Shown here piece by piece: positions 1 to 64,000 of a DNA stretch of 64,000 bases. The translations under genes and the position numbers were made by a program. Numbering within the stretch: the first letter of the stretch is position 1; the number at the start of each line of letters is the position of its first letter. The DNA is from Heterocephalus glaber (lineage: Eukaryota; Chordata; Mammalia; Rodentia; Bathyergidae), in NCBI RefSeq assembly GCF_000247695.1, contig NW_004624734.1:7179569-7243568 (forward strand), given 5' to 3'. Below the pieces are notes generated by a model, which searched no databases, was not told the DNA's origin, and saw only the letters and a program-made list of their open reading frames with translations.

Positions 1-650
1 ATATCCATCCCAAAATCGCTAGACATTCTAAGGACGGGAAAATGTTACCCATGACCAGAAGCAAAATTACACAATAGAAACAGACCCCAACATGACTAAT
101 ATTAAGAAATGAGCAAATGAGGACTTTAAAATGGCCAGTAAAATATACTTAAAGAGGAGAGCTGTTGATTTAATGTAAGAACAACAAAACTAAGTAGTAC
201 TTTGGTTCACAAACATGATTCTTTCCACAATTCTGTTGTAAACCAAACTGGAGGAAAATTAAATCAAATTTCCTCATAAGCTCAACATTGAACCTAACCA
301 TTGAATTTGATTTGGTTCTCATCCAACTCAGTTTGCAACCAGAATCATGGAAAGAATCAAGTCCCTGAACTAAGGTACCACTCACTGTATTTATAAGGAA
401 TCAAATTGAACTTCAAGAGAGGAAAAAGTCAATATCTGAAAATAAAAATTCACCAGCTAGAGTTAAGAGCAACCTAATGCTGCAGAAGAAAAGATCAATG
501 ATCTTGAAAATGTATCAGTGGGAATAATTTGAGCTGAAAACAGGAAGCTAGAAAAAACATAAAATAACATAGCCCCAGTGGATCTGTAGGAAAATATCAA
601 GTGGTCGCAACACAGAGACCACACAGGGACAAAGGATGAAAGTACAAACA
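1..650. other. AT-rich sequence, possible LINE remnant, no gene
   Basis: A short stretch near 475-515 reads AAEEKINDLENV, which resembles an L1 ORF1 coiled coil. Nothing else is identifiable. Confidence 0.35.
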
Positions 651-651
651 A

Positions 652-742
652 GGGCCGGGATTTAGCTCAGTGGTTCCTCCACCTGCCTCGCAAGCACAAG
701 GTCTCGAGTTCGATCCCCGGTACCAAAAAAAGACAAACAAAA
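652..742 (+). mobile_element. ID-type SINE
   Basis: A full tRNA-like head with A box (GGGATTTAGCTCAGTGGTT) and B box (GAGTTCGATCCCCGG), then TACC and an A-rich tail. Confidence 0.88.
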
Positions 743-1055
743 CCTCTGGGTCCTTAACCTGTTACTCATGAAGAACATGATTGTGTTTTCTTCTGAGCCA
801 GTTGGGAAATTGAAAGTGGTTTTTGCTACCAAAAAAAAAAAGATTCTTCATTTGGGCTTACAGATGCCGAGTTAGGTAATTAAGAAGAAGAACAAAGCTT
901 GACTTTCGTTTTATGACCTTAAACCTTTGGGCAGATCCAGCTCTGCATATAGGCATGTTAATCACTTAAGTAGTGTCTGTCTAAATACTGGCAAAGTAGG
1001 TTGGTTAGCCTTGAATTTACCTAACTTGCACGACCCCCTTCAAGACTGAGGGCAG

Positions 1056-1212
1056 CGGGCCAGGGGTGGTGGCACACACCTGTGATCCCAGCACTTGGGA
1101 GGCTTGAGGTAGCAGAATTACCACAATTCAAGGCCAGCCTGACTACACAGTGAGTTCAAGGACAGCCTGAACTACACAGCGAGACCCTGTCTCCAAAAAA
1201 AGAGAGAGAAAG
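1056..1212 (+). mobile_element. B1 SINE
   Basis: 7SL-derived B1: starts GGGCCAGGGGTGGTGGCAC, contains CTGTGATCCCAGCACTTGGG and ends in an A-rich tail. Flanking near-copies of GACTGAGGGCA look like a target-site duplication. Confidence 0.88.
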
Positions 1213-1531
1213 AGGCTGAGGGCACCAAGATAAGAGATTTATGGGACATTCAACTGTGCCCAGAAGTCTCTAGTCTCTGCCCCAAACTTACAGTCACCTT
1301 GGGTTCCAACAGAGCCTCCTCTAGACTGAAACTGCCCCAGATAGAAACAGTGAGCACCCGCAGACTGAATTGCCCCTCGGTGGAAAGGACTTCTCCCAGA
1401 ACCATCTTGCAAAAGCGGGATGAAGATAGTGATAATCAGACCCCAGCCCACCTCTGCTAGTTGGTAAAGGCTGGCTCACTCTTTGTGAATAGGCCAGTCT
1501 GATGCTCTTTGTCTGAGATGTGACCCTTACA

Positions 1532-1705
1532 GCCAGGCACGGTACAGGCCTGGAATTCCAGCACTCTGATGGCTGGGGCAGGAGGATCCTACGTTCCACC
1601 CAGCCCGGGCAGTTTAGTGAGGAGACCCTGCCTAAAAATAAAAAATAGAAAACTGGCTGGGAATGCAGCTCAGTGCAGAGACCCTGGGTTCTGAAAAAGA
1701 AATAA
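1532..1705 (+). mobile_element. B1-ID dimeric SINE
   Basis: A B1-like left half (CCAGGCACGGTACAGGCCTG, TTCCAGCACTCTGATGG) is followed by an A-rich linker and an ID-like right half (GCTGGGAATGCAGCTCAGTG). Such fused elements are known from several non-murid rodent families. Confidence 0.75.
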
Positions 1706-4040
1706 ATGTGGTCTCTTAACTCCTCCAGCTGACGTCCCTCCCCCATTTCCTCTTACTTTCTAACTCTGCCTAATACACTGCACATCACTGATGCACTCTG
1801 AAATGACTCTTGCTGTGATCAAAGTTGGTAAGTCTACTCCACCAGGAACCCCATCGGATCCGAAACCCATCCAGCGACAGTCTAACATCTGGGGTCCTAG
1901 GCAAGAAAAGGGGTGGGGTATGGAGAATAGAAAAAGGTTTTAAGAAATAATTGGCAGAAAGACTATGTGCTTTATTCTATATAAACTATATCTAAATTTT
2001 TAAAAGCACTAAGTACAATAAAATGAAAAGAAGGCAGTCCTGTCCTTTCTGTCCCTGCTCTGTAAGATCACAGGTGCTCAGTGTGCCTGGGCCACCCCCC
2101 ACTCCTCACCTGTGATGCCCGTCCCTCCTGCCACTCCAGCTCCGTCACCCACACCAGGCTTCCCCAGAGCCCACAGAAAGCCTGCTTCGCCCTTGGCAAG
2201 CACCTGCGGCTGACCACAGCTGTCACCTTCTCTGTGTCTCTCCCCGATTAGACAGCCGGGATCGTGTGTCTTCCCCCAGGGCAGGGGCAGTGATCAGCAC
2301 ATCACAGGGAGAATGGATAAGAGGAAGAAGAACCCAGAGGAATATGAAGGTAGAAGAGGGCGTGAGAGGGCAGTAGGAGGAAGTGCCAAACCCCGAGGCC
2401 CAGACCCTGTTGACTTGACCCCACCCAGGAGTCTGACAATGGGTGAACCTCACTGAGGCATCCTGATGACTCTGACCTACGGAATTTCCTAAGCTTGGTT
2501 AACTGGGTTCTCATCAATATGGAAGTTCCCGGACCCTGCTCAGAACCTCCCAGTCAGATTTTCCAGGGAAGATGAGAAGACTTGAGAGGTGGGGAGCTGG
2601 GTGCTTCTTCCCCACCCCACCACCTAGACCTCTGTCTCTGCCCCCGCGAGAAGCTCGCCAACATCATGGCACCTCTGAGGACCTCGGTGACTGCAGCCTC
2701 AGGGCCAGCCAGAAGGCGATGCCTGTTTCTCCCCAAATTCAGAAAATAACCCCATGAGAGCAGCATCAAAGCAGGAGCAGATCCCCATGTGCCCATCCAA
2801 GGCCCATCGCAAGAGCCCTGTCCCAGGTCTGGCCTCTCCATGGAGCCTTCTGCAACACGAGGGCAGCAGACTTTCTAGGATGGTCTGCTCCTGGCTGTTG
2901 TATCTCTCCCCTACCTCACCATCTTTATGTGTCTGGTTTCACGGAGGTAGTCATATCCTTTTTAAAATCTGGCTGCATCTCTCTACCTTTCTGCTTTAAC
3001 ATTTATTTTTATATCTCGCTTATTCTTTCTCCTAACAGTGGGGCAATGGTGCCTCAAGAGCAAACTAGCAAAGCCACCATAACCAGAAGCCACCATTCGG
3101 ACTGTCAAGAAGCCTCAGCTAGGACTGCAGTCCCCATCAGAGCCAAAACTATGTGCACCATTGTCGGGAAGAAGCCCCAGGGCCTCATGTAACCCCTTCT
3201 GCTGCCTCACTGCTCTTTCTTTGCCTACTCAGTGAGGTCGCCTGAGCCACGCCGAGGACTGGGGTGCAGGAGGGGATAGATCTACATGGAACCCCAGGCC
3301 CTCAGGACTTTTGTCTGCCTCTTCATTTGTTTTGTTTTCTCAGGACCGTGGGAGACATGGAATTCCTGTCTGAGAAAGAATGGAGGAGCCTTTTCCTGGC
3401 CTGGTTTAGGATGTCATTATTTTGTTCACATCATGGCAAAGAAACTGCCCACTAGATGGTTCTCTGTGCTAGGAAGGCCCAGAGCCTCTCCATGGAAGCT
3501 CCTTCCGCACCCTGCAATCAGCACGGATGTGCATGAGTGCCCAGCAGTGCCACAGTACATGTGTACATGGTGTGTCATTAGCACCCCCCAAACACCCTGA
3601 GGGATCCCCACTTCATCGACTGGAAAGAGTAAGGGTAGCCCTATGACTCACCTGTTGTCCAACTAGATGGCATAGTTGTGGACTCAACTTCAGGTGCCCT
3701 CTCCCATCAAACTAGTTTCTGGAGGTCCCCATCAAAGCCCTCAGAATGAAAGATCACTAAACACAATACATGTCCTGGAGCAGAAGGAAGAATGCCAATG
3801 AAAAACTAGTGCAATCCAAAGAAAGGCCATAGTTCAGGTGACAGCAAGGCACCAACACTGGAAGATGCTAACATTAGGGGAAGCTGTTGAAGGGTATGCA
3901 GGAACTGTGTACTATCTTCGCAACTTTTCTGTAAATCTAAAGCAATTCTGAAACTTAAAAGTTTAGAAGAAGAAAGAAGAGGGAGAGGAGAAAAAAGAGG
4001 AGAAGGAGAAAGGCCCGTCAGGCACATAAAACCAGGAAAC
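1706..4040. other. Intergenic, no gene recognised
   Basis: Overlapping short frames only. A stretch near 3,880-3,965 (AACTGTGTACTATCTTCGCA, then A-rich) resembles a decayed L1 3' end. The AG-rich run at 3,965-4,015 is low-complexity. Confidence 0.7.
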
Positions 4041-4083
4041 CATTCTCACCTTGTTTTTTTTTTTTTTTTTCATTCCCACCTTG
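4041..4083 (-). repeat. Poly(A) tract flanked by a 13-bp direct repeat
   Basis: On plus, CATTCTCACCTTG, then 17 T, then CATTCCCACCTTG. It looks like a retrotransposition target duplication around a bare poly(A) insert, or a local duplication. Confidence 0.6.
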
Positions 4084-4099
4084 ACCTAAGACCCAGGGA

Positions 4100-4399
4100 C
4101 TATGGTGGGGACTTTTCTGAACTCCTGGAATAACAATCTTGGGTGGCTCTGCCCATAACATGGAACCCCAGTGGGTAAAGTTCTCCCTTTCCCAGTTCTC
4201 TTTCAATCTTCTTGATTTCCTCAAGGGGAGGTTTCACCTTGGTGCCTGTTCCCTTCACCACCATGGTAGACTTGGCCACCTCCCCTTGTAACGACGTAGA
4301 GTGGACCTCAGGCTCATGGCTGCTGTGGGGCAAGTCTTGGTGCAATTTAGTTATTGCATTGGTTTTGTTGGGTGGATTTTTAGTTTCTATCTGAGACAA
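4100..4399 (-). other. Unrecognised 99-residue open frame
   Basis: An uninterrupted frame contains KPPLEEIKKIERELGKGELY, which looks protein-like, with 17 T of poly(A) polarity 30 nt past its end. It could be a retrocopy fragment of an unidentified gene. No domain is recognised and chance cannot be excluded. Confidence 0.2.
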
Positions 4400-5114
4400 G
4401 TTATGCTGGTTTTGAATGAATGGTTGTGATATTAATTTTTCTTTTTTTTAATTATTAGAGCATTTATTCAGATACTTCCAAAAACAAAGTGATATATACA
4501 CGTAACAGCATGAATTATATTTTGCATTGGGGAGCTCAGTTTTTATTTTATTTGTATTATTAAATACTCATTACCCTTTTGCTATAAACCAAGATGATTT
4601 TCAGACGTGTTCTATGGCATGATTCTGTATGCATTAGGTTAATTTAGAAAATATTTCCATCAGAGTCAACATCTCAGAAAGATGGGAATGAGGCCACATG
4701 AGGGAAGTCGTGTCAGGCTGACAGACCAGAGGCTGTCCTAAGAGCTGTAGGTATGGCAAGATGGAGGGGTCTCCTTTGACCTTTCAATACCAGGGCCACA
4801 ATCCACTTGTCTTAAACTGGTTGAGCAGCACAAAAGTCAGACAAACTTCCAGAGCTTCAATGTCACAAAGGCAAATAGGCATTCCCAAAGTGCATGTTGA
4901 GTGGGGCCCCACAAAGGATATTTATCCCTACCTAACAGTATGGTGACCAGGATCAAGACAACACAAACACTTCCAGTCAGCATTAATGTTTGCCTTGTCA
5001 TCCTTTCTTTATCCTGTCTCTTCTTTCTCCAGCTTCAGTGTTTCTTTCTCCGGGCACCAGTTCTTTAAGCTGTTGACACATGGGACAGTTAAACAAGTAT
5101 GCTTTGTATATAAA
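4400..5114. other. Intergenic, no gene recognised
   Basis: AT-rich at 4,430-4,650, otherwise unremarkable. No repeat family identified. Confidence 0.65.
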
Positions 5115-5205
5115 GAGTGTTGGGGATAAGGATGGAGCTCTGTGTGGTAGACTGCTTCCCTAGCATGTGTGAGACTCTGTGTTCACTTCCCAGCACTTAG
5201 AAGAA
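5115..5205 (+). mobile_element. Decayed ID-type SINE
   Basis: The sequence TTGGGGATAAGGATGGAGCT through CACTTCCCAGCACTT follows the ID layout with altered A and B boxes. It is an older copy than the other ID elements here. Confidence 0.5.
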
Positions 5206-5589
5206 AGCACCTCTGTAGCATATCTGCCCTTGGGAAGACAGACTTGGTAAAGATGACTTCACAGGCCCAGGAAGCTACATTGAGTCCATCTATGTAGGAA
5301 ATAGCAGGGTCCCAACTATTCAGAGCATGGCCTACAAAGAAGTTCACAGCCTCTGGATTGGCATATGTCCTTGGACTTATGGATTTCTAACCTTATGGAG
5401 AGAAGTAGCAGGTGAAAATCAGAGCTCCCCTGATGAAAACAGCAGCCATTCCCAGCCACAATGAGGCCCTGAGCTCCTCCTCTGGTGAGAACAGCCTAGT
5501 TCACATCAGGAAAACCATTTGCAGCAAGCTTCATTAATTTTTCTTTTTAAACAAATTCATTTTTAACATGAACTGAGTTGAAGATAGAC

Positions 5590-5935
5590 CTTGACTAAAT
5601 AATGCAATGATCCCCAACTTACATTGGTTCCATGGCACTTTTTTAAATTTATGATGGTGCGAAACTGATACACATTCAGTATTTCAAATTCTGAATTTTG
5701 ATTTTTTTTCCCAAGCCATCCTTTGAAGTTTGAATTTGCATCTTTTTGGGGGCTATTGATATGTGGTCCAGCCTCCCTGTCAGACCCCCAACCTCGAGAG
5801 GAGACGGCCAACAGTCCACAGGGTACTGTGTAGCTGTGATACTCAGTAGGTTGGGTGTAAGGTGTTTTCTACGCATGACAGGCTCACTGATCAACACATA
5901 AACCCATTGTAAGTCGAGGAAGATCTGTAATGCAA
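5590..5935. mobile_element. DNA-transposon fossil (non-autonomous, pogo/Tigger-like)
   Basis: The segment begins near CCCCAACTTACATTGG and ends near CCATTGTAAGTCGAGGAAGA, two roughly inverted ends. Its interior (TTTATGATGGTGCGAAACTG, ATACACATTCAGTA) matches a common old mammalian repeat. Family name is from memory. Confidence 0.5.
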
Positions 5936-6059
5936 AAGAGGTGAAGACTGAGCCATGATCATTAAAGTGGTTCTGGAATGTATGTAATTTGGGAAACTGA
6001 GAGCCAATGGAGAACAGGTTTCCCAAAGGGAAAAGGAGGCTCGTGTTCATTTTCGGCTT

Positions 6060-6550
6060 TGTGTTCATTTCCTTTTGTATGAGTACGTGTTTGCTCTACA
6101 TGAAGTTTACATTCGTCTTAGGGAGTGGTTACATGTACTGAACATGTCTTCATTCTTTTTCCCTTCCCCTCCCAATCCACCTCCCTCTCTCTGTCTCCAC
6201 ATCCCCGTTCCTCATTTTCACTTTGTTGTTATTATATCTTGGTTCATCTTTGTGACATATAATGATTACATTCATTGTGGGGACTTGGTACACGTACTGA
6301 CACATGTTTAATCTTTTTGTATCCCCTTCCCTCCCACATACTCCCACCCTTCGTCTCTTGGTCCCCTTGTTATTTACCAAAGATCTGTCTCCTTGTCTCC
6401 TTTTATCAATCATTTTTTTTGCTGTTTATTTGTACTTTGGATTACTGAAATGAGGAACGGTATTTGAGGTTGTGTGTCCGATTTATTTCACTTAACATTA
6501 TGTTTTCAAAGTGTGTTCATTTTCATACAAATGTCTCAAATTTACCCTTG
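6060..6550 (-). mobile_element. L1 3'-end fragment, antisense (probable)
   Basis: T- and C-rich sequence with alternating CCCTTCCC tracts, and ACATAATGATTACATTCATTG-like words, resembling the reverse strand of a LINE-1 3' end. A similar stretch occurs at 50.15-50.47 kb. No open frame of note. Confidence 0.45.
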
Positions 6551-7438
6551 TTTAGAGGCAAGTTGTATTCCATTCTTTTGGTACATCCTTGGCACCAATA
6601 TGGCCACCTGGTAGGGCAAGGCATGCTCTCCTGGCTGGGCATGAACACTTCCTGGGAAGTGTGGAGGAAGCAGGCCATGTGATGGAAGCTGTGCTGGAAG
6701 GAGGTTCCTGTCGCTCCTGTTCACCCCAGCTTCCCCACACCTGGCACACTGCCTGGCACATAGGAGATGCTCAGTGAACATATTTTGAGTAAATCAGTGC
6801 TTGGAAGAATGACTACATAGATGAAACTTTGGAGCCAGCTCCATGATTTCCATTAGCAGTGGAACAGACTTGTCAGAGATGGAAGGGCCTTCTGAGGTCA
6901 ACCCCATCACTGCACAAATGGGAAATGGACGATTCCAGGCTGGCAGTGCTGTGGGCTGAGCGGGGCAGACAGGAAGCCAGACACCTGGCACTCTGAGTGC
7001 TTGAAGATGTAGAAAAGTCCCTAACTAAGAAGCTGTGCAGAGGCTTCCTGCGTCACAGGAAGGGCAGGTGGATCACACCCACAGGCTTTGCTCCCTGAGG
7101 TTCTGCCACTGGGAGTGTACTTCCTGGGTGTGGCTCCTCCCTCTCCCGGTCATCAAGCACATCCATGGGTGGCCATAGGATGACTTCAAGGCAGAGACCT
7201 TGGAGAGTGGAGTTATCAAATCTCCTGTCTTGGTGATGATGAGTCTCACCTTCTCAGAAGAGCCAACCTTGACCTCCACCAGTGGCACCAACACCTCCAG
7301 TTTCAACTAACAACCAAATGATTTTATTTCTTTATTGCATCTCTTATTGATTGTTTTTCTTTACTAGCATAAAACATCCACAAGGGTGTAGGTCTTTATA
7401 AATTTTGTTCACTAGTATTTCAAATCCCTAGGAAGGTC

Positions 7439-7585
7439 AGATGGATGGATGGATGGATAGATGGATGGATGCATAGATGGCTGGCTGGCCAGATGGGTGG
7501 ATAGATGGATGGATGAGTGGATGGATAGATGGATAGTTGCATAGATAGATGGATCGTCAGAGGGATGGATGGATGGTTGGATGGA
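7439..7585 (+). repeat. (GGAT)n microsatellite, imperfect
   Basis: More than 25 GGAT or GATG units with ATAGATGG variants, about 145 bp. Confidence 0.95.
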
Positions 7586-8639
7586 CACATGAAAGCCAAG
7601 GATGCTTACTCAGGAGACTTGCATTTGGTTTTAACTCTGTGGTTTTCTATGTGTCGGCTCAGTTTCCTCATTAACGACAGGAATGGTTCCACTTCCCTGC
7701 AGGTTGGTGAGTCTGTGGGCTGGTGAGAGCACTCATGCAGAGTAGGCTTTGATAGGCATCTCAGAAGTGTTGAGTACATCAAAGCCAAATCCACTGATAC
7801 ATTCCCTCATTCATTCAGTCCACAAACAGAGGGTCACTTACAACACAAGAGTCTGCCTGAGTCATTCTGCAACTGAGCTCCTGGGATGGCCCCACCTACC
7901 TCTCCAGCCCCTCTGCCCACTTCTTTCCCTGGCAACATGAATCTCATTTCAGTCCACTCTTAGGGCCTTTGCATAAGCTTTTCCTACTGCTTGTGACATT
8001 TCCTCATCTCCTACCCAACCTCTTCTTCTTTTATCTTTTCTTTCTCAAAACATTTTTCTTGCAGTGAAGAATGAAAATATGTCTGTGAAGGTAGAAAATC
8101 ATTTCAAAACTGTTTAAAATATGCAGTGGTCACTTTGAAAATAGAATTAGTTAAGTAGGAATAAAGCAGTACAGCTTATGCCTAATTTCTATTTGAAAGA
8201 CGAATCAGTATTTTATATATTCTTAACTTCACTGGAAAACATACAGCTATGTGCAGCTGTAATTAATTGCTACAGCTTAAAACACACAAGGTGCCAGCAT
8301 TTGCTGGTCTCCCCAAATGTCACATTAAGCCTTCCCCGGATCCCCAAGCTGGATCAGTCCTGACTTCCTGTCACAGTCTCACATGCCCTCCTGGCCATCA
8401 GTCACGCGTCCACGGACAGCAGTGCTTCTCTGTTGGGAAGAGCAGCCAACCAGGGTCATAAACTCAGCACCAGTAACAAATTAAAGCACAGGTTTTTATA
8501 AAAGGGAAGACACTTTATTTGTTGAGTATCAGATTGTTCCATCTCATTTCCCTTTGGGGTTGCTGTAGGTGATCTGGAAGTCTGTTTTTGAGGCTTGTTT
8601 ATGTGTCTTCTCATTTCCACGGGGGTGTGGGGTGGCTCA

Positions 8640-8736
8640 CCTTCTCTGCCCTAGGAGCCTGGGATGGCATCGGTTTGGAGCTTCCTTCCGGGTGCTGGGA
8701 CCGCCTGAGCTTCTCTGCCCTAGGAGCCTGGGATGA
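8640..8736 (+). repeat. Direct duplication, 26-bp core, about 70-bp period
   Basis: The word CTTCTCTGCCCTAGGAGCCT and its continuation GGGATG occur exactly at about 8,641 and again at about 8,711. The intervening segment is not duplicated within the window. Confidence 0.85.
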
Positions 8737-9152
8737 AGACATTTTATTTGTAAGGAGGAAAAAATGAAAGACAGAGAGCTGCCTCAAAGTAGGGGCAGAG
8801 GGTTCCAGAAAGATGGATTCCCACAGGCCCTTTGTTTCTGGCCTCTTTTACCAGGATTTTGAGAACCCTCCTCCCTCGTCAGTACCTGGAACTTGTCACA
8901 ACCTGATTGGCTCTCTGGACTGTCATTATGAATCCCAGGCCACAGAGCCCTAACCCGAGTGCCACTGCCTATGTGCACATTGCTTTGGTGGGCTTTGTTT
9001 GATTTTCTCTTTCCCACTTTGTCAGGGCCTTACCTCTGGGATTCATAGGTTGGTTAGGAGGGAGGGGCCTTAAGTACAAAATTGAGTTAGTGACTAAGTA
9101 AGGGGATGTGTGTGTATTTAGTGCAGTAATACAGTGACCGTAGAGTGAGAAT

Positions 9153-9172
9153 CTGCGTGTGTGTGTGTGTAG
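9153..9172 (+). repeat. (GT)n microsatellite, short
   Basis: About nine GT units ending at GTAGGTGTG. Confidence 0.85.
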
Positions 9173-9339
9173 GTGTGAATAAATATTTTATATACTAAAT
9201 GAGAGTTTTCTTTTAGGTTATGTAGGCCCTCCTCCTTTTGTGTCCTTTGCATTTTATTGGAGGCAGAGAGGAGTGGCTACCTAGGCTTCAAATACCCACT
9301 TCCCTTGGTGCTCTGCTTGTCAGCTCTCCCTCAGGTCTT

Positions 9340-9422
9340 TTTTTTTTTTGGTACCGGGTATCGAACTTGGGTCTTTGCGCTTGCGCAGCAGGTGTCGAAA
9401 CCACTGAGCTAAATCCCCGGCC
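9340..9422 (-). mobile_element. ID-type SINE, antisense
   Basis: Reverse-strand ID element ending in GGTACC and poly-A (the T run at about 9,338-9,349 on plus). The direct repeat CTCCCTCAGGTCTTTT on both sides is a clear target-site duplication. Confidence 0.88.
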
Positions 9423-9439
9423 CTCCCTCAGGTCTTTTG

Positions 9440-10960
9440 AGGTACATTCCTTTTCATTGCTGCAAGAGGAATTCCTCTAGTGAAGTTGTTAACTCTTTCT
9501 GGTCAGGATTAGCTAGAAGGCCCAGTGAGGGCCTTGTTCTATTTTTCCTGCCAAGAGGCCCCTTTCCCCTACACATCCATCCTTCTTCATGCTCACCGGG
9601 CTTGGTGATGAGGAATGTGGTTACAATGGAGAAGCCACAGGCAGATTTATGAGTGGGGCTATGACAGAGCCAGGTCTGCCGTGTGAGCACCAGCCCAGAG
9701 GCTGCATCCAAGCTGCATATGCCACTGCTTCATGCAGATGGACTGCACTTGGGTGGAGAAAAGCTCACGAAGAGAGGCTAATGAGCTGGGCCAGGAAGGG
9801 TGAGCAGGAGCTTGTTAGGCAGGAGGACAGAATTCTCATTCTGGGGGTGGGAGAGCCAATGTCAGGAAAGCAGCTCTTGCGGATTTGCTGGTGGTCTCCA
9901 GGGGATGGGGAGGGGTGGAGGGAGGTTGCACCAGCAGCTGTCGGGAGAGCCTGGTTGCAAGGCACAGTTTCTGATGGTCTCGGGCCCTTCTCCGTGCAGC
10001 TCAGCCTGGGAGACAGGTCTTATCTTCCTTTCCGAGACGAAAAGGGTGAGGCTCAGAGAGATGAAGCCACGAGCCGAGCTCACCCAGCCACTAACTGGCG
10101 CCACAGCTCGAGTCCCCTAAGTGGCACACCTGAGATGTCACCAATGGCTTCTGTGTCTGCTGGGCACTTCCCTGCTTAGCAGTCACTTTCTACCCAGCTC
10201 CAAGAGCAGCTGTGCATTAGGGGCTCTGGGCTGCAGCTCCCCCATACTGACCTGCCTCTCCCCCTCCAGGCTGCTTTCTCTACCATCTGAGGCCTGGGGC
10301 TCTGGGTCCAGGGTGGAGCAGGAAGCTCGCTGGGTCACTAGTGGTGACGTGGACTTGGACAGGAGCTGAGGTCAGAGGTCAGCATGGGACCTGTTCCTCC
10401 CTGCCCAGACTGGGAGCTCCCATGAGGCCCTTCCATCGGTCAGAGCCTCCGTGTCCACCTCTGGCTGCCCACAGTGGCAAGGTGACCACAAAGGGCACAG
10501 TGAGCTGCAAACTGCGAGGAAGGACAACTGCCGCTCCCCCAGGCTTCCTAGTGCTGAGCGAATCAGAATCTGCTCCTCCCCAAACGGCACCAGCAAAGGA
10601 GCCTTCCCCTGAAATGAATCAACTACATTGAGGCCCAAATGACCATGGGAGCTACTGGTGCCCCCTCGTGGTCACAGATTAGACCATCAGGGCTCCTTAC
10701 CTGAGGCAAGGCAGGGGTGTAGGGCCCACCCTTGGGGACAAGGCTCCAGCCCCAGGATCGTCTTCTTGTGTCTGAAATAGACTTGGCCAGCAGAGTGCTC
10801 ACTGCTACCACAGTTGCCTCCTTTTAAGGCTGTCCAAGGACTGGGCCTGCTCCACCTGTGTCACCATCTACCTGCAAGCCTGACACAACCCCTGGACACT
10901 CTGGGAGGACAACCACATAGGATATGAACCCACCTGTCTCTCACTCCAAATCCTAGGTAC
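9440..10960. other. Intergenic, GC-richer, no gene recognised
   Basis: Several open frames overlap on both strands, the longest 196 codons at 9589-10179. None shows a domain, splice-consistent neighbours or a compositional bias, so they are read as chance frames. Confidence 0.65.
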
Positions 10961-10965
10961 CTGCT

Positions 10966-11370
10966 GTTATGGCTTGTGTTCAGATGTCCCCCCAAAGCCT
11001 CAGGCAGGTGAGGTGGGGCTTTCTTTTCCAGAAGTGGCTGAATCTGGAATGTGTGACTCTAGGATTAAGGGCGTGTGATTACTAAACTGCTGCATGTGAG
11101 TGATTGGTTGGCCACTGCCCTAATCCCAGTAGTCTGAATAAGATAAAAGGGGCAGAAAGATGATGTTAATTAAGGTCCCTTTTGCCTTTGCTACGTTGTG
11201 TGTGCCACGTAGTTTTTCCTCTGTGATGCCTGTTTGCCCTCCTTTCCTGTGAGCCAGTTGATTATGGACTGAAACTTCTACAAACTGTGAGTTAAATACA
11301 TCTTTCCCCCTTGGACTTTGGGGGTCAGGCATTTTGTCTCAGCAATGATCGAAAAGTAATTAACACACCT
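10966..11370 (+). mobile_element. MaLR-type LTR (tentative family)
   Basis: Runs from TGCTGTTATGGCTTGTGTTC to TAATTAACACACC. It contains GATGTCCCCCCAAAGC near the start and GTCAGGCATTTTGTCTCAGC near the end, the same framework as 51,726-52,125. It lies just downstream of SERPINA12. Confidence 0.6.
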
Positions 11371-11485
11371 ATTGTGGCTCTCACCTCCAAACTGTCAACC
11401 AACAGCCAGCAGGCTCAGCAGGGGGAGGGGTGCTTGTTGCTAAGTTACAAAGGCCGGGACATGTTGGAACAGGTGGAGTGCAATG

Positions 11486-11491
11486 TTTAAT
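11486..11491 (-). promoter_or_regulatory. ATTAAA, alternative SERPINA12 polyadenylation hexamer
   Basis: ATTAAA on the minus strand lies about 190 nt past the stop. It is the commonest variant of the polyadenylation hexamer and would give a more ordinary 3' UTR. No transcript data are available to choose between the two sites. Confidence 0.3.
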
Positions 11492-11676
11492 CCCAAAATC
11501 CCAATGCGCAGGGAGGGGCGTTGGGGTGGCCTGCAAGACGGTGCTTTTGGGTAGCTGTGGGAGATGGTCACGATGCAGGAGTAGGCTAGAGTGTGCCTGT
11601 GGCCCCACCCCAGGGCAACAAAGCCGGTTCATTCATCTCAGGCCATGGTTGAGCTCTGCAGCGAGAAGAATTCCTC

Positions 11677-11682
11677 TTTATT
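11677..11682 (-). promoter_or_regulatory. AATAAA overlapping the SERPINA12 stop codon
   Basis: The minus strand reads GAG AAA TAA AGA, so a perfect AATAAA hexamer includes the stop codon. If it is used, the 3' UTR would be only about 10-30 nt. A variant hexamer, ATTAAA, lies about 190 nt downstream at 11491-11486 and is an alternative. The hexamer is seen directly; its use is inferred. Confidence 0.4.
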
Positions 11683-11869
11683 TCTCACTCGGGTTAGAAA
11701 TCTGTCCCAAGAAAATCATGGCAGGCATAGTGGTCTCGTAAAGCATCATCAGGTAGGGTTTGTTTAACTTGAACTTTTGGGGCCTCTCCATGGGCAGTGT
11801 CTCAGAGGCAGAGCCTGCAGCCCCCTCGGTTCCCTTCTCGTTCATCTTCAGCTCAGCCTTGTGCACGGC
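11678..11869 (-). CDS. SERPINA12: SERPINA12 coding exon 4 (hinge, reactive centre, C-terminus)
   Basis: The last exon starts after a CTGCAG acceptor and encodes residues 354-416. It carries VHKAELKMNEKGTEGA, the inhibitory hinge, the Met380-Glu381 scissile bond in TLPMERP and the closing FLGQISNPSEK. The small-residue hinge (GAAGSAS) argues for a protein able to insert its reactive loop, that is, a working inhibitor. An AATAAA hexamer overlaps the stop codon. Confidence 0.95.
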   Translation of the reverse strand, partial: AVHKAELKMNEKGTEGAAGSASETLPMERPQKFKLNKPYLMMLYETTMPAMIFLGQISNPSEK

Positions 11870-14800
11870 CTGCAGGGATGGAGAGTGAGGTCAGTGCCTG
11901 CCTAGCCACTCACGGAGCACTGTGGGCCGGACACAAGGACCAGAGAGGGAGGCAACTAGGCCAGAGTTGCCCAGCATAGCTGTAACCTGGCTAGTGCCAG
12001 CCACCCGGGGCTTCTGGCTCTTATGTTGTCAGCAATGAAGAGGAAGAGGGTGCTGGGGAAGGGCTGGTGCAACAGGGGACATGCAGTGGGGTTTGCTGTT
12101 CATCTAATGAATTTCAAGGAATCATCAAGTGTGACTGCTGCAGAAAAGGTCTACTGAGTCTGAGCTCACCCTGGAGGATGGCTGAGAAGGAGCCAGGTTC
12201 CAGAAGAGCTGTTGAAGGTGACTCGGACCCCAGCACCCCAGGTCCACCCCAACAGTGTCAGCATCTGTGACCAGGCAATGCATGCGCCCCTGTGAGATTC
12301 TGACACATTTCACTCTAGTCTACAAAATCCCAGCGATTCTGCCTTCAGAAAATAGGCCCTGTGCTGGAATCACAATTACCGGCTCACTTCACCGAGGTAA
12401 AGAAAAGATCCACTGAATTCAGTAAAGAGTTGTGGGAAGAGGGCACCGCCACTACACATTTTGGAGAAGTAGCAAAATCAAGGCAGGGAGACTCAAAAGC
12501 TAGAAAATGCTATGACCTGTGTTTCTTCCTTGTATTTTTGCCAAGTTGCGACCCACCCTCCCCGGGGGGCTTGACTCTCCCCCTCCACCCCACTCTGCCG
12601 GTCCCCACCATGATGTCCCCCTCTACTGTTCCACCTCCAGCCCCTAACCCCACCCTGCCCTCTGCTGGCCGATCACCTCACACTATGCTGTGCTTCTAAA
12701 TCTTCTCCCCTTCCAGGCCCCCCTCATCTAAAAGGTCTGCTAGATGTCATATATTACACCCAGGTTAATCTGAATTCAGGATAAGCAACGAATATGCTTG
12801 AGTGTAAATATTTGGCATGTGCTTACCTCAACAAAATTGTTCACTGTTTATCTGAAATCCAAAAGTGACCAAGTCCGCATCTCATATTGCATCTGCCCTG
12901 CCTGCATGGCCCTCTTTTCTTGCCCCAGGAGGTGCTCACCCTTGCTGGAGACCACAGGACCTTTGGGGAACATCTCTTCATCACTGGAACTGCTCTACCA
13001 CTTACTTCTGAGAGGCCCCTGAGGCCTCTGAGAGGAAGTTCTGGGCCTGATCATTGTCCCAGGGCTCGATCAATGTTTGTTGCATTGAATCAACTTCAAA
13101 CTGGCACCAGGAGAGACACAATTCCAGATTTCAAGACTGGACCCAAAAGCTTGGGGGATGAGGGCATGGTTTATGCTTTGCCCGGGATCAACTACCTGCT
13201 CGGGGCGGAGCTGGGCTCTAGCCCAGCCTGTGTGGAGGCAGCATCCTTGCTGGCCTGGCTGCTGCGACAGTGGCTCTGCCCGCTGTGTGAGGCACCCTGC
13301 TTACCTCACCCACTTTCAGGCTGCGGTGAGGAGAGATCCGAGTGAGGTCACCGTGCTCCTCGAAGATCTTGCTGATGCCCAGCTGGGAGAGGGTCTTCTT
13401 CAGGTTGTAGGTACCAGAGATGTGCATTCTGGGCACATGCACATCCACAACCCTGCAGAGTCACAGTGACAAAGGTGAGCCGGATGGTGCCACCGGGCAG
13501 ATGGCGAAGAAGGCCTTTGTCCTCCCAGTGCCAAGGGTCTCAGATCTCCTCTGTCCATGGGATGAGAAGGGGCTTCTCCACCCAGAACCCTGGGACCTGG
13601 TTCCAAAATACCCTGTGCTTTCTGAACTACGTCCCTGCTGCCTAATCAGCCCAAGAGCCCCCATCTAAGTCCCCCTCTGCACCGTACTTGGGACGATGTC
13701 CCCACTGTAGTTTCAGGCAGGCCCAGGCTCTGAACCAACCCTACCCTGCCAGGCCCGAGGGGAGAGGCACGTTGCCAAGCTGAACCGAGCTCAAGTCTGC
13801 TCTGCCTCTGTGAGCCCCAGGGAAGGATTGCTGCCCTTGGGCCATGGACCGGGACAGCAGGACGAAGTCACTCCTGGGGTCCGGGTCTCGCCTCGTCTCT
13901 GCCTTTCCTCCCTAGGGAATCTCCTCAGTCTTGTGATTTGGATTACCTTGGATAGACCCGGCAGCTCCCGGATTTACTTTTCCACTCATTCAGTGATTGA
14001 GCGAGTGTTATTAAGCATCTACTATGGACCAGATGCTGTTCTGGGAGCTCAAGATGAGTCCATGAGCACCACGGGAAAGATCCCTGCCTGTGACCCCTGT
14101 TTCCACAGGGAAGACATATAAGGAAATTGATGCCAGGTCAAGCACATGTGGGCGTGCGCCCACTGCCATAGTATGCAAGGGGGCAGGAGTGCCAGGGAAA
14201 GAAAGGAAACAGAGATAAACTCGTGGGGATCAGGAATGCCGGGAGTCAAGTGAGAGGTTTGGGCACAACACGAAGGGGCAGGGAACCAGGCAAATAGGGC
14301 TTCTTTCCCAGCAGAAAATGGGGAGCCATGTAGGGCCTTGAGCAGAGGAGTCGCATGGTTTTGTTTAGGATAAGGGTCATTCAGTTCGATTTGTTAAGAA
14401 TACACCCTTGGAAGCATGGTGGTACGAACCTGTAATCCTAGCATCCTAGGAGGCTGAGGCAGGAGGATCACAAGTCCTGACACCTTAGTGACTTAGCAAG
14501 ACCCTGCCTCAAAATAAACAGTAAGAAAAGGGACTGGGCAGGTATCTCAGTGTGAAGACCATGGGTTGAATCCCCAGTACTATGGAGAAAGGAAGCGAGG
14601 AAGGAAGGAAGGAAGGAAGGAAGAAAGGAAGGAAAAGAGGAAGAGGAGACACCGGACATCCAGGGAGGTCCTGGTAAACAGAAACAGAGCGGTGGAGTTG
14701 GGGAAGAGCATGGGGCTCAAGAGAGCCATGTGGGAGCCGAGGCACTGGAGGAGATGCTGAGAGCTCTGCCCTGGGCGCTCTCAAAAGGGTCAGTGCAGCA

Positions 14801-17800
14801 GGAAACAGGCTGAGAACTGGGCCTGAGGGGACAGGGACCAGTGGAGGGGACCAGAGCAGGAGATGAGGAGGGAACAACTGCCCTGGAGGAGATGGGGTTC
14901 TGAAGATTGGGGAGGGGCCCCGAGATGGTCCCCTTGGTGACCCCAGTGACAGGAGTGGGTTTAAGACAGGACACAGGCACGGGGGTTGGGGACAGTGCAC
15001 GGGGCAACTGCTTCAGGCCTTCACTTGCAAAGGGGAGCTGTGAACTGGGTGACATTGCTCAGAAAGGTAACGCCATCAGGGCTTCCTTCAGGCCAGCACA
15101 GAGGCACAGGGCTGCGGGCACAGATGGCGGGGGCCTGCCTTGCGTTTCGTGCAGGGAAGCCACCTCTGTGTGCAATGTTATCCCTGGGCCCTGGGCGGCT
15201 GTGTGAGGGGAGAAATGAGAGCCCCTTTACAGCCGATGGGAATGACTCAGTAGAGAGCACTGGCTGAGGGAGAGAAGCAAGGAAAGATACGTAAGGCCAT
15301 ATTCCGAGGTGCAAGAGGGTCAGGACTCTGCACACCAGTAGGACATCACCGCTAGCCCTTTCCAAGTGGGAGGGCAGACCGTGCAGGCGGCTGTTGGAGG
15401 ATGGAAATGTGTGTCCAGTCCACAGAAACAGGGAACGGGGCGTCTGGGCTGGGAGCGGAGCCCCCAAACTTATCATCTGGCGAAAGGCTTTCAAAGCTGC
15501 AGCAACCTCTTGCCTCCTAAAGGGTGGGGTCGGTCAGGGCTCAATTTCCTCTCGGAGAAACTGGGCTTTGCCCTGGGGAATCAGAGCAGCAGGCTGAGTT
15601 AGACAAAGCTGAATCGGTGTCTGCCTGATGTCCGAGGAAGTGCCTGGGAGGCAGGCGTGTTTACGGAGAGAGGACCCCTGCTGTCCCTGGTCCTCCGGGG
15701 GAAGTCCGGGAATAGTCTGGAGTATGGGGCCGAGTCTCATTGGTGCGCATGCTCTGTAGGGTGAGGCTGCTATAATCTAGTAGGGGGCCAGCATCACTAT
15801 GGCCACATCATAGACAAGAAACCTAGTCTCGGCTGCGGTTGGACCCCATCTCTCCTCCCATTACAGGGGCCAGATTTGCCTTCCCTGCAGCAGGAGAGGT
15901 GGAGGCTCGAGTGGAGCTTGGAGTGCAGCAGCTCTCCTGGGACGCCTTGCCATTTAGCCCCACCTCGCCTGGAAGGGGACCTGGTGGAAAGGGAGTTCTT
16001 TCCCTTTGTAGGATTCCTTTCAGCAAACTCTGCTGGCAGGGTGTGCACTGTGGCTCCTTCCAGGGCACGTTCCAGGAGGAAGAAGCAGGCTCGGTTCAGT
16101 CATAGCTGGGGAACCCAGCTTGGTCCCAGCACCGTCTCTGCCTGATTGGTGGCAGCAAGTCCTGCATGGCTGAGGTCCTGGGTTAACGCTTTCATTGAGA
16201 TGATGGAGGATGGCGGAGGGCCAAGGTGGAAGACAGACCTCGGAGAGCAGCGAGGGGAATCCTCATCTTGTTCCTACCGAGTAGACCTGCCCTCTCCTCC
16301 TCTTCCTCTTGGTCTCTGACTACCATCAACCCTGCCCTAGGCCAGCCACACACGACTGCCGTCCACTCCTCAGGATTTAACTCTAACACCAACCTTTCCC
16401 TGCCAAGAAAATCTGCAGCAGGGAAGTACCAGAGAGCAATTCTGTGGGCTTTTCCAAGAAAAATAATTAATCTATTTGGTCCTTCACTTGTTATTAGTAT
16501 AAGATACTTGGGACATGCTTCCTGGATTGGTTGTGACACCACAGTTGAAAACGTCATTCTCTTCACAATGAACAGCTCACAGCTCCCTTTAATACCCCAA
16601 GCCCCCTTTGCCTAGGATTCCGTCACTCCTCTCCCTTCTGTACAGCCTCAAAGTCTTACTTGGCTCCAGCACTACGTTCTCCAGGAAGCCCGCTCTGACC
16701 TCTTCCCTCTACCGAGACACCATGATTCTAACGCAACTCCCTGGAGGAGAACAGTTTCACTGTTCACTTGATTCCCAGTCTACCTCCTGCTGTAACCGTA
16801 GCTCATCATGGAGCCCAGAGGGCTTGGGCGTGTGGTACAACCAGCAGAAATCCAGCATGGAAGAAGTAAAGAGAGTGGGAGGGAAGAGCAGTAGCAAGAA
16901 GCACGTTTACCAGGCACCCTTTTTACCTTTTCACCAGTATTTTTTTCCATCTGCCAAAAACATCTGCCTTCAAGTTCTCCTGCAGGTTTCTCATCTTGCC
17001 CTTATCGGGCAGAATGAAGGTGGCCACGAGGTTTCCCTGGTAGGGTATCTCCAGGACGGTGCAAGAGAGCTGCTTGTCATAACCCATGTCATACAGGCCT
17101 CCTCGGAACATCATGGGCACCTTCACTGATCTGTTTCTGCTCACGAAGAAATCTTCCTCTTTTGTCTCTTTTGGATCAAACTCACGTTGCCACCTGGCTT
17201 AGGATTGAAGAAGGACAAAAATGACATATGAGTGTCCAGATGATAAGAAGGCGACTGGATTCAACTTTCACTGGTCTCTGATCACACAGATTTAGAGTAA
17301 GGGGCTTGGCTATTTGGGGATATCACAGAAAGACTCCAGGAGTCCCTGCCCTCCTTCCATGCCCTGAAGATTTTTGGCAAGGTGGGCTCTGGCCCAGTGG
17401 TAAGCTCTGAATGGAACCAGGATTAAGGCTGCCCCCTGCCCTAAGCCCAGGTGCCTCTGAGGCTGAGAATGTCTGCAGCTCGTGTCCCAACAGAGAGGAC
17501 TGGATTGCGACCAGTGGGTCTCTCTGAGTGCAAATGCTTCATTCTATTTTAAGTCAACCCTAAAGGAGCCACCATCATGTGCCCTCAGGAGTGCTGCACC
17601 GCAGTGGACACTCAAAGCTGGGCATTTGGACCTCTCCTTCTTGATCCTGAGGACACATTGTCTCCATTGCACATAAACTCACCTCTGTATCTTCAAACCT
17701 GCTACCCTCAGAGGCCCCAGTATAGGTTCCTGAGGGTCAACACCCTGAGTTCCAATTAGGGCTTCACTGTTTGTTCTAAAAGGGGACCTTGGACATCTGT

Positions 17801-19440
17801 CTCAATTTCCCTGGACTTCAGTGTCCCTAATTCATAGAAAGGGGATATTGATAGGTGCCTTCTAGGGCTGTTTTGGGACTTGGTGAAACAAGGTCTGACT
17901 GTCCAGTGAGTATACAGCAAGGATTGAGAGGATGCTTGTCATCATCAGCATCTTTATTGTCACTGTTGTTCGGATGCCATCTAGGGACAAAGGGGCTTTG
18001 AGAAATCCAGAATTCTTCTTCCCTCCTCTCTGGTTTAGGCAGACTGTGATTTAAGACTGCTGTCACCATTTCTTTTTCCCTAAATAGCCATCCATCTCTC
18101 TGTGGAATTTGGGAGACCCAACCTTCCGTATTTAGGACCAGGAGTGATCTTGTTGTGGGCTTCTGATTTTCACCTGTTTGGGGCCAATCTGTGTGTGTGT
18201 GTGTGTGTGTGTGTGGTATATGAGTGGTTGTAGGGAAGGGATTAAGCTTGAATTTGAGAACATTTTTAATCTTCTTTTTCAGCTTTTCTCTTAAACCTGG
18301 GAAATCTACAAAGTCTAATATGGGGACAAAGCCACCTACCAAAATGACCACCAGTATCAATACAATCCTCATCCCGGGAGTGTACTTGATGTAGTGCAAA
18401 GTGCACGGCCCTAGGGACAAGAGAAGTGGATTCCAGTCCTGGCTGTCCTTGACTGGCTTTGCAACTTGGAATAAGTAACTAATCTCTCGCTGCATCTCTC
18501 TTTTCTGAGCTAAGAAATGGAGACAAGAATGTCAGTCTAACCTCTACAGCCAATGTTGTCAGGATACTCAGTAATACTGCAAATGTACATGTGGAGAATA
18601 ACTTAGACTTCATAAAGCTCATTTCGCAATCATTTCCACACTGAACCCCAAAGGCTGTGCATCATAGTATTCACAGGGACGTGGGGCTGAGAGGTTAGCT
18701 GCATGGGAATCCAAGCTCACAAAACAAGTACGTGGCTGATTTTTAATCCAAGTCTATTGGGCACCCCTAAGTCCTCCACACTAACATGCCCAAGCCTTAC
18801 CTCGAAAGTAAATGTAGTTTGTAAGAAGCATCACAGTGCCAGGGTCTATATTCCTGATCAGGTTGTTGATTCTCCCATGGGTTTCCTCACTGACATAGTC
18901 ATTGATCTGTTTCTGGGTGTTTTCTAGGTCCTGGAAGTTGGCAGGGAGAGTTTCTGCATTGTACATGCTCTTGGCCACTCTCAGAAACTTCTGCTGTGGC
19001 TGCAGCTTCTGGTCCATGAACAGGGTGTTGCCAAAATGCAGCTTGACATCCTCCTTGTCCTGGTTCAGCTCGCGGAGGAGGTGGTGGAAGGCCTGGTGCA
19101 GCTCCCTCTCCGGCATCCCCTTGAAGTTGAAGCCCTGCTTGATCTCGGTCAACGTTGAGTCCTGGGCCCCCAGACACAGCAGAGAGAAGCCGGTGGAGAT
19201 GCTCAGGGGTGAGAAGAAGACATTCTTGCTGGGGCTGTTGAGGGCCAGCTTCCTGAGCAGCCTGAAGCCAAAGTCCATGTTGCGCCTGGCCAGTTCCTGG
19301 GCATTCTTCTCTTCCTTCCACCCTCGAGGGTGGGTGTTAGATGCTGAGACTGGCTGAGGGACACTGGACTCCTGTTGCTCTTCTGCGGCGAGGAGGCCAG
19401 CCAGGAGCAGGCCCAGGCTCAGGCCCAGAGTGAGGTTCAT
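11678..19440 (-). CDS. SERPINA12: SERPINA12 (vaspin), complete coding region in four exons
   Basis: Seen: four minus-strand coding exons, 19440-18801, 17197-16927, 13452-13305 and 11869-11678, all with GT/AG borders and phases 1, 2 and 0. They join to 1251 nt, 416 residues plus TAA; human vaspin is 414. The N-terminus (MNLTLGLSLGLLLAGLLAAE) is a signal peptide. Serpin-core motifs follow in order: FFSPLSIS (about 75-82), NDYVSEETHGRINNLI (180-195), VKVPMM, the hinge GTEGAAGSA (366-374) and the C-terminal FLGQISNP. The reactive-centre bond by alignment to human is Met380-Glu381, the Met-Glu pair used by vaspin. Known: vaspin is a secreted adipokine serpin that inhibits kallikrein 7. Inferred: an intact, inhibitory orthologue. 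The 5' untranslated exon(s) were not located. Identity is very likely, because vaspin-specific stretches such as CLGAQDST and KIFEEHGDL are retained. Confidence 0.96.
11870..13304 (-). other. SERPINA12 intron 3
   Basis: The intron separates coding exons 3 and 4. I see no recognisable repeat family and no further exon. A C-rich stretch at about 12,545-12,670 is low-complexity. Confidence 0.85.
13305..13452 (-). CDS. SERPINA12: SERPINA12 coding exon 3
   Basis: This 148-nt exon has the usual length for this serpin exon, with a CTGCAG acceptor and a GTAAGC donor. It completes codon 304 and encodes residues 305-353, including the serpin stretch ISGTYNLKKTLSQLGISKIF and the vaspin-typical EEHGDLTRISPHRSLKVGE. 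It ends in phase 0. Confidence 0.95.
14390..14587 (+). mobile_element. B1-ID dimeric SINE in SERPINA12 intron 2
   Basis: The B1 half (GTGGTACGAACCTGTAATCC, GGAGGCTGAGGCAGGAGGAT) is joined to an ID half (GGCAGGTATCTCAGTGTGAA, GGGTTGAATCCCCAGTACT). The GGAA repeat grew out of its tail. Confidence 0.82.
14588..14645 (+). repeat. (GGAA)n microsatellite
   Basis: GGAAGGAAGGAAGGAAGGAA flanked by AAGAAAGG and GAGGAAGA variants; it lies at the tail of the B1-ID SINE. Confidence 0.9.
16927..17197 (-). CDS. SERPINA12: SERPINA12 coding exon 2
   Basis: This 271-nt exon has the canonical clade A length, an acceptor ending CTAAG and a GTAAAA donor. It encodes residues 214-303 and two bases of 304, from ARWQREFDP to RWKKILVKR. 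The conserved serpin stretch VKVPMMFRGG and the beta-sheet strand LSCTVLEIPYQ are visible. The reading frame is open throughout and joins cleanly to its neighbours. Confidence 0.95.
17198..18800 (-). other. SERPINA12 intron 1 of the coding part
   Basis: The intron lies between coding exons 1 and 2. It holds a (TG)n microsatellite at 18,190-18,215. A 222-residue open frame on the minus strand (18,495-17,827) crosses that microsatellite and has no recognisable domain, so it is treated as chance. Confidence 0.85.
18190..18215 (+). repeat. (TG)n microsatellite in SERPINA12 intron 1
   Basis: Thirteen TG units without interruption. Confidence 0.92.
18801..19440 (-). CDS. SERPINA12: SERPINA12 coding exon 1
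   Basis: The exon runs from the ATG at 19440-19438 to a GTAAGG donor at 18800. It encodes residues 1-213 plus the first base of codon 214 (phase 1). It holds the signal peptide, helices A-F and the start of the central beta-sheet. The start was chosen because it directly precedes the signal peptide and matches the human MNPTLG start. A likely acceptor (CAACAG) at 19459-19458 leaves about 17 nt of 5' UTR in this exon. No stop or frameshift is present. Confidence 0.95.
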
Positions 19441-19457
19441 GGTCCTCAGAAGGGGTC

Positions 19458-22400
19458 CTGTTGAGTAGTAGACCTGAGGTTAGCAGGAAAATCACCAAAG
19501 AGCTCCCTTGTTTCTGTCTTGTTCCCAAAGCAGGCCAGGTGAAAGGAGGAACACAGGGACTAGCACGGGACACGGAGTGGCGTCTTACCACTCATGCTTT
19601 AGGGTCATCCCAGGGACTAGAGGTGATTTTCCTCGAGTCCTAAGTGAGAACCTGAGCGATGAAGACAGCGCCTATTGTTGCCCCTCCTCCCCCACCTTAC
19701 GGTAGCAGTCACTCGGTTCCCTTGAGGAACTTGTGTTCCCTACCTCACTGTAGCCTTCTACAGCCTGGGCCTGAGGCCCAGAACATGCCTCTCTCACTCT
19801 CCAACCCTTTGCCAGGTGGATGGGTTAAAGAATGAGAGCGTGACTGAAATCAGGTCCATCTGTGTCTTCCTGGAGAAACCAAACTCTTCCTAACTTTGGG
19901 GTCATTGGCTTCATGATGTAATCTGGAAGGAGAACGTGGCCGTGACTTTCACAGGTGGACGGAGGGAAGAGAGACAGGGCTGCCAAGAGAGAAGTGGGCA
20001 GCCACATCTGAGGGCATTTTTGGAGTCCTGGATGGACCTCTTCCTGATGCCCACTTACCTCCATTTCCCCAAGTTTGAGGGCTCAATAGATTTCCAATTT
20101 AGGCTTGGCTGGTTTGAGTTGGATTGTTTTTCCAATTTTAGTATATATGCTGCTGAAGCAAGCAGGGATTTTTTTCCCCTAGAGCCAAAAGAATTCTGAC
20201 TAATTTACAGAAAGAAAGCTCTCTGTGTGAGATCACATGCCCCGAGAGCAGTGAATAGGGCAGGGGATGTAGCTCAGTGGTTCCACCGCCTGCCCCGCAA
20301 GCACAAGGACCCGAGTTCGATCCCCAAGAGCCCGCCCCTGAGAGCAGTGTGTATCCTGTCGAGGTTAACTCCAGTTTCTGGTAAAGCGCCTGCCCCATGC
20401 TCTTTCCAGGGAAGGGAACAGTCAAGCAGAGGAAAAGCCAAGCCTGCCTGTTCCGCAAGTGCTGCTCCTTTCACCAACCTCTCCGCTCTGATATCACCCA
20501 AGGCCACTATGAGCTTTTAGAGGACAAATATTTTGTTTTCCTTTTTCCTCTAATCTCCAGGCTTAGGGCTTCAGAGACCTGCCAACAGCACAGTATATCT
20601 AAAAAGTTTGTCAATTTCTCTAATTAAAAATACTATGTTCAATGATTTTTATAATAATTTATATGTAAAATAAAGGCAGGCCTCTTTGCTTGGTCCCCTG
20701 GTGTATCAACTATGCCTTTACATGTCCGAGTCCACGGAGCATGGAGGCTATCCCTGGCCATTTAGACTGGGCTTGAAGGGGCATAGTTTTCAAGGGACTC
20801 GGGCGCATGTTGTCTGTTTAGGGTTGTTTTAGGAGGAGGCTCTGGGGAAGCGATCCCAAGGATTGGACTCTGGAGAGCTGGCCTTTTAGATGGCATGTGA
20901 CATTTGGTGACGGTGACCTGCCCCCAGGATGAAGACATGGCACATAACTTCCTGGAACCATTCACTCTATCAGTGGAAGAAAACCTTCTGGGTCAGGAAG
21001 GGTGGCTGGGAACTCGGAGCAGCCAACCACACTATCCCACGGGAATGCATAGGCCCCACTGCAGCAGAGCCCTAGTGTATACACCCAGCGGGCTCTTTCC
21101 GGCTGACCAGTTGGGTGCAAGAAAGATCCCTAAGATGAGGCGTGTGCCTGGGAGCCTCCAGCCCTGGCTCTTCCTGGACTGTGATGACACCCTTCATCAC
21201 AGCAGACATGGTCTTTAAGGAGCTGGCTGTATGGTACTGACAATTCTGGCAGATACTGCTAGATTTTTTAAATTATCCACTCCTCCCTCAGGCAGCCTAT
21301 GAGCCTCAGGGAGCGGACCTCTGGTCCCAGGTCCCCAAGAGAGGACCTGATTGGTGCAGGATAATCTTGCTAATCTTGCTCCTGCTGATGATTGGTTAGG
21401 AAACAGACACAATCCACTCAAGGTGAGTTCAGGGAGGGGCATATGATGTAAGTGGTCCAGCCAGGGTGAACTTCAGACCTGTTGGCATGTTGGGTGCTGC
21501 TCTCTCAGTTCCCTGGATTCCAGGGGCAGGAGAGTATGGCAGGCAAACTAGTGCTCCATGCTGCCCCACAAGGGAAGTGAAGATAAAGCCAGAGCACCGA
21601 GGACACATCCCAGGGCTTTGTGGAGAGCCGTGCTCCCTCCACCTTTGCATGGATGTCAGGTTACCTGGGCAGGTACTTAAAGCCAAAAGCATCCTGAGAA
21701 ACAGGAATTTTTTTTAAGTGCCAGTACTGTGGAGTAGTCAGGAGCTCTGCTCTCTGGCCTTGTGCCTTCATAGCAGTGTGGCATCCTAGAAACTACTGCC
21801 CTGTCCGGAACCCAGGGTTCTCAAAGCACCTTCCACTCCCAGGACTACGTTTGGTAAAAATTAGAAGAACTGGTGATGAACAAGGGCTCTGTGGGCTACC
21901 TGAAAACCGAGGAACTAGGAGAATCTTTTAGGATGCTTCTAATAAACAAAAGTGAACAGAACACGCACAGGAGCCAATCCCAGGCGCTCTCAGGTAGGAC
22001 AGTCGACAGAGGCTGCCTAGATTCAAGGGCAGAGCTTTGCTGCTCTGAGTGGATTTGCACCATGGTGGATGCACAGCTGAGGGAGCTGAGGAGCCTGGTC
22101 AGAAGGATGTGGCAGCCACGGAGCTGAGAAGCCAGGAGCAACCTGACAGAAGTCGTACCAGTGACTCAGGGCAGGCTACGCCCTCCCAGCATGGGGTGAC
22201 TGCTGGGCTCCGCCTCAAAGACACTGCCTGGGGCATCCTGGGCTCTCACAGCTTGGTGGCAAAGGTCCCTTGCTGACCCTTAGAAGTGTTCTGAAGTGAG
22301 GAATGACACTTCGGTGCTAGTTAGACAGCACAAGGCAAGTCCCTTGGTCCTTCAGACACCAGCATCTTCATCCATTAAATTTAAGGTGAGGATTCATTTT

Positions 22401-25400
22401 CTCACCTTTATGAGGCTGCTCAGAAGCTGGCTGCCACCCTGGGGTTTCAGGTCTTGACCTCCTCCCACCTCAGGAGCCTGTGTCACAGTGGTCCCCTCAG
22501 TCCCCTTGTGCCTCCTGCCCAGCTCCCGCCCCAGTGTAAACAACCTGGCCTCTTCCTCCCAGCAGCCCACACTAGCTCCATTCTGGGCCTTCCCATCTGT
22601 CATCATGGTCCCTAAACTGACCCAAATTTGTCATATGGGTTAAATGCCTGAGTAGGCTAAGCTTCTTTTCCATCAATTAAAATAGCTGAGCAACTGGTTA
22701 TTTCCCAATGAATGGAAAGGTTGTTCTCTGGAGTTGAGCAATTCTTTGTTGGGTTTTAGTTTGGAATGTGCACGTGTGTGTATGTGTGTGGAACCATTCT
22801 CTCTAGAGTGATGGCCTTTCCATCCCCTCCCTGACTTGCCCTTCTCCTAAAGTTTACTGTCACAGCTCTCTCCTCTGTGATGAAGCTCCCTGGCCAGAAA
22901 AAGTTCCTGTGATCTCTTTCCTCGAGCCAACAAGAACAAAAAGTGGAGGGTGTGCTGCACAAGTTCCCATCCCAGTGTCTAGGCCCAATAGCGTGAGCTT
23001 CCAGCAGCCATAATGGTGCCTCATGGGCTGCATACACCAGGTACCCTTCCCCATCCTGAGGGACCCCAAGCCCTCTGAGATCCCAGCTTCCCTCAGATTC
23101 TTTCCAGAGCTCCCCCACTGGGTATGTAGCACTTAGGGACACTCAGTACCTCCCTTGGGCTGAGAGATATGAAGGATCTTTCTAAAGATCTATTTTGGTA
23201 TCTCCAAAAAAGACCACTGCCAAAGCCCTATACTTGAAGGCACATCCTAGGCACGTTCTGTGGTCCACCTGGTCTGATGGATTGATGTTCTAAGAAGAAA
23301 TCAGAAATCATACTAGATAAATTAGAAGCTAAAAGATTATTTTTGAAAGCAAGTTTAAAACTAAGTGGTGATGCTACATTTCCTTTCCCCACTATTGGAA
23401 GTGAGAGAAGCTCCCGATTAGAGAAGAACTCTAATCACCATACTAATCACTCTACTTTATCCTCCTCCTTGGAAACAAAGGATGGAGCAAAGTATGCTTG
23501 ATTTGGCTTGCAGATTTACGCCTTCATTGTTTTGAGGAATATAGTTAAGCCTGTGCTCTGAGCCGGGGCCTGGGGGTGCCTAAGCAATGCCCGGGGGATA
23601 TTCATATTGATGCTGCTGGATGAGAAGTATTGCCCACACCAGGGCCACAGACTTCTCCAAACAACTTGGAAACTGTCTAGTTCTGCCAGGCCCAACCTCC
23701 CTCCTTTTCTGTGACTTCACCGAAAAGCCTGAATGACCATCAACCTCAGGACCACTTGTCCTATGAAGGGGAACCATGGCCTAGAGCAGACAAAGGAAGA
23801 GGCCAGATCACTATATGTGTTAGGGATGGATCAGAATGGGAATCATTCAGTGAGGGCAACTCTGCAAAGCAGGCTGCAGAATTAAACAGGCTGCTTGGCC
23901 TCGATTTTACCCTGAAGTAGTGAGTTGATGGATGTAGCATCTGAAAGTCCACAGACAGCTCACTGAGGGCCAAGGCAGATGGGGTGGGGAGGCTCCATTT
24001 GAAGGGTCTACCGTATCACTCAAGACCACCTCTGTACCTATACTCACCAAGGTTTTTCCTCTAGGAAAGCTCTGGAGAGAGATGTTCATGGGAATGAATC
24101 AGGACCTCCAACCAAACTGCCCAGCTAACTCCTCCAAAGGGGGTCCCCAGATTTGGGCAATCTTCTAGAGTTTTCTTCCAATACACCCACCTTAGATGGT
24201 ACCACATCTTTCCTCAATCTTAAACCAACCTCTTGAGCAGTACACAAGAAACCCTTGACCTTGCCAAAGGGGAGCTTCCATACTCACAGTACATCCAGAA
24301 GAAAGCTACTGGGCTGGCCAAATGGATCTTCCCTCTGGCTTTATTATTTATACCTCCATTCCTCTTGGAAAAGTCAAGTCCAGGTGAATAGAATAAGCTG
24401 GTCGGAGTGGGCAGGTGGTAGGGGTTCTGGGAATAATGGCCACACCACAGCCCTGGGGGCTTCTCCTCGCCACCGGAGGATGCAGTGTGATATGTAGGAC
24501 CACACCCTCTGGGCTGGGGCTACCCTAATGAAGTTCACTCATATCTTTTGCAACTACCCAGTTTCTCAATCACTGCCTGGGTCTGGAGGCTGGGATAGTC
24601 TACAAGTGGATCAGACACTGAGTATTCAACCCACAGATTACCTTTGTCATTGGTGGAAGAGAGTGACAACTGGGTTTCTTGGGGCATAATTTTCCTTTCT
24701 TTCTTCTTTTTCTTTTCTTTTTTATGTGCTCCAAAGCATCAGCTCTGTTACCGTAGCTCACCAGAGACCCTTTGAAGAGGATTGAGGAGAGTTGAACAGA
24801 CAGTGACATGCCTAGTGTCTTCTAGGGGTAACAAAGACCAAACACTCACATCCGACTTGTGACCATTCAAGAAAGTGACTGTTTTCCTATTGCACAGTTG
24901 TGCTGGATCAGTGGTCTATGGTTGAGTTTTGTTGTTCCCTCCCCTTAATTTTCTAAATTGTCTTTAAGTGGCAGCTATTACTTTAGAGCTGCATTCAAAA
25001 TAAAATGAAATATTTATTTTCCTTTTATCATTTAGAGAGATAAAATGTGGATGATATCAGCAACTTCCAAACCTACAGATCCTGGGACAGAAGGGCACAG
25101 AGCCCGATGGACTGACTTTCGATTCTGTTTTCTATGATGAACTTCAGTGACCAGGAAAATCAAATTAAGTATTCTGATGCCATCGAGTGCCTTTGTAACA
25201 GCTATTGTGACCACACACTGTGGGAGCCCCAGAAGAGGTCTGCAGGATGTTTGTTCTGCTTTGGGGATACCACTTTGGCATCCCAGTGCAGCAGCAGGTG
25301 ACCCAGAGAGGGTTTCTCAGGAAGAGGTGACACTGGTTTGTGCCTAGGCCTGGTCAGCCATGAACAGATGCACTCCTGGCCCAGAACGTCAAGGCTGTGG

Positions 25401-27239
25401 GGTTGTGGGGCTCCTGAGCTGCCAGAATCCAAAAGCGACCTGCAGGAGCCTCCAGCCTCAGTTCTTCCTCATCCAGGGAGCAAGGGCTGCCTGTGGGGTG
25501 TGTGCAGGTCAGTCAGTGCACCCTGTGATGAGACAAGACCAGAGGCTTCTGGGCTTTCTGCCCAGGCTGCAGATGTAACCCAGGTGTAAGGACAGGTGCC
25601 GTGGGGCCAGAGCAGGTGGTCCCATGGTGGCAGAGGCTGCAGAGATGAAGGACAGGAGCCAGCCAGGTGGATGCTGACCCAGAATGTGAGAAGGTTTGGG
25701 GTTTGGGAGGAAAGAATCCTGCCTGCTAATGACAGGGTGAGGCCTGGGTGATTCCCAGGTCACACCTGCCACCTGGCCAGATACTTTTTATGCTTCTGGC
25801 CAAAATCCTACAGGAGACGTGCCGGGACAGACCCAGGTGGGGGTGACCACTGAGTGACACTGGCTGCATCAGGGATGCCTGAACTCAGACACCAGCCAAC
25901 ATCCTGTAGGCCTCAGGGGGAGGTGGCCACAGCTGGGTGCAGGTCAGGCCAGGGGAAAACCCTGCCCACCCTGCCTGGGAGACAGACGTGCTGTGGGAGG
26001 AGTTGGAGGCAATGAAGGATGCCTGCAGGAGGTTCAGCCCTGTCTGGGCACCCATTGACACCTGGGCTAGACTTAGGCTGCCCACAAGGACCTGTAGATG
26101 GGAAGACTCATGGCCCAGACATTTGGGCCTGGTGTCTGCTGGCGCATGAGAGGTTGAAGGTGATTGCTCAGCTTGGGGAAGCTGTTATGAGTTGATGGGC
26201 CAGAGGCACGGGCCTGGGGCTGAGGAATGGCCAGCATAGTTTTCCTAGCATTGCCTTGTTAGGGTGAGGGGGGAGCTGGAAGTTTCCAGTCTCCCTCCCC
26301 CTTGGTTCTCCCAGGTATAGAACCTGTGAGCCATCCAGGAAGGTATTAGAATCCCACACCTTGACTCCAAGAGCCCTGATCTGATGGCAGGACAGGAGAA
26401 CAGGGGGCTACAAGCCACACCTGGTAAGGGCCAAGGTTGAGGTAACTTTAGGAGTTGACAGCGTGCAGAAGGTACCTGATTCTACCTAGGGTCTGAGGAT
26501 GGTGTCATAATGGGCACTCGGCAGCTGGGTTCTGAATGATAAGTAGGAGTTCTCCAGATGAAAACCAAGGGCAAGAGCAGCACATCAAAGATGCTGCACC
26601 CCAAGGGGCTGTTGATGATCTAATGCCTCCAGAAATTGTAAATGTGAGTTTGAGCTTCTGGTTCCTTAACTGCAAACTGTGGATAACCTACCTGTAAAGC
26701 AGTCATCTATCCTGGAAGCTCTTTAGAGTCACCTGAGAGCTTTCATTATGTTCACTCCCGTAGGTCCAGAGATTAGGAATTGGTAGGTTTAGAATTGGAA
26801 TTGGTAGGTTTGGAATCTAGGTTTAGAGATTTGGAATTGGTAGTTAGAGTGGGATAAAGCCAGGGTGCGGAGCTTTGAAGAATTTCTCTGAAGGATTATG
26901 ATGAGCATCCAGGGTTGAGAATCCCTGTTTTCAAGTAAGGACATCCTACCTAATGCTCGTGGGAACCATGTGGGACATCTTTAAAACATGGGGCTTCCTT
27001 AAACCACCAGATATGGCAACGCTGTAGCAATGGAGACAGACAAACAGCCCATGGAGAGAAGCCGGGATGGACCCACACGGGGTGGGGTGCCCGAGATGTG
27101 ACCAAAGCATCCCTGCAGCTAGCTCAGTGGAAAAGGGAAGGTCCTCCCCCTAGCAATGCTGGGACCCCAGATGTCCGTATGGGCTGAATGAGCTGGGACC
27201 CCACTTTACTCTGCACACAAACGTTAATGTCAGAGATCA
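19458..27239. other. Upstream of SERPINA12: promoter expected, no gene
   Basis: The untranslated first exon(s) and promoter of SERPINA12 should lie in this interval, but no unambiguous TATA box or donor can be chosen. The stretch is mostly unique sequence with the ID SINE at 20.26 kb and a short GGAATTGGTAGGTTT-type local repeat near 26,770-26,845. Confidence 0.6.
20255..20330 (+). mobile_element. ID-type SINE upstream of SERPINA12
   Basis: A tRNA-like head (GGGGATGTAGCTCAGTGGTT, GAGTTCGATCCCC) with almost no A tail. Near-identical flanks GAGAGCAGTG at about 20,243 and 20,340 mark the target-site duplication. Confidence 0.85.
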
Positions 27240-28075
27240 TAGATCTAAATGTGGCTATGTTATAACTGATGACATGCAATACTTTTTTTGTGTGAAAAAA
27301 AGATCCCACAAGTATGAAAATAATAAAGCTCCTAGAAGAAAATGTTGTAGCCTATTCTCATAACTCTGAGATGGGCAAAGACTTCAAAGCACACAAGAAG
27401 TATTAATCAAAAAAATTTGATATATTGAAATTTATTAAGAACTTTATTCATTCAAGGTTATCAGATTTTAAATCAATAACAAAGTGACAACTTTGAAAAC
27501 ATAAAAAAGAGGCAGGATGTATCATGTGCAGGTGCAAATTCCCTACGATGAGTATGCCTAAGATGTATCAATGAATGTTTTGCTATTAAAATAAAAAGAA
27601 AGTAAATGTTCTTGCCTCACTCCTGATGTAAAAAAAATAAATAAAAGCAGGCAAAGACTTGCATAGATACTTCACAAAGGAGATCCAGATAATCTATAAG
27701 TAGCTGGAAATGTTCACGAAATTATCAGTCATTAGGAATATGTAAAATAAAGCCACAACAAGATACCACAACAAGCCCAGCAAAATAGGTAACATTAAAA
27801 GGACAGACAATGGTGTCAAGGCATGGAGCAAATGGAGCTCTATTACACTGTGATGGTGGTGGGGTAACCTGGCATGGATGCTGGGGAGAACTGCTTAGCA
27901 GGAGCCACAAAAGCTAAACCTTTGCCTGCTCTTTGGCCCATACACTGCACCCCAGGCCCAAAAGAAATGGGAGGTGAGTCCACAGAGATGTGTGCTACAG
28001 TACTGAGCACAGCCCTCTGTATCAGCTCCAAAGTGGAAGCAAGCCAGAGGTCCACTAGCAATAAAATGGGAAAGG
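27240..28075 (+). mobile_element. Old L1 fragment, sense (ORF2 3' part)
   Basis: Consecutive L1 ORF2 landmarks appear in broken frames: AATAAAGCTCCTAGAAGAAA, GGCAAAGACTTCAAAGCACA, CAAAGACTTGCATAGATACTTC, ACAACAAGATACCACAAC and GTGGAAGCAAGCCAGAGGTCC. Numerous stops; not coding. Confidence 0.65.
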
Positions 28076-29276
28076 CTGAGGACTTCTCAGCCCCCAGCCC
28101 AGCTCATAATTTCCATTTCCCTGGGTGACTCTCATCTTTGTTTTTCACAAGAACTTGGTTGAGGATCAACAAACAAGAGTGTGGGCACCTCCAAGCCCAA
28201 GTCATGGGAGGACAGTCTGTACCTCAAAGCAATAAGCTGGAGCTGAATTAACAAAACTGCAACTCCATTCACTGGCTTAAGCTCCCACTGGGGAGCTTAA
28301 TAAATCCTTTAAATCAATTAAGACTGGTTTTAAAAGAAAATTTACATTTCTAAAGAAATCTCCAACAGGATTCCAGATTATGTTAAAGAGGTTTTAATAC
28401 AAAATGTTGAAAATCCTTCAAAGCAAAAATGCAAATATGAAAAAGGGGATACGTAAGTATGTCATAAAAAATCAGGAAGCCTTCTGTCAACAGCAAGACA
28501 TAATCACATCCAACATGGCATTTTAAACCAATGGAGAAAAGGTGAAAAATTCTATAAATGTTACTGGGCAACCAGGAAATCATTTCAGAAATAAAATTTG
28601 GAAAAAAAATTAAGAATAGGAGGAAATCTCGTTATTAGAGTGAGAATGAATGTCCCAGGTATGATTCACGAGCCAGAAACCAGGAAAGAAAAGATGGATA
28701 TATAGCTCTTGTATAACATCTTAAAACTCTGCAGCAACACAAAATAAGGAAAAACTACAAATTAGAATGTGTGCAAGAAGGGCTGTGAAAGCTCTTAGCC
28801 ACCGAGAGCTCTCAGACACCGGGAAGAATACGCACGCGTTCCTCCACGGGGGACAGTGACGGACACAGGTGAACACGCCCTGAAGCCTCACCCTGGGACT
28901 GGCTTTGATTTTCCTCTTTGCCTCACTCTCTACATCTTGTCTTCTCCTTGTGTCTGCAGGATGTAGCTTGTTTGTATGCTTCATTAGTAGATACATTACT
29001 GATGGGTAGGATGTGTTTTTTGCATGGTCTCTGTGAATGTGAGCTGCCAGACCCATTTTGCGTATGAAAATACTGAGTGTCCAATAACCAGGTAATTAGC
29101 AGACCCGGGACTCAGAGATCAGGACTTCTGGTTCTGAATCCCTGGTTGTGTCATCAACTCCGAAGGCCACAGAGGGAAGCAGAAGCCACAACAATTCAGC
29201 AGCCAGCACTGGCTTTCACCATTCTGCCTGGCCTGGCACTCCAGCCCCAAAGCTGGGCCCTTGGATCTTTCTCCTA

Positions 29277-29314
<38 letters not shown>

Positions 29315-29335
29315 CACACACACACTCACACGCTT
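29277..29335 (+). repeat. (GACA)n followed by (CA)n
   Basis: Nine GACA units, then a short CA run (ACACACACACACTCACAC). Confidence 0.93.
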
Positions 29336-30759
29336 GCTCACCTTGGGCCCCCCTCCCCGGCCCTCCTTTCCCTTTGGCGCATCTCCCTTGCCCCCCATCT
29401 TGCTGCTCCCCCCTCCTGGCTCTCTTTCTGCTTCTTCTCACCTGGCCCCACACCTCCCCAGCCCACAGACCTCTTCTGCATACTGGGTGGGCTTTGACCC
29501 CATCTGCTAAGCCAGCCTCTGCAGCCTCCACCCTCACTGTCAGCCTGGCCAGGTGGCCCTGAGTTACACGTGGGTGCTCTGCAGATCCATCAATGGGGTC
29601 CTGGCTTGTAGGACCCAAGTACCTGCCTCAAAGAAACCACACAGGGAAAGTTGAGGGCAGGCTGCCCAGGGACCAGGGTGACCCCTTCCATTGCCCTCAG
29701 GATTCCACAGCCTGATGGCTGAAATGACTTTGAATAGACTCATGTATACTACGTTCCTTCCTAGCCACAGGGAGGGGTTGGTGTGGGTGCTCTGGCACTG
29801 CTGTTGAATACCAGCCACCTGGCACAGATGTTTACATGGCCTGGCCCCACCTTTCAGGTGAAGGCTGAAAGCAGGCAGCTCTTGCTCTCCCCACCCCGAA
29901 GCTCTGGGAGATCCCCAAGCCTGGGCCTGGGTTCTAATGGAGACCCATAATGCATCAAAGGACTGGGGAAACCAACCTTTGCCCAGTTCTCAGTTTACCC
30001 ACTTGTGCACTTCAACAGGGAAATGTGCTGGATCTGCGGCTGCTAGAAGGCGCAGAGCTCTTGGAAGTCATGATGTCAATCAATTTCATGTAAAAATAAT
30101 ACAGACCTGAGTCTGAGCTAAATGTCATTCTAGCCAGGATAAGATTCTGGGTCACAGACAACACAAGAGCAAAGCATTGCATAAAAATAGTGTGGGAGGA
30201 AAATTCAAATGCATGTTGTAAAATATGTGTCTCTAATGTTTTATTGCTCTTTAAGATAAGACCACCAATCTGACTTTAGCTGTAGGCAATCTTATCCTGG
30301 CACAGGTGTGCAGACACACAAATATAATTCATATCAGCCTGACGGAGGGACTACTGTCTCACTGTATGGATTAGAAAATTGAAGTTTGGGGTGGTGAGTA
30401 ATCTGTGAATGCCACATGGCTAATAAATGGGTATTCGTCCTTTTAAGACTATCTTAATCCAAAAGAAAGACTTCAATGCATTGCCATGAGCAGAGGAAGT
30501 TTGAGAGAGGTTGAGAAAAAGCTGGAAGGTTACCAGAGCCCCACAAAAGCCATGACTGTTCAGGGCCGAGCCTGTGGTCTGCAACACGTCCCTGATGGAT
30601 CGTGCAGCCTGGCAGGGGAGAGGGGCTGCCACCACCTGCAGCTCTCCCCTCCAGGCACCCCTGACCCCCACCTTCCCCTCCTCTCCTCCTCTTCTTCTTC
30701 CTTCAAAAATGGAGGAGCTTGAGCTGAAACCCTGATGTAGTGTCTATGATGTGCCTGCC

Positions 30760-30762
<3 letters not shown>

Positions 30763-30808
<46 letters not shown>
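30763..30808 (+). repeat. (GA)n microsatellite
   Basis: A run of about 46 nt of GA with a single A insertion at about 30,791. Confidence 0.93.
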
Positions 30809-33800
30809 ATGTTCGCCCCAGCAGTGTGGTTGTATGCAGCCAGGTTGGCCTGGGCTTCCTTCCTCCCCGGACCCTGGAGGAGCCCAAGTGGGAGCCGGCA
30901 CCTGTGCCAACAGTGGGCTGATATCTATCTACTTCTGTTCACTGGACCTCAGTGGGGTCCTCTGCCCAGAGCAATGGTGCGTGGTTCCTCTGCCTGGAAA
31001 CTGGGCAGCAGCATGGGGATTCCCGGTGTCCACTAGGAAGGAGCAGAAGGATTCCACAGCTGGGCCCTGGCAGAGCCCCACTTACCTTCTGCTTGGACTC
31101 TCCTGTCATACTAGGGCTGGGGTCTGAGATGCACATGGGATGGAGCTCGGCTCCCGCCCATTGTCCCCTGCCCTCCTATGCTTGGCCCGCTCTCAGGAAG
31201 GACTTGTGACAGCAGGTAGACTCCAGTCCTTCCGAGACCAAGCTGGCTGGGATCCCACATGAGTCAGGCCCTAGCTGGGCCACCATGCCCTGTGGCCTCC
31301 CCTCTCTGTGCCTCACGGTTCCCACCTGTTCAAAGGGCCCAGTGAAAGTCCACCCTGCCCACTTCTCCAAGGGTTAGCAATGCTGCTGAGCACCAGGGCA
31401 GATCTGAAGGAAATAAATTAAAATAATTAGTAATCGTCATTGTAGTAATGGTCATAGTGATAATTAATAGCAATAATGAGATGCGGACGGTGAGCTGATT
31501 TTGCTCATCCGAGTCACACACATCTCACTGACTCACTTTCCTTCCGCCTCTAGGGTGTGTGTGTGCCTGATTGTGCCCCTCACATGAGACAGAAGCAGGA
31601 AACCACCCAGCAGACAGCAGGAGCAGCGTTGGAGAAGGCCTAGATCTGTAAATAATGTGGTTAGCATGGAAAGGAGGACCCCATCTGGATGACTATTTGT
31701 CTGCTGCAGGGCAGTGAAGCACGGGAAAGCTCAGTTCTGAGCATTCAGGAGAGCAGAGTGCTGTGGGCTCCACCCCAAGATCAGGCCCGGTCCTGGGGCT
31801 GGGGACCTGGAGCACACAGTGGGGAGAAGGGAGGAGATGCATAGGCCTGTAGGAAGCAGCCTACCAGCTCGACCCTGACCAACAGGTGAGGAGAATGAAA
31901 AGTAAAGAGACACAGAACCAGGTTAAAATGTGGAGGGCCAGGGGGCTCTTGGATCCCTTCAACAGAGAGCCCAGAGCAACTGGTGTACCTTGGCTTTATT
32001 CACTCAAACATGGTACAAGTAATTGGAGTTACACAGGATCCATCTGTCTCCCACCCTCCCAGGTATTTGTCCAGGTAAACAACAGGATCTCAGCTTGCAT
32101 GCTGCATTCTTCTTAGTGGTCACCTAGGGGGCCAATTTGTCCTCAGTCTTCCTATCCGGTCTTCCACACGTACCCATGCAACATCCCCCGGGGACACCCC
32201 ATGCAGTCCCCAGCATTTGCCACCTGCACAAGGGCAAGTGACATCGTGTGTAGCTCTGGGAGCAGTCACCCTCCACCCTAGAGGGGAAAGTTCCAGGGAC
32301 TCCTGCCAGGATAAGAGGAAGCAGTCAGGTGAAGACCTGGTATGTGCTGGTCAGCAAGTCACCTTTGTTTGCAAAGGCACCCCCTGAACTGCCACTGCTA
32401 GTTTGCTGATACCAGCGTGTTCTTTACATGGGGCTGCCTTTGTGATCTTAGATAAAGTGGGACAAAGTCTTTTGCCGAGAGAATATTTGGATTGCAAATT
32501 GCTCATACTAAAATGTAAATGACTGATATGGGGGAAAGAAGCAAGATACTGAGAATCTGAAACTGGGAGGAAAGAGCAAGAGGGGGAAAGACTACAGAGC
32601 AAAGAAATGGAAGGCTGGGGGCCAGAGGATTTGATCTGGAGTCAGATACAGGCTCTGTGTCTTCTCTTTCTGGGCTGAGCAACTCTCTTCAAGTTACTCC
32701 TTCTCTCGGAATCTTGATTTCCTCCCTCATGGGATTAGGGAAATGCTTGAGAAATCTCATGGATTAAACCAGCACCCAGAAAGAATGGTGCAAACCACAA
32801 CCACCGTGCACAGGCTGCTCTGGGATTTGGGGACTTCACAAGGTCCCCAGGGGCTGGAGCAGTAGCCTTTGTTTTCTTCCCTGTAGGATGAATTTAAAAA
32901 ACAAAACAACAAAAATACTGGGCCCTCAGCTTGCAGGAGTGATGTTAGGATAAAAGTCAACCTCTCGAGCCAGTTCCCAGATGCTGGAGAGCCCTGGTCA
33001 GTGGGGACCGAAGCCAGCAGCTTCCTTCTGTCCAGTCTCCAGACTAGAAAGTTTTCCCTCCTCAGATGAGGTCGTCCCAGGGCCCCTGGGGACCATGGCC
33101 TGAGGAGCTGTGGGCTTGAGAAGGTGACATCGAGGGGCAGGGTCCACCTCCTGTCATGTCTCTGTCTCGGCGGCTCACTGGGGAAATGGGGATGATGGCA
33201 CTCATGTCCCCACGGCACAGAGGTGAGGTGAGGTGAGCATTCTGCAGTAGCTGACTCCATTGTCCTATTATTGTCATAATCGTTGTTCTTATTATCCCAT
33301 AATTTTGATTATTATTTTGTGATGACACAGATGACAGAGTTGGTTGTTTTGGCAGCAACTCCAAAAGAATGGAGCACAGAAAGCAGAACATTTCCACAGA
33401 GGCGGCTACATCAGCAGCCCACACCCAACCACGCCAGCTCCCTCCTGGGCACAGACTGGTGGCTTCAAGCCAGGCAGGAGGCATGTGCCACAGGCCGTGG
33501 GCAGAGCTGGATGCTGTGGCCAGCAGGCAGCGCCTCAGCCTGGTTGGCGTGTGAGTCACATCCAGGTCATGACTGGTGGAGATGGACCACAGGGCCACCA
33601 GAACTCAGTGCAAGGGGGAGAGGGACAGACTGGACATGGGGCCTAAGGGGATGGGTTTGAGTCCACAGGATGTCCAGGCACTGGCCCAGATGTCCTCTGA
33701 GCCAGCGGGTCCATTCTGAGGGACTTGATTAGACCTCTGTAGGTGTCCACGGGGCTATCAGGAACTGCAGGGCAGAGGGAGTCCCAGGTAGTGGCCACTG

Positions 33801-34739
33801 GTGGCTGGAGATAGGCCGGTGGTGGAGCTTAGAGCCCATGGCTGTCAGGATTGGGGCTACTGTGGCTGCTGGGCCTACAGGGGGAGAGCCCGGCCCATGC
33901 AGTGGGGCTGCAGAGGTGGAGAAGGGTCAGGCTGAATCTCAGGGCCAGATGTGGCCTGGGCGAGGCTGAGATTCCACGGGCTGAGGAGACTCACGGTAGC
34001 CAGGGAAGGGGAGTTCCCTGCTTCAGGTCTGGGTCTGCTCAGGCTACAGTGATCATGGCCTTGGAACCACAAGGGCAGGGACAGCCATTCCAGGCCCATG
34101 GTGCCACACCCATGGGATACACAAAGTGTGTGCATGCTCCTGCTGGAAGAAGCAGATGGTCAAGCAGCAGCAACAAGCCATGAGCAGAAAGAGCCAGATA
34201 TGCAGAGGGCTCAGGACAGCCGGAGCGTAGAAGCCTGGAGGGCTTCTTGGAGAAGACGGCATAGAGCACAGGAAGGTCCTGCCCTGACTCCATCCCCTTC
34301 TTCCTGGGAGGGCCTCAGTTACAGCTCTCCTGCCCACAAGTTCTACTCCAGCTCCTGCACTGTGTGATTCAGTTTTTATGTTATCACTAAGGGGACCTTT
34401 TCAAAAGGCAGCTCTGACTGGATCATCCCCTGCTCAGAAGCCTTCAGTGGCTCCCTCTTGCCCGTGGAGGGAGGCTTCTGAAGTTTCCACTGAAGGCCCT
34501 CTGACATCAGGTCTGAAATCTGGTCTCAACCTCAAGCTCCAGCTCCAAGACCTCTTCAAGCTTCTACCAGTTCAAGAACAAAGGCTACCTTGCCATTGTT
34601 CCGAAAGTATGCCAATGTTTCTACTCCGTCCCTTGGGGCTGATGCCATGGCAGCCATGACTGCCTGTGTGGAGCCACCCCAGTGCCCTCCATGGGCGAAG
34701 CCAGGCTGCTTCCAGAGTGCTACCTGCTCACCGGGGACA

Positions 34740-34858
34740 GTATTGCTCCCTCCTCCCTCCTCATCTTCCCTCCTCCCTCCCTCTTCCCTCCCCCTCCCTG
34801 TCCTCCTCCTTCCATCCTCCCCCTCCTCCCTGTTCCCTTCCTGTCCTCCTCCCTGGCA
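34740..34858 (+). repeat. Long polypyrimidine tract (CTCC-rich)
   Basis: About 120 nt of almost pure pyrimidine built of CTCCCTCC and TCCTCC units. Such mirror-like tracts can form triplex (H-DNA) structures; that property is inferred, not shown. Confidence 0.85.
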
Positions 34859-35079
34859 TGGAGGTCACGCCCTGTTCTGGGCTGTATTTTCCTTAGGTAT
34901 TTATTACATACTCTGTCACCCCAAAGGAATAGCAGGTGCAGAGTGTGAGGTGTGGACCGTGACTTCTCTCACCCTGCTCCACTGTCACCTCAGAGGGATT
35001 CCCTTCGACTCTAAGGGGGACCAAGTTCCCCACAGTCACACCTCCTGCATTCTATGGGTGTGGGTGCGTGCCTGTGTGT

Positions 35080-35225
35080 GTGTGCACGTGTGGTCCTGGG
35101 GACTGAACCATGGCCTTCACACTGAGCTACATCCTCAGCCCATTTTTCTTTTTTTTATTTGGAGGCATGATCTTGCTATTTTTCCCAGGCTCATGATGCT
35201 GACACAAGTCAACTCTGGTGCCCAT
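35080..35225 (-). mobile_element. B1-ID dimeric SINE, antisense
   Basis: On the plus strand an ID-like half (CCTGGGGACTGAACCATGGC, CACACTGAGCTACATCC) is followed by a T-rich linker and a B1-like half (GATCTTGCTATTTTTCCCAG), which is the mirror of the dimers elsewhere in the window. Confidence 0.65.
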
Positions 35226-36756
35226 GCCAACCTCAGAACATCTGGACATTGCTTTCTATGCCAGTGGTCACCCCTTCTCTGGAATGATCTGGGGCAGACA
35301 ATCCCATGGAGTGTGATTCCTTCATTCATCAACACACCTGACAGGAGCCCTCACCCCCACCAGCTTCTGAGGTTCATATCTTGCAGTTTCTGCCACCAAG
35401 ACCTACACCCTCAATCTTCCCTTGTCTGGGAAAGGCCCAGGGATAGTGAAGCTCAGCCAGTGGGGTTCTCAGGAGAGACAAGAAAATGCTGGCAAGAGAG
35501 ACTATTGTCAGTGCATTTAAGTAGAGGAGCAAAGACAGGAGGCTGAAAGCAGTGTCCTCAAGCAAGCACACCAAGTTCAATGTAAAATACGTCCCCGTCC
35601 TCCCGACCTGGCTGATGGCCCAGGTCTGAAGTTACGGCACTAAGCAGTCCCCTCAGACAGTGCTATGGAAGCAACATTCATGAATTTTAAAGCCAGACCA
35701 GCCTGCCTTGACTCGGGGCTCTGACTCTGGTCAGCTCTGTGTGTCTGAACAGAATATTTAACCTCTCTTCAAACTTCAGTCTTTGCTGAAAATGGACTTC
35801 ATGCACCCATATGGGACTCTGACAAAGAATAATCATGTGAATGTTGCATTTAAGTCTTGGAAGTTATTTTTCCCAATAATAGTAACATAGATATACACTT
35901 ATACCCTCCTGGATTTATCATGACGATTCGTGAGATCATTTAAACAGATTTGTGGGTTTATTCCTGCCTGTATCCCTTCCACATAGAAAACCTTATAAAT
36001 ATTGAATACTTTGGTGAACAAGTATTTCCTTCAGCACAACCCCCTTCCTATGACAGGAATTCCAGCTTTGTTAAACAGCTACAGTAAGAAATGTAGTTGC
36101 AGTACCCACATCTACCACTCCTGGTTCCCTCAGGCACCTAGGTCTTCAGCATCTTCTCCTACTTTTACCCCTGGAAGGGCCAAAAGCTTTGGTCTTTACC
36201 TCCAACAAGCCCTTCTTGTCTTTACACATTCAGGGTGTTGGGCTTGTAATACCTGCTTTTTGTCCACCTGAAAATTGTTACCCAGCTTCAGAATCTAGTT
36301 TGGATGTCACTCGCTCCAGGCGCTGGTGGGGATCACGGTGGGGTGGTACTGATGATGATGTAGTGGGGGTGGTTGTGAGCACGGTGACGACATTGACGGT
36401 CGGGGTGAAGGTAGAGTGGCGGTGACAACATAAATACTGCGGTAATGCAGACACTAAACAAATCCTCCCTCTAATAATTATTTAATTGTAATTGTCCTGT
36501 GTTTATGATAAAATAGTATATTATATTCCCTTTTTTCTCCATGAAATTCAAATTCATTTTAATCCTTGTGACCTTGGCTTTGACTGTTCTTGGTCGTCTA
36601 TTCCTGAGTGAGGCTGAAGGCTTTGAAGGTGGCCTTTGGGAGATGGATGAGGCAGGTAGCCGAGCATCCCAGATTGGGTCAGAGATACAAACAGGGCAGC
36701 AGTACCCAAGATGGAAAATCCTCCCTTGGCCTGCCCTTCACTGCTATCTATTCATT

Positions 36757-36784
36757 TGTTCATTCATTCATTCATTCATTCATC
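36757..36784 (+). repeat. (ATTC)n microsatellite
   Basis: Seven ATTC units at the start of an old interspersed repeat (CTTTCTGTGCCTGGCACAGC follows). Confidence 0.85.
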
Positions 36785-36969
36785 CACTTCAAGTTTTTAA
36801 TGACCGCGCTTTCTGTGCCTGGCACAGCAGTGAGCACTGGGGTACAGTGAGAGAATTGTCAGTCGTTTATGGATGGCTTTGTTGCTGACCTAGGTCATTA
36901 GGTCCCCAAGCCCAAAGAGTTTAATAGAAGGGGAAAAAATAAAGACAAATAGTTTCTCAACTGAATTCT

Positions 36970-37090
36970 TTTTTTCTTTCTTGTTTTAATAGACAGAATT
37001 TCACTATGTTGCCCAGGGTAGCCTCAAACTTGCTATCCTGCCATGTCAGCTTCCAAAGCAGTTGGGACTACATGTGCTCCCCATCATGCC
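36970..37090 (-). mobile_element. B1-family SINE, antisense
   Basis: Contains TTTCACTATGTTGCCCAGGG and TTGGGACTACATGTGCTCCC, the reverse complement of 7SL-derived B1/Alu core sequence, preceded by a T-rich tail. Confidence 0.75.
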
Positions 37091-39065
37091 CAGCTTCTCA
37101 ACTGAACTCCTAGGCCTGGTGAAGGAATTGCAGTGACAATCTGGAGTCCCTGCAGTGTCAGGCTTGGTCCTCGTAGGAGGCCAGAAAGCAGGAAGAAGCA
37201 GCAGGGTAGGGGAGACAGAGGGGCCTGGCTCAGAATGCATCTAGACCCCCACTCAGCACAGGCAGGTCAGTGGGGACAGGGGTGCTGATGTGGCCACATG
37301 AGCACCAGATTGGTGTGCTCCACCCCTGACAGGCTTCCAGAGGCGGCATCTCTAATCTTACAGGCAAAATGTGCCAGTTTCTCTGTCTTCCATCCTGGTC
37401 CAGCAGAGGTTTCTTTGGAAGATGAAACTCCACTTTGCCTCTGAATGGATGTGGTATAAAACAGATTTTTCTGACACCTCTTGGGCAACTTTGATTCTCT
37501 TTGCTTTCTGTCCTCCCCAGCTGTTTCTAAAGAGATGTTGTATGCCCACATTCTCTTAAATTCTGGTTCTCTTTTCTCTGGTGGGGCTTTAATTCTGGAG
37601 CACTTGCAGAAGCTGGCTTTCTCCAAAAGCCTGGCCTCCAGCTGCATGCCGCACCTGGTGGCCCTTCCCAGTTTCTTGGGACACCTGCACTGCTCTGCTT
37701 CCCGTCTGTAGACAAAAAGAGAATGCCAAGGCCTTGCTGGCCGCCAGAAAGAGTTTGTCTTCCCAGTGATGCCTGTATGTAGGGAGGCTGACCTTGGCCT
37801 CTCATCCCCCCGTGAGGCTCCTCGGCCTTCAGCCTGTTCCCAGGAGCACCCACACTATAGCTGAGCTCTGCACATCTTATCAGCACCCGGAGCCTCTTCA
37901 CTAGGGCTGCCCTTACCTTGTGCTGAGAAGCTCCCTCCTCCCAAGCTTCCCCTATCTGCACACAAACAAACCCTCCAACTCACATTCCACCCTCCTGAGA
38001 GCCTCCCAGATTCCCCCTAACTAGGACAGGGCACATCTTTCCCTCTTCCACAGCATGCCTGACGTGCACACATCTTGGGACTGCAGGCCCACACTACTGG
38101 TCAGCAGCTGGCCTTCTTGGTTTCAGCACCATGGCCCTGGGAATTTGTTGGTGGATGTGGGAATCAACTGGGGTCAGCAGATAGCCACCCCCTTCCCACT
38201 AGCAGGTTCCTTCAGATGTGCCTTTCCCAGGGCAGGTGGCACCCAGGAGCTGAAAAAGATGGAAACATAAATATCTGGCCATTCCAGCCTAGCAGGGGAC
38301 TACTGGGCAGCAGTGTCTCTCCAGCTCAGGAGGTGGCAAGGCTCTTTGGGGGAGCACTGCAGCTTGGCTTTTCTACCTACTTCCCCTGACAGCCTCCTAC
38401 TTTCTTCCACAGGTGTGGATTTCTGACAAGCATCTTGCACCCGAAACTCCATCCATCTTAGCATCTGCTTCCTGGAGACCCAGCAGGCTACATCAGCTTT
38501 CTTCATTCAGTGGCTATAGATGGAGTGTGGATAACATATAAATGTTCTGAGTTCTGAGCACATGGACTAGTGGAACAAGAAGACCTGAAAACCAGTAACC
38601 CCCAGAAGGATGTAACGCCTGGAAAGACCCTATGTCCAAATATGCTGACATTCGGAGATGGTGAGTGTTATGACTTCAGCATATCTTTGCGGAAGGAGAC
38701 ATAGTTCACCTCTTAGCATAAAGTTCTTTCACTGGGGCCACCTCCCTTCCCCTGTCTCCATCCCAAAAACCAGATCAGTGGTTTCCATCTTTGTTAATTT
38801 TGCAGAACTAGAAGAAATCCTAGTGACCATAGTAATCCAGCCCTGCTCTTGCTGCATTCCTCCCTAGCACTTGTCCCCTCGAGCTTGTTTATCTATTCTG
38901 TGTCCTCCCACACCGCTGTCAGCTGTACAAGGACAGTCGGTGGCTTTGCTCATCTTCCAGGGCTGAGAAGTGTGTCTGGCAGAGTTGATGCTCAGGAAGT
39001 ATTTGTTGGAAGGATGGCTAGACATACTTTTCTTTAACAGCTTTACTGAGGAATAATTCTCATTC

Positions 39066-39498
39066 TAAAGCAGGACTTAAAGGAAGATGAGTTTTTCCCA
39101 GCTTTGGGCAATTTCTGCTCCTCTCAAATCATCCCCTCACTCCTGTAGCTATAACTCTTTGTTCTGGTATACATAAAATTGACAACTGTGTCCTATAAAC
39201 AAAGTTTATGACATCTTGTTCTCACAAGTTCACAAGGCTCTGTCTTCTTTCAAGGCTAAGTTACAAGACTATCACCACCTGATTAATCACTTTTGTCTAG
39301 CTTCTGTAACCTTGCTTGCCCAGCCCCAATTTCTCGCCACTAGAAAGACCCTCCCAAGCCACATGTACAAAAGCTGGGGGTTTTTCTTTGTTTGGGGCTC
39401 AGCTTTTGGACAGTCTGAGAGCCAGTATGCACCTAAAATCCTGGAATAAAATCTTCCCATTTCACCATGGTTTCTTCTGTCTCTTAAATTTTGCAACA
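39066..39498 (+). repeat. 5' LTR of the ERV
   Basis: It starts TAAAGCAGGACTTAAAGGA and ends TTGCAACA, and aligns along its whole length with 46292-46734. An AATAAA polyadenylation hexamer sits at 39445-39450. Where the 3' copy has a TATA box, this copy reads TACAAAAG. The terminal TG expected of an LTR has decayed to TA in both copies. Confidence 0.9.
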
Positions 39499-41008
39499 TT
39501 CCCGGTGACCACCAAGGGACAGGAGATGACACTCTTGCTGTCTCCTTTGCCTGCAGACACAGGGCCCCCTGAGCTGAGGGAAATCTGAAACCCCTGGCAC
39601 CACTGGGTGAGACGTAAACTGGGAGAGGGAATCATCTCTCCTGAAGTCCAGAGTCCTCCCCTGTCAGCACAACAGAACCTGAGGGGTACAGGACAATTCT
39701 GGAATGACACCCTACAGAACCACAGAAAGGTTTTGGGACCCAGGAAAAGGAAGACTTGTCCCATAAGTACAGAACGGGAGAGTGATAGCCTCCTGGGGTG
39801 TACCGAGTAATCTGACCTGGATTTAGTCAATCGAAACCTACAACCCCAAGTTGGAAACTCGAGAGTGGCCCCCAGGGAGAGTGGCTTGCACCTGGGAATG
39901 TGGGAGGTGGGCTGCAGTGAGTGGCTCATAAGAGGTGTACCTAATAGTCTGGCCTAGGTAAGCTGGGATGAAATCTACACCCAAATTTGGAAAAAGGAAC
40001 CAAAAACAGGGAGGGTCATGGTGCACCGGATATCTACAGAGGAGATGTGGGGGAGGCAAAGGCATGAGGAAAGCCACTTAGCTTTAGTCTACTGGGATAT
40101 ACAAGTGAGGAACCACAGGCAAGCAGATAGCAGAGAAAAAGTGCACCCTGTGAAATGCAATGATGGCAGCCACCAGCCCAGATGGGGGACCAAGACTGGA
40201 ATAGCCCTGAGGAGCTGGCTGGTTCAGCAGCTAGGGTGAAGCAAAGGCACAGAGCCAAGAGACTTGGGCCCAGCTGCACTTGTACAGATTAGAGGGACAA
40301 AGCACAGGTTATCTTTTCATTTCAGAGAGACAGAGCAGGGCAATATGGGGGGAGACGAGAGCCGTGCGATCCCCCCAACTCCATGAGCCTGGCCCTGCCC
40401 ATTCACAGCCTTGCTTCTGGCACTACCTTGCTTAGCTTGGCCCATGGACGGGCACACATTTTCTTCAGAGGCAAGGGGCTGAGCCAATGACTTTGACCAC
40501 TGTGGGCCCAAGATACTGAAGCAGATGGGCAGGGAGCAACACACTGGGATTGCTCAGGATCCAAGCATAGGGACTGCATGCTAGCCAGAGCCCCAGTGCA
40601 GGTGACTATGGGTTGCGTGTACCACAGGACAAAGCAGAGAAGCACAGGTCAGACCTAAGGTTTCCTTCTCTTGACTTTGGGAACCCTGAGGGTGGTACTT
40701 ACTTGGCATCAGCAGCCTGGCACTGCCTCCACTGCCTCTAGAAGCTGGAGCCCTAGCCAGGGTTTGGATGGCTGAAGTCAAGGAACTGTGGCTGCATCTT
40801 GCCAGGCCTGAAAAGGTTTTACAGGAGGATCAGAAGAGACCAAAGGAGGGCTCAGTCCCTCTTTCCCTTGAAGAAAATTCCCCTGAACAAGAAAAATAGG
40901 ATTACAAATGTTGGCTAACTGATAAATTTACTTTTTGGCTTCCATTTTAAGTTGGTATTATTGTTTAATTAATATGCTTAAAACATTTCTTGTTCATTGT
41001 AAATTCTT
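39499..41008 (+). other. ERV leader and unassigned 5' internal region
   Basis: This stretch lies between the 5' LTR and the antisense ID SINE. Expected contents are primer-binding site, packaging leader and gag start. No tRNA-complementary site beginning TGG is evident right after the LTR, and no gag start is recognisable. Short open frames here have no identifiable family. Confidence 0.5.
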
Positions 41009-41099
41009 ATTTTATTTTATTTTTTGATACCAGGGACCAAACTCGGGACCTTGCGCGTTTGAGGCAGGGGGAAGAACTACTGAACTAAATCCTTGGCCC
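41009..41099 (-). mobile_element. ID-type SINE inside the ERV, antisense
   Basis: Reverse-strand ID: the B-box side (ACCAGGGACCAAACTCGGGA) comes first and the A-box side (TACTGAACTAAATCC) last. The A tail is expanded to an AAATA-type repeat. Confidence 0.83.
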
Positions 41100-41315
41100 A
41101 ACATTGTAAATTCTTAAACTGTGATTACAGGGTTAACTTGCTATTTTCGCTGCTCTAGGATGGTTTAAGATAAGAACACTGATTCAAGATTACTTAGAAG
41201 TCTGTTGGCAGCCAGTCAAATTTAAAATGTAACAATCTGAGACCTAAGGGAGAAAAAGAGAGAAGGACACTTTAAAATCCAAGTGGCACCAAGTGGCTAG
41301 GGATGAAAATCAGCT

Positions 41316-41373
41316 GGAGCACCCAGACCAATTTCCTTACATCAGCTTGTGGCTGAACATAGCAAAAGCCTGA
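41316..41373 (+). pseudogene. Possible gag matrix remnant
   Basis: A short frame reads HPDQFPYISLWLNIAKA before a TGA at 41371. It resembles the conserved part of class I ERV matrix domains around a HPDQ-P-YI motif. It is only about 18 residues, so the assignment is tentative, but its place directly upstream of the plectin-like block is where gag would be interrupted in a gag-host fusion. Confidence 0.4.
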
Positions 41374-41554
41374 CCCAGATGACTACAGCCCTGTCTGGCA
41401 CCATATTGTAAAACACTCGTGGCCTGAGCTGAGCCTAAAACAAAAGAGATTTTAAAAATCAGCCCTGCTGGAGGCCACAGGAATAAAGAAAAGGCAGCAA
41501 AACACAAGCCTGACACTGAGGAGCACCTGGTCCAGCTGCACAAGGCATTTCAAA

Positions 41555-42770
41555 ATGAGCTCAGCAGTGACAGTTGGTGAGGCCAAAGAGCATGTAAAGA
41601 AGAGCCTGGTAGCTGAGGAGGAAGCTGCAAAGCAGCGCAAGGCTAGGCTAGAGGAAGTCAAGCAGCTCAAGGCCAAGGTAGGAGAGGCCCAGTGCCTGTG
41701 GGAATAAGTAGAACAGGAGTCAACTCAGTAGCTACAGCTGGCCCAAGAGGCTGCCCAGGAACAACTACAGAAAGGAGAAAACACAGGAGTGTGCTAGAGC
41801 AGCTATGTGGTGAGGCAGCATTAGCTCAGCAAGTGGCTGAGGCAGCTGAGGAGGCTTGAGAGCATGCCTAACATGAAGCAACACAGTCTCACTAGCAGGT
41901 GGAAGATGCAAAACAGCTAAAGCAGTTGGCAGGGGGACATGCCCAAGCCAAGGTATAGGCAGAACTGGAAGACACAAGAACTGCAACGGCACACGCAGGA
42001 GGAGATGCCATGGAAGAAAGAGGCAGCAATGGACACATAGCATCAGAAACCCAGTATCCAGGAAGAGCTGCAGCATCTGTGACAGAGTTCAGAGGCAGAG
42101 ATCCAGGCCAAGACTCAGCAAGTAGAGGCAGCTAAATGCAGCAGGCTGAGGATCAAGGAATAGATCCACATGGAATGCCTACAGCTGGAGAAAACTGAGT
42201 GCCAACATGGTGGGACTGAGAATAAGCTGCAGGCTCTGCATGTGTGGGTAAGGACAGAAGCACAGAAGCAGCAGGTGCAAGAGGAGAGCCAGCACAAGCA
42301 TCAAGCAGAGGTAGAGTTGGCCCTGCACGTGAAGGCTAAGGCTGAGACAACTCAAGGTAAACAGAGGGCTGTGCAGTCACTGAAGGAGTTGTGACTACAT
42401 GGTGAGGAGGCAGAGAGGTAGCTGTAGCAGGCAGAAACAGAGCGGACATGTCAAGTGCAGGTAACCCTGGAGACAGTTCAGCATAGTACAGAGGCAGAGC
42501 TGCAGAGCAAGTGTGCCTCCTCTGTAGAGAAGACTGCACAGCCAAAGTATACCCTGCAGGAAGAGCATGTGGCAATGGCCCAGCTGTGGGAGGAAACAAA
42601 GAAATGGGCACAACAGCAGGCAGAACCTGAATGTGCTTATGAGGAGGCACAGTGGAAGCTGGAGCACTGGCAGCTAAAGACCAATGAGACACTGAGGCTG
42701 TGGCTACAGTAAGAGGAGGTAACATAGCAAAAGAGCTTATGCAGGCCGAGGCTGAGAAACAGAAAAATAG
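41555..42770 (+). pseudogene. PLEC: Plectin (PLEC) rod-domain fragment carried inside the ERV
   Basis: Seen: broken frames that are rich in E, Q, A and K. Block A, about 41,585-41,930, reads KKSLVAEEEAAKQRKA, EEVKQLKAKV, LQLAQEAAQ and VAEAAEEA. Block B, about 41,935-42,770, reads IQEELQHL, SSEAEIQAK, EEHVAMAQLWEETKKW and EAQWKLEHWQLKTNETLRL. Known: these match recalled rod-domain sequence of plectin, the cytolinker, where the rod is encoded by one very large exon. Block A corresponds to a more C-terminal part of the rod than block B, so the order is swapped. Arginines of plectin are mostly W, C, Q, H or K here, as expected from CpG decay. At least ten stops and several shifts make it non-coding now. 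Weaker similarity may extend back to about 41,480. Alternatives are a retrocopy that landed inside the ERV, or another coiled-coil gene; the residue-level match makes plectin much the best. Confidence 0.85.
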
Positions 42771-42844
42771 AGACTATATTCAGATAAGTCACCAAAGCTA
42801 AGAACAGATGAGCTACATGGACAGCTCTTAGAACACAGAATCTT

Positions 42845-43420
42845 GGCTAGATGCCAGTCATCTTAAAATACCCTGCTTTTACCAGTACACAAACCAGGAA
42901 TTAATAAATATAGACCAGTACAGGACTTGCATGGTATGAATCAGGCCACTGGGACCATTCAACCAACAGTACCAAAACCATACACATTGACAGGACTCAT
43001 TCCAGCAAGTGCTGCTGGGTTTTCTTGTTTAGATTTAAAAGATGCCTTTTTCTGTCTCTGCCTTGCGCCAGTCAGCCCATCCTCACATTTCAATAGGAGG
43101 ATCCTGTTATGGGCATAAAGGAATAGTTCACTGGGCTAGGATTCCCCAGGGATTCAAAAAAACTCTCCTATGATCTTTGGAGAGGTGCTAGCAACCATCT
43201 TTAAAGGGAACTGGGTATTAAATGAAAACAAGGTGTGTGTCCTCCCAATTCCAATCTCCCAATGCCAAACAAGAAAGTTTGGGGAGGAGCAGGATTCTGT
43301 TTTATCTAGATCCCAAATTTTTCACCTACAGCTAAGCCCCTATATAAAGCTACCAAAGGGGGGAAAAAGACCCTCTCCTCTGAGAAACCGAACAAGAAAG
43401 AGCATTTGAACAAATCAAAA
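42845..43420 (+). pseudogene. ERV pol: reverse transcriptase remnant
   Basis: Translated pieces show the RT fingers and palm start (KPGINKYRPVQDL, then SCLDLKDAFF with a catalytic-type aspartate) and a PQGFK motif near 43,150. The expected YVDD stretch is missing, apparently removed by a deletion after about 43,205. Stops and frameshifts interrupt the rest. The sequence is of class I retroviral type and cannot encode an active enzyme. Confidence 0.85.
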
Positions 43421-43798
43421 GAGCCCTGACTCAGGCCCATGCCTCAGGGCTCCCAGTTACAACTAAGGCTTTCTTCCTGTATGTCCATGAGTGAAATGGA
43501 ATAGCTATAGGTGTTCTAACTCAGGTCATGGGATCCTGGCATTGTCCGGTGGCATACTTGTCAAAACAATTAGACTCTGTGGCCTTGGGATGGTCTCCAT
43601 GCTTTAGGGCACTTGTTGCCACTGCCCTGCTAATGTAGGAGGCTGATAAGCTGACTTTGGGACAACAACTGACTATTCAGGTTCCACACTCAGTTATAAC
43701 TTTAATGGACCAGCAAGGGCACCATTGGTTATTAAACCTGAAAATGGCTCAGTATCAGGGGCTCCTATGTGAAAATTCCTGCATAGCTCTAGAGACAG
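43421..43798 (+). pseudogene. ERV pol: connection domain remnant
   Basis: The frame reads [20 protein letters not shown], then DKLTLGQQLTIQVPHSV, typical of the RT connection domain of class I ERVs. Stops (TGA, TAG) interrupt it. An ID SINE inserted immediately downstream. Confidence 0.8.
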
Positions 43799-43880
43799 GG
43801 CTGGGGATTTAGCTCAGTGGTGCTGCTGCCTGCCTCACAAGTGCAAGGTCTCAAGTTCAATCCCTGGTACCAAAAAAAAA
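43799..43880 (+). mobile_element. ID-type SINE inserted in ERV pol
   Basis: A tRNA-like head (GGGGATTTAGCTCAGTGG A box; GGTCTCAAGTTCAATCCC B box), then GGTACC and poly-A. Short flanking copies of TAGAGACA suggest a target-site duplication. It postdates the ERV. Confidence 0.85.
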
Positions 43881-43989
43881 TTAGTTGGAATAGAGACAAT
43901 AAAGACAGTCCAGCTATTTGCTCCCAGTCAAACCAGGGCCTCCTTCACGACTGTTTAAAAAACATGGATGAAGTATGCTCAAGCTGAGG

Positions 43990-44420
43990 CCACCTCACCA
44001 ATCACCCCCCCAAAGACCCAGATTTTAAATACTTTACAGATCAAGGCAGTTCTCTACTAGAAGGAGTCCAATGGGCAGGATACGCAATGGTGACATTAGA
44101 CTTTATGATAGAGGCTCAGCCCCTGCCTACCAGAACTTCAGCCTAGAAGGCAGAAGTGATAGCCTTTATAAGGGCTCTTTTTCTAGCAAAAGACAAAAAG
44201 GCCAACATCTACACCGATTCTAAGTACACCTTTGCTATGCTACATGTACATGGGGGCTATATATAAAAGACAGGGGGATCTTAATGGCTGGGAGAAAAGA
44301 GATAAAATACAAGGAAGAGGTTTTACAACTTCTAGATGCTGTATGGGTTCTGAAAAAGGTGACTGTTTTACGCTTCCGGGGATGTCAATGGACTGGCCCT
44401 CTGAAAGCCAGGAGAAATAA
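43990..44420 (+). pseudogene. ERV pol: RNase H remnant
   Basis: Motifs in order: FTDQGSSLLEG, KAEVIAFIRAL and IYTDSKYTFAML, carrying the D, E and D positions of retroviral RNase H. A stop precedes the glutamate motif and the C-terminal part is frame-broken. Confidence 0.8.
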
Positions 44421-44639
44421 AAAACAGACAGAGAAGCTAAACAGGCAGCTATGGCAACCCCACAACCTAAAAGAGAGACCCTAGCTATGTCCCTCACCTC
44501 AGAGCCTCCTCTCCCAAAGACCCCAAGCTACTCCTGAGATGAAAAAGCCTGGTTTTCCCAAGAAGCTAGAAACCATGTAAGGAGGGATGAGAAAAGTTTG
44601 TTGATGGGAGGCAGGCCATCCCTGAAGTGTTGAGCCCCA

Positions 44640-45475
44640 GCTTCATAAAACAATTTCATTGAGGGTCTCACATGGGAAAGACAGCACTGGAGATGTTATT
44701 AGGCAACAGTTTCTATGAGCCATGGCTCACTGCCATCACCCAAGCTGTTTGTGAGCAATGCCTAACTTGTGCTCAGAGCAACCCAAGACAAGGGCTCACC
44801 TGGCCTCCAGGCATCCAAGAAATTGGAACTGCCCCTTGTGAAAACTTGCTTTTGAACTTCACTGAAAAACCTTAAGCAGGAGGCTATCAGTATATTCTGG
44901 TACTTGTCTGAACCTTTTGAAGATGGATTGAAGCCTTCCTTGCCTGAACAGAAACAGCAAAATAAGTGATAAGAATATTGTTGAGAGATATCATCCTGAG
45001 AGTCAGACTGCCCCTGATCTTTGGGCCAGATAATAGACCAGCATTCATATCTAAGATAGTTCAAGGACTCATGTGAATGTTAAAGATAAAATAGAAATTA
45101 CACACAGTCTATTGGCCGCAAAGCTCAAGAAAGGTAGAGCACATGAAAAGGACACTCAAACAATTGTTTAAAAAATGCCCCCAAAAATCCATTTGAGATG
45201 GAATCAAGTCCTAGCCATTGTGCTCCAAGTCAGGTGCACCTCCACCAAACAAACTGGGTATTCCCTTTGTGAGATCTTGTTCTGCAGGCCACCCCTAATC
45301 ATGGGTCAATTTAAGGGCAATCTCTGCAAACTAGGAGAACTGACCCTAAGGAGGCAAATACAGGCTTTGGAAGTAGCCCTGCAAGAGATACATAGCTGGG
45401 TACAAGAAAGAATGCCCATAAGGCTAATAGAGCCTGTAGGAAACAGGGAAAGGGGACATTACTAGAACCTCTGCA
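44640..45475 (+). pseudogene. ERV pol: integrase remnant, N-terminal and core
   Basis: A zinc-binding type N-terminus (HMGKTALEML, then CEQCLTCAQ) is followed by a core in which the first catalytic aspartate position reads N in NFTEKP, the second survives in FGPDNRPAF, and stops are frequent. The segment 45,180-45,465 (GYSLCEILFCRPPL, LTLRRQIQALEVALQEIHSW) is the start of the integrase C-terminal part. Confidence 0.8.
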
Positions 45476-45544
45476 GTAAGTCCTAGTCTCCTGTGAGCCA
45501 TGGCAGCACAAAGCAAATTAACTTATTATACAGGAAAGGTAGAA

Positions 45545-45910
45545 AAATGAGACCTTGAGAAGAAGATGAGCTTTGGGTCTGATCAGTGCTGCTCTGAGTG
45601 GCAAAGACGAAAGGCCCCAGCTTACCATACCTTTTATTCAGTAAGTCAGGAGAAACAGATGTAACAAATGACTCAGGACAGAGAGTTCAGTATATCGGGA
45701 TAAACAAAGTGTAACAAATGACTTGCAGAGAGTTCAGTACATAGGGATAAACAAAGTGTAACAATCCAAGAACAATGAGGAACTGAGTAGATGATGATTT
45801 TGTTCGTCCCAGGATGTCTTCAGCTGGTGTAATCTTGTCCTGAAGCATCACAGCATCACCGGATCATTGAGGTCTCAGTTGTGACTAGAGGTCAAAATGG
45901 AACTCAAAAT
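45545..45910 (-). mobile_element. Probable solo LTR, antisense, splitting the integrase C-terminus
   Basis: This stretch interrupts the integrase C-terminal part, which resumes at about 45,970. Its right end (TGAGGTCTCAGTTGTGAC) resembles the right end of 47,265-47,660, so both belong to one LTR-like family. It contains a direct duplication of about 50 bp (45,663-45,763). An AATAAA is present on the minus strand near its left side. Family name not determined. Confidence 0.45.
45663..45763. repeat. Two-copy direct repeat, about 50 bp unit
   Basis: Two adjacent near-copies share AACAAATGACT, AGAGAGTTCAGTA and GGGATAAACAAAGTGTAAC. This is a local tandem duplication inside the antisense LTR-like insert. 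Confidence 0.8.
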
Positions 45911-45959
45911 GCCATAGCTGGCCTGTAGGCAAGAGAACTAGGATTTTTCCCTAAAATCA

Positions 45960-46135
45960 TGTAGCATTGCTCCTGACAAGAGCCAGTACCCTATTCAAAC
46001 GTGGGGACTTCATTTGGGTCAAGAAAAGGAATCCAACCAACCTGAGGCCCATATGGGATGGGCCTCATACTGTAATTTTATCCACCCCCACTGCTGTTAA
46101 AGTTGCAGGAGCTGTGCCTGGACCCACCACAGTTG
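45960..46135 (+). pseudogene. ERV integrase C-terminal (GPY/F-type) remnant
   Basis: The frame reads IWDGPHTVILSTPTAVKVAG, matching the GPY/F module at the end of gammaretroviral integrases. The polypurine tract follows about 150 nt later, so env, which normally lies here, has been deleted. Confidence 0.75.
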
Positions 46136-46280
46136 ACTAAAACCAGTGGCCCAAGAATGATTCTTCTTCTGCCCAATAGAGAGGGCCCCTCCTTCTGCCC
46201 AACAGGGAGGGCTCCCCCAATAACAGGATAGATGATACTGATCATGATGCTTTCTATTAAAACTTGTCATAGAAAGCATC

Positions 46281-46291
46281 AAAGGGGAGAA
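46281..46291 (+). other. ERV polypurine tract
   Basis: AAAGGGGAGAA lies directly before the 3' LTR, in the position and form of the plus-strand primer of gammaretroviruses. Confidence 0.75.
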
Positions 46292-46734
46292 TAAAGCAGG
46301 ACTTAAAGGAAAACAAATTTTTCCCAGCCTCGGGCAGTTTCCACAGTTTGGGTTAACCGCCCCCCCACCCCTCACCTGTAGGTGTAACTCCTTGTTCTGC
46401 TACAGATAAAATTGGTAACTGTGACCTGTAAACAAAGTTTATGACATCTTGTTCTCACAAGATTTACAAATCTCTGTCTTCTTTCAAGGCTAATTTACAA
46501 GACCATCATCACCTGATTAATTGCTTTTGTCTAGCTTCTGTAATCTTGTTTGCTTATTCCCTACCCCAGTTTCATAAGTTTCACACCACTAGAAAGACTA
46601 CCCCCTCAGCCACATGTATAAAAACTGGGGGACCTTTTTTTTTTTCCTTTGGATGTTAGTCTGCCAGGTCAGTGTACAACTAAAATCCTGGAATAAAATC
46701 CTCCCGTTTTCCCTATCTCTTAAATTCTGCAACA
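46292..46734 (+). repeat. 3' LTR of the ERV
   Basis: It begins immediately after a polypurine tract (AAAGGGGAGAA, 46281-46291) and matches the 5' LTR. It keeps TATAAAA at 46617-46623 and AATAAA at 46692-46697, separated by a normal R-region distance. The longest exactly shared run with the 5' copy lies around the stretch GACATCTTGTTCTCACAAG. Confidence 0.9.
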
Positions 46735-46739
46735 ATTCC

Positions 46740-48055
46740 ACACCACTCAGGCCTTCCAAGTACACAGTTTACTACTTTTTCTTTATCTATTCATCTATTG
46801 ATGGACATATAGGCTGTTTCCAAGATTTAACTATTATGAATTGTGCTACTATAAACATGGGTATGCATGGATCACTGTAATATGATGGCTTTAACTCTTT
46901 GGGGAAGATATCAAGAAGGGGTATGGTACATAGGTGCATCCACTTACCTATGAATGCCTCAAGTTTTTCTTTCTTTATAGCAGAGTAGTACTCCATTGTG
47001 TATAAATACCACATTTTTTATCTGTTCTCTGTTGGTGAGCATTTAGGTTGTTTTCAAGATCTAGCTATCACAAATCATGGTGCTATAAACATGGGTATGC
47101 ATGTATCAATGTAATATGATGTCTTTAACTCTTTCAGAAAGATACTTGGTAGAGGAAAATGGAATTTTTAGCTTTAGCTTTTTGAGGAATCTTCATACTG
47201 GTTTCTGTAGTGATTGCACCAGTCTACATTCCTGTTGGAAGCTGTGCAAACTTCCAGCCACTTGACCAAGGGTATGGTGGCAGGATAACAAAAGACAAGA
47301 CAAGATCTTTACTGCATACAGGGGGGTCCAGAATGGTCAAAGCTCTTATTAGGCTAAGATCCTGTCTCCTGGAGCTTGCCACTATTTATTGAATGCATAG
47401 CTTCTTAAAGAGGTGAGTGGTGGGTCAGGCAACAGTGGAGTGGAGAGCACTGAAGAGAGCAGGATCCTAGCAACAAGGGAACAAGACATTCTAGCAGGAA
47501 CAGCTCATTGATTAGTGGGAAATCTGTTTCTTCCCATGGATTAATTTTTGCCTTTATAGGAATTTTCTATATGAGTCATGATGCAGTGTTGTCTTGCCAC
47601 CTAAGACATCACAGTGTCATGGATCCTTGAGACCTCCACTGTGACCAATGGTGTGGGGAGTAGTTTCATTCCCACACACCAACTGCCAGCTCTTCAGGCA
47701 ACCATTGTGGGCTAATAGGCAGACTCAGACTTTTAATATGAAAAGCCAATTTATGAATTTGCAGCTCACTCAGGGTGGTCTCCATCACACTCCCACCAAC
47801 AGTGCAGAAGGGTCCCCTTTTCCCCACAGCCTCTCCAGCATTTGTTATTTGGTTTCTTGATGATGACCATTCTTTCTGTGGTAAGATAGTATCTCCCTAT
47901 TGTTTTAATTTTCATCTCTCTAATGACCCGTGAGGTTGAGCATTTCTTCAAGTGTTTATTGATCATTTGTACTGCTTCTTATGTGAAATCTATTCATTTC
48001 ACTTACTCATTTTTTGATTGTCTTTTGGGCGGGATCTAATTTTTTTTAGTTCTTT
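46740..48055 (-). mobile_element. Old L1 fragment, antisense (ORF2 3' part), split by an LTR
   Basis: On the minus strand 47,014-46,787 reads MWYLYTMEYYSAIKKEKLEA, the familiar ORF2 C-terminal stretch. The L1 continues leftwards in the element at 47,015-47,262 and resumes at about 47,770-48,055 (plus strand TCCCACCAACAGTGCAGAAG). A second copy of about 115 bp of L1 sequence occurs at 47,030-47,145. Confidence 0.75.
47265..47690 (-). mobile_element. Probable solo LTR inserted in the antisense L1
   Basis: Non-L1 sequence interrupts the L1 between CAGTCTACATTCCTGTTGG and TCCCACCAACAGTGC. Its right end (ATCCTTGAGACCTCCACTGTGA minus the last bases) resembles the right end of 45,545-45,910. Family not determined. 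Confidence 0.45.
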
Positions 48056-49169
48056 GTATAAAGGATTTGCTTTGTTGGCTACATTGGATGATTTAAAAAA
48101 CATCTCTTATGTTAGAATAAAAATCAACTTCAGGTATCAAATTTTGAACCCCAGACCCTGCCTCACATGTGACTCAGCCCTGGAAAGAACTGATCTGCAG
48201 AGTAGGGGCAGTGGTGTAGTGGGGATTTTGAATCTGCTTATTGGTAAGAACCTGCAGTCACACCCTGAGCAGCAGGCTGGGGGATATAGCACTACCAATT
48301 ACCCCAAAGACACAACAAGCATTTGACAGTTTCACCTTGGTAGAAAATAAGAGCTTGGTGTCACTGGAAGAGGGCAGGGAGGCAGGAGGGATGGAAAGAA
48401 GGATGTGACAACTTTAATGACATTATTCAGCTAAATAAAAATGCAGGGAGAACTTTTGTTTCATTTATTTTATTCATGATTCAGTCTTCTATCCCAGATC
48501 TTGACCTTTTTATCCAAAGACTATAGAACAGACCCATGTCAGTAAAAGAGACATTCAAAGAGTTCACATTCCAGCCGTGTTGCCTGCCCATGTTTGTATG
48601 TGGCCATTTGTTTCTGCACCTATAAAATGGGACCCCAAACCCCAGCACTTGAGGGCCATGATGCAGTCTCAACAGGGTTAGATACACACAATGCCCAGGA
48701 ACTTGAGGCCCCAGGTTGACTCTCCCAAATGAGAAATGTCTACATGTAAACCATAACAGAAGGGCAGCTTAAGGCTGGGACAGTAGGTGGGAATGATTTT
48801 CAGAGGGGCGAAGGCTGAGCCGGGCCTTAGAGAAGGCCTAGGTCACTCTGAAAGGTAAACAGAATGTGCAAAGTGCAGAGAGTGACCAGTAAAGCTGATG
48901 ATTGTTCAGTGAATTTTACTATATCCAAACCAAATAGTTCTGCCTCCCCTGTCTCAGACAACTGCACAGATGAGTGGAAGATGGCATAGAAGAGGGTGTA
49001 GCTTTCTATGTGAAAACCAGCCAGTCCTTAACAAGGCATCCTGTGTAGAATACGGTGCATAGACACTTCCTGTACTGAACCTCCTGGAGCCACAAGATGT
49101 GACCACAGTGGAAGCAGGCACACAGTGACACTATTCTCTGTGCCCTCAGTTCACCCAACCACAAACTAG
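48056..49169. other. Intergenic, no gene recognised
   Basis: No identifiable repeat or exon. Confidence 0.6.
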
Positions 49170-49356
49170 GATTTTCCAACCTGGGCACTACTACATCTTG
49201 GGTTGGGTGATATCTTTGCCATTTGGAGTTTTCCTGTGAATTCTAGGACATTCGGCAATACCCCTGGTGTCATTTTAGAAGATGTCACAGCACATCTCCC
49301 CACTGTGAAAACCAGAAATTTGCCCTAGGGGGCAAAAAACCATCACTTGAGAAACA
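49170..49356 (+). mobile_element. MER5-like DNA transposon
   Basis: ATTTTCCAACCTGGGCACTA through CTAGGGGGCAAAAAACCATC follows the layout of the non-autonomous hAT-Charlie element MER5. Confidence 0.7.
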
Positions 49357-49674
49357 CAAAGTAGCTCTAAGGTCCCCTCAGCCCCAGCATGCTCTGATTC
49401 TCCAAGTAGGAAAAGCAGCAGCAAAAGCAGCACCTACAGAGGCCACAAAAGTGCTCCTCCACCACCTGCTGGCCACCCAGAGCCTGGTCTCTCCAAGCTG
49501 GGCCGCTCACCTGGCAAAGAGCCTGATGCACACCTGCGCCAGCCTGGACTTGGCTCAGAGGCTCCGACTGGCGGAAATGGATGGAAAACAAAATCAAGTC
49601 AAAGCAGAAGCCAGGTTGTGGGACTAACATGTTCCTGCATGGAAAGCTGCAGGCTTCTTTGGATCAGACATTTG

Positions 49675-49865
49675 AGGTGGGGGGCAATTTTGATGCCCTG
49701 GACACAACAATGTCTGGAGAGATTTGAGGTTGCTGGAACTTGCAGAGGGGGTGCTGATGGCATCTGAGTGGTAGAGCCCAGGGGTACTACTCAACATCCA
49801 CCATGCACAGGACAGCGTCCCCCACCCAGTTTAGAAATTTCCAGCCCAGAATGTCAATGCCATGG
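49675..49865 (-). mobile_element. MER5-like DNA transposon, antisense
   Basis: The plus strand reads ACAATGTCTGGAGAGATTTG, CAACATCCACCATGCACAGG and TTCCAGCCCAGAATGTCAAT, the reverse of MER5. It faces the copy at 49,170-49,356. Confidence 0.7.
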
Positions 49866-50149
49866 GCCCGAGACAGTGCCCCAGAGTAAGTACTAAGCTT
49901 CCCTGGGGTAGGGGTGGACCCCGGCCTTGGAGCACAGATATCCACTTGGGTGCCGACCCTAGGAGCTAGTGGAAATGTCCCCAGCTCTAGAGAAAATGAT
50001 GTTTTGTTCCCCAAGAATGGAGAGCTGGAAAAGGACCTTGAAGTTCTCTTAATGAAACCCATACAAACTAGTGCTATTTGACAGGCACAAAAATGTTTAA
50101 ATGATTAAAATTAGAGGCCCAGATTTACAAATTAGGAGAAGTTGATATT

Positions 50150-50470
50150 TTTTTGAAACGTAAATTTCTTTTTTTCACTTCAATTTTTAATAAATTTTAT
50201 TTTATCCCATTGCCCCTTTTCAAGCCCCATCCTCTACCTATGTACAAAAGCTTTGTTTCCATTTTTTCCTTCTATTTTCACTTTTTCTCTTGTCTTTTCT
50301 TTCCTTTCTCCCTCCTCTTCCCTTGTTCCCCTTCCCATTTGAACACTTTCTTCCTATTTCCCGACATCCATTATACATCTCAGTCCTTATTTCCACATTC
50401 AGTTTCTCACACCAGAGAAACAATGCAGTATTTAAATATGTGTGTCTGATTTATTGAAATGTAAATTTCT
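50150..50470 (-). mobile_element. L1 3'-end fragment, antisense (probable)
   Basis: A T-rich strand with CTTTCTCCCTCCTCTTCCC, then TGTGTCTGATTTATTGAAAT, resembling the stretch at 6.06-6.55 kb. Only a repeat-like character can be claimed. Confidence 0.4.
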
Positions 50471-50479
50471 AACTTCCTG

Positions 50480-51689
50480 GAATTATTAGGAGATCCATGG
50501 GAGATGTCCTTAGGTTGGACACACAGGTTCACTCATGCCTCCATCAAATATTTACTGAGTGCCTACCATACTGTGACCCTAGCCCTGGTCACCATTCATA
50601 TGCAAGGCAGCGACATAGAAGTCAGGGTCCTCAAGGAGCTGATGGCCAGGTTTTACACTTGAGTGATATGGATTTGTGTTCGTTCAACTGCAACTGCACA
50701 AGCTACTTTAATTTACAGATGAGGAAACTGAGGCCCCAAGAGAAAGTAACTTCCCAATGGCTGCTCAGCAATCCATGGCAGACATGGAGCTGGACCCAGT
50801 GCCCTCTGATGTCCATTCTGAGGACTCGTCTGAGCCAGGCTCCCTTCCTGCCTCCCATGACTCTTTCCCTTCTCCATAGACCCCTCCAGGGAAAGGGCTC
50901 TCCCAGGGCTACCAGGACCCCTTTGCTCCTGCCAAAGTGTGTCCCATGCCAGACTACCAAGGCCACCAGGCTGTGAGGAGCGGCCTCTGCTGCCTCCCTG
51001 ACATCCACAAGGATGCCCATTACAGCAGCTACTGGTCCTGTGCTGCCTGCCCAGCTCACTTGGTGTCTGATTAACCCACACTGGGGACAGAGGTCAGTGT
51101 CCAGCCCCTGCCTCCCCTGCACCCTGGACAGCTCCTCCTCCCAACCGCACTCGGTGCCTGCCCAGTGAGCTGTGGAGTGTGGGAGCCTGTGCTTCCCGCG
51201 CTTCCAGCAGCTCCTTCTCCAGGCCAGGTCTGTCCTGATGCAGAGGGTGGGTGTGAAAATGATACATATCCTCTCTGCTTGGGCTTTACAGAGTGCTCAG
51301 AAGAAGCCTGTGGTGACCCAGATGGGTCCATGGAGCATGGCTATGTGTGGGCCCAGGATGCCCAGATTCCAGTCTGAACTCCTTCAGGCAATGATGGATG
51401 CACTCGTGAGGGCTGCTGTCACCAAGGACGTAGAGCTGAGGCTCTGGCCAGCAGCAGTCTTGTCTCATGTTCCGGAGGAGAGAAGTTTGGGCTCCATGAA
51501 TGGCTTCCTGCAAAGCTATGAGGGGGATCCAGTCCTGTCCCCTCCTCTAGCTCTGAAGATTGTGCAATCACTGCTGTCATCAGATGCAGAAACCCCACCT
51601 TCAGCCTCGTCTGTGTGTGGGGGGGTGTGCATATGTGCACGTGTGTGTGTATGTGACTGTGTGTGTTTCTGTGTTCAAATTCACCTTTA
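50480..51689. other. Intergenic, no gene recognised
   Basis: Near 50,540-50,580 CATCAAATATTTACTGAGTG resembles an old mammalian repeat end, and near 50,710-50,770 GATGAGGAAACTGAGGCC resembles MIR. A GT-rich stretch is at 51,613-51,675. Confidence 0.6.
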
Positions 51690-52235
51690 GAAAAGAACAC
51701 CAGTCATATCAGATTAAGGGCCTGCTACAGTTTAGATATACGATGTCCCCCAAAAGTGGAGCTTTTGGAAGATGAGTGCATCACGAGGGCACTGTGCTAG
51801 TGAGTGGATTCATCTGTTGATGAGTTAGAGTCTGGGTGAGCTATTAGGAGAGAGGGACTGGTTGAATGGGTTAGGTCACAAAGTGAGTGTGACCTGAAAG
51901 TGTGTGTTCTTGTCTCTATCTCTTTCCTTCTCTCTCTGCTTCCTGGCTGCCATAAATTAAGCAGTTTCCCACCATGACACCCTTCCACCATGATGTGTCT
52001 GCCTTGGAGCCACTGACATGGACTGGATCCTCTAAAACTGTGAGCCAAAATAAGCCTCATCTCCTTTAAGTTGTGGATGTCAGGTCTTTTGTCCCAGTGA
52101 TGGGAAAATGACTACTATAGGACTAACCCCACTCCAGAGTGACCTCATTTTAACTAACAGCACCAGCAAGAGCCCCATTTTTAACTAAGGCCACATCCTT
52201 CAAATATGGATTTGAGGGGGACACAGTTGAGCTCC
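51690..52235 (+). mobile_element. Older repeat interrupted by the LTR at 51,726-52,125
   Basis: Left piece GAACACCAGTCATATCAGAT and right piece GAGTGACCTCATTTTAACTA to GGGGGACACAGTTGAGCTCC are parts of one widespread old mammalian repeat. A related piece occurs at 60,705-60,800. Family name not certain. Confidence 0.55.
51726..52125 (+). mobile_element. MaLR-type LTR, nested in an older repeat
   Basis: Shares with 10,966-11,370 the blocks GATGTCCCCCAAAAG, CTTCCTGGCTGCCAT, AAACTGTGAGCCAAAATAAG and the closing GTCAGGTCTTTTGTCCCAGT. The sequence on either side (ending AGGGCCTG and resuming ACCCCACTCCAG) belongs to one older repeat split by this insertion. Confidence 0.65.
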
Positions 52236-52239
52236 TACA

Positions 52240-53264
52240 CTAGGTGTGGGTTGGGACCCTGTCCTGGAGCCTCCTTCCCTCCACCATGAGGTGGGCATGC
52301 CCTAACCCAAGTCACAAGCCACTGCAGTCATCTCATGAGTTTCTACCTGTAAAGCCCTTAAACCTAGTGTCTCATTGGTGCCACACAAATGTCAACTGCT
52401 GTCACCATGTTTTATCTGTGTCATAAGTTTGTGCTCTGGAGTACAGGTCACACCTGCACATTCCTGCCAGGGAGGTGGCCTAAACAGGTGACCTGGGCTG
52501 ATGGGAGTGATGAGCAGACAGGTGGGATGGGAAGAGTCCTCATTTAAAGTTGTTTCTGCCTAACATTGCCATAACACTTGATGCACTGAGCAAAATCCCC
52601 TGTATCCCGAGAGTTAGATGAGGCTGGAGCTCTTTGCTGCTCTCAACTTTTTGATAGAAACGAATCTACCCTACCTGTCTGGGCCCAGCTTGGTGATGCC
52701 ATCCTGGAAAGGATACAGAGGAGACTCACCCGACTCTCCCTTTCTCTTGGGACAGTTGAGGGCTGTGCATTTACCCGGCAGCTGTCACACCCCTCCCCCT
52801 CCCTTCCCTGCTCTCCCCCATGGGCTCCTCAGTGTCCTCCCACCACCCCTGTTACCTTGTGGCTGCTTTCTGGGTTGCATGGATAGGAGGTGCAGCTCAG
52901 CTGTCAGCCATGACATCTACTTCTCTCCCACTGCTCCAGAGGTGACCATCTTTCTGAAAAAGCAGCAGGGAGACCGTCTTCACTTGGCAGAGATCAGGGA
53001 AGGTTCTGGGCCCACTGCTAACATCCCCAACATTCCCAAGTCCTGGAGAGTGGTACTAACACAGTTAGCCCTCTTGAAGGTTCCCCAGTTTTGGCCTGCC
53101 TTTTTTTATGGAGATGTGACAGCTGTCAATCATGTAGCCCATCTCCAGACATTCTACCAAACTGCTGCCATGACCATTGCAGTTGTCCTAGATGCCCCTC
53201 ACATACTCTGAGTGGTCTATCCTGATTGCAGTGGACTTGAATTTGAACTAAGAGGTAGAATTGA
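52240..53264. other. Intergenic, no gene recognised
   Basis: A 197-codon frame at 52618-53211 has no recognised domain and a proline-rich low-complexity middle. It shows no serpin motif. Confidence 0.55.
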
Positions 53265-53401
53265 ATATGGACCAATCAATTGGTTCCAATCGGAGGCTTG
53301 AGTATAGATCAATTTAGACCAATTGGTGGCTTGGAATTTGGACCAATCATACACTGAAATTTGGACCAATCAGCAGGCTTGAATATAGACCCAATCACAG
53401 G
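53265..53401 (+). repeat. Degenerate tandem repeat of about 24 bp with six CCAAT boxes
   Basis: Units of the form TTGGACCAATCA-GGCTTGAATA recur. CCAAT pentamers start at 53272, 53286, 53319, 53343, 53366 and 53391, all on the plus strand. CCAAT is the core of the NF-Y site; binding is inferred only. Confidence 0.75.
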
Positions 53402-53667
53402 CCTATGGACAGCATTCCTTTCGTACTTCTGGTCTATGAGGGCTCCTTCCAGCAAACCACTGCGGCAGGGTGCAGAGCACTGCCTCCACCTGGAAAGCCA
53501 GGGAAGTGCAACTCTGTCCTGACCACCCCCTATGATCATGCAGCCAGAGAGTTCTGTCTGCAATCTCCCTGTCCCTTTCCATTGCATTCAGAGTGATGTC
53601 CACCCTTCCCCTACCCCAACTGGACCTCCAAGGATACAAGAGCCCAAGGTAGCCTCTTGGGTCTCTC

Positions 53668-53807
53668 CTCCTCCTTCTCCTGCTGGATCTTAGCAGCCAC
53701 TGCCCACTTCTGCAGTGTTCTGCTGTGATACCTTGAAACCTGCAGCTTCCCAGCCTGAAATGCAGACTGCACTGCCTGTGGGCCCTCTGTTCCTCTCTCC
53801 AGCTCCC
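53668..53807 (-). repeat. Inverted duplication, left arm
   Basis: The reverse complement of this segment matches 54,600-54,710 plus 54,745-54,780 at about 85% by eye. Both copies keep one open frame (arm: FQAGKLQVSRYHSRTLQKW), which hints at a coding origin. I do not recognise the protein. Confidence 0.7.
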
Positions 53808-53999
53808 GGTGGTCGGACCCTCTTCCCTCTGTGTCTTGCTGGGGAGATATGTCAGAGCAACAATTCTCTGTGCTTTCACTTATCTCTTTAGATCAAAACC
53901 TCTTCTGGGGGTTAGGGATAGTTTCTGGAACATGGTTAGTGCTCAGTAAATATTGAGATTGGATGGAAGAAAGAAGCAAAGGATGGATGAATGGAAGAG

Positions 54000-54135
54000 T
54001 AAGTGAGTGAATGGGTGGAAGAGTAGAAAGATGACTAGCCGAATGGTAGGTGGATAGATGGATGGATAGACGGAGTGTTGATGGGATATATGGAAGGGTA
54101 GAAGATGGTTGGATGGGTTGAAGATTGGAAGGTTG
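54000..54135 (+). repeat. Imperfect (GGAT/GATG)n tract
   Basis: Degenerate GATGGATAGA-type units, AG-rich, without a pure core. It follows an old repeat end (GCTCAGTAAATATTGAG). Confidence 0.75.
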
Positions 54136-54451
54136 GGGAAAGAACAGAAGGAAAGAAAAACCAATATGTATTGACCCAAGCAGGAAGGCAGGTGACAGGC
54201 AGAGGGCAATATGGTGGCCAGTAGCAGTTTCATAGCAGATGGTGAAGGCAGGGCTGAAGTCCCACAGAGACTGAAAAGAGAAGAGGGGGAAATGGGATGT
54301 GACTAAGACTGTAGGCCTCGATCAGGAGTTGAAGTTAGGACCCAGATCCCAAAAGCAAGGTGAGGGCCTAGGAATTGGGGTGAACACTTCATGCCTTGTC
54401 CAGTTTTGTCACTGAGGGTCCCAGACCTTGGGAAAATTCTCCATCTCGAGA

Positions 54452-54542
54452 AAATTAGGCTGGGAATTTGGCTCAGTGGCACCACACCTGCCGTGAAAGC
54501 ACAAGGTCCTGAGAGTTCAATCCGCGGTACCAAAAAAAAAAG
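54452..54542 (+). mobile_element. ID-type SINE
   Basis: The head reads GGCTGGGAATTTGGCTCAGT, the B box GAGAGTTCAATCCGCGG, then TACC and poly-A. Flanking GAAAATTAGG and GAAAATCAGG form the target-site duplication. Confidence 0.85.
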
Positions 54543-54599
54543 AAAGAAAATCAGGGTGGTTGTCAGCATGCTACTAACAGTGAGCAGTGCCCCAGGCCC

Positions 54600-54785
54600 T
54601 GGGAGCTGGAGAGAGGAATGGAGGCCCCACAGGCAGTGCAGGCTACATTTCAGGCTGGGCAGCTGCAGGTTTCAAAGTGTCATAGCAGAACACTGCAGAA
54701 GTGGACAGGGGGCACTGCCCGTTGTTAGTAGCAATGAGCAGGGCCCCAGTGCAGAAGTGGGCCAAGGCTGCTGAGATCCAGCAGC
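54600..54785 (+). repeat. Inverted duplication, right arm
   Basis: This arm reads FQAGQLQVSKCHSRTLQKW in the frame shared with the left arm, then a short insertion or duplication, and QKWAKAAEIQQQK before a stop. The arms are about 0.8 kb apart, with an ID SINE (54,452-54,542) and the GATG tract between them. Confidence 0.7.
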
Positions 54786-55029
54786 AGAAGTGACAGGTGT
54801 CACTCAGGCCCTCCAAGGCCAGAGTGACCGCCTGGTGCTGGAGAGCTGCAGGTCAAGCAGAGGAATGCCTCTTCCAAACCACACAAGAGCTCCAGGGCTA
54901 GTGTGGTTCCCTCAGCTCTGCCCAAAGACCCTATCCCCTCTGTGGCAGCTTCACATTGCCACTGGGCTCTAGGAGACCAAAGCACATGTCCTGGCCACTG
55001 GCCCACACTGTGCACTTCCTCTGGGCCCT

Positions 55030-55198
55030 GTGGACTGAACTGTGTCCACCCAAATTCATGTACATCCTCACACCAAGTGTGACTGGACCTGGAGATCGGC
55101 CTCTGGGGAGGGAAGTAAGGTAAAATGAGATCATAAGTCTTGAACTCTACTCCAAGAGGACTGGTGTCCTTGCAAGAAGAGTAAGAGACACCAAGATG

Positions 55199-55202
<4 letters not shown>
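55030..55202 (+). mobile_element. MaLR-type LTR fragment
   Basis: CCACCCAAATTCATGTACAT, CTCTGGGGAGGGAAGTAAGG and AGAGTAAGAGACACCAAGAT are in the order of common mammalian MLT1/MST-class LTRs; the CT microsatellite takes over the 3' part. Confidence 0.5.
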
Positions 55203-55247
<45 letters not shown>

Positions 55248-55282
55248 GTCTCTCTCTCTCTCATCTCTATCTCCATCTCCAT
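55203..55282 (+). repeat. (CT)n microsatellite followed by an ATCT/CCATCT tract
   Basis: About 60 nt of CT with two GT interruptions, then CATCTCTATCTCCATCTCC. It lies inside or at the end of a MaLR-type LTR. Confidence 0.92.
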
Positions 55283-55599
55283 CTATCTATTACACAGCCC
55301 TTGCATACTGATACCCTCAGCACCATGCCTTGAGGCCCCATCCAAGCCTCTCCCTTCAGTGTCAGCCATCACCAGTCCTCATATCCCAGAGCTGCAGTAG
55401 ATAGTCACGGGATTCCACAGACTGTTCCTCGATGCCCAAAGATATTTCTTAGGACTGCTGCCTGGAAAATCTTGCATACTATGTCCTCCAACCTTGGACA
55501 GTTACATCACAAACAGTACCCAGGCTGGGAAGGGCCACCTTATCCTGGTTGGTCTCATTGTCCCCAGGTTGTTTCACCTGGAAACCATTAGGAGTGTTC

Positions 55600-56060
55600 C
55601 ATTAGCATGCTGGTGCTAGGGAAAGAAATTGCCACAAGCTTCGTGACTTCTACAACCCAAATTGCCCTTCATGTAGGTCGTAGTAGATCTCATTGGGCCC
55701 CAATCAAAATACAGGAAGGGCCATGCTCCTTCTAGAGGCTCTGGGGCAGTCGGTCCTTGCCTTCTCCAGCTTCTGGAAGCTCCCATGGTCCCTGGCTGGT
55801 GGTCCCTGTTGCACATTGTTGTTTTCCCCTGCCTTCCTTATTACATCTCAGCTTCTCCTGACCCCTTCTCTTCTGTCTTTTTCTTATAAAGAACCTGTGA
55901 GACTTTTATGACCCATCTGGATAACCCAGGACAATCTCCCCCTCTCTAGATCATTAACATAATCACATTGCAAAGTCCCCTGGTCATAGCAGCTATGGCG
56001 CATAGAATCCAGGTATTAGAATGTGACCTGTACATTCACATCCACCCCAGAACTCTACGT
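55600..56060 (-). mobile_element. Old LTR-type repeat, antisense (tentative)
   Basis: The plus strand reads AACCCAGGACAATCTCCCCC, ATCACATTGCAAAGTCCCC and CAGGTATTAGAATGTGACCT, words of a common old mammalian repeat in reverse orientation. No open frame. Confidence 0.4.
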
Positions 56061-57639
56061 GAGGCCAGTTTCCAAACTCGAGACACAGTGTGGGGATCTC
56101 TAGCCAGGGACATAAGGGACTCTTACCTGAGTTACCCAGCTTCCTGGGAAAGAGCCAAACCGAGTTGGAGAACCCAGCTCTGCCCTCGTTATGGGCTGTA
56201 TGTGCCTGTGGCTTGACTTTCCAACCTGCCTGCATCTGATTAACAGGCCAGACTTGGAGGACCCAGGGCACACACAGAACAGGGGCTGCTCACCGGGAGG
56301 GAATCCTGCTCATGTCTACACAGAGGCTAAGATCCCTGAGGACTCTTGTAAGGCAGGGAACCCGGATGTGCACATAGCATGGGGCTGGACGTAAGCATCA
56401 GTGAAAACTAGTTCTTACTGCCCCTGGGCCAAGCCTCCAGCCTCATAACTGGCCCCAGTACCAGGGGGAGGTCAGGAAAGAGTTCCAGAGAGAGTGCAGG
56501 GAGTAGCAGGCTGAATTCGAAGGTCACTTCCCCTGGGAGGTTCCCAGTTCCTGCTTTGCTCAGCTAGCTGCATGCCCCGCCTGCACCCACACCCCTAGCC
56601 TAGACCTGCCACACACAAGGCACAGGCTTGGAGACCTTGGAAATGTAGCAAGGCCTGAGCCCTGCACCAGTGTCTTGGAAATGCTCTTCACAGCGTGGGA
56701 CAGAAAAGGATGATCCAGCTGAGCCCTTAGAGATGCCAGCTCCTGCCCTCTCCTGGGCAAAGAGCACTGACCTCAAAGTCAATCCTTTGGAGACTAAGCC
56801 CCTCTTCCTCCCTAATTTCATATTGACTCCATCGTCCTGTTGGTCTTCTAGGCCTCACCTGGGTTATTGGTGTGGGGAGGAGCGGACCCAGTGATCCCTG
56901 TATGTCAGCTGTTGTGAGATTCTCTTTGCCTCGAGGATGCTGGATCTCGATCCAGTTTGGAGAGCTGGCCTGTGGGGACAGGCTCAGCCCCACTGTCTGG
57001 CCCCAAAGGAAACTGGCTGCAGGATCAGAGCCTGGCAAAGGGAGAGGCTGGATTCTCACAGTCTGTCTCTTATGGGGCCAGGGAGTGAGAGCTTGAGGCT
57101 GTCACGCGCAGGCTGGCTGTGCTAACTGGGCAGTCCCATGCCACGCTATGCTTGTGTTATTGAGTGGTGGTCGTGTCAGAGCCTTGCCTCGGGCCCCGGC
57201 CTGGAGCTGGCCTACTGGCTGGAAGCCTGCTAGGAAGGACGGGGCAGGTCGGGGCGTGGCCAGGGGAGGGGTAGGGACAGGGCTGCTGGTACAAATACAC
57301 GCTGCAGTCCAGCCTGCCCATCGTCCCTTCCTGAGCCTGGTGGAGAGCCACCTCCATTGCATTCACGTGGCTGTGGGACAGAGTGAGTACAAATGCCGTG
57401 GGGGAGGTGCCACAGGCTGAGGTCGTGGGAGCCGGGGTGTAGAAGAATCTTGGAGTACAGGGGTCAGCGGCATCAAAAGTTCTGGAGAGATCCAGGAGCA
57501 AGCTGGGGCCTCTGGAGCTTCTGTGTGACCTTAGGCTCCACACTAAGGCTGGCTGAGCCTCACTTTCCTCCAGGAGGGGGAGAAGCGTTTATGTGCTCTG
57601 CACAGAGTGACTAAGGGTTAAACACTGTGGAGGTCTCAC

Positions 57640-57795
57640 CCAGACACATGGGGCCCTTCCAAAAATGCATCATGGTCACAGTGGGAGGGTGCTCCTGCCA
57701 TCTGGTAGGGAGATGCAGGGACCCTGCTAAACATTCTGCATGCCCGGGAGGGCCCCCCCACAAAGAATGCCCCTGCCCTGAATGTCAGCAGGGCT
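57640..57795 (-). mobile_element. MER5-like DNA transposon fragment, antisense
   Basis: GGTGCTCCTGCCATCTGGTA, CTAAACATTCTGCATGCCC and CTGCCCTGAATGTCAGCAG match the reverse-orientation MER5 layout seen at 49.7 kb. Confidence 0.6.
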
Positions 57796-57799
57796 GACA

Positions 57800-60700
57800 A
57801 AACTGAGTAGCTGGAACAAGATGTCTGGTGGACAGGCGGCACCCCCAGCCTGGAGTCTCAGACCTTTAGGAATTCAGGAAACTGTCCAAGGTGATCGGCT
57901 GCCCCGAAATAGGCAGCCCTGGCTGGAGGCTGCGCCTAAGATGGTCCGGTCAGGACTGCTACTTGTGAGCTGCAGGAGCCGCTTGGCAGCTTTTTAGATA
58001 AGTGGAACATAGAAATAGAAGTGAAAGAGGAAACTGTTCCCCAGGTCCACAGCCGCTGCACAGGTCTGAAGCTGCAACCTGGAGAGCAGACGCAGGGGCA
58101 TCCGGGGGTGGTGGGCACTTTTGTGGCACCGAACGAAGTGAAGTTCCATCAGACGTGCTTGTGTCCAGACTCTAAGCTGTATCTCTAAGAGGCTTGGCTG
58201 TTTGTCGTCAGACCTCCACGGGGTGGGTGTTCAAAAGAAAGAGAAAAAGAGAAGCAAAAGAAAAAGAAGGAACCTCGCTGGGTGATGGCAGGGAGTTGCT
58301 CCGGGAGGCCTGGAGGGGGCCTCGGAGCTGAAGAGAGCCTGGCATGGTGTCCAGCCTGGCTCCGAATCCTGCTCAGTGTCCAGGTTACACCTGACACACT
58401 GGGTCAGAGAAGGGGACGGGCTCCGTTCATTCACTCGCTTTCATTCACTCATTCATTCCGCAATGGGGCATGGTCTGCACTCCAGGGTAACAAAGGCTCA
58501 TGTAGTGGGCAGCATGGACCAGGTCCTCCCTGCAATGGGCACATGTTCTCCGGGATGGAGAGAGTGGAGCAAAAGAGGTCAATGACAGATGCATGTATGA
58601 TTGCATAAAGGAACAAGCCAGGGAGCATGACAGAGAATAACAGAGGAAGAGGAGAGGGCCAAGCATGAGAAGGCATCTCCCAAAGTGACATTCAAGCAGA
58701 GCTGGAGCCTATGTATGAGTTGAATTTTGAGGAAGGGTGGGAGGGGATTCCAGCAGAGACCGGCATGTGCAAAGGCCCTGCTGTGGGACAGAGCCTGCTG
58801 TGTGCGAGGAACTAGGACAGAAATGTGCCATGCTCTTCCACTTCACTTAGCCTCAGTTTATTCATCTGTAAGATGGGACCAATAACACTTACTTTTGGTG
58901 AGGATTAGATGGAGTACTGTTTATACAGCATCTGGCAAGTCCTTCCTCAATAATGCCTTGGGAGGGGGCCCACGGAGAGCAAGGTTTCTGCTCTCCAGTC
59001 TTGCAGCCCAGGGGAGCCCGAGTAAACTTGCACCACCCCAGAACAGGCTCTGATCCCCTAAGAGACGCGGGGGGCTTCTGCCTCTAGGTTTTCAGGCATT
59101 CAGGGATCCAGGGCATGGTGACCACAGAACTTTATAGACCCTGCGCTGCTGAGGAAGAATCGGAGGCCCAGGAAGGTGGAGATCTGCTTGAGGGGACTTG
59201 GCCAGCTGCTCAGGGCTGCCTGGCAGCTGTGCAGCCTCTGTCCCCGCTTCCCCTCGCCACTCCGGCATGGTGGTTATCGGCTCCCTGATAGCTGCTGGCA
59301 TCAGAATGGCTTCTGTGGAGCAAGTTGATACATAGATGATTCTCACACTGCAGGAGGGGCCAGGCTGTGTCGAAAGATAGGCTAGCCTAAAGGACAGGAG
59401 ATCACGTCCCCCATATGTCCCTAAGGACCTCCAGAGGCAGCTGTCACCGTGGGAGCAGGGCGCGGGTGTGGCCAGGGAAGCTGGGAGTACAAGTCTGAGT
59501 TATCTGCAGATTAGGGCTGAGGGCAGTGCCTGCTGAGTCAGGGACCCCAGATGCAGGAGGCTGCAGCACAGAAATGGAGAGCCCAGGGGTGTGGCGGGGT
59601 GGGACGGGCAGTGGTTTGGAAAAAGGCAGGAGAATCAGAAGCAGATCTGAGTCCAGGCTCAGCCACAGACAGCAAGTGATTCAACCCCCGGCCAAGCCTC
59701 GGTTACCCAACCATAAAATGGGGGACGACCTGGGCCAGGCACGGCCGAAGGACCCGGATGGCAAAGGGAGCCGGTGCCTAGCAGAGGGTGTGGCTGGCGA
59801 CCGCAGAGGCGGCCCATTTGCCTCCCAGTGCCCAGAGGTTCTGCAGACAGAGTGCTCTCAATGAGCCTCCTGCTCTTGCCCCTGTGCTCTCCGGAGGCCG
59901 GGGCTGGGAGGGTGACCCGCCTGAGCCGCGCAGCTCCGCACAGATGGGACAGGCCCTCAGCCCCAGTCTGCCTGACCCCGGGGCCCTGACTAGTACCAGC
60001 ACCGCCCCTCGTGGGCCACGCTGCAGCCATTTCCAGTGCTGTGGCTTGGGGCCCTCTGGGGTTTGGGTTGGTGTGCGTCCTGTGGCCATGGCAGGCTCTC
60101 ATGGGAGCTCCTGCCAGGCTCACAGCGGAGTGGGTGTGAAACTGCGGAAACTGGTGTTGGCTGGGGCTTTGCCCAGATGCTGCCCGCCGACGCCCCAGCT
60201 CCATAGCATGCGCTCCATAGCAGGCACCTCTTTCGCGGTGGTGGGCTCACCCCAGCCCCCCTCGGTGTTGGCCCTGCCGCGACTCCATCTCCTAGGTGGG
60301 AAGGCGACTCTGGAAGTACTGAATTCCCCAAAGCACGGTGGGCTGGGATGCGAGCCCGGGCAGCTGGCTGCAGAGCAAGCTCCTCACCACTAAGGGACTT
60401 GGGTGCTGGAGGACTTTGGGCTGAAGCCAGATGGGGCAACACGGACAGGGGAAGGTCCTGGGCAGAAGAGGTGCTGGGAGGCAGAGGGGAGGAGACACTG
60501 AAGGGCCAGGAGGAGGGGAGTCCACCCCAGGAGCCCCAGAGGGATGTCAGCCAGTCTCAGCCTGCAGCTGGAGTCCAGGGTCAAGGTGGAGCAGGCAGGG
60601 GAGTTTCCTCCAGAGCCTCCCCCTTTGGCTTGAGGCAGCGCCTTCTCGGGGCCACCACAGATCTTCCCTCTGTGTGTCTCTGAGTCCCAACTTCTTTTTT

Positions 60701-61516
60701 TTTTTTTATGAGGACACCAGTCCGGTGGATGAGGGCCCACCCAGCAGCCTCAAGTTCACTCAATTCGCTTTTTTAAAGGCTCTGTCCCCAAATGCAGTCC
60801 CGTGGTGAGATGTCAGGGTGAGGATTTCAGTGCAGGAAGGAACTCTGAAGGACACTTTGCAGCCCCTAGCAGAAGAGGGGGGCAGTTGAGATGTACACAT
60901 GAAAAGGCAGAGCTTCTCAGGAGGGGACAGTGTCCCTGGTGAGGGACAGGAGTGGCCCGGAGCAGCCCCAGGGGAAGAGGCAGGGCCGTGCACACCCTGG
61001 TCCTCTGCCTGCTGCAGCGTAGCTGCTCACTGTGTGCTCAGTGGGTTTCCCAGGACAAAGCCAGTGGTGCTGAGGCCCCAGGGGAGAAGCTGGGAGCACA
61101 AGGCCTTGCCAAGGGCTGGCCCAGGACAGAAGGGAAGGGGGGAGGCCATGCTGGGCTGCAGTGTCTCACTGTCTGGTGACCTCAGGGATGAGGACAGGGC
61201 AGAGCCCAGAGCCCACCCATCCCAGGCCACTCAGAATAAAGGACTCCTGCCCGGCAGCCAGTCCCCTGCTGCAGGTGTCCGTCTCCTCTGTCTTCTTTCC
61301 CTCCCCACCGTAGATATCCCCATCCCAAGCCTCTGTCTCCCAGCTTCTGCTGTTGTCCACAGACACTCACTTGAAACCCCCTGGAGCCATCACTCCTCCT
61401 GGAGGCTGCATGGACCACCCTCCATGATGGCTGACACAGGGGCACCTAGCTTGCCTGAGTGTCCTCCTCCCTTGGCCCGCACCCTCCCTGAGATCGCCTT
61501 CCCTCTGTCCCTTTAG
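57800..61516. other. GC-rich region upstream of SERPINA5, no gene recognised
   Basis: Several frames of 150-205 codons overlap on both strands, as expected in GC-rich DNA. The part at 60,705-60,800 is a fragment of the old repeat also seen at 51.7-52.2 kb. The SERPINA5 promoter should lie here. No serpin exon motif is seen. Confidence 0.6.
61235..61274 (+). promoter_or_regulatory. Candidate SERPINA5 core promoter and 5' exon end
   Basis: An AATAAAGG TATA-like sequence at 61235-61242 is followed about 30 nt later by GCTGCAG and a GTGTCC sequence that could be the donor of a short untranslated first exon, 240 nt upstream of the coding exon acceptor. The words are seen; the role is a guess. An upstream exon farther away is equally possible. 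Confidence 0.2.
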
Positions 61517-61531
61517 GACCAGGCAGCCTCC

Positions 61532-62117
61532 ATGCAGCTCTTTCTGCTCCTGTGCCTGGCACTCCTCAGCCCCCGGGGGTCCACCTCCCGCCGCTTCAGG
61601 GCTCAGAAGAAGCAGCCCAAGGAGCCCAGAACTGGGGACTTTGCCTTCGAACTCTACAGGGCCTTGGCTTCCACCTCCCCAGGCCAGAACGTCTTCTTCT
61701 CCCCACTGAGTGTGTCCACGATCCTGGCCATTCTGTCCATGGGGGCCAGGGGCAACACCCAGGCACAGATCCTGGAGGCCCTGGGCTTCGACCCCCGGCA
61801 CCAAGCAATTGCTCAGTTCCACTACAGCTTCCGGCATCTGCTGATGAGGCTCATAAGGCCCAGAAATGGCTTCGAGCTGAACCTCGGCAATGCCCTTTTC
61901 ATCGACAAGGGGCTGGTCATCTACAACATCTTCCGGCTTATCATAATGGCCACATACCTGGCCGACACTTATTCCACCAACTTTGGGGACCCTGCAGGGG
62001 CCCAGAAGCAGATCAATGACTATCTGGCCAGGCAAACCCAGGGCAAGATTGTGGACCTCATCCAGAGCCTCGACAGCACCAACGTCATGGTGATGGTGAA
62101 TTACATTTTCCTTAAAG
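61532..62117 (+). CDS. SERPINA5: SERPINA5 coding exon 1
   Basis: The exon encodes residues 1-195 and the first base of codon 196. The ATG follows a pyrimidine-rich acceptor (CCCTTTAG ending at 61516), leaving 15 nt of 5' UTR. The donor is GTGAGG at 62118. Signal peptide, helix A (FAFELYRALAS), FFSPLSVS and the NDYLARQTQGKIVDLI helix are all intact. The stretch around residues 126-137 (VIYNIFRLIIMA) is hydrophobic and unlike the human helix. Confidence 0.94.
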
Positions 62118-63984
62118 GTGAGGCTCCTGGGCTCAAACCAGAACTTCCTTTCTCTTTTCTGCTGCTTTGATCAAAACAATACCCAGTCCCTCCCAATGAA
62201 AGGAGAGGAGATCGCATCCTTTCTAGGCCCTGTTGATGTTAATAAAGCAGCAAGAAACCACAGGTAAGATAGCGGCCACCTGCTACATATGGTGTTGGCA
62301 CAGAACCTGGAGACCCTTTTCTCCACTGGGGAGGAGCTGGCCCTGTCTGGGGGAAGCAGGAGTCTGCTGAGGCCACCATGTTGAAGACACTGATGTCACT
62401 CTAGGCAGGAGCATAGACCTGGGAGAGGTAGGAGGCACTCACAACCCCTCCCTTGCCCCCAACCTTTGCCCCTCTGCCCCCTAAGGGCTGCCTTTCAGCC
62501 AGGCTGTCCCGACAGGCACTGGTTCTTCTACAGGGCTTTTTCTCCCTGCTCCTCAGTGAGAGCGACCTCGTCCATCTCTCCCTGACATTCCCTGTGGGTT
62601 TCCTTGCTCCCGTGTCTGCTTCTCCTTCCAGAACTGAGCCCCCAGGGGCCCTGTGTGCACCTTTCTGAGGTGGGGATGGAGGAAGAGGGGAAGGAAGAAG
62701 AGAAAAAGGAAGGGGGTTAAACCCTTAACACTGCCTCCTCTCCCTCAGTCACAGAGGACTAGCATCTCAGTCCAAATTTGGGACGCACTAACGAAATACC
62801 AGAAACTGGATGGCTTATAACAACGAAAATGTATTTTTACCATTCTGGATGCTGGAAAGTTTAGTTTCAACCACAGATTCGGCATCTATGGAGGCCAAAT
62901 TCCCTGATTCATGGCTAGCACTACCCACATCCTCCTCTGGTGGAAAGAGAACACAAGGTCCCTGGGGCCTGACCCTTTTATAAGGGCACTAATCCCATCG
63001 GGGGGCTCCACTCTCACCTTCTAATCCCCTCCCAAAGGCCTCACCTCCTCACACTATTGCCTTGGGAGCTGGAATATCAGCCAATGGATCTGGGGAGGGA
63101 GAGAGCACAAACAGACCATAGCAGTGAGTGTGGAGCTTGGGTGACGGTCCAGGGCTGACCCCACGGCAACAGGCCCCAGAGATGGGGGGATCGACCCTTG
63201 ACCAGGATGAAGAATGTAGAAGCAGCTGCTTGCAGTGCTTGGAAGAGAAGCAGTTACAGGAAGCAGCTAGGAAAGGAAGCACAAGCCAAGACCTCCCAAC
63301 AGTGAAGAGCATGTATTTCCAGGGCCTTTCAACTTCTTTCCCAAGCTTAGCTCAGAGTCCGATGTTGGGAACAGGGCGAACTTGGCAGTGATCAGGTAGG
63401 ATTCTCTGCCATCCATATTTTTACAACCCTCTCTCTTAGATGCCTGGCCTTACCTACTATCAAAGAACCAAAGAGCTTGTAGGGGTCAAGGGTCTCTGAA
63501 GACCTGAAATCCAGACTTCTTGTTTTGTAAGACAGAAAGGCAGGAAAGGGCCCAGCCTTGGCAGCTGAGGGCTTAGATGATGCATGCAGCTGAGACCATT
63601 CCAAAGGCGAAGCTCTCTGTGATTCTGCTCAAGGTCTGCCTCTGCACCTGCAGCTGAGTATTTCTCCTTCTTACGTGTTTCTCTTCCTCTCCTCAACCCA
63701 TGTTCCTCTTTAGCTAAGTGGGAGATCGGCTTCAACAACAAAACAACTCAAAATCAGGACTTCTACGTGACCCCGGAGAAGAAGGTGCAGGTGCCCATGA
63801 TGAACCATGAGGATCAGTATTTCTACTTCCTGGACAAGGACCTCTCCTGCACTGTAGTGGGGATCCCCTATGAAGGCAATGTCACCGCCTACTTCATTTT
63901 ACCCAGCAGTGGCAAGATGGAGCAGGTGGAGAATAGCCTGAACAAGGAAACCCTGAGGAAGTGGACTCAGACAATGAGGAGGAG
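61532..63984 (+). CDS. SERPINA5: SERPINA5 (protein C inhibitor), 5' part, truncated by the window edge
   Basis: Seen: coding exons 61532-62117 and 63714-63984, with GT/AG borders and phases 1 and 2, giving the first 285 residues plus two bases. The start MQLFLLLCLALLSP is almost the human protein C inhibitor signal peptide. Then come a basic N-terminal segment (RRFRAQKKQ), LYRALAS, FFSPLSVS, QKQINDYLARQTQGKIVDL and, in exon 2, QDFYVTPEKKVQVPMM. The basic run at helix H (TMRRR) corresponds to the heparin-binding region of the human protein. Known: SERPINA5 is a secreted, heparin-stimulated inhibitor of activated protein C and other serine proteases. The N-terminal segment is about 14 residues shorter than human, and residues about 120-140 diverge strongly. 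The reactive centre lies outside the window. Kallistatin (SERPINA4) is excluded by the signal peptide and core motifs. Confidence 0.95.
62118..63713 (+). other. SERPINA5 intron after coding exon 1
   Basis: The intron holds a MaLR-type LTR in antisense orientation at about 62,770-63,122 and purine-rich sequence near 62,675-62,720. No other exon-like sequence is recognised. Confidence 0.85.
62770..63122 (-). mobile_element. MaLR-type LTR, antisense, in the SERPINA5 intron
   Basis: The plus strand has ATACCAGAAACTGGATGGCT, TTTTATAAGGGCACTAATCC and CTCCCAAAGGCCTCACCTCC, the reverse of an MLT1/MST-class LTR. It ends near GACCATAGCA. Confidence 0.65.
63714..63984 (+). CDS. SERPINA5: SERPINA5 coding exon 2
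   Basis: This 271-nt exon starts after CTCTTTAG and encodes AKWEIGFNNKTTQ onwards to the basic TMRRR cluster, ending before GTACTC at 63985 in phase 2. Two N-glycosylation sequons are visible, NKT and NVT; the second sits where human has NAT. The remaining two coding exons lie beyond the window. Confidence 0.94.
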
Positions 63985-64000
63985 GTACTCTCAGACCACT

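Follow-up and report, generated by a model that had tools for sequence, protein, structure and literature searches.

A gammaretrovirus-like endogenous retrovirus of Heterocephalus glaber carrying a permuted fragment of the plectin rod in several copies

The window analysed here is a 64,000-nucleotide stretch of the Heterocephalus glaber contig NW_004624734.1. It contains an endogenous retrovirus (ERV) in which about 1.29 kb of plectin rod sequence (41479-42765) lies just behind the matrix part of gag and just ahead of the reverse transcriptase (RT). The element is a gene-transducing retrovirus: the host sequence replaces viral genes, and later copies inherit the same junctions. Very probably, a class I ERV acquired a portion of the one PLEC rod exon during reverse transcription in an ancestral rodent and then multiplied.

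Results

Structure of the element

The window element is a class I, gammaretrovirus-like ERV, as shown by its MLV-type RT and integrase, paired LTRs and 4-bp duplication, and by Gag_MA and Gag_p30 in its family (Table 1). The LTRs, flanking repeat, polypurine tract and pol named in a sequence-only reading of this DNA were all found. Identity between the two LTRs is 79.7% across 418 aligned bases (K2P 0.244). The RT piece matched the MLV RT with an E value of 9e-20, and Pfam RVT_1 with only 0.047. About 97 bases near the RT start, present in sister copies, are absent from the window copy at 42822/42823. The primer-binding site region after the 5' LTR is decayed in both the window copy and locus L009 (contig C77), and no tRNA was assigned; neither of these elements could accommodate env upstream of its 3' LTR. 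The leader is partly common to sister copies. The matrix remnant gave a weak match to PDB 1uhu (E 0.45) and none in Pfam, and it aligns to the Gag_MA site of plectin-free sisters (in L038, Gag_MA E 3e-12). The window holds B1-like and ID-type SINEs, which fit a rodent.

Table 1. Features of the plectin-bearing element, in window positions.
Feature	Position	Strand	Remarks
5' target-site duplication, 4 bp	39062-39065	+	ATTC; read directly
5' LTR	39066-39498	+	direct repeat of 46292-46734; L009 LTRs also match
Leader	39499-41290	+	no recognised gag domain in open pieces tested
ID-type SINE in leader	~41016-41103	reverse	flanked by CATTGTAAATTCTTA
Gag matrix (MA) remnant	41290-41478	+	C-terminal part and the stretch directly after
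Plectin piece P1	41479-41562	+	rod-reference residues 566-593
Plectin piece P2	41579-41770	+	rod-reference residues 672-735
Plectin piece P3	41788-41931	+	rod-reference residues 761-808
Plectin piece P4	41920-42765	+	rod-reference residues 60-352, upstream of P1-P3 in the native gene
Right junction plectin/pol	42757-42768	+	native PLEC similarity stops, plectin-free ERV similarity starts
Viral stretch directly 5' of RT, and RT fingers	42766-43118	+	
Later ID-type SINE within pol	43790-43878	+	
Integrase zinc-binding domain	44663-44875	+	Integrase_H2C2, E 3.8e-4, below curated Pfam cut-off
Integrase C-terminal domain	45955-46140	+	MLVIN_C, E 6.8e-12
Polypurine tract	46271-46291	+	read directly
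3' LTR	46292-46734	+	direct repeat of 5' LTR
3' target-site duplication, 4 bp	46735-46738	+	ATTC; read directly

Plectin identity and internal order of the block

The tblastn comparison of real mouse plectin with the window showed 62% identity over 268 residues (E 3.7e-69). At E <= 0.001, every match in the window to 120 plectins, those listed among 675 matches of a 2,820-residue query, fell within 41300-42900. Of 52 distinct plectin rows, the 12 best and the 11 from rodents were identical to the block at 262-269 of 398 residues. When a plectin rod sequence written from recall was shuffled 50 times with its heptad phase preserved, 20 shuffles gave any match, the best at 26 bits, compared with 261 bits for the unshuffled rod. 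The four peptides quoted in the sequence-only reading, including SSEAEIQAK and LQLAQEAAQ, are all present, and the peptide SLQEEHVAVAQLR is given as plectin in PMC9913229.

In the same genome, the native PLEC rod (C6, L010) reads open without interruption between about residues 32 and 860, as had been expected of a one-exon rod. Five copies of P4 are 76-81% identical to this exon at the DNA level. The block aligns to plectin itself. It lies on the same strand as pol. Diagnostic plectin residues did not resolve the donor lineage.

Protein searches with the block only (E <= 0.001) and with an 881-residue rod returned nothing among proteins of similar length, because only such proteins were candidates and plectin has about 4,500 residues. 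Pieces of the block matched nothing in PDB or Pfam, and the pieces directly 5' of RT had no direct PDB match. The viral contigs yielded no relative of the RT and one coiled-coil match (L001) spanning about 25 residues, which was regarded as a chance resemblance.

The resemblance to about 1.2-1.3 kb of plectin rod reported from the sequence alone was thus correct in length and identity, but the block is permuted and carries internal deletions. Late rod (residues 566-808 of the 860-residue reference) stands 5' of early rod (60-352), and the order switches at about 41920-41931, where early and late rod are alike in 23 of 30 bases; about one early-late pair in 9,000 scores at least 22/30. At the left junction (about 41479-41502), the bases that are alike number 11/13 in sister L037, 9/13 in L038 and 8/13 in L041. 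At the right junction it is 8-10 of 13 bases in six sisters, in a register that is not always that of the junction. Similarity at the outer junctions is uneven.

Copies with and without plectin

The own-genome search used a query spanning the right junction, which reaches only copies that keep the right border. It gave 34 matches; all 32 candidates were scored, and 30 loci were given. Plectin was present in six of these loci and in the native gene, and absent from 23. The six junction-spanning loci are the window, C77 (L009), C62 (L036) and the type B copies on C131, C2 and C3. The outer junctions are common to the window, L009, L008, L011, L012 and L036, which answers the proposal to look for further copies with identical junctions: the element belongs to a small set, and the single odd copy implied earlier is rejected, as several loci carry the same outer junctions. 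The internal switch is common to five of the six junction-spanning loci. L036 has kept the outer junctions and lost the switch together with most of P4, and 357 bases of P4 are absent from L009.

The type B copies, in which no LTR was seen, are segmental duplicates of one locus, so that the six loci stand for about four independent insertions. L009 is bounded by an LTR pair of its own with the 4-bp repeat ATAG, where the window has ATTC. With at least two copies bounded by LTRs and flanked by their own repeats, integration of the plectin-bearing element followed the usual retroviral route and came later than the capture. Flanks of 1-1.5 kb were compared for the window copy, L009, L036 and, from type B, L012; they had only matches of 67-99 bases in common. 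The right-flank K2P distance of the window copy was 0.30 to L012, 0.29 to L036 and 0.28-0.34 to eight plectin-free copies, while L012 and L036 were nearer each other (0.21). The plectin-bearing copies are not grouped by these distances, which would fit either a star-like tree or a plectin block passed between copies by recombination.

Among RT relatives, 111 candidate loci were found, 40 were scored and 20 were fetched; 18 of the 20 had no plectin within 1.5 kb upstream of RT. Five plectin-free sisters followed further upstream, one of them in part, also had none. Such sisters carry capsid and protease in the interval where plectin sits in the window: L041 has Gag_MA (below the Pfam cut-off), Gag_p30 (above it) and RVP, and L038 has Gag_MA above the cut-off, with Gag_p30 (below) and RVP weaker than in L041. 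The capture therefore replaced capsid and protease, and matrix and RT-integrase remained; by position only, p12 and nucleocapsid were also replaced. The loss of gag and protease described previously holds for the capsid and protease interval, but gag was not wholly lost, as the matrix remnant was kept. Together with the same outer junctions elsewhere, the sisters place the block inside the element before its spread and support the original reading of host-gene capture.

Decay and reading frame

The plectin frame is broken in all six copies examined. Block decay is compatible with 0.07-0.13 per site, and half the LTR K2P is 0.12. In the P4 part kept by L009, no stop or frameshift is common to the window, L009 and type B together. 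A stop at residue 97 is common to L009 and type B, and one at residue 225 to the window and type B; part of the decay may therefore be earlier than insertion. The decay of plectin resembles that of CpG sites: only 5 of 36 invariant arginines survive, whereas invariant residues other than Arg and Ala survive at 120 of 148 positions, and the observed/expected CpG ratio is 0.07. Outside CpG, nonsynonymous to synonymous counts were 15:12 on the shared stem, 29:25 in type B and 36:23 in the window copy, on every branch below the roughly 3:1 of sites.

In L009 the gag-like frame reads into plectin (KERQ/YKADIEQ), whereas in the window copy and type B the frames of gag and plectin differ where the two meet. 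The motif A AAA AAT occurs at the junction, in the plectin frame, in L009 and L011, and L011 has pol in the -1 frame.

Discussion

Template switching is the likely mechanism of the capture. The RT would have switched onto a co-packaged plectin mRNA, and a second switch inside plectin, where early and late rod are alike, would have set late rod before early. The donor was probably RNA rather than DNA joined by exchange, although the block lies within a single exon and so crosses no intron boundary that would show it. The hybrid, which had no capsid and protease of its own, was probably copied with proteins from other family members. Its plectin part would have been a passenger, and each lineage may then have lost the plectin frame for the most part on its own, chiefly as CpG sites decayed in the germline.

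That the block is another coiled coil, or resembles plectin by composition alone, has a negligible probability and was rejected by comparison with plectins and shuffles. Coiled coils do resemble each other, and the block-only search was empty, but neither the plectin E value, against at most 26 bits for shuffles, nor the DNA identity to the native exon would be expected of such a block. Retrocopies are common and the block has no intron, as would be the case if L1 had made a plectin retrocopy that inserted into an existing ERV. However, the retrocopy hallmarks that the sequence-only reading proposed to look for are missing: the block edges have no shared 8-mer and no poly-A tail, the longest A run being five. 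Moreover, ERV sequence at the site was replaced, not interrupted, and sister copies at different sites contradict an L1 origin by their identical junctions, which makes it highly improbable.

A provirus in or beside the PLEC rod exon could also have been fused with it by deletion and recombination at the DNA level, and the unit then transcribed and spread. Read-through of a fused provirus is a classical first step, a one-exon block demands no spliced RNA, and unequal recombination between rod repeats could yield the permuted order. We nevertheless regard this as unlikely, since two outer borders and an inner switch would need separate DNA events in a short stretch, and virus of the same family bounds the block on either side. 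Somewhat more doubtful is a benefit of plectin to the element, whether as a coiled coil that self-associates in place of capsid or as part of a gag-plectin protein. The comparable part of P4 free of a disabling change common to three lineages, the gag-like frame of L009 that reads into plectin and the low nonsynonymous counts speak for a use; the ratio hardly differs in the window copy, though its frame is long broken, composition or saturation may explain the counts, and the gag and plectin frames of the window copy and type B disagree. A capsid-less matrix-plectin-polymerase protein, which would have served the hybrid for a time, made via a -1 shift at the A-rich junction and carried in particles of intact relatives, is a still more speculative suggestion from the reading frames.

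In acutely transforming retroviruses, a host gene takes the place of viral genes within the LTR-bounded unit and adjoins a gag remnant, and the viruses are defective and helper-dependent. FAM8A1 is reported to have been transduced by an ERV, and Tan et al. reportedly described LTR-mediated retroposition in 2016. The plectin element resembles the transforming viruses in the replacement and the adjoining gag remnant, but it carries no oncogene and consists of old germline copies; we know of no transforming role of the plectin rod. The oncogenes v-src and v-sis are mentioned in PMC13297096. Crocodilian ERVs captured KIT-ligand (CrocERV29) and nectin3 (CrocERV31) and likewise hold host sequence inside an LTR-bounded germline unit common to several insertions (PMC4299795). 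In the nectin3 case, close relatives are without the host sequence, and a viral gene was lost in exchange (PMC4299795). These captures have long ORFs, are read as mRNA captures and were reported to be under purifying selection (PMC4299795), unlike the internal, permuted rod fragment, a putative passenger that stands in place of capsid and protease and not of env. According to PMC5408686, template switching in LTR-mediated retroposition makes a partial cellular transcript chimeric within an LTR element, with microsimilarity at the joins, several switches possible and renewed mobility owing to the LTRs. The plectin element is likewise a chimera inside an LTR unit able to move again, with what is probably part of a transcript, and differs in that an inner switch reversed the order of the host sequence and the hybrid multiplied.

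Among the papers listed by plectin searches of the open-licence literature, none was recognisable by title or wording as a report of its capture by a retrovirus. Host-gene capture by an ERV is already known; plectin as the captured gene and the permuted fragment appear to be new as far as these searches reach.

Retroviral host-gene capture is known mostly from tumour viruses, in which selection for growth decides what is seen. Here, plectin-free relatives, the donor exon and several hybrids are found in one genome, so that the steps of a capture can be read without the oncogene filter. The germline copies retained part of a cytoskeletal gene for which no use is evident, and they suggest that a hybrid with neither capsid nor protease was still able to multiply.

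Identity of the plectin segment

The plectin set came from a protein search with a long stretch of the plectin rod, which gave 675 proteins at E <= 0.001; the 120 of these that were listed were used, all of them plectins as judged by name or near-identity. By tblastn these 120 matched nothing in the window beyond 41300-42900, and mouse plectin aligned with an E value of 3.7e-69 (62% over 268 residues), which bears out the plectin rod resemblance that the sequence-only reading had reported in the gag-protease interval. A plectin rod sequence scored 261 bits unshuffled versus 26 bits for the best of 50 heptad-preserving shuffles, and the small first piece, P1, scored 75, a value of at most 51 being reached by 1000 shuffles. 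The block is plectin. Its pieces are listed in the table; the native PLEC rod exon of the same genome is a single open stretch from residue ~32 to 860 in normal order. At the internal switch site, early and late rod are alike at 23 of 30 bases in the junction register, and among early-late rod pairs about one in 9,000 is alike at 22/30 or more.

Features of the window and of the plectin block (P1-P4, numbered 5' to 3')
Feature	Window position	Rod residues (860-residue reference)	Remark
Provirus	39066-46734		LTRs of 433 and 443 bases
Leader	39499-41250		~1.7 kb; gag not recognisable; partly conserved among sister copies
AT-rich stretch	41283/41322		~440 bases; present in L009 and type B, absent here
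P1		566-593	first in block
P2		672-735	second in block
P3		761-808	third in block
P4		60-352	last in block
Apparent insertion	45435-45978		~540 bases in integrase region; L009 integrase continuous without it; similar sequence outside L009 provirus
Tandem repeat	45637-45764		47 bp; within apparent insertion
Direct repeats	46794-47144		just 3' of provirus; two of 117 bases, 234 apart, 81% alike; surroundings L1-like by translation
ID-type SINEs (presumed name)	643-731, 9338-9429, 20250-20338, 43790-43878		both orientations occur; together with the B1-like piece they point to a rodent host
B1-like piece (presumed name)	1127-1183

Structure of the provirus

The LTRs, 4-bp repeat and pol noted in the earlier reading were recovered: ATTC flanks the provirus on both sides, the LTR pair is 79.7% identical over 418 aligned bases (K2P 0.244), and the pol remnants are of MLV type (RT piece against MLV RT, E 9e-20, with Pfam RVT_1 at only E 0.047; integrase C-terminus, E 6.8e-12). 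The integrase C-terminus and the 3' LTR lie only ~150 bases apart, too close to accommodate env, the loss of which had likewise been proposed. The matrix remnant had no match in Pfam and a weak one to PDB 1uhu (E 0.45); the latter has little weight unless taken together with the alignment to the sister copies.

From 111 candidate RT loci, 40 were scored and 20 of these compared; plectin was present in the window and at the C62 copy, and none was found within 1.5 kb upstream in 18. Nor was it seen in the five plectin-free sister copies followed further (L037-L041; L039 in part). L037, L038, L039 and L041 match the window provirus until ~41468-41502; L037 to L040 rejoin it at ~42762-42768, and L041 next matches at 42821. 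The interval between these points is ~1.75 kb in L037 and L038, including a SINE in L037. As L041 and L038 carry Gag_p30 (E 1.7e-12 and 8e-4) and protease (E 8.9e-7 and 0.014) there, directly preceded by Gag_MA (E 2.3e-4 and 3e-12), the sequence comparison indicates that plectin replaces capsid and protease. By position it occupies the place of p12 and nucleocapsid too, which no model matched in the interval of L041 or L038.

Plectin-bearing copies in the genome

Searching the genome with 215 bases of plectin gave matches at six sites, namely the window, C6 (which is the native gene), C131, C77, C2 and C3. The right-junction query gave 34 matches (32 of 32 candidates scored), and the junction, with this one query, is spanned by six loci: the window, C77, C2, C131, C3 and C62. 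The native gene aligns no further than query base 125 (window 42764), and the remaining 27 matches start at base 118 or beyond (window 42757 onward), which therefore places the break at ~42757-42768. Among 30 loci from this query, plectin was present in the six and the native gene and in none of the other 23, three of which contain N. The left junction is likewise common to the plectin-bearing copies, so that the proposed search for further copies with identical junctions succeeded at both ends. C62 (L031, L036) has both outer junctions and lacks most of P4. The window, L009 (at C77) and the type B copies (L008, L011, L012 at C131, C2, C3) have the internal switch in common.

The L009 provirus is bounded by a separate LTR pair (K2P 0.203) and by a repeat of its own, ATAG, and the flanks of the window provirus, L009, L036 and L012 have only matches of 67-99 bases in common. 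The type B copies, in which no LTR was found, are 88-91% alike across 8 kb and more, and 87-93% upstream over readable parts; therefore they represent a single insertion copied later with its surroundings. By these comparisons, independent insertions number about four. Some points speak against the favoured reading: by right-flank distance the copies with plectin do not cluster, although L012 and L036 are nearer each other; type B showed no LTR; and the number of copies comes from a single junction query.

The type B fragment (L008, L011, L012, L013, L014, L015) lies within a segmental duplication dispersed over three contigs at 87-93% identity, with a unit of >8 kb (~15 kb for C131 and C3).

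Divergence and reading frame

Outside CpG, K2P distances over P4 are 0.17 (native to window), 0.19-0.21 (native to type B), 0.25 (native to L009) and 0.24-0.26 (window to type B). The shared stem and native branch together amount to only ~0.06, and thus little time passed between the capture and the separation of the copies. The extent to which invariant residues have decayed fits 0.07-0.13 changes per site, in agreement with half the LTR distance. The survival of 5 of 36 invariant arginines and a CpG observed/expected ratio of 0.07 are as expected for methylated germline DNA.

In the part of P4 retained by L009, the window, L009 and type B do not all three share any stop or frameshift; the stops at residues 97 and 225 each occur in two of the three. 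Ratios of N:S outside CpG (stem 15:12, type B 29:25, window 36:23) all lie below the ~3:1 of sites, and since the decayed window copy shows a low ratio as well, no claim of selection is made. The gag-like frame continues into plectin in L009 and does not at the junction in the window and type B.

Where plectin meets pol, the sequence in the plectin frame is A AAA AAT in L009 and L011, possibly by chance, and G AAA AAT in the window (42758-42770); pol is in the -1 frame at the L011 junction.

Origin of the plectin segment

Plectin would have been acquired when reverse transcriptase switched templates, the mechanism that PMC5408686 describes for LTR-mediated retroposition. This fits because plectin lies on the same strand, replaces rather than interrupts the interval, and shows a homology-guided inner switch, with neither poly-A nor an 8-mer common to the edges around the block. 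The retrocopy hallmarks that the sequence-only reading had set against capture are thus those missing here. We infer an RNA donor.

Capture at the DNA level is improbable. The likeness at the outer junctions, 11/13 (L037), 9/13 (L038) and 8/13 (L041) on the left and 8-10/13 on the right, is weaker evidence for template switching; because it is uneven, DNA-level capture was given slightly more weight and the favoured explanation slightly less. That explanation, a probable one, is uptake of plectin by a class I ERV during reverse transcription, putatively by template switching onto plectin mRNA, with later multiplication of the hybrid.

Among the open-licence papers listed, none describes plectin capture in its title or the opening of its abstract. 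Transducing retroviruses are known, LTR-mediated retroposition is in print (PMC5408686), and crocodilian ERVs are reported to have captured KIT-ligand and nectin3 (PMC4299795). Capture of a host gene by an ERV is therefore known, and plectin as the captured gene appears to be new among the open-licence literature searched.
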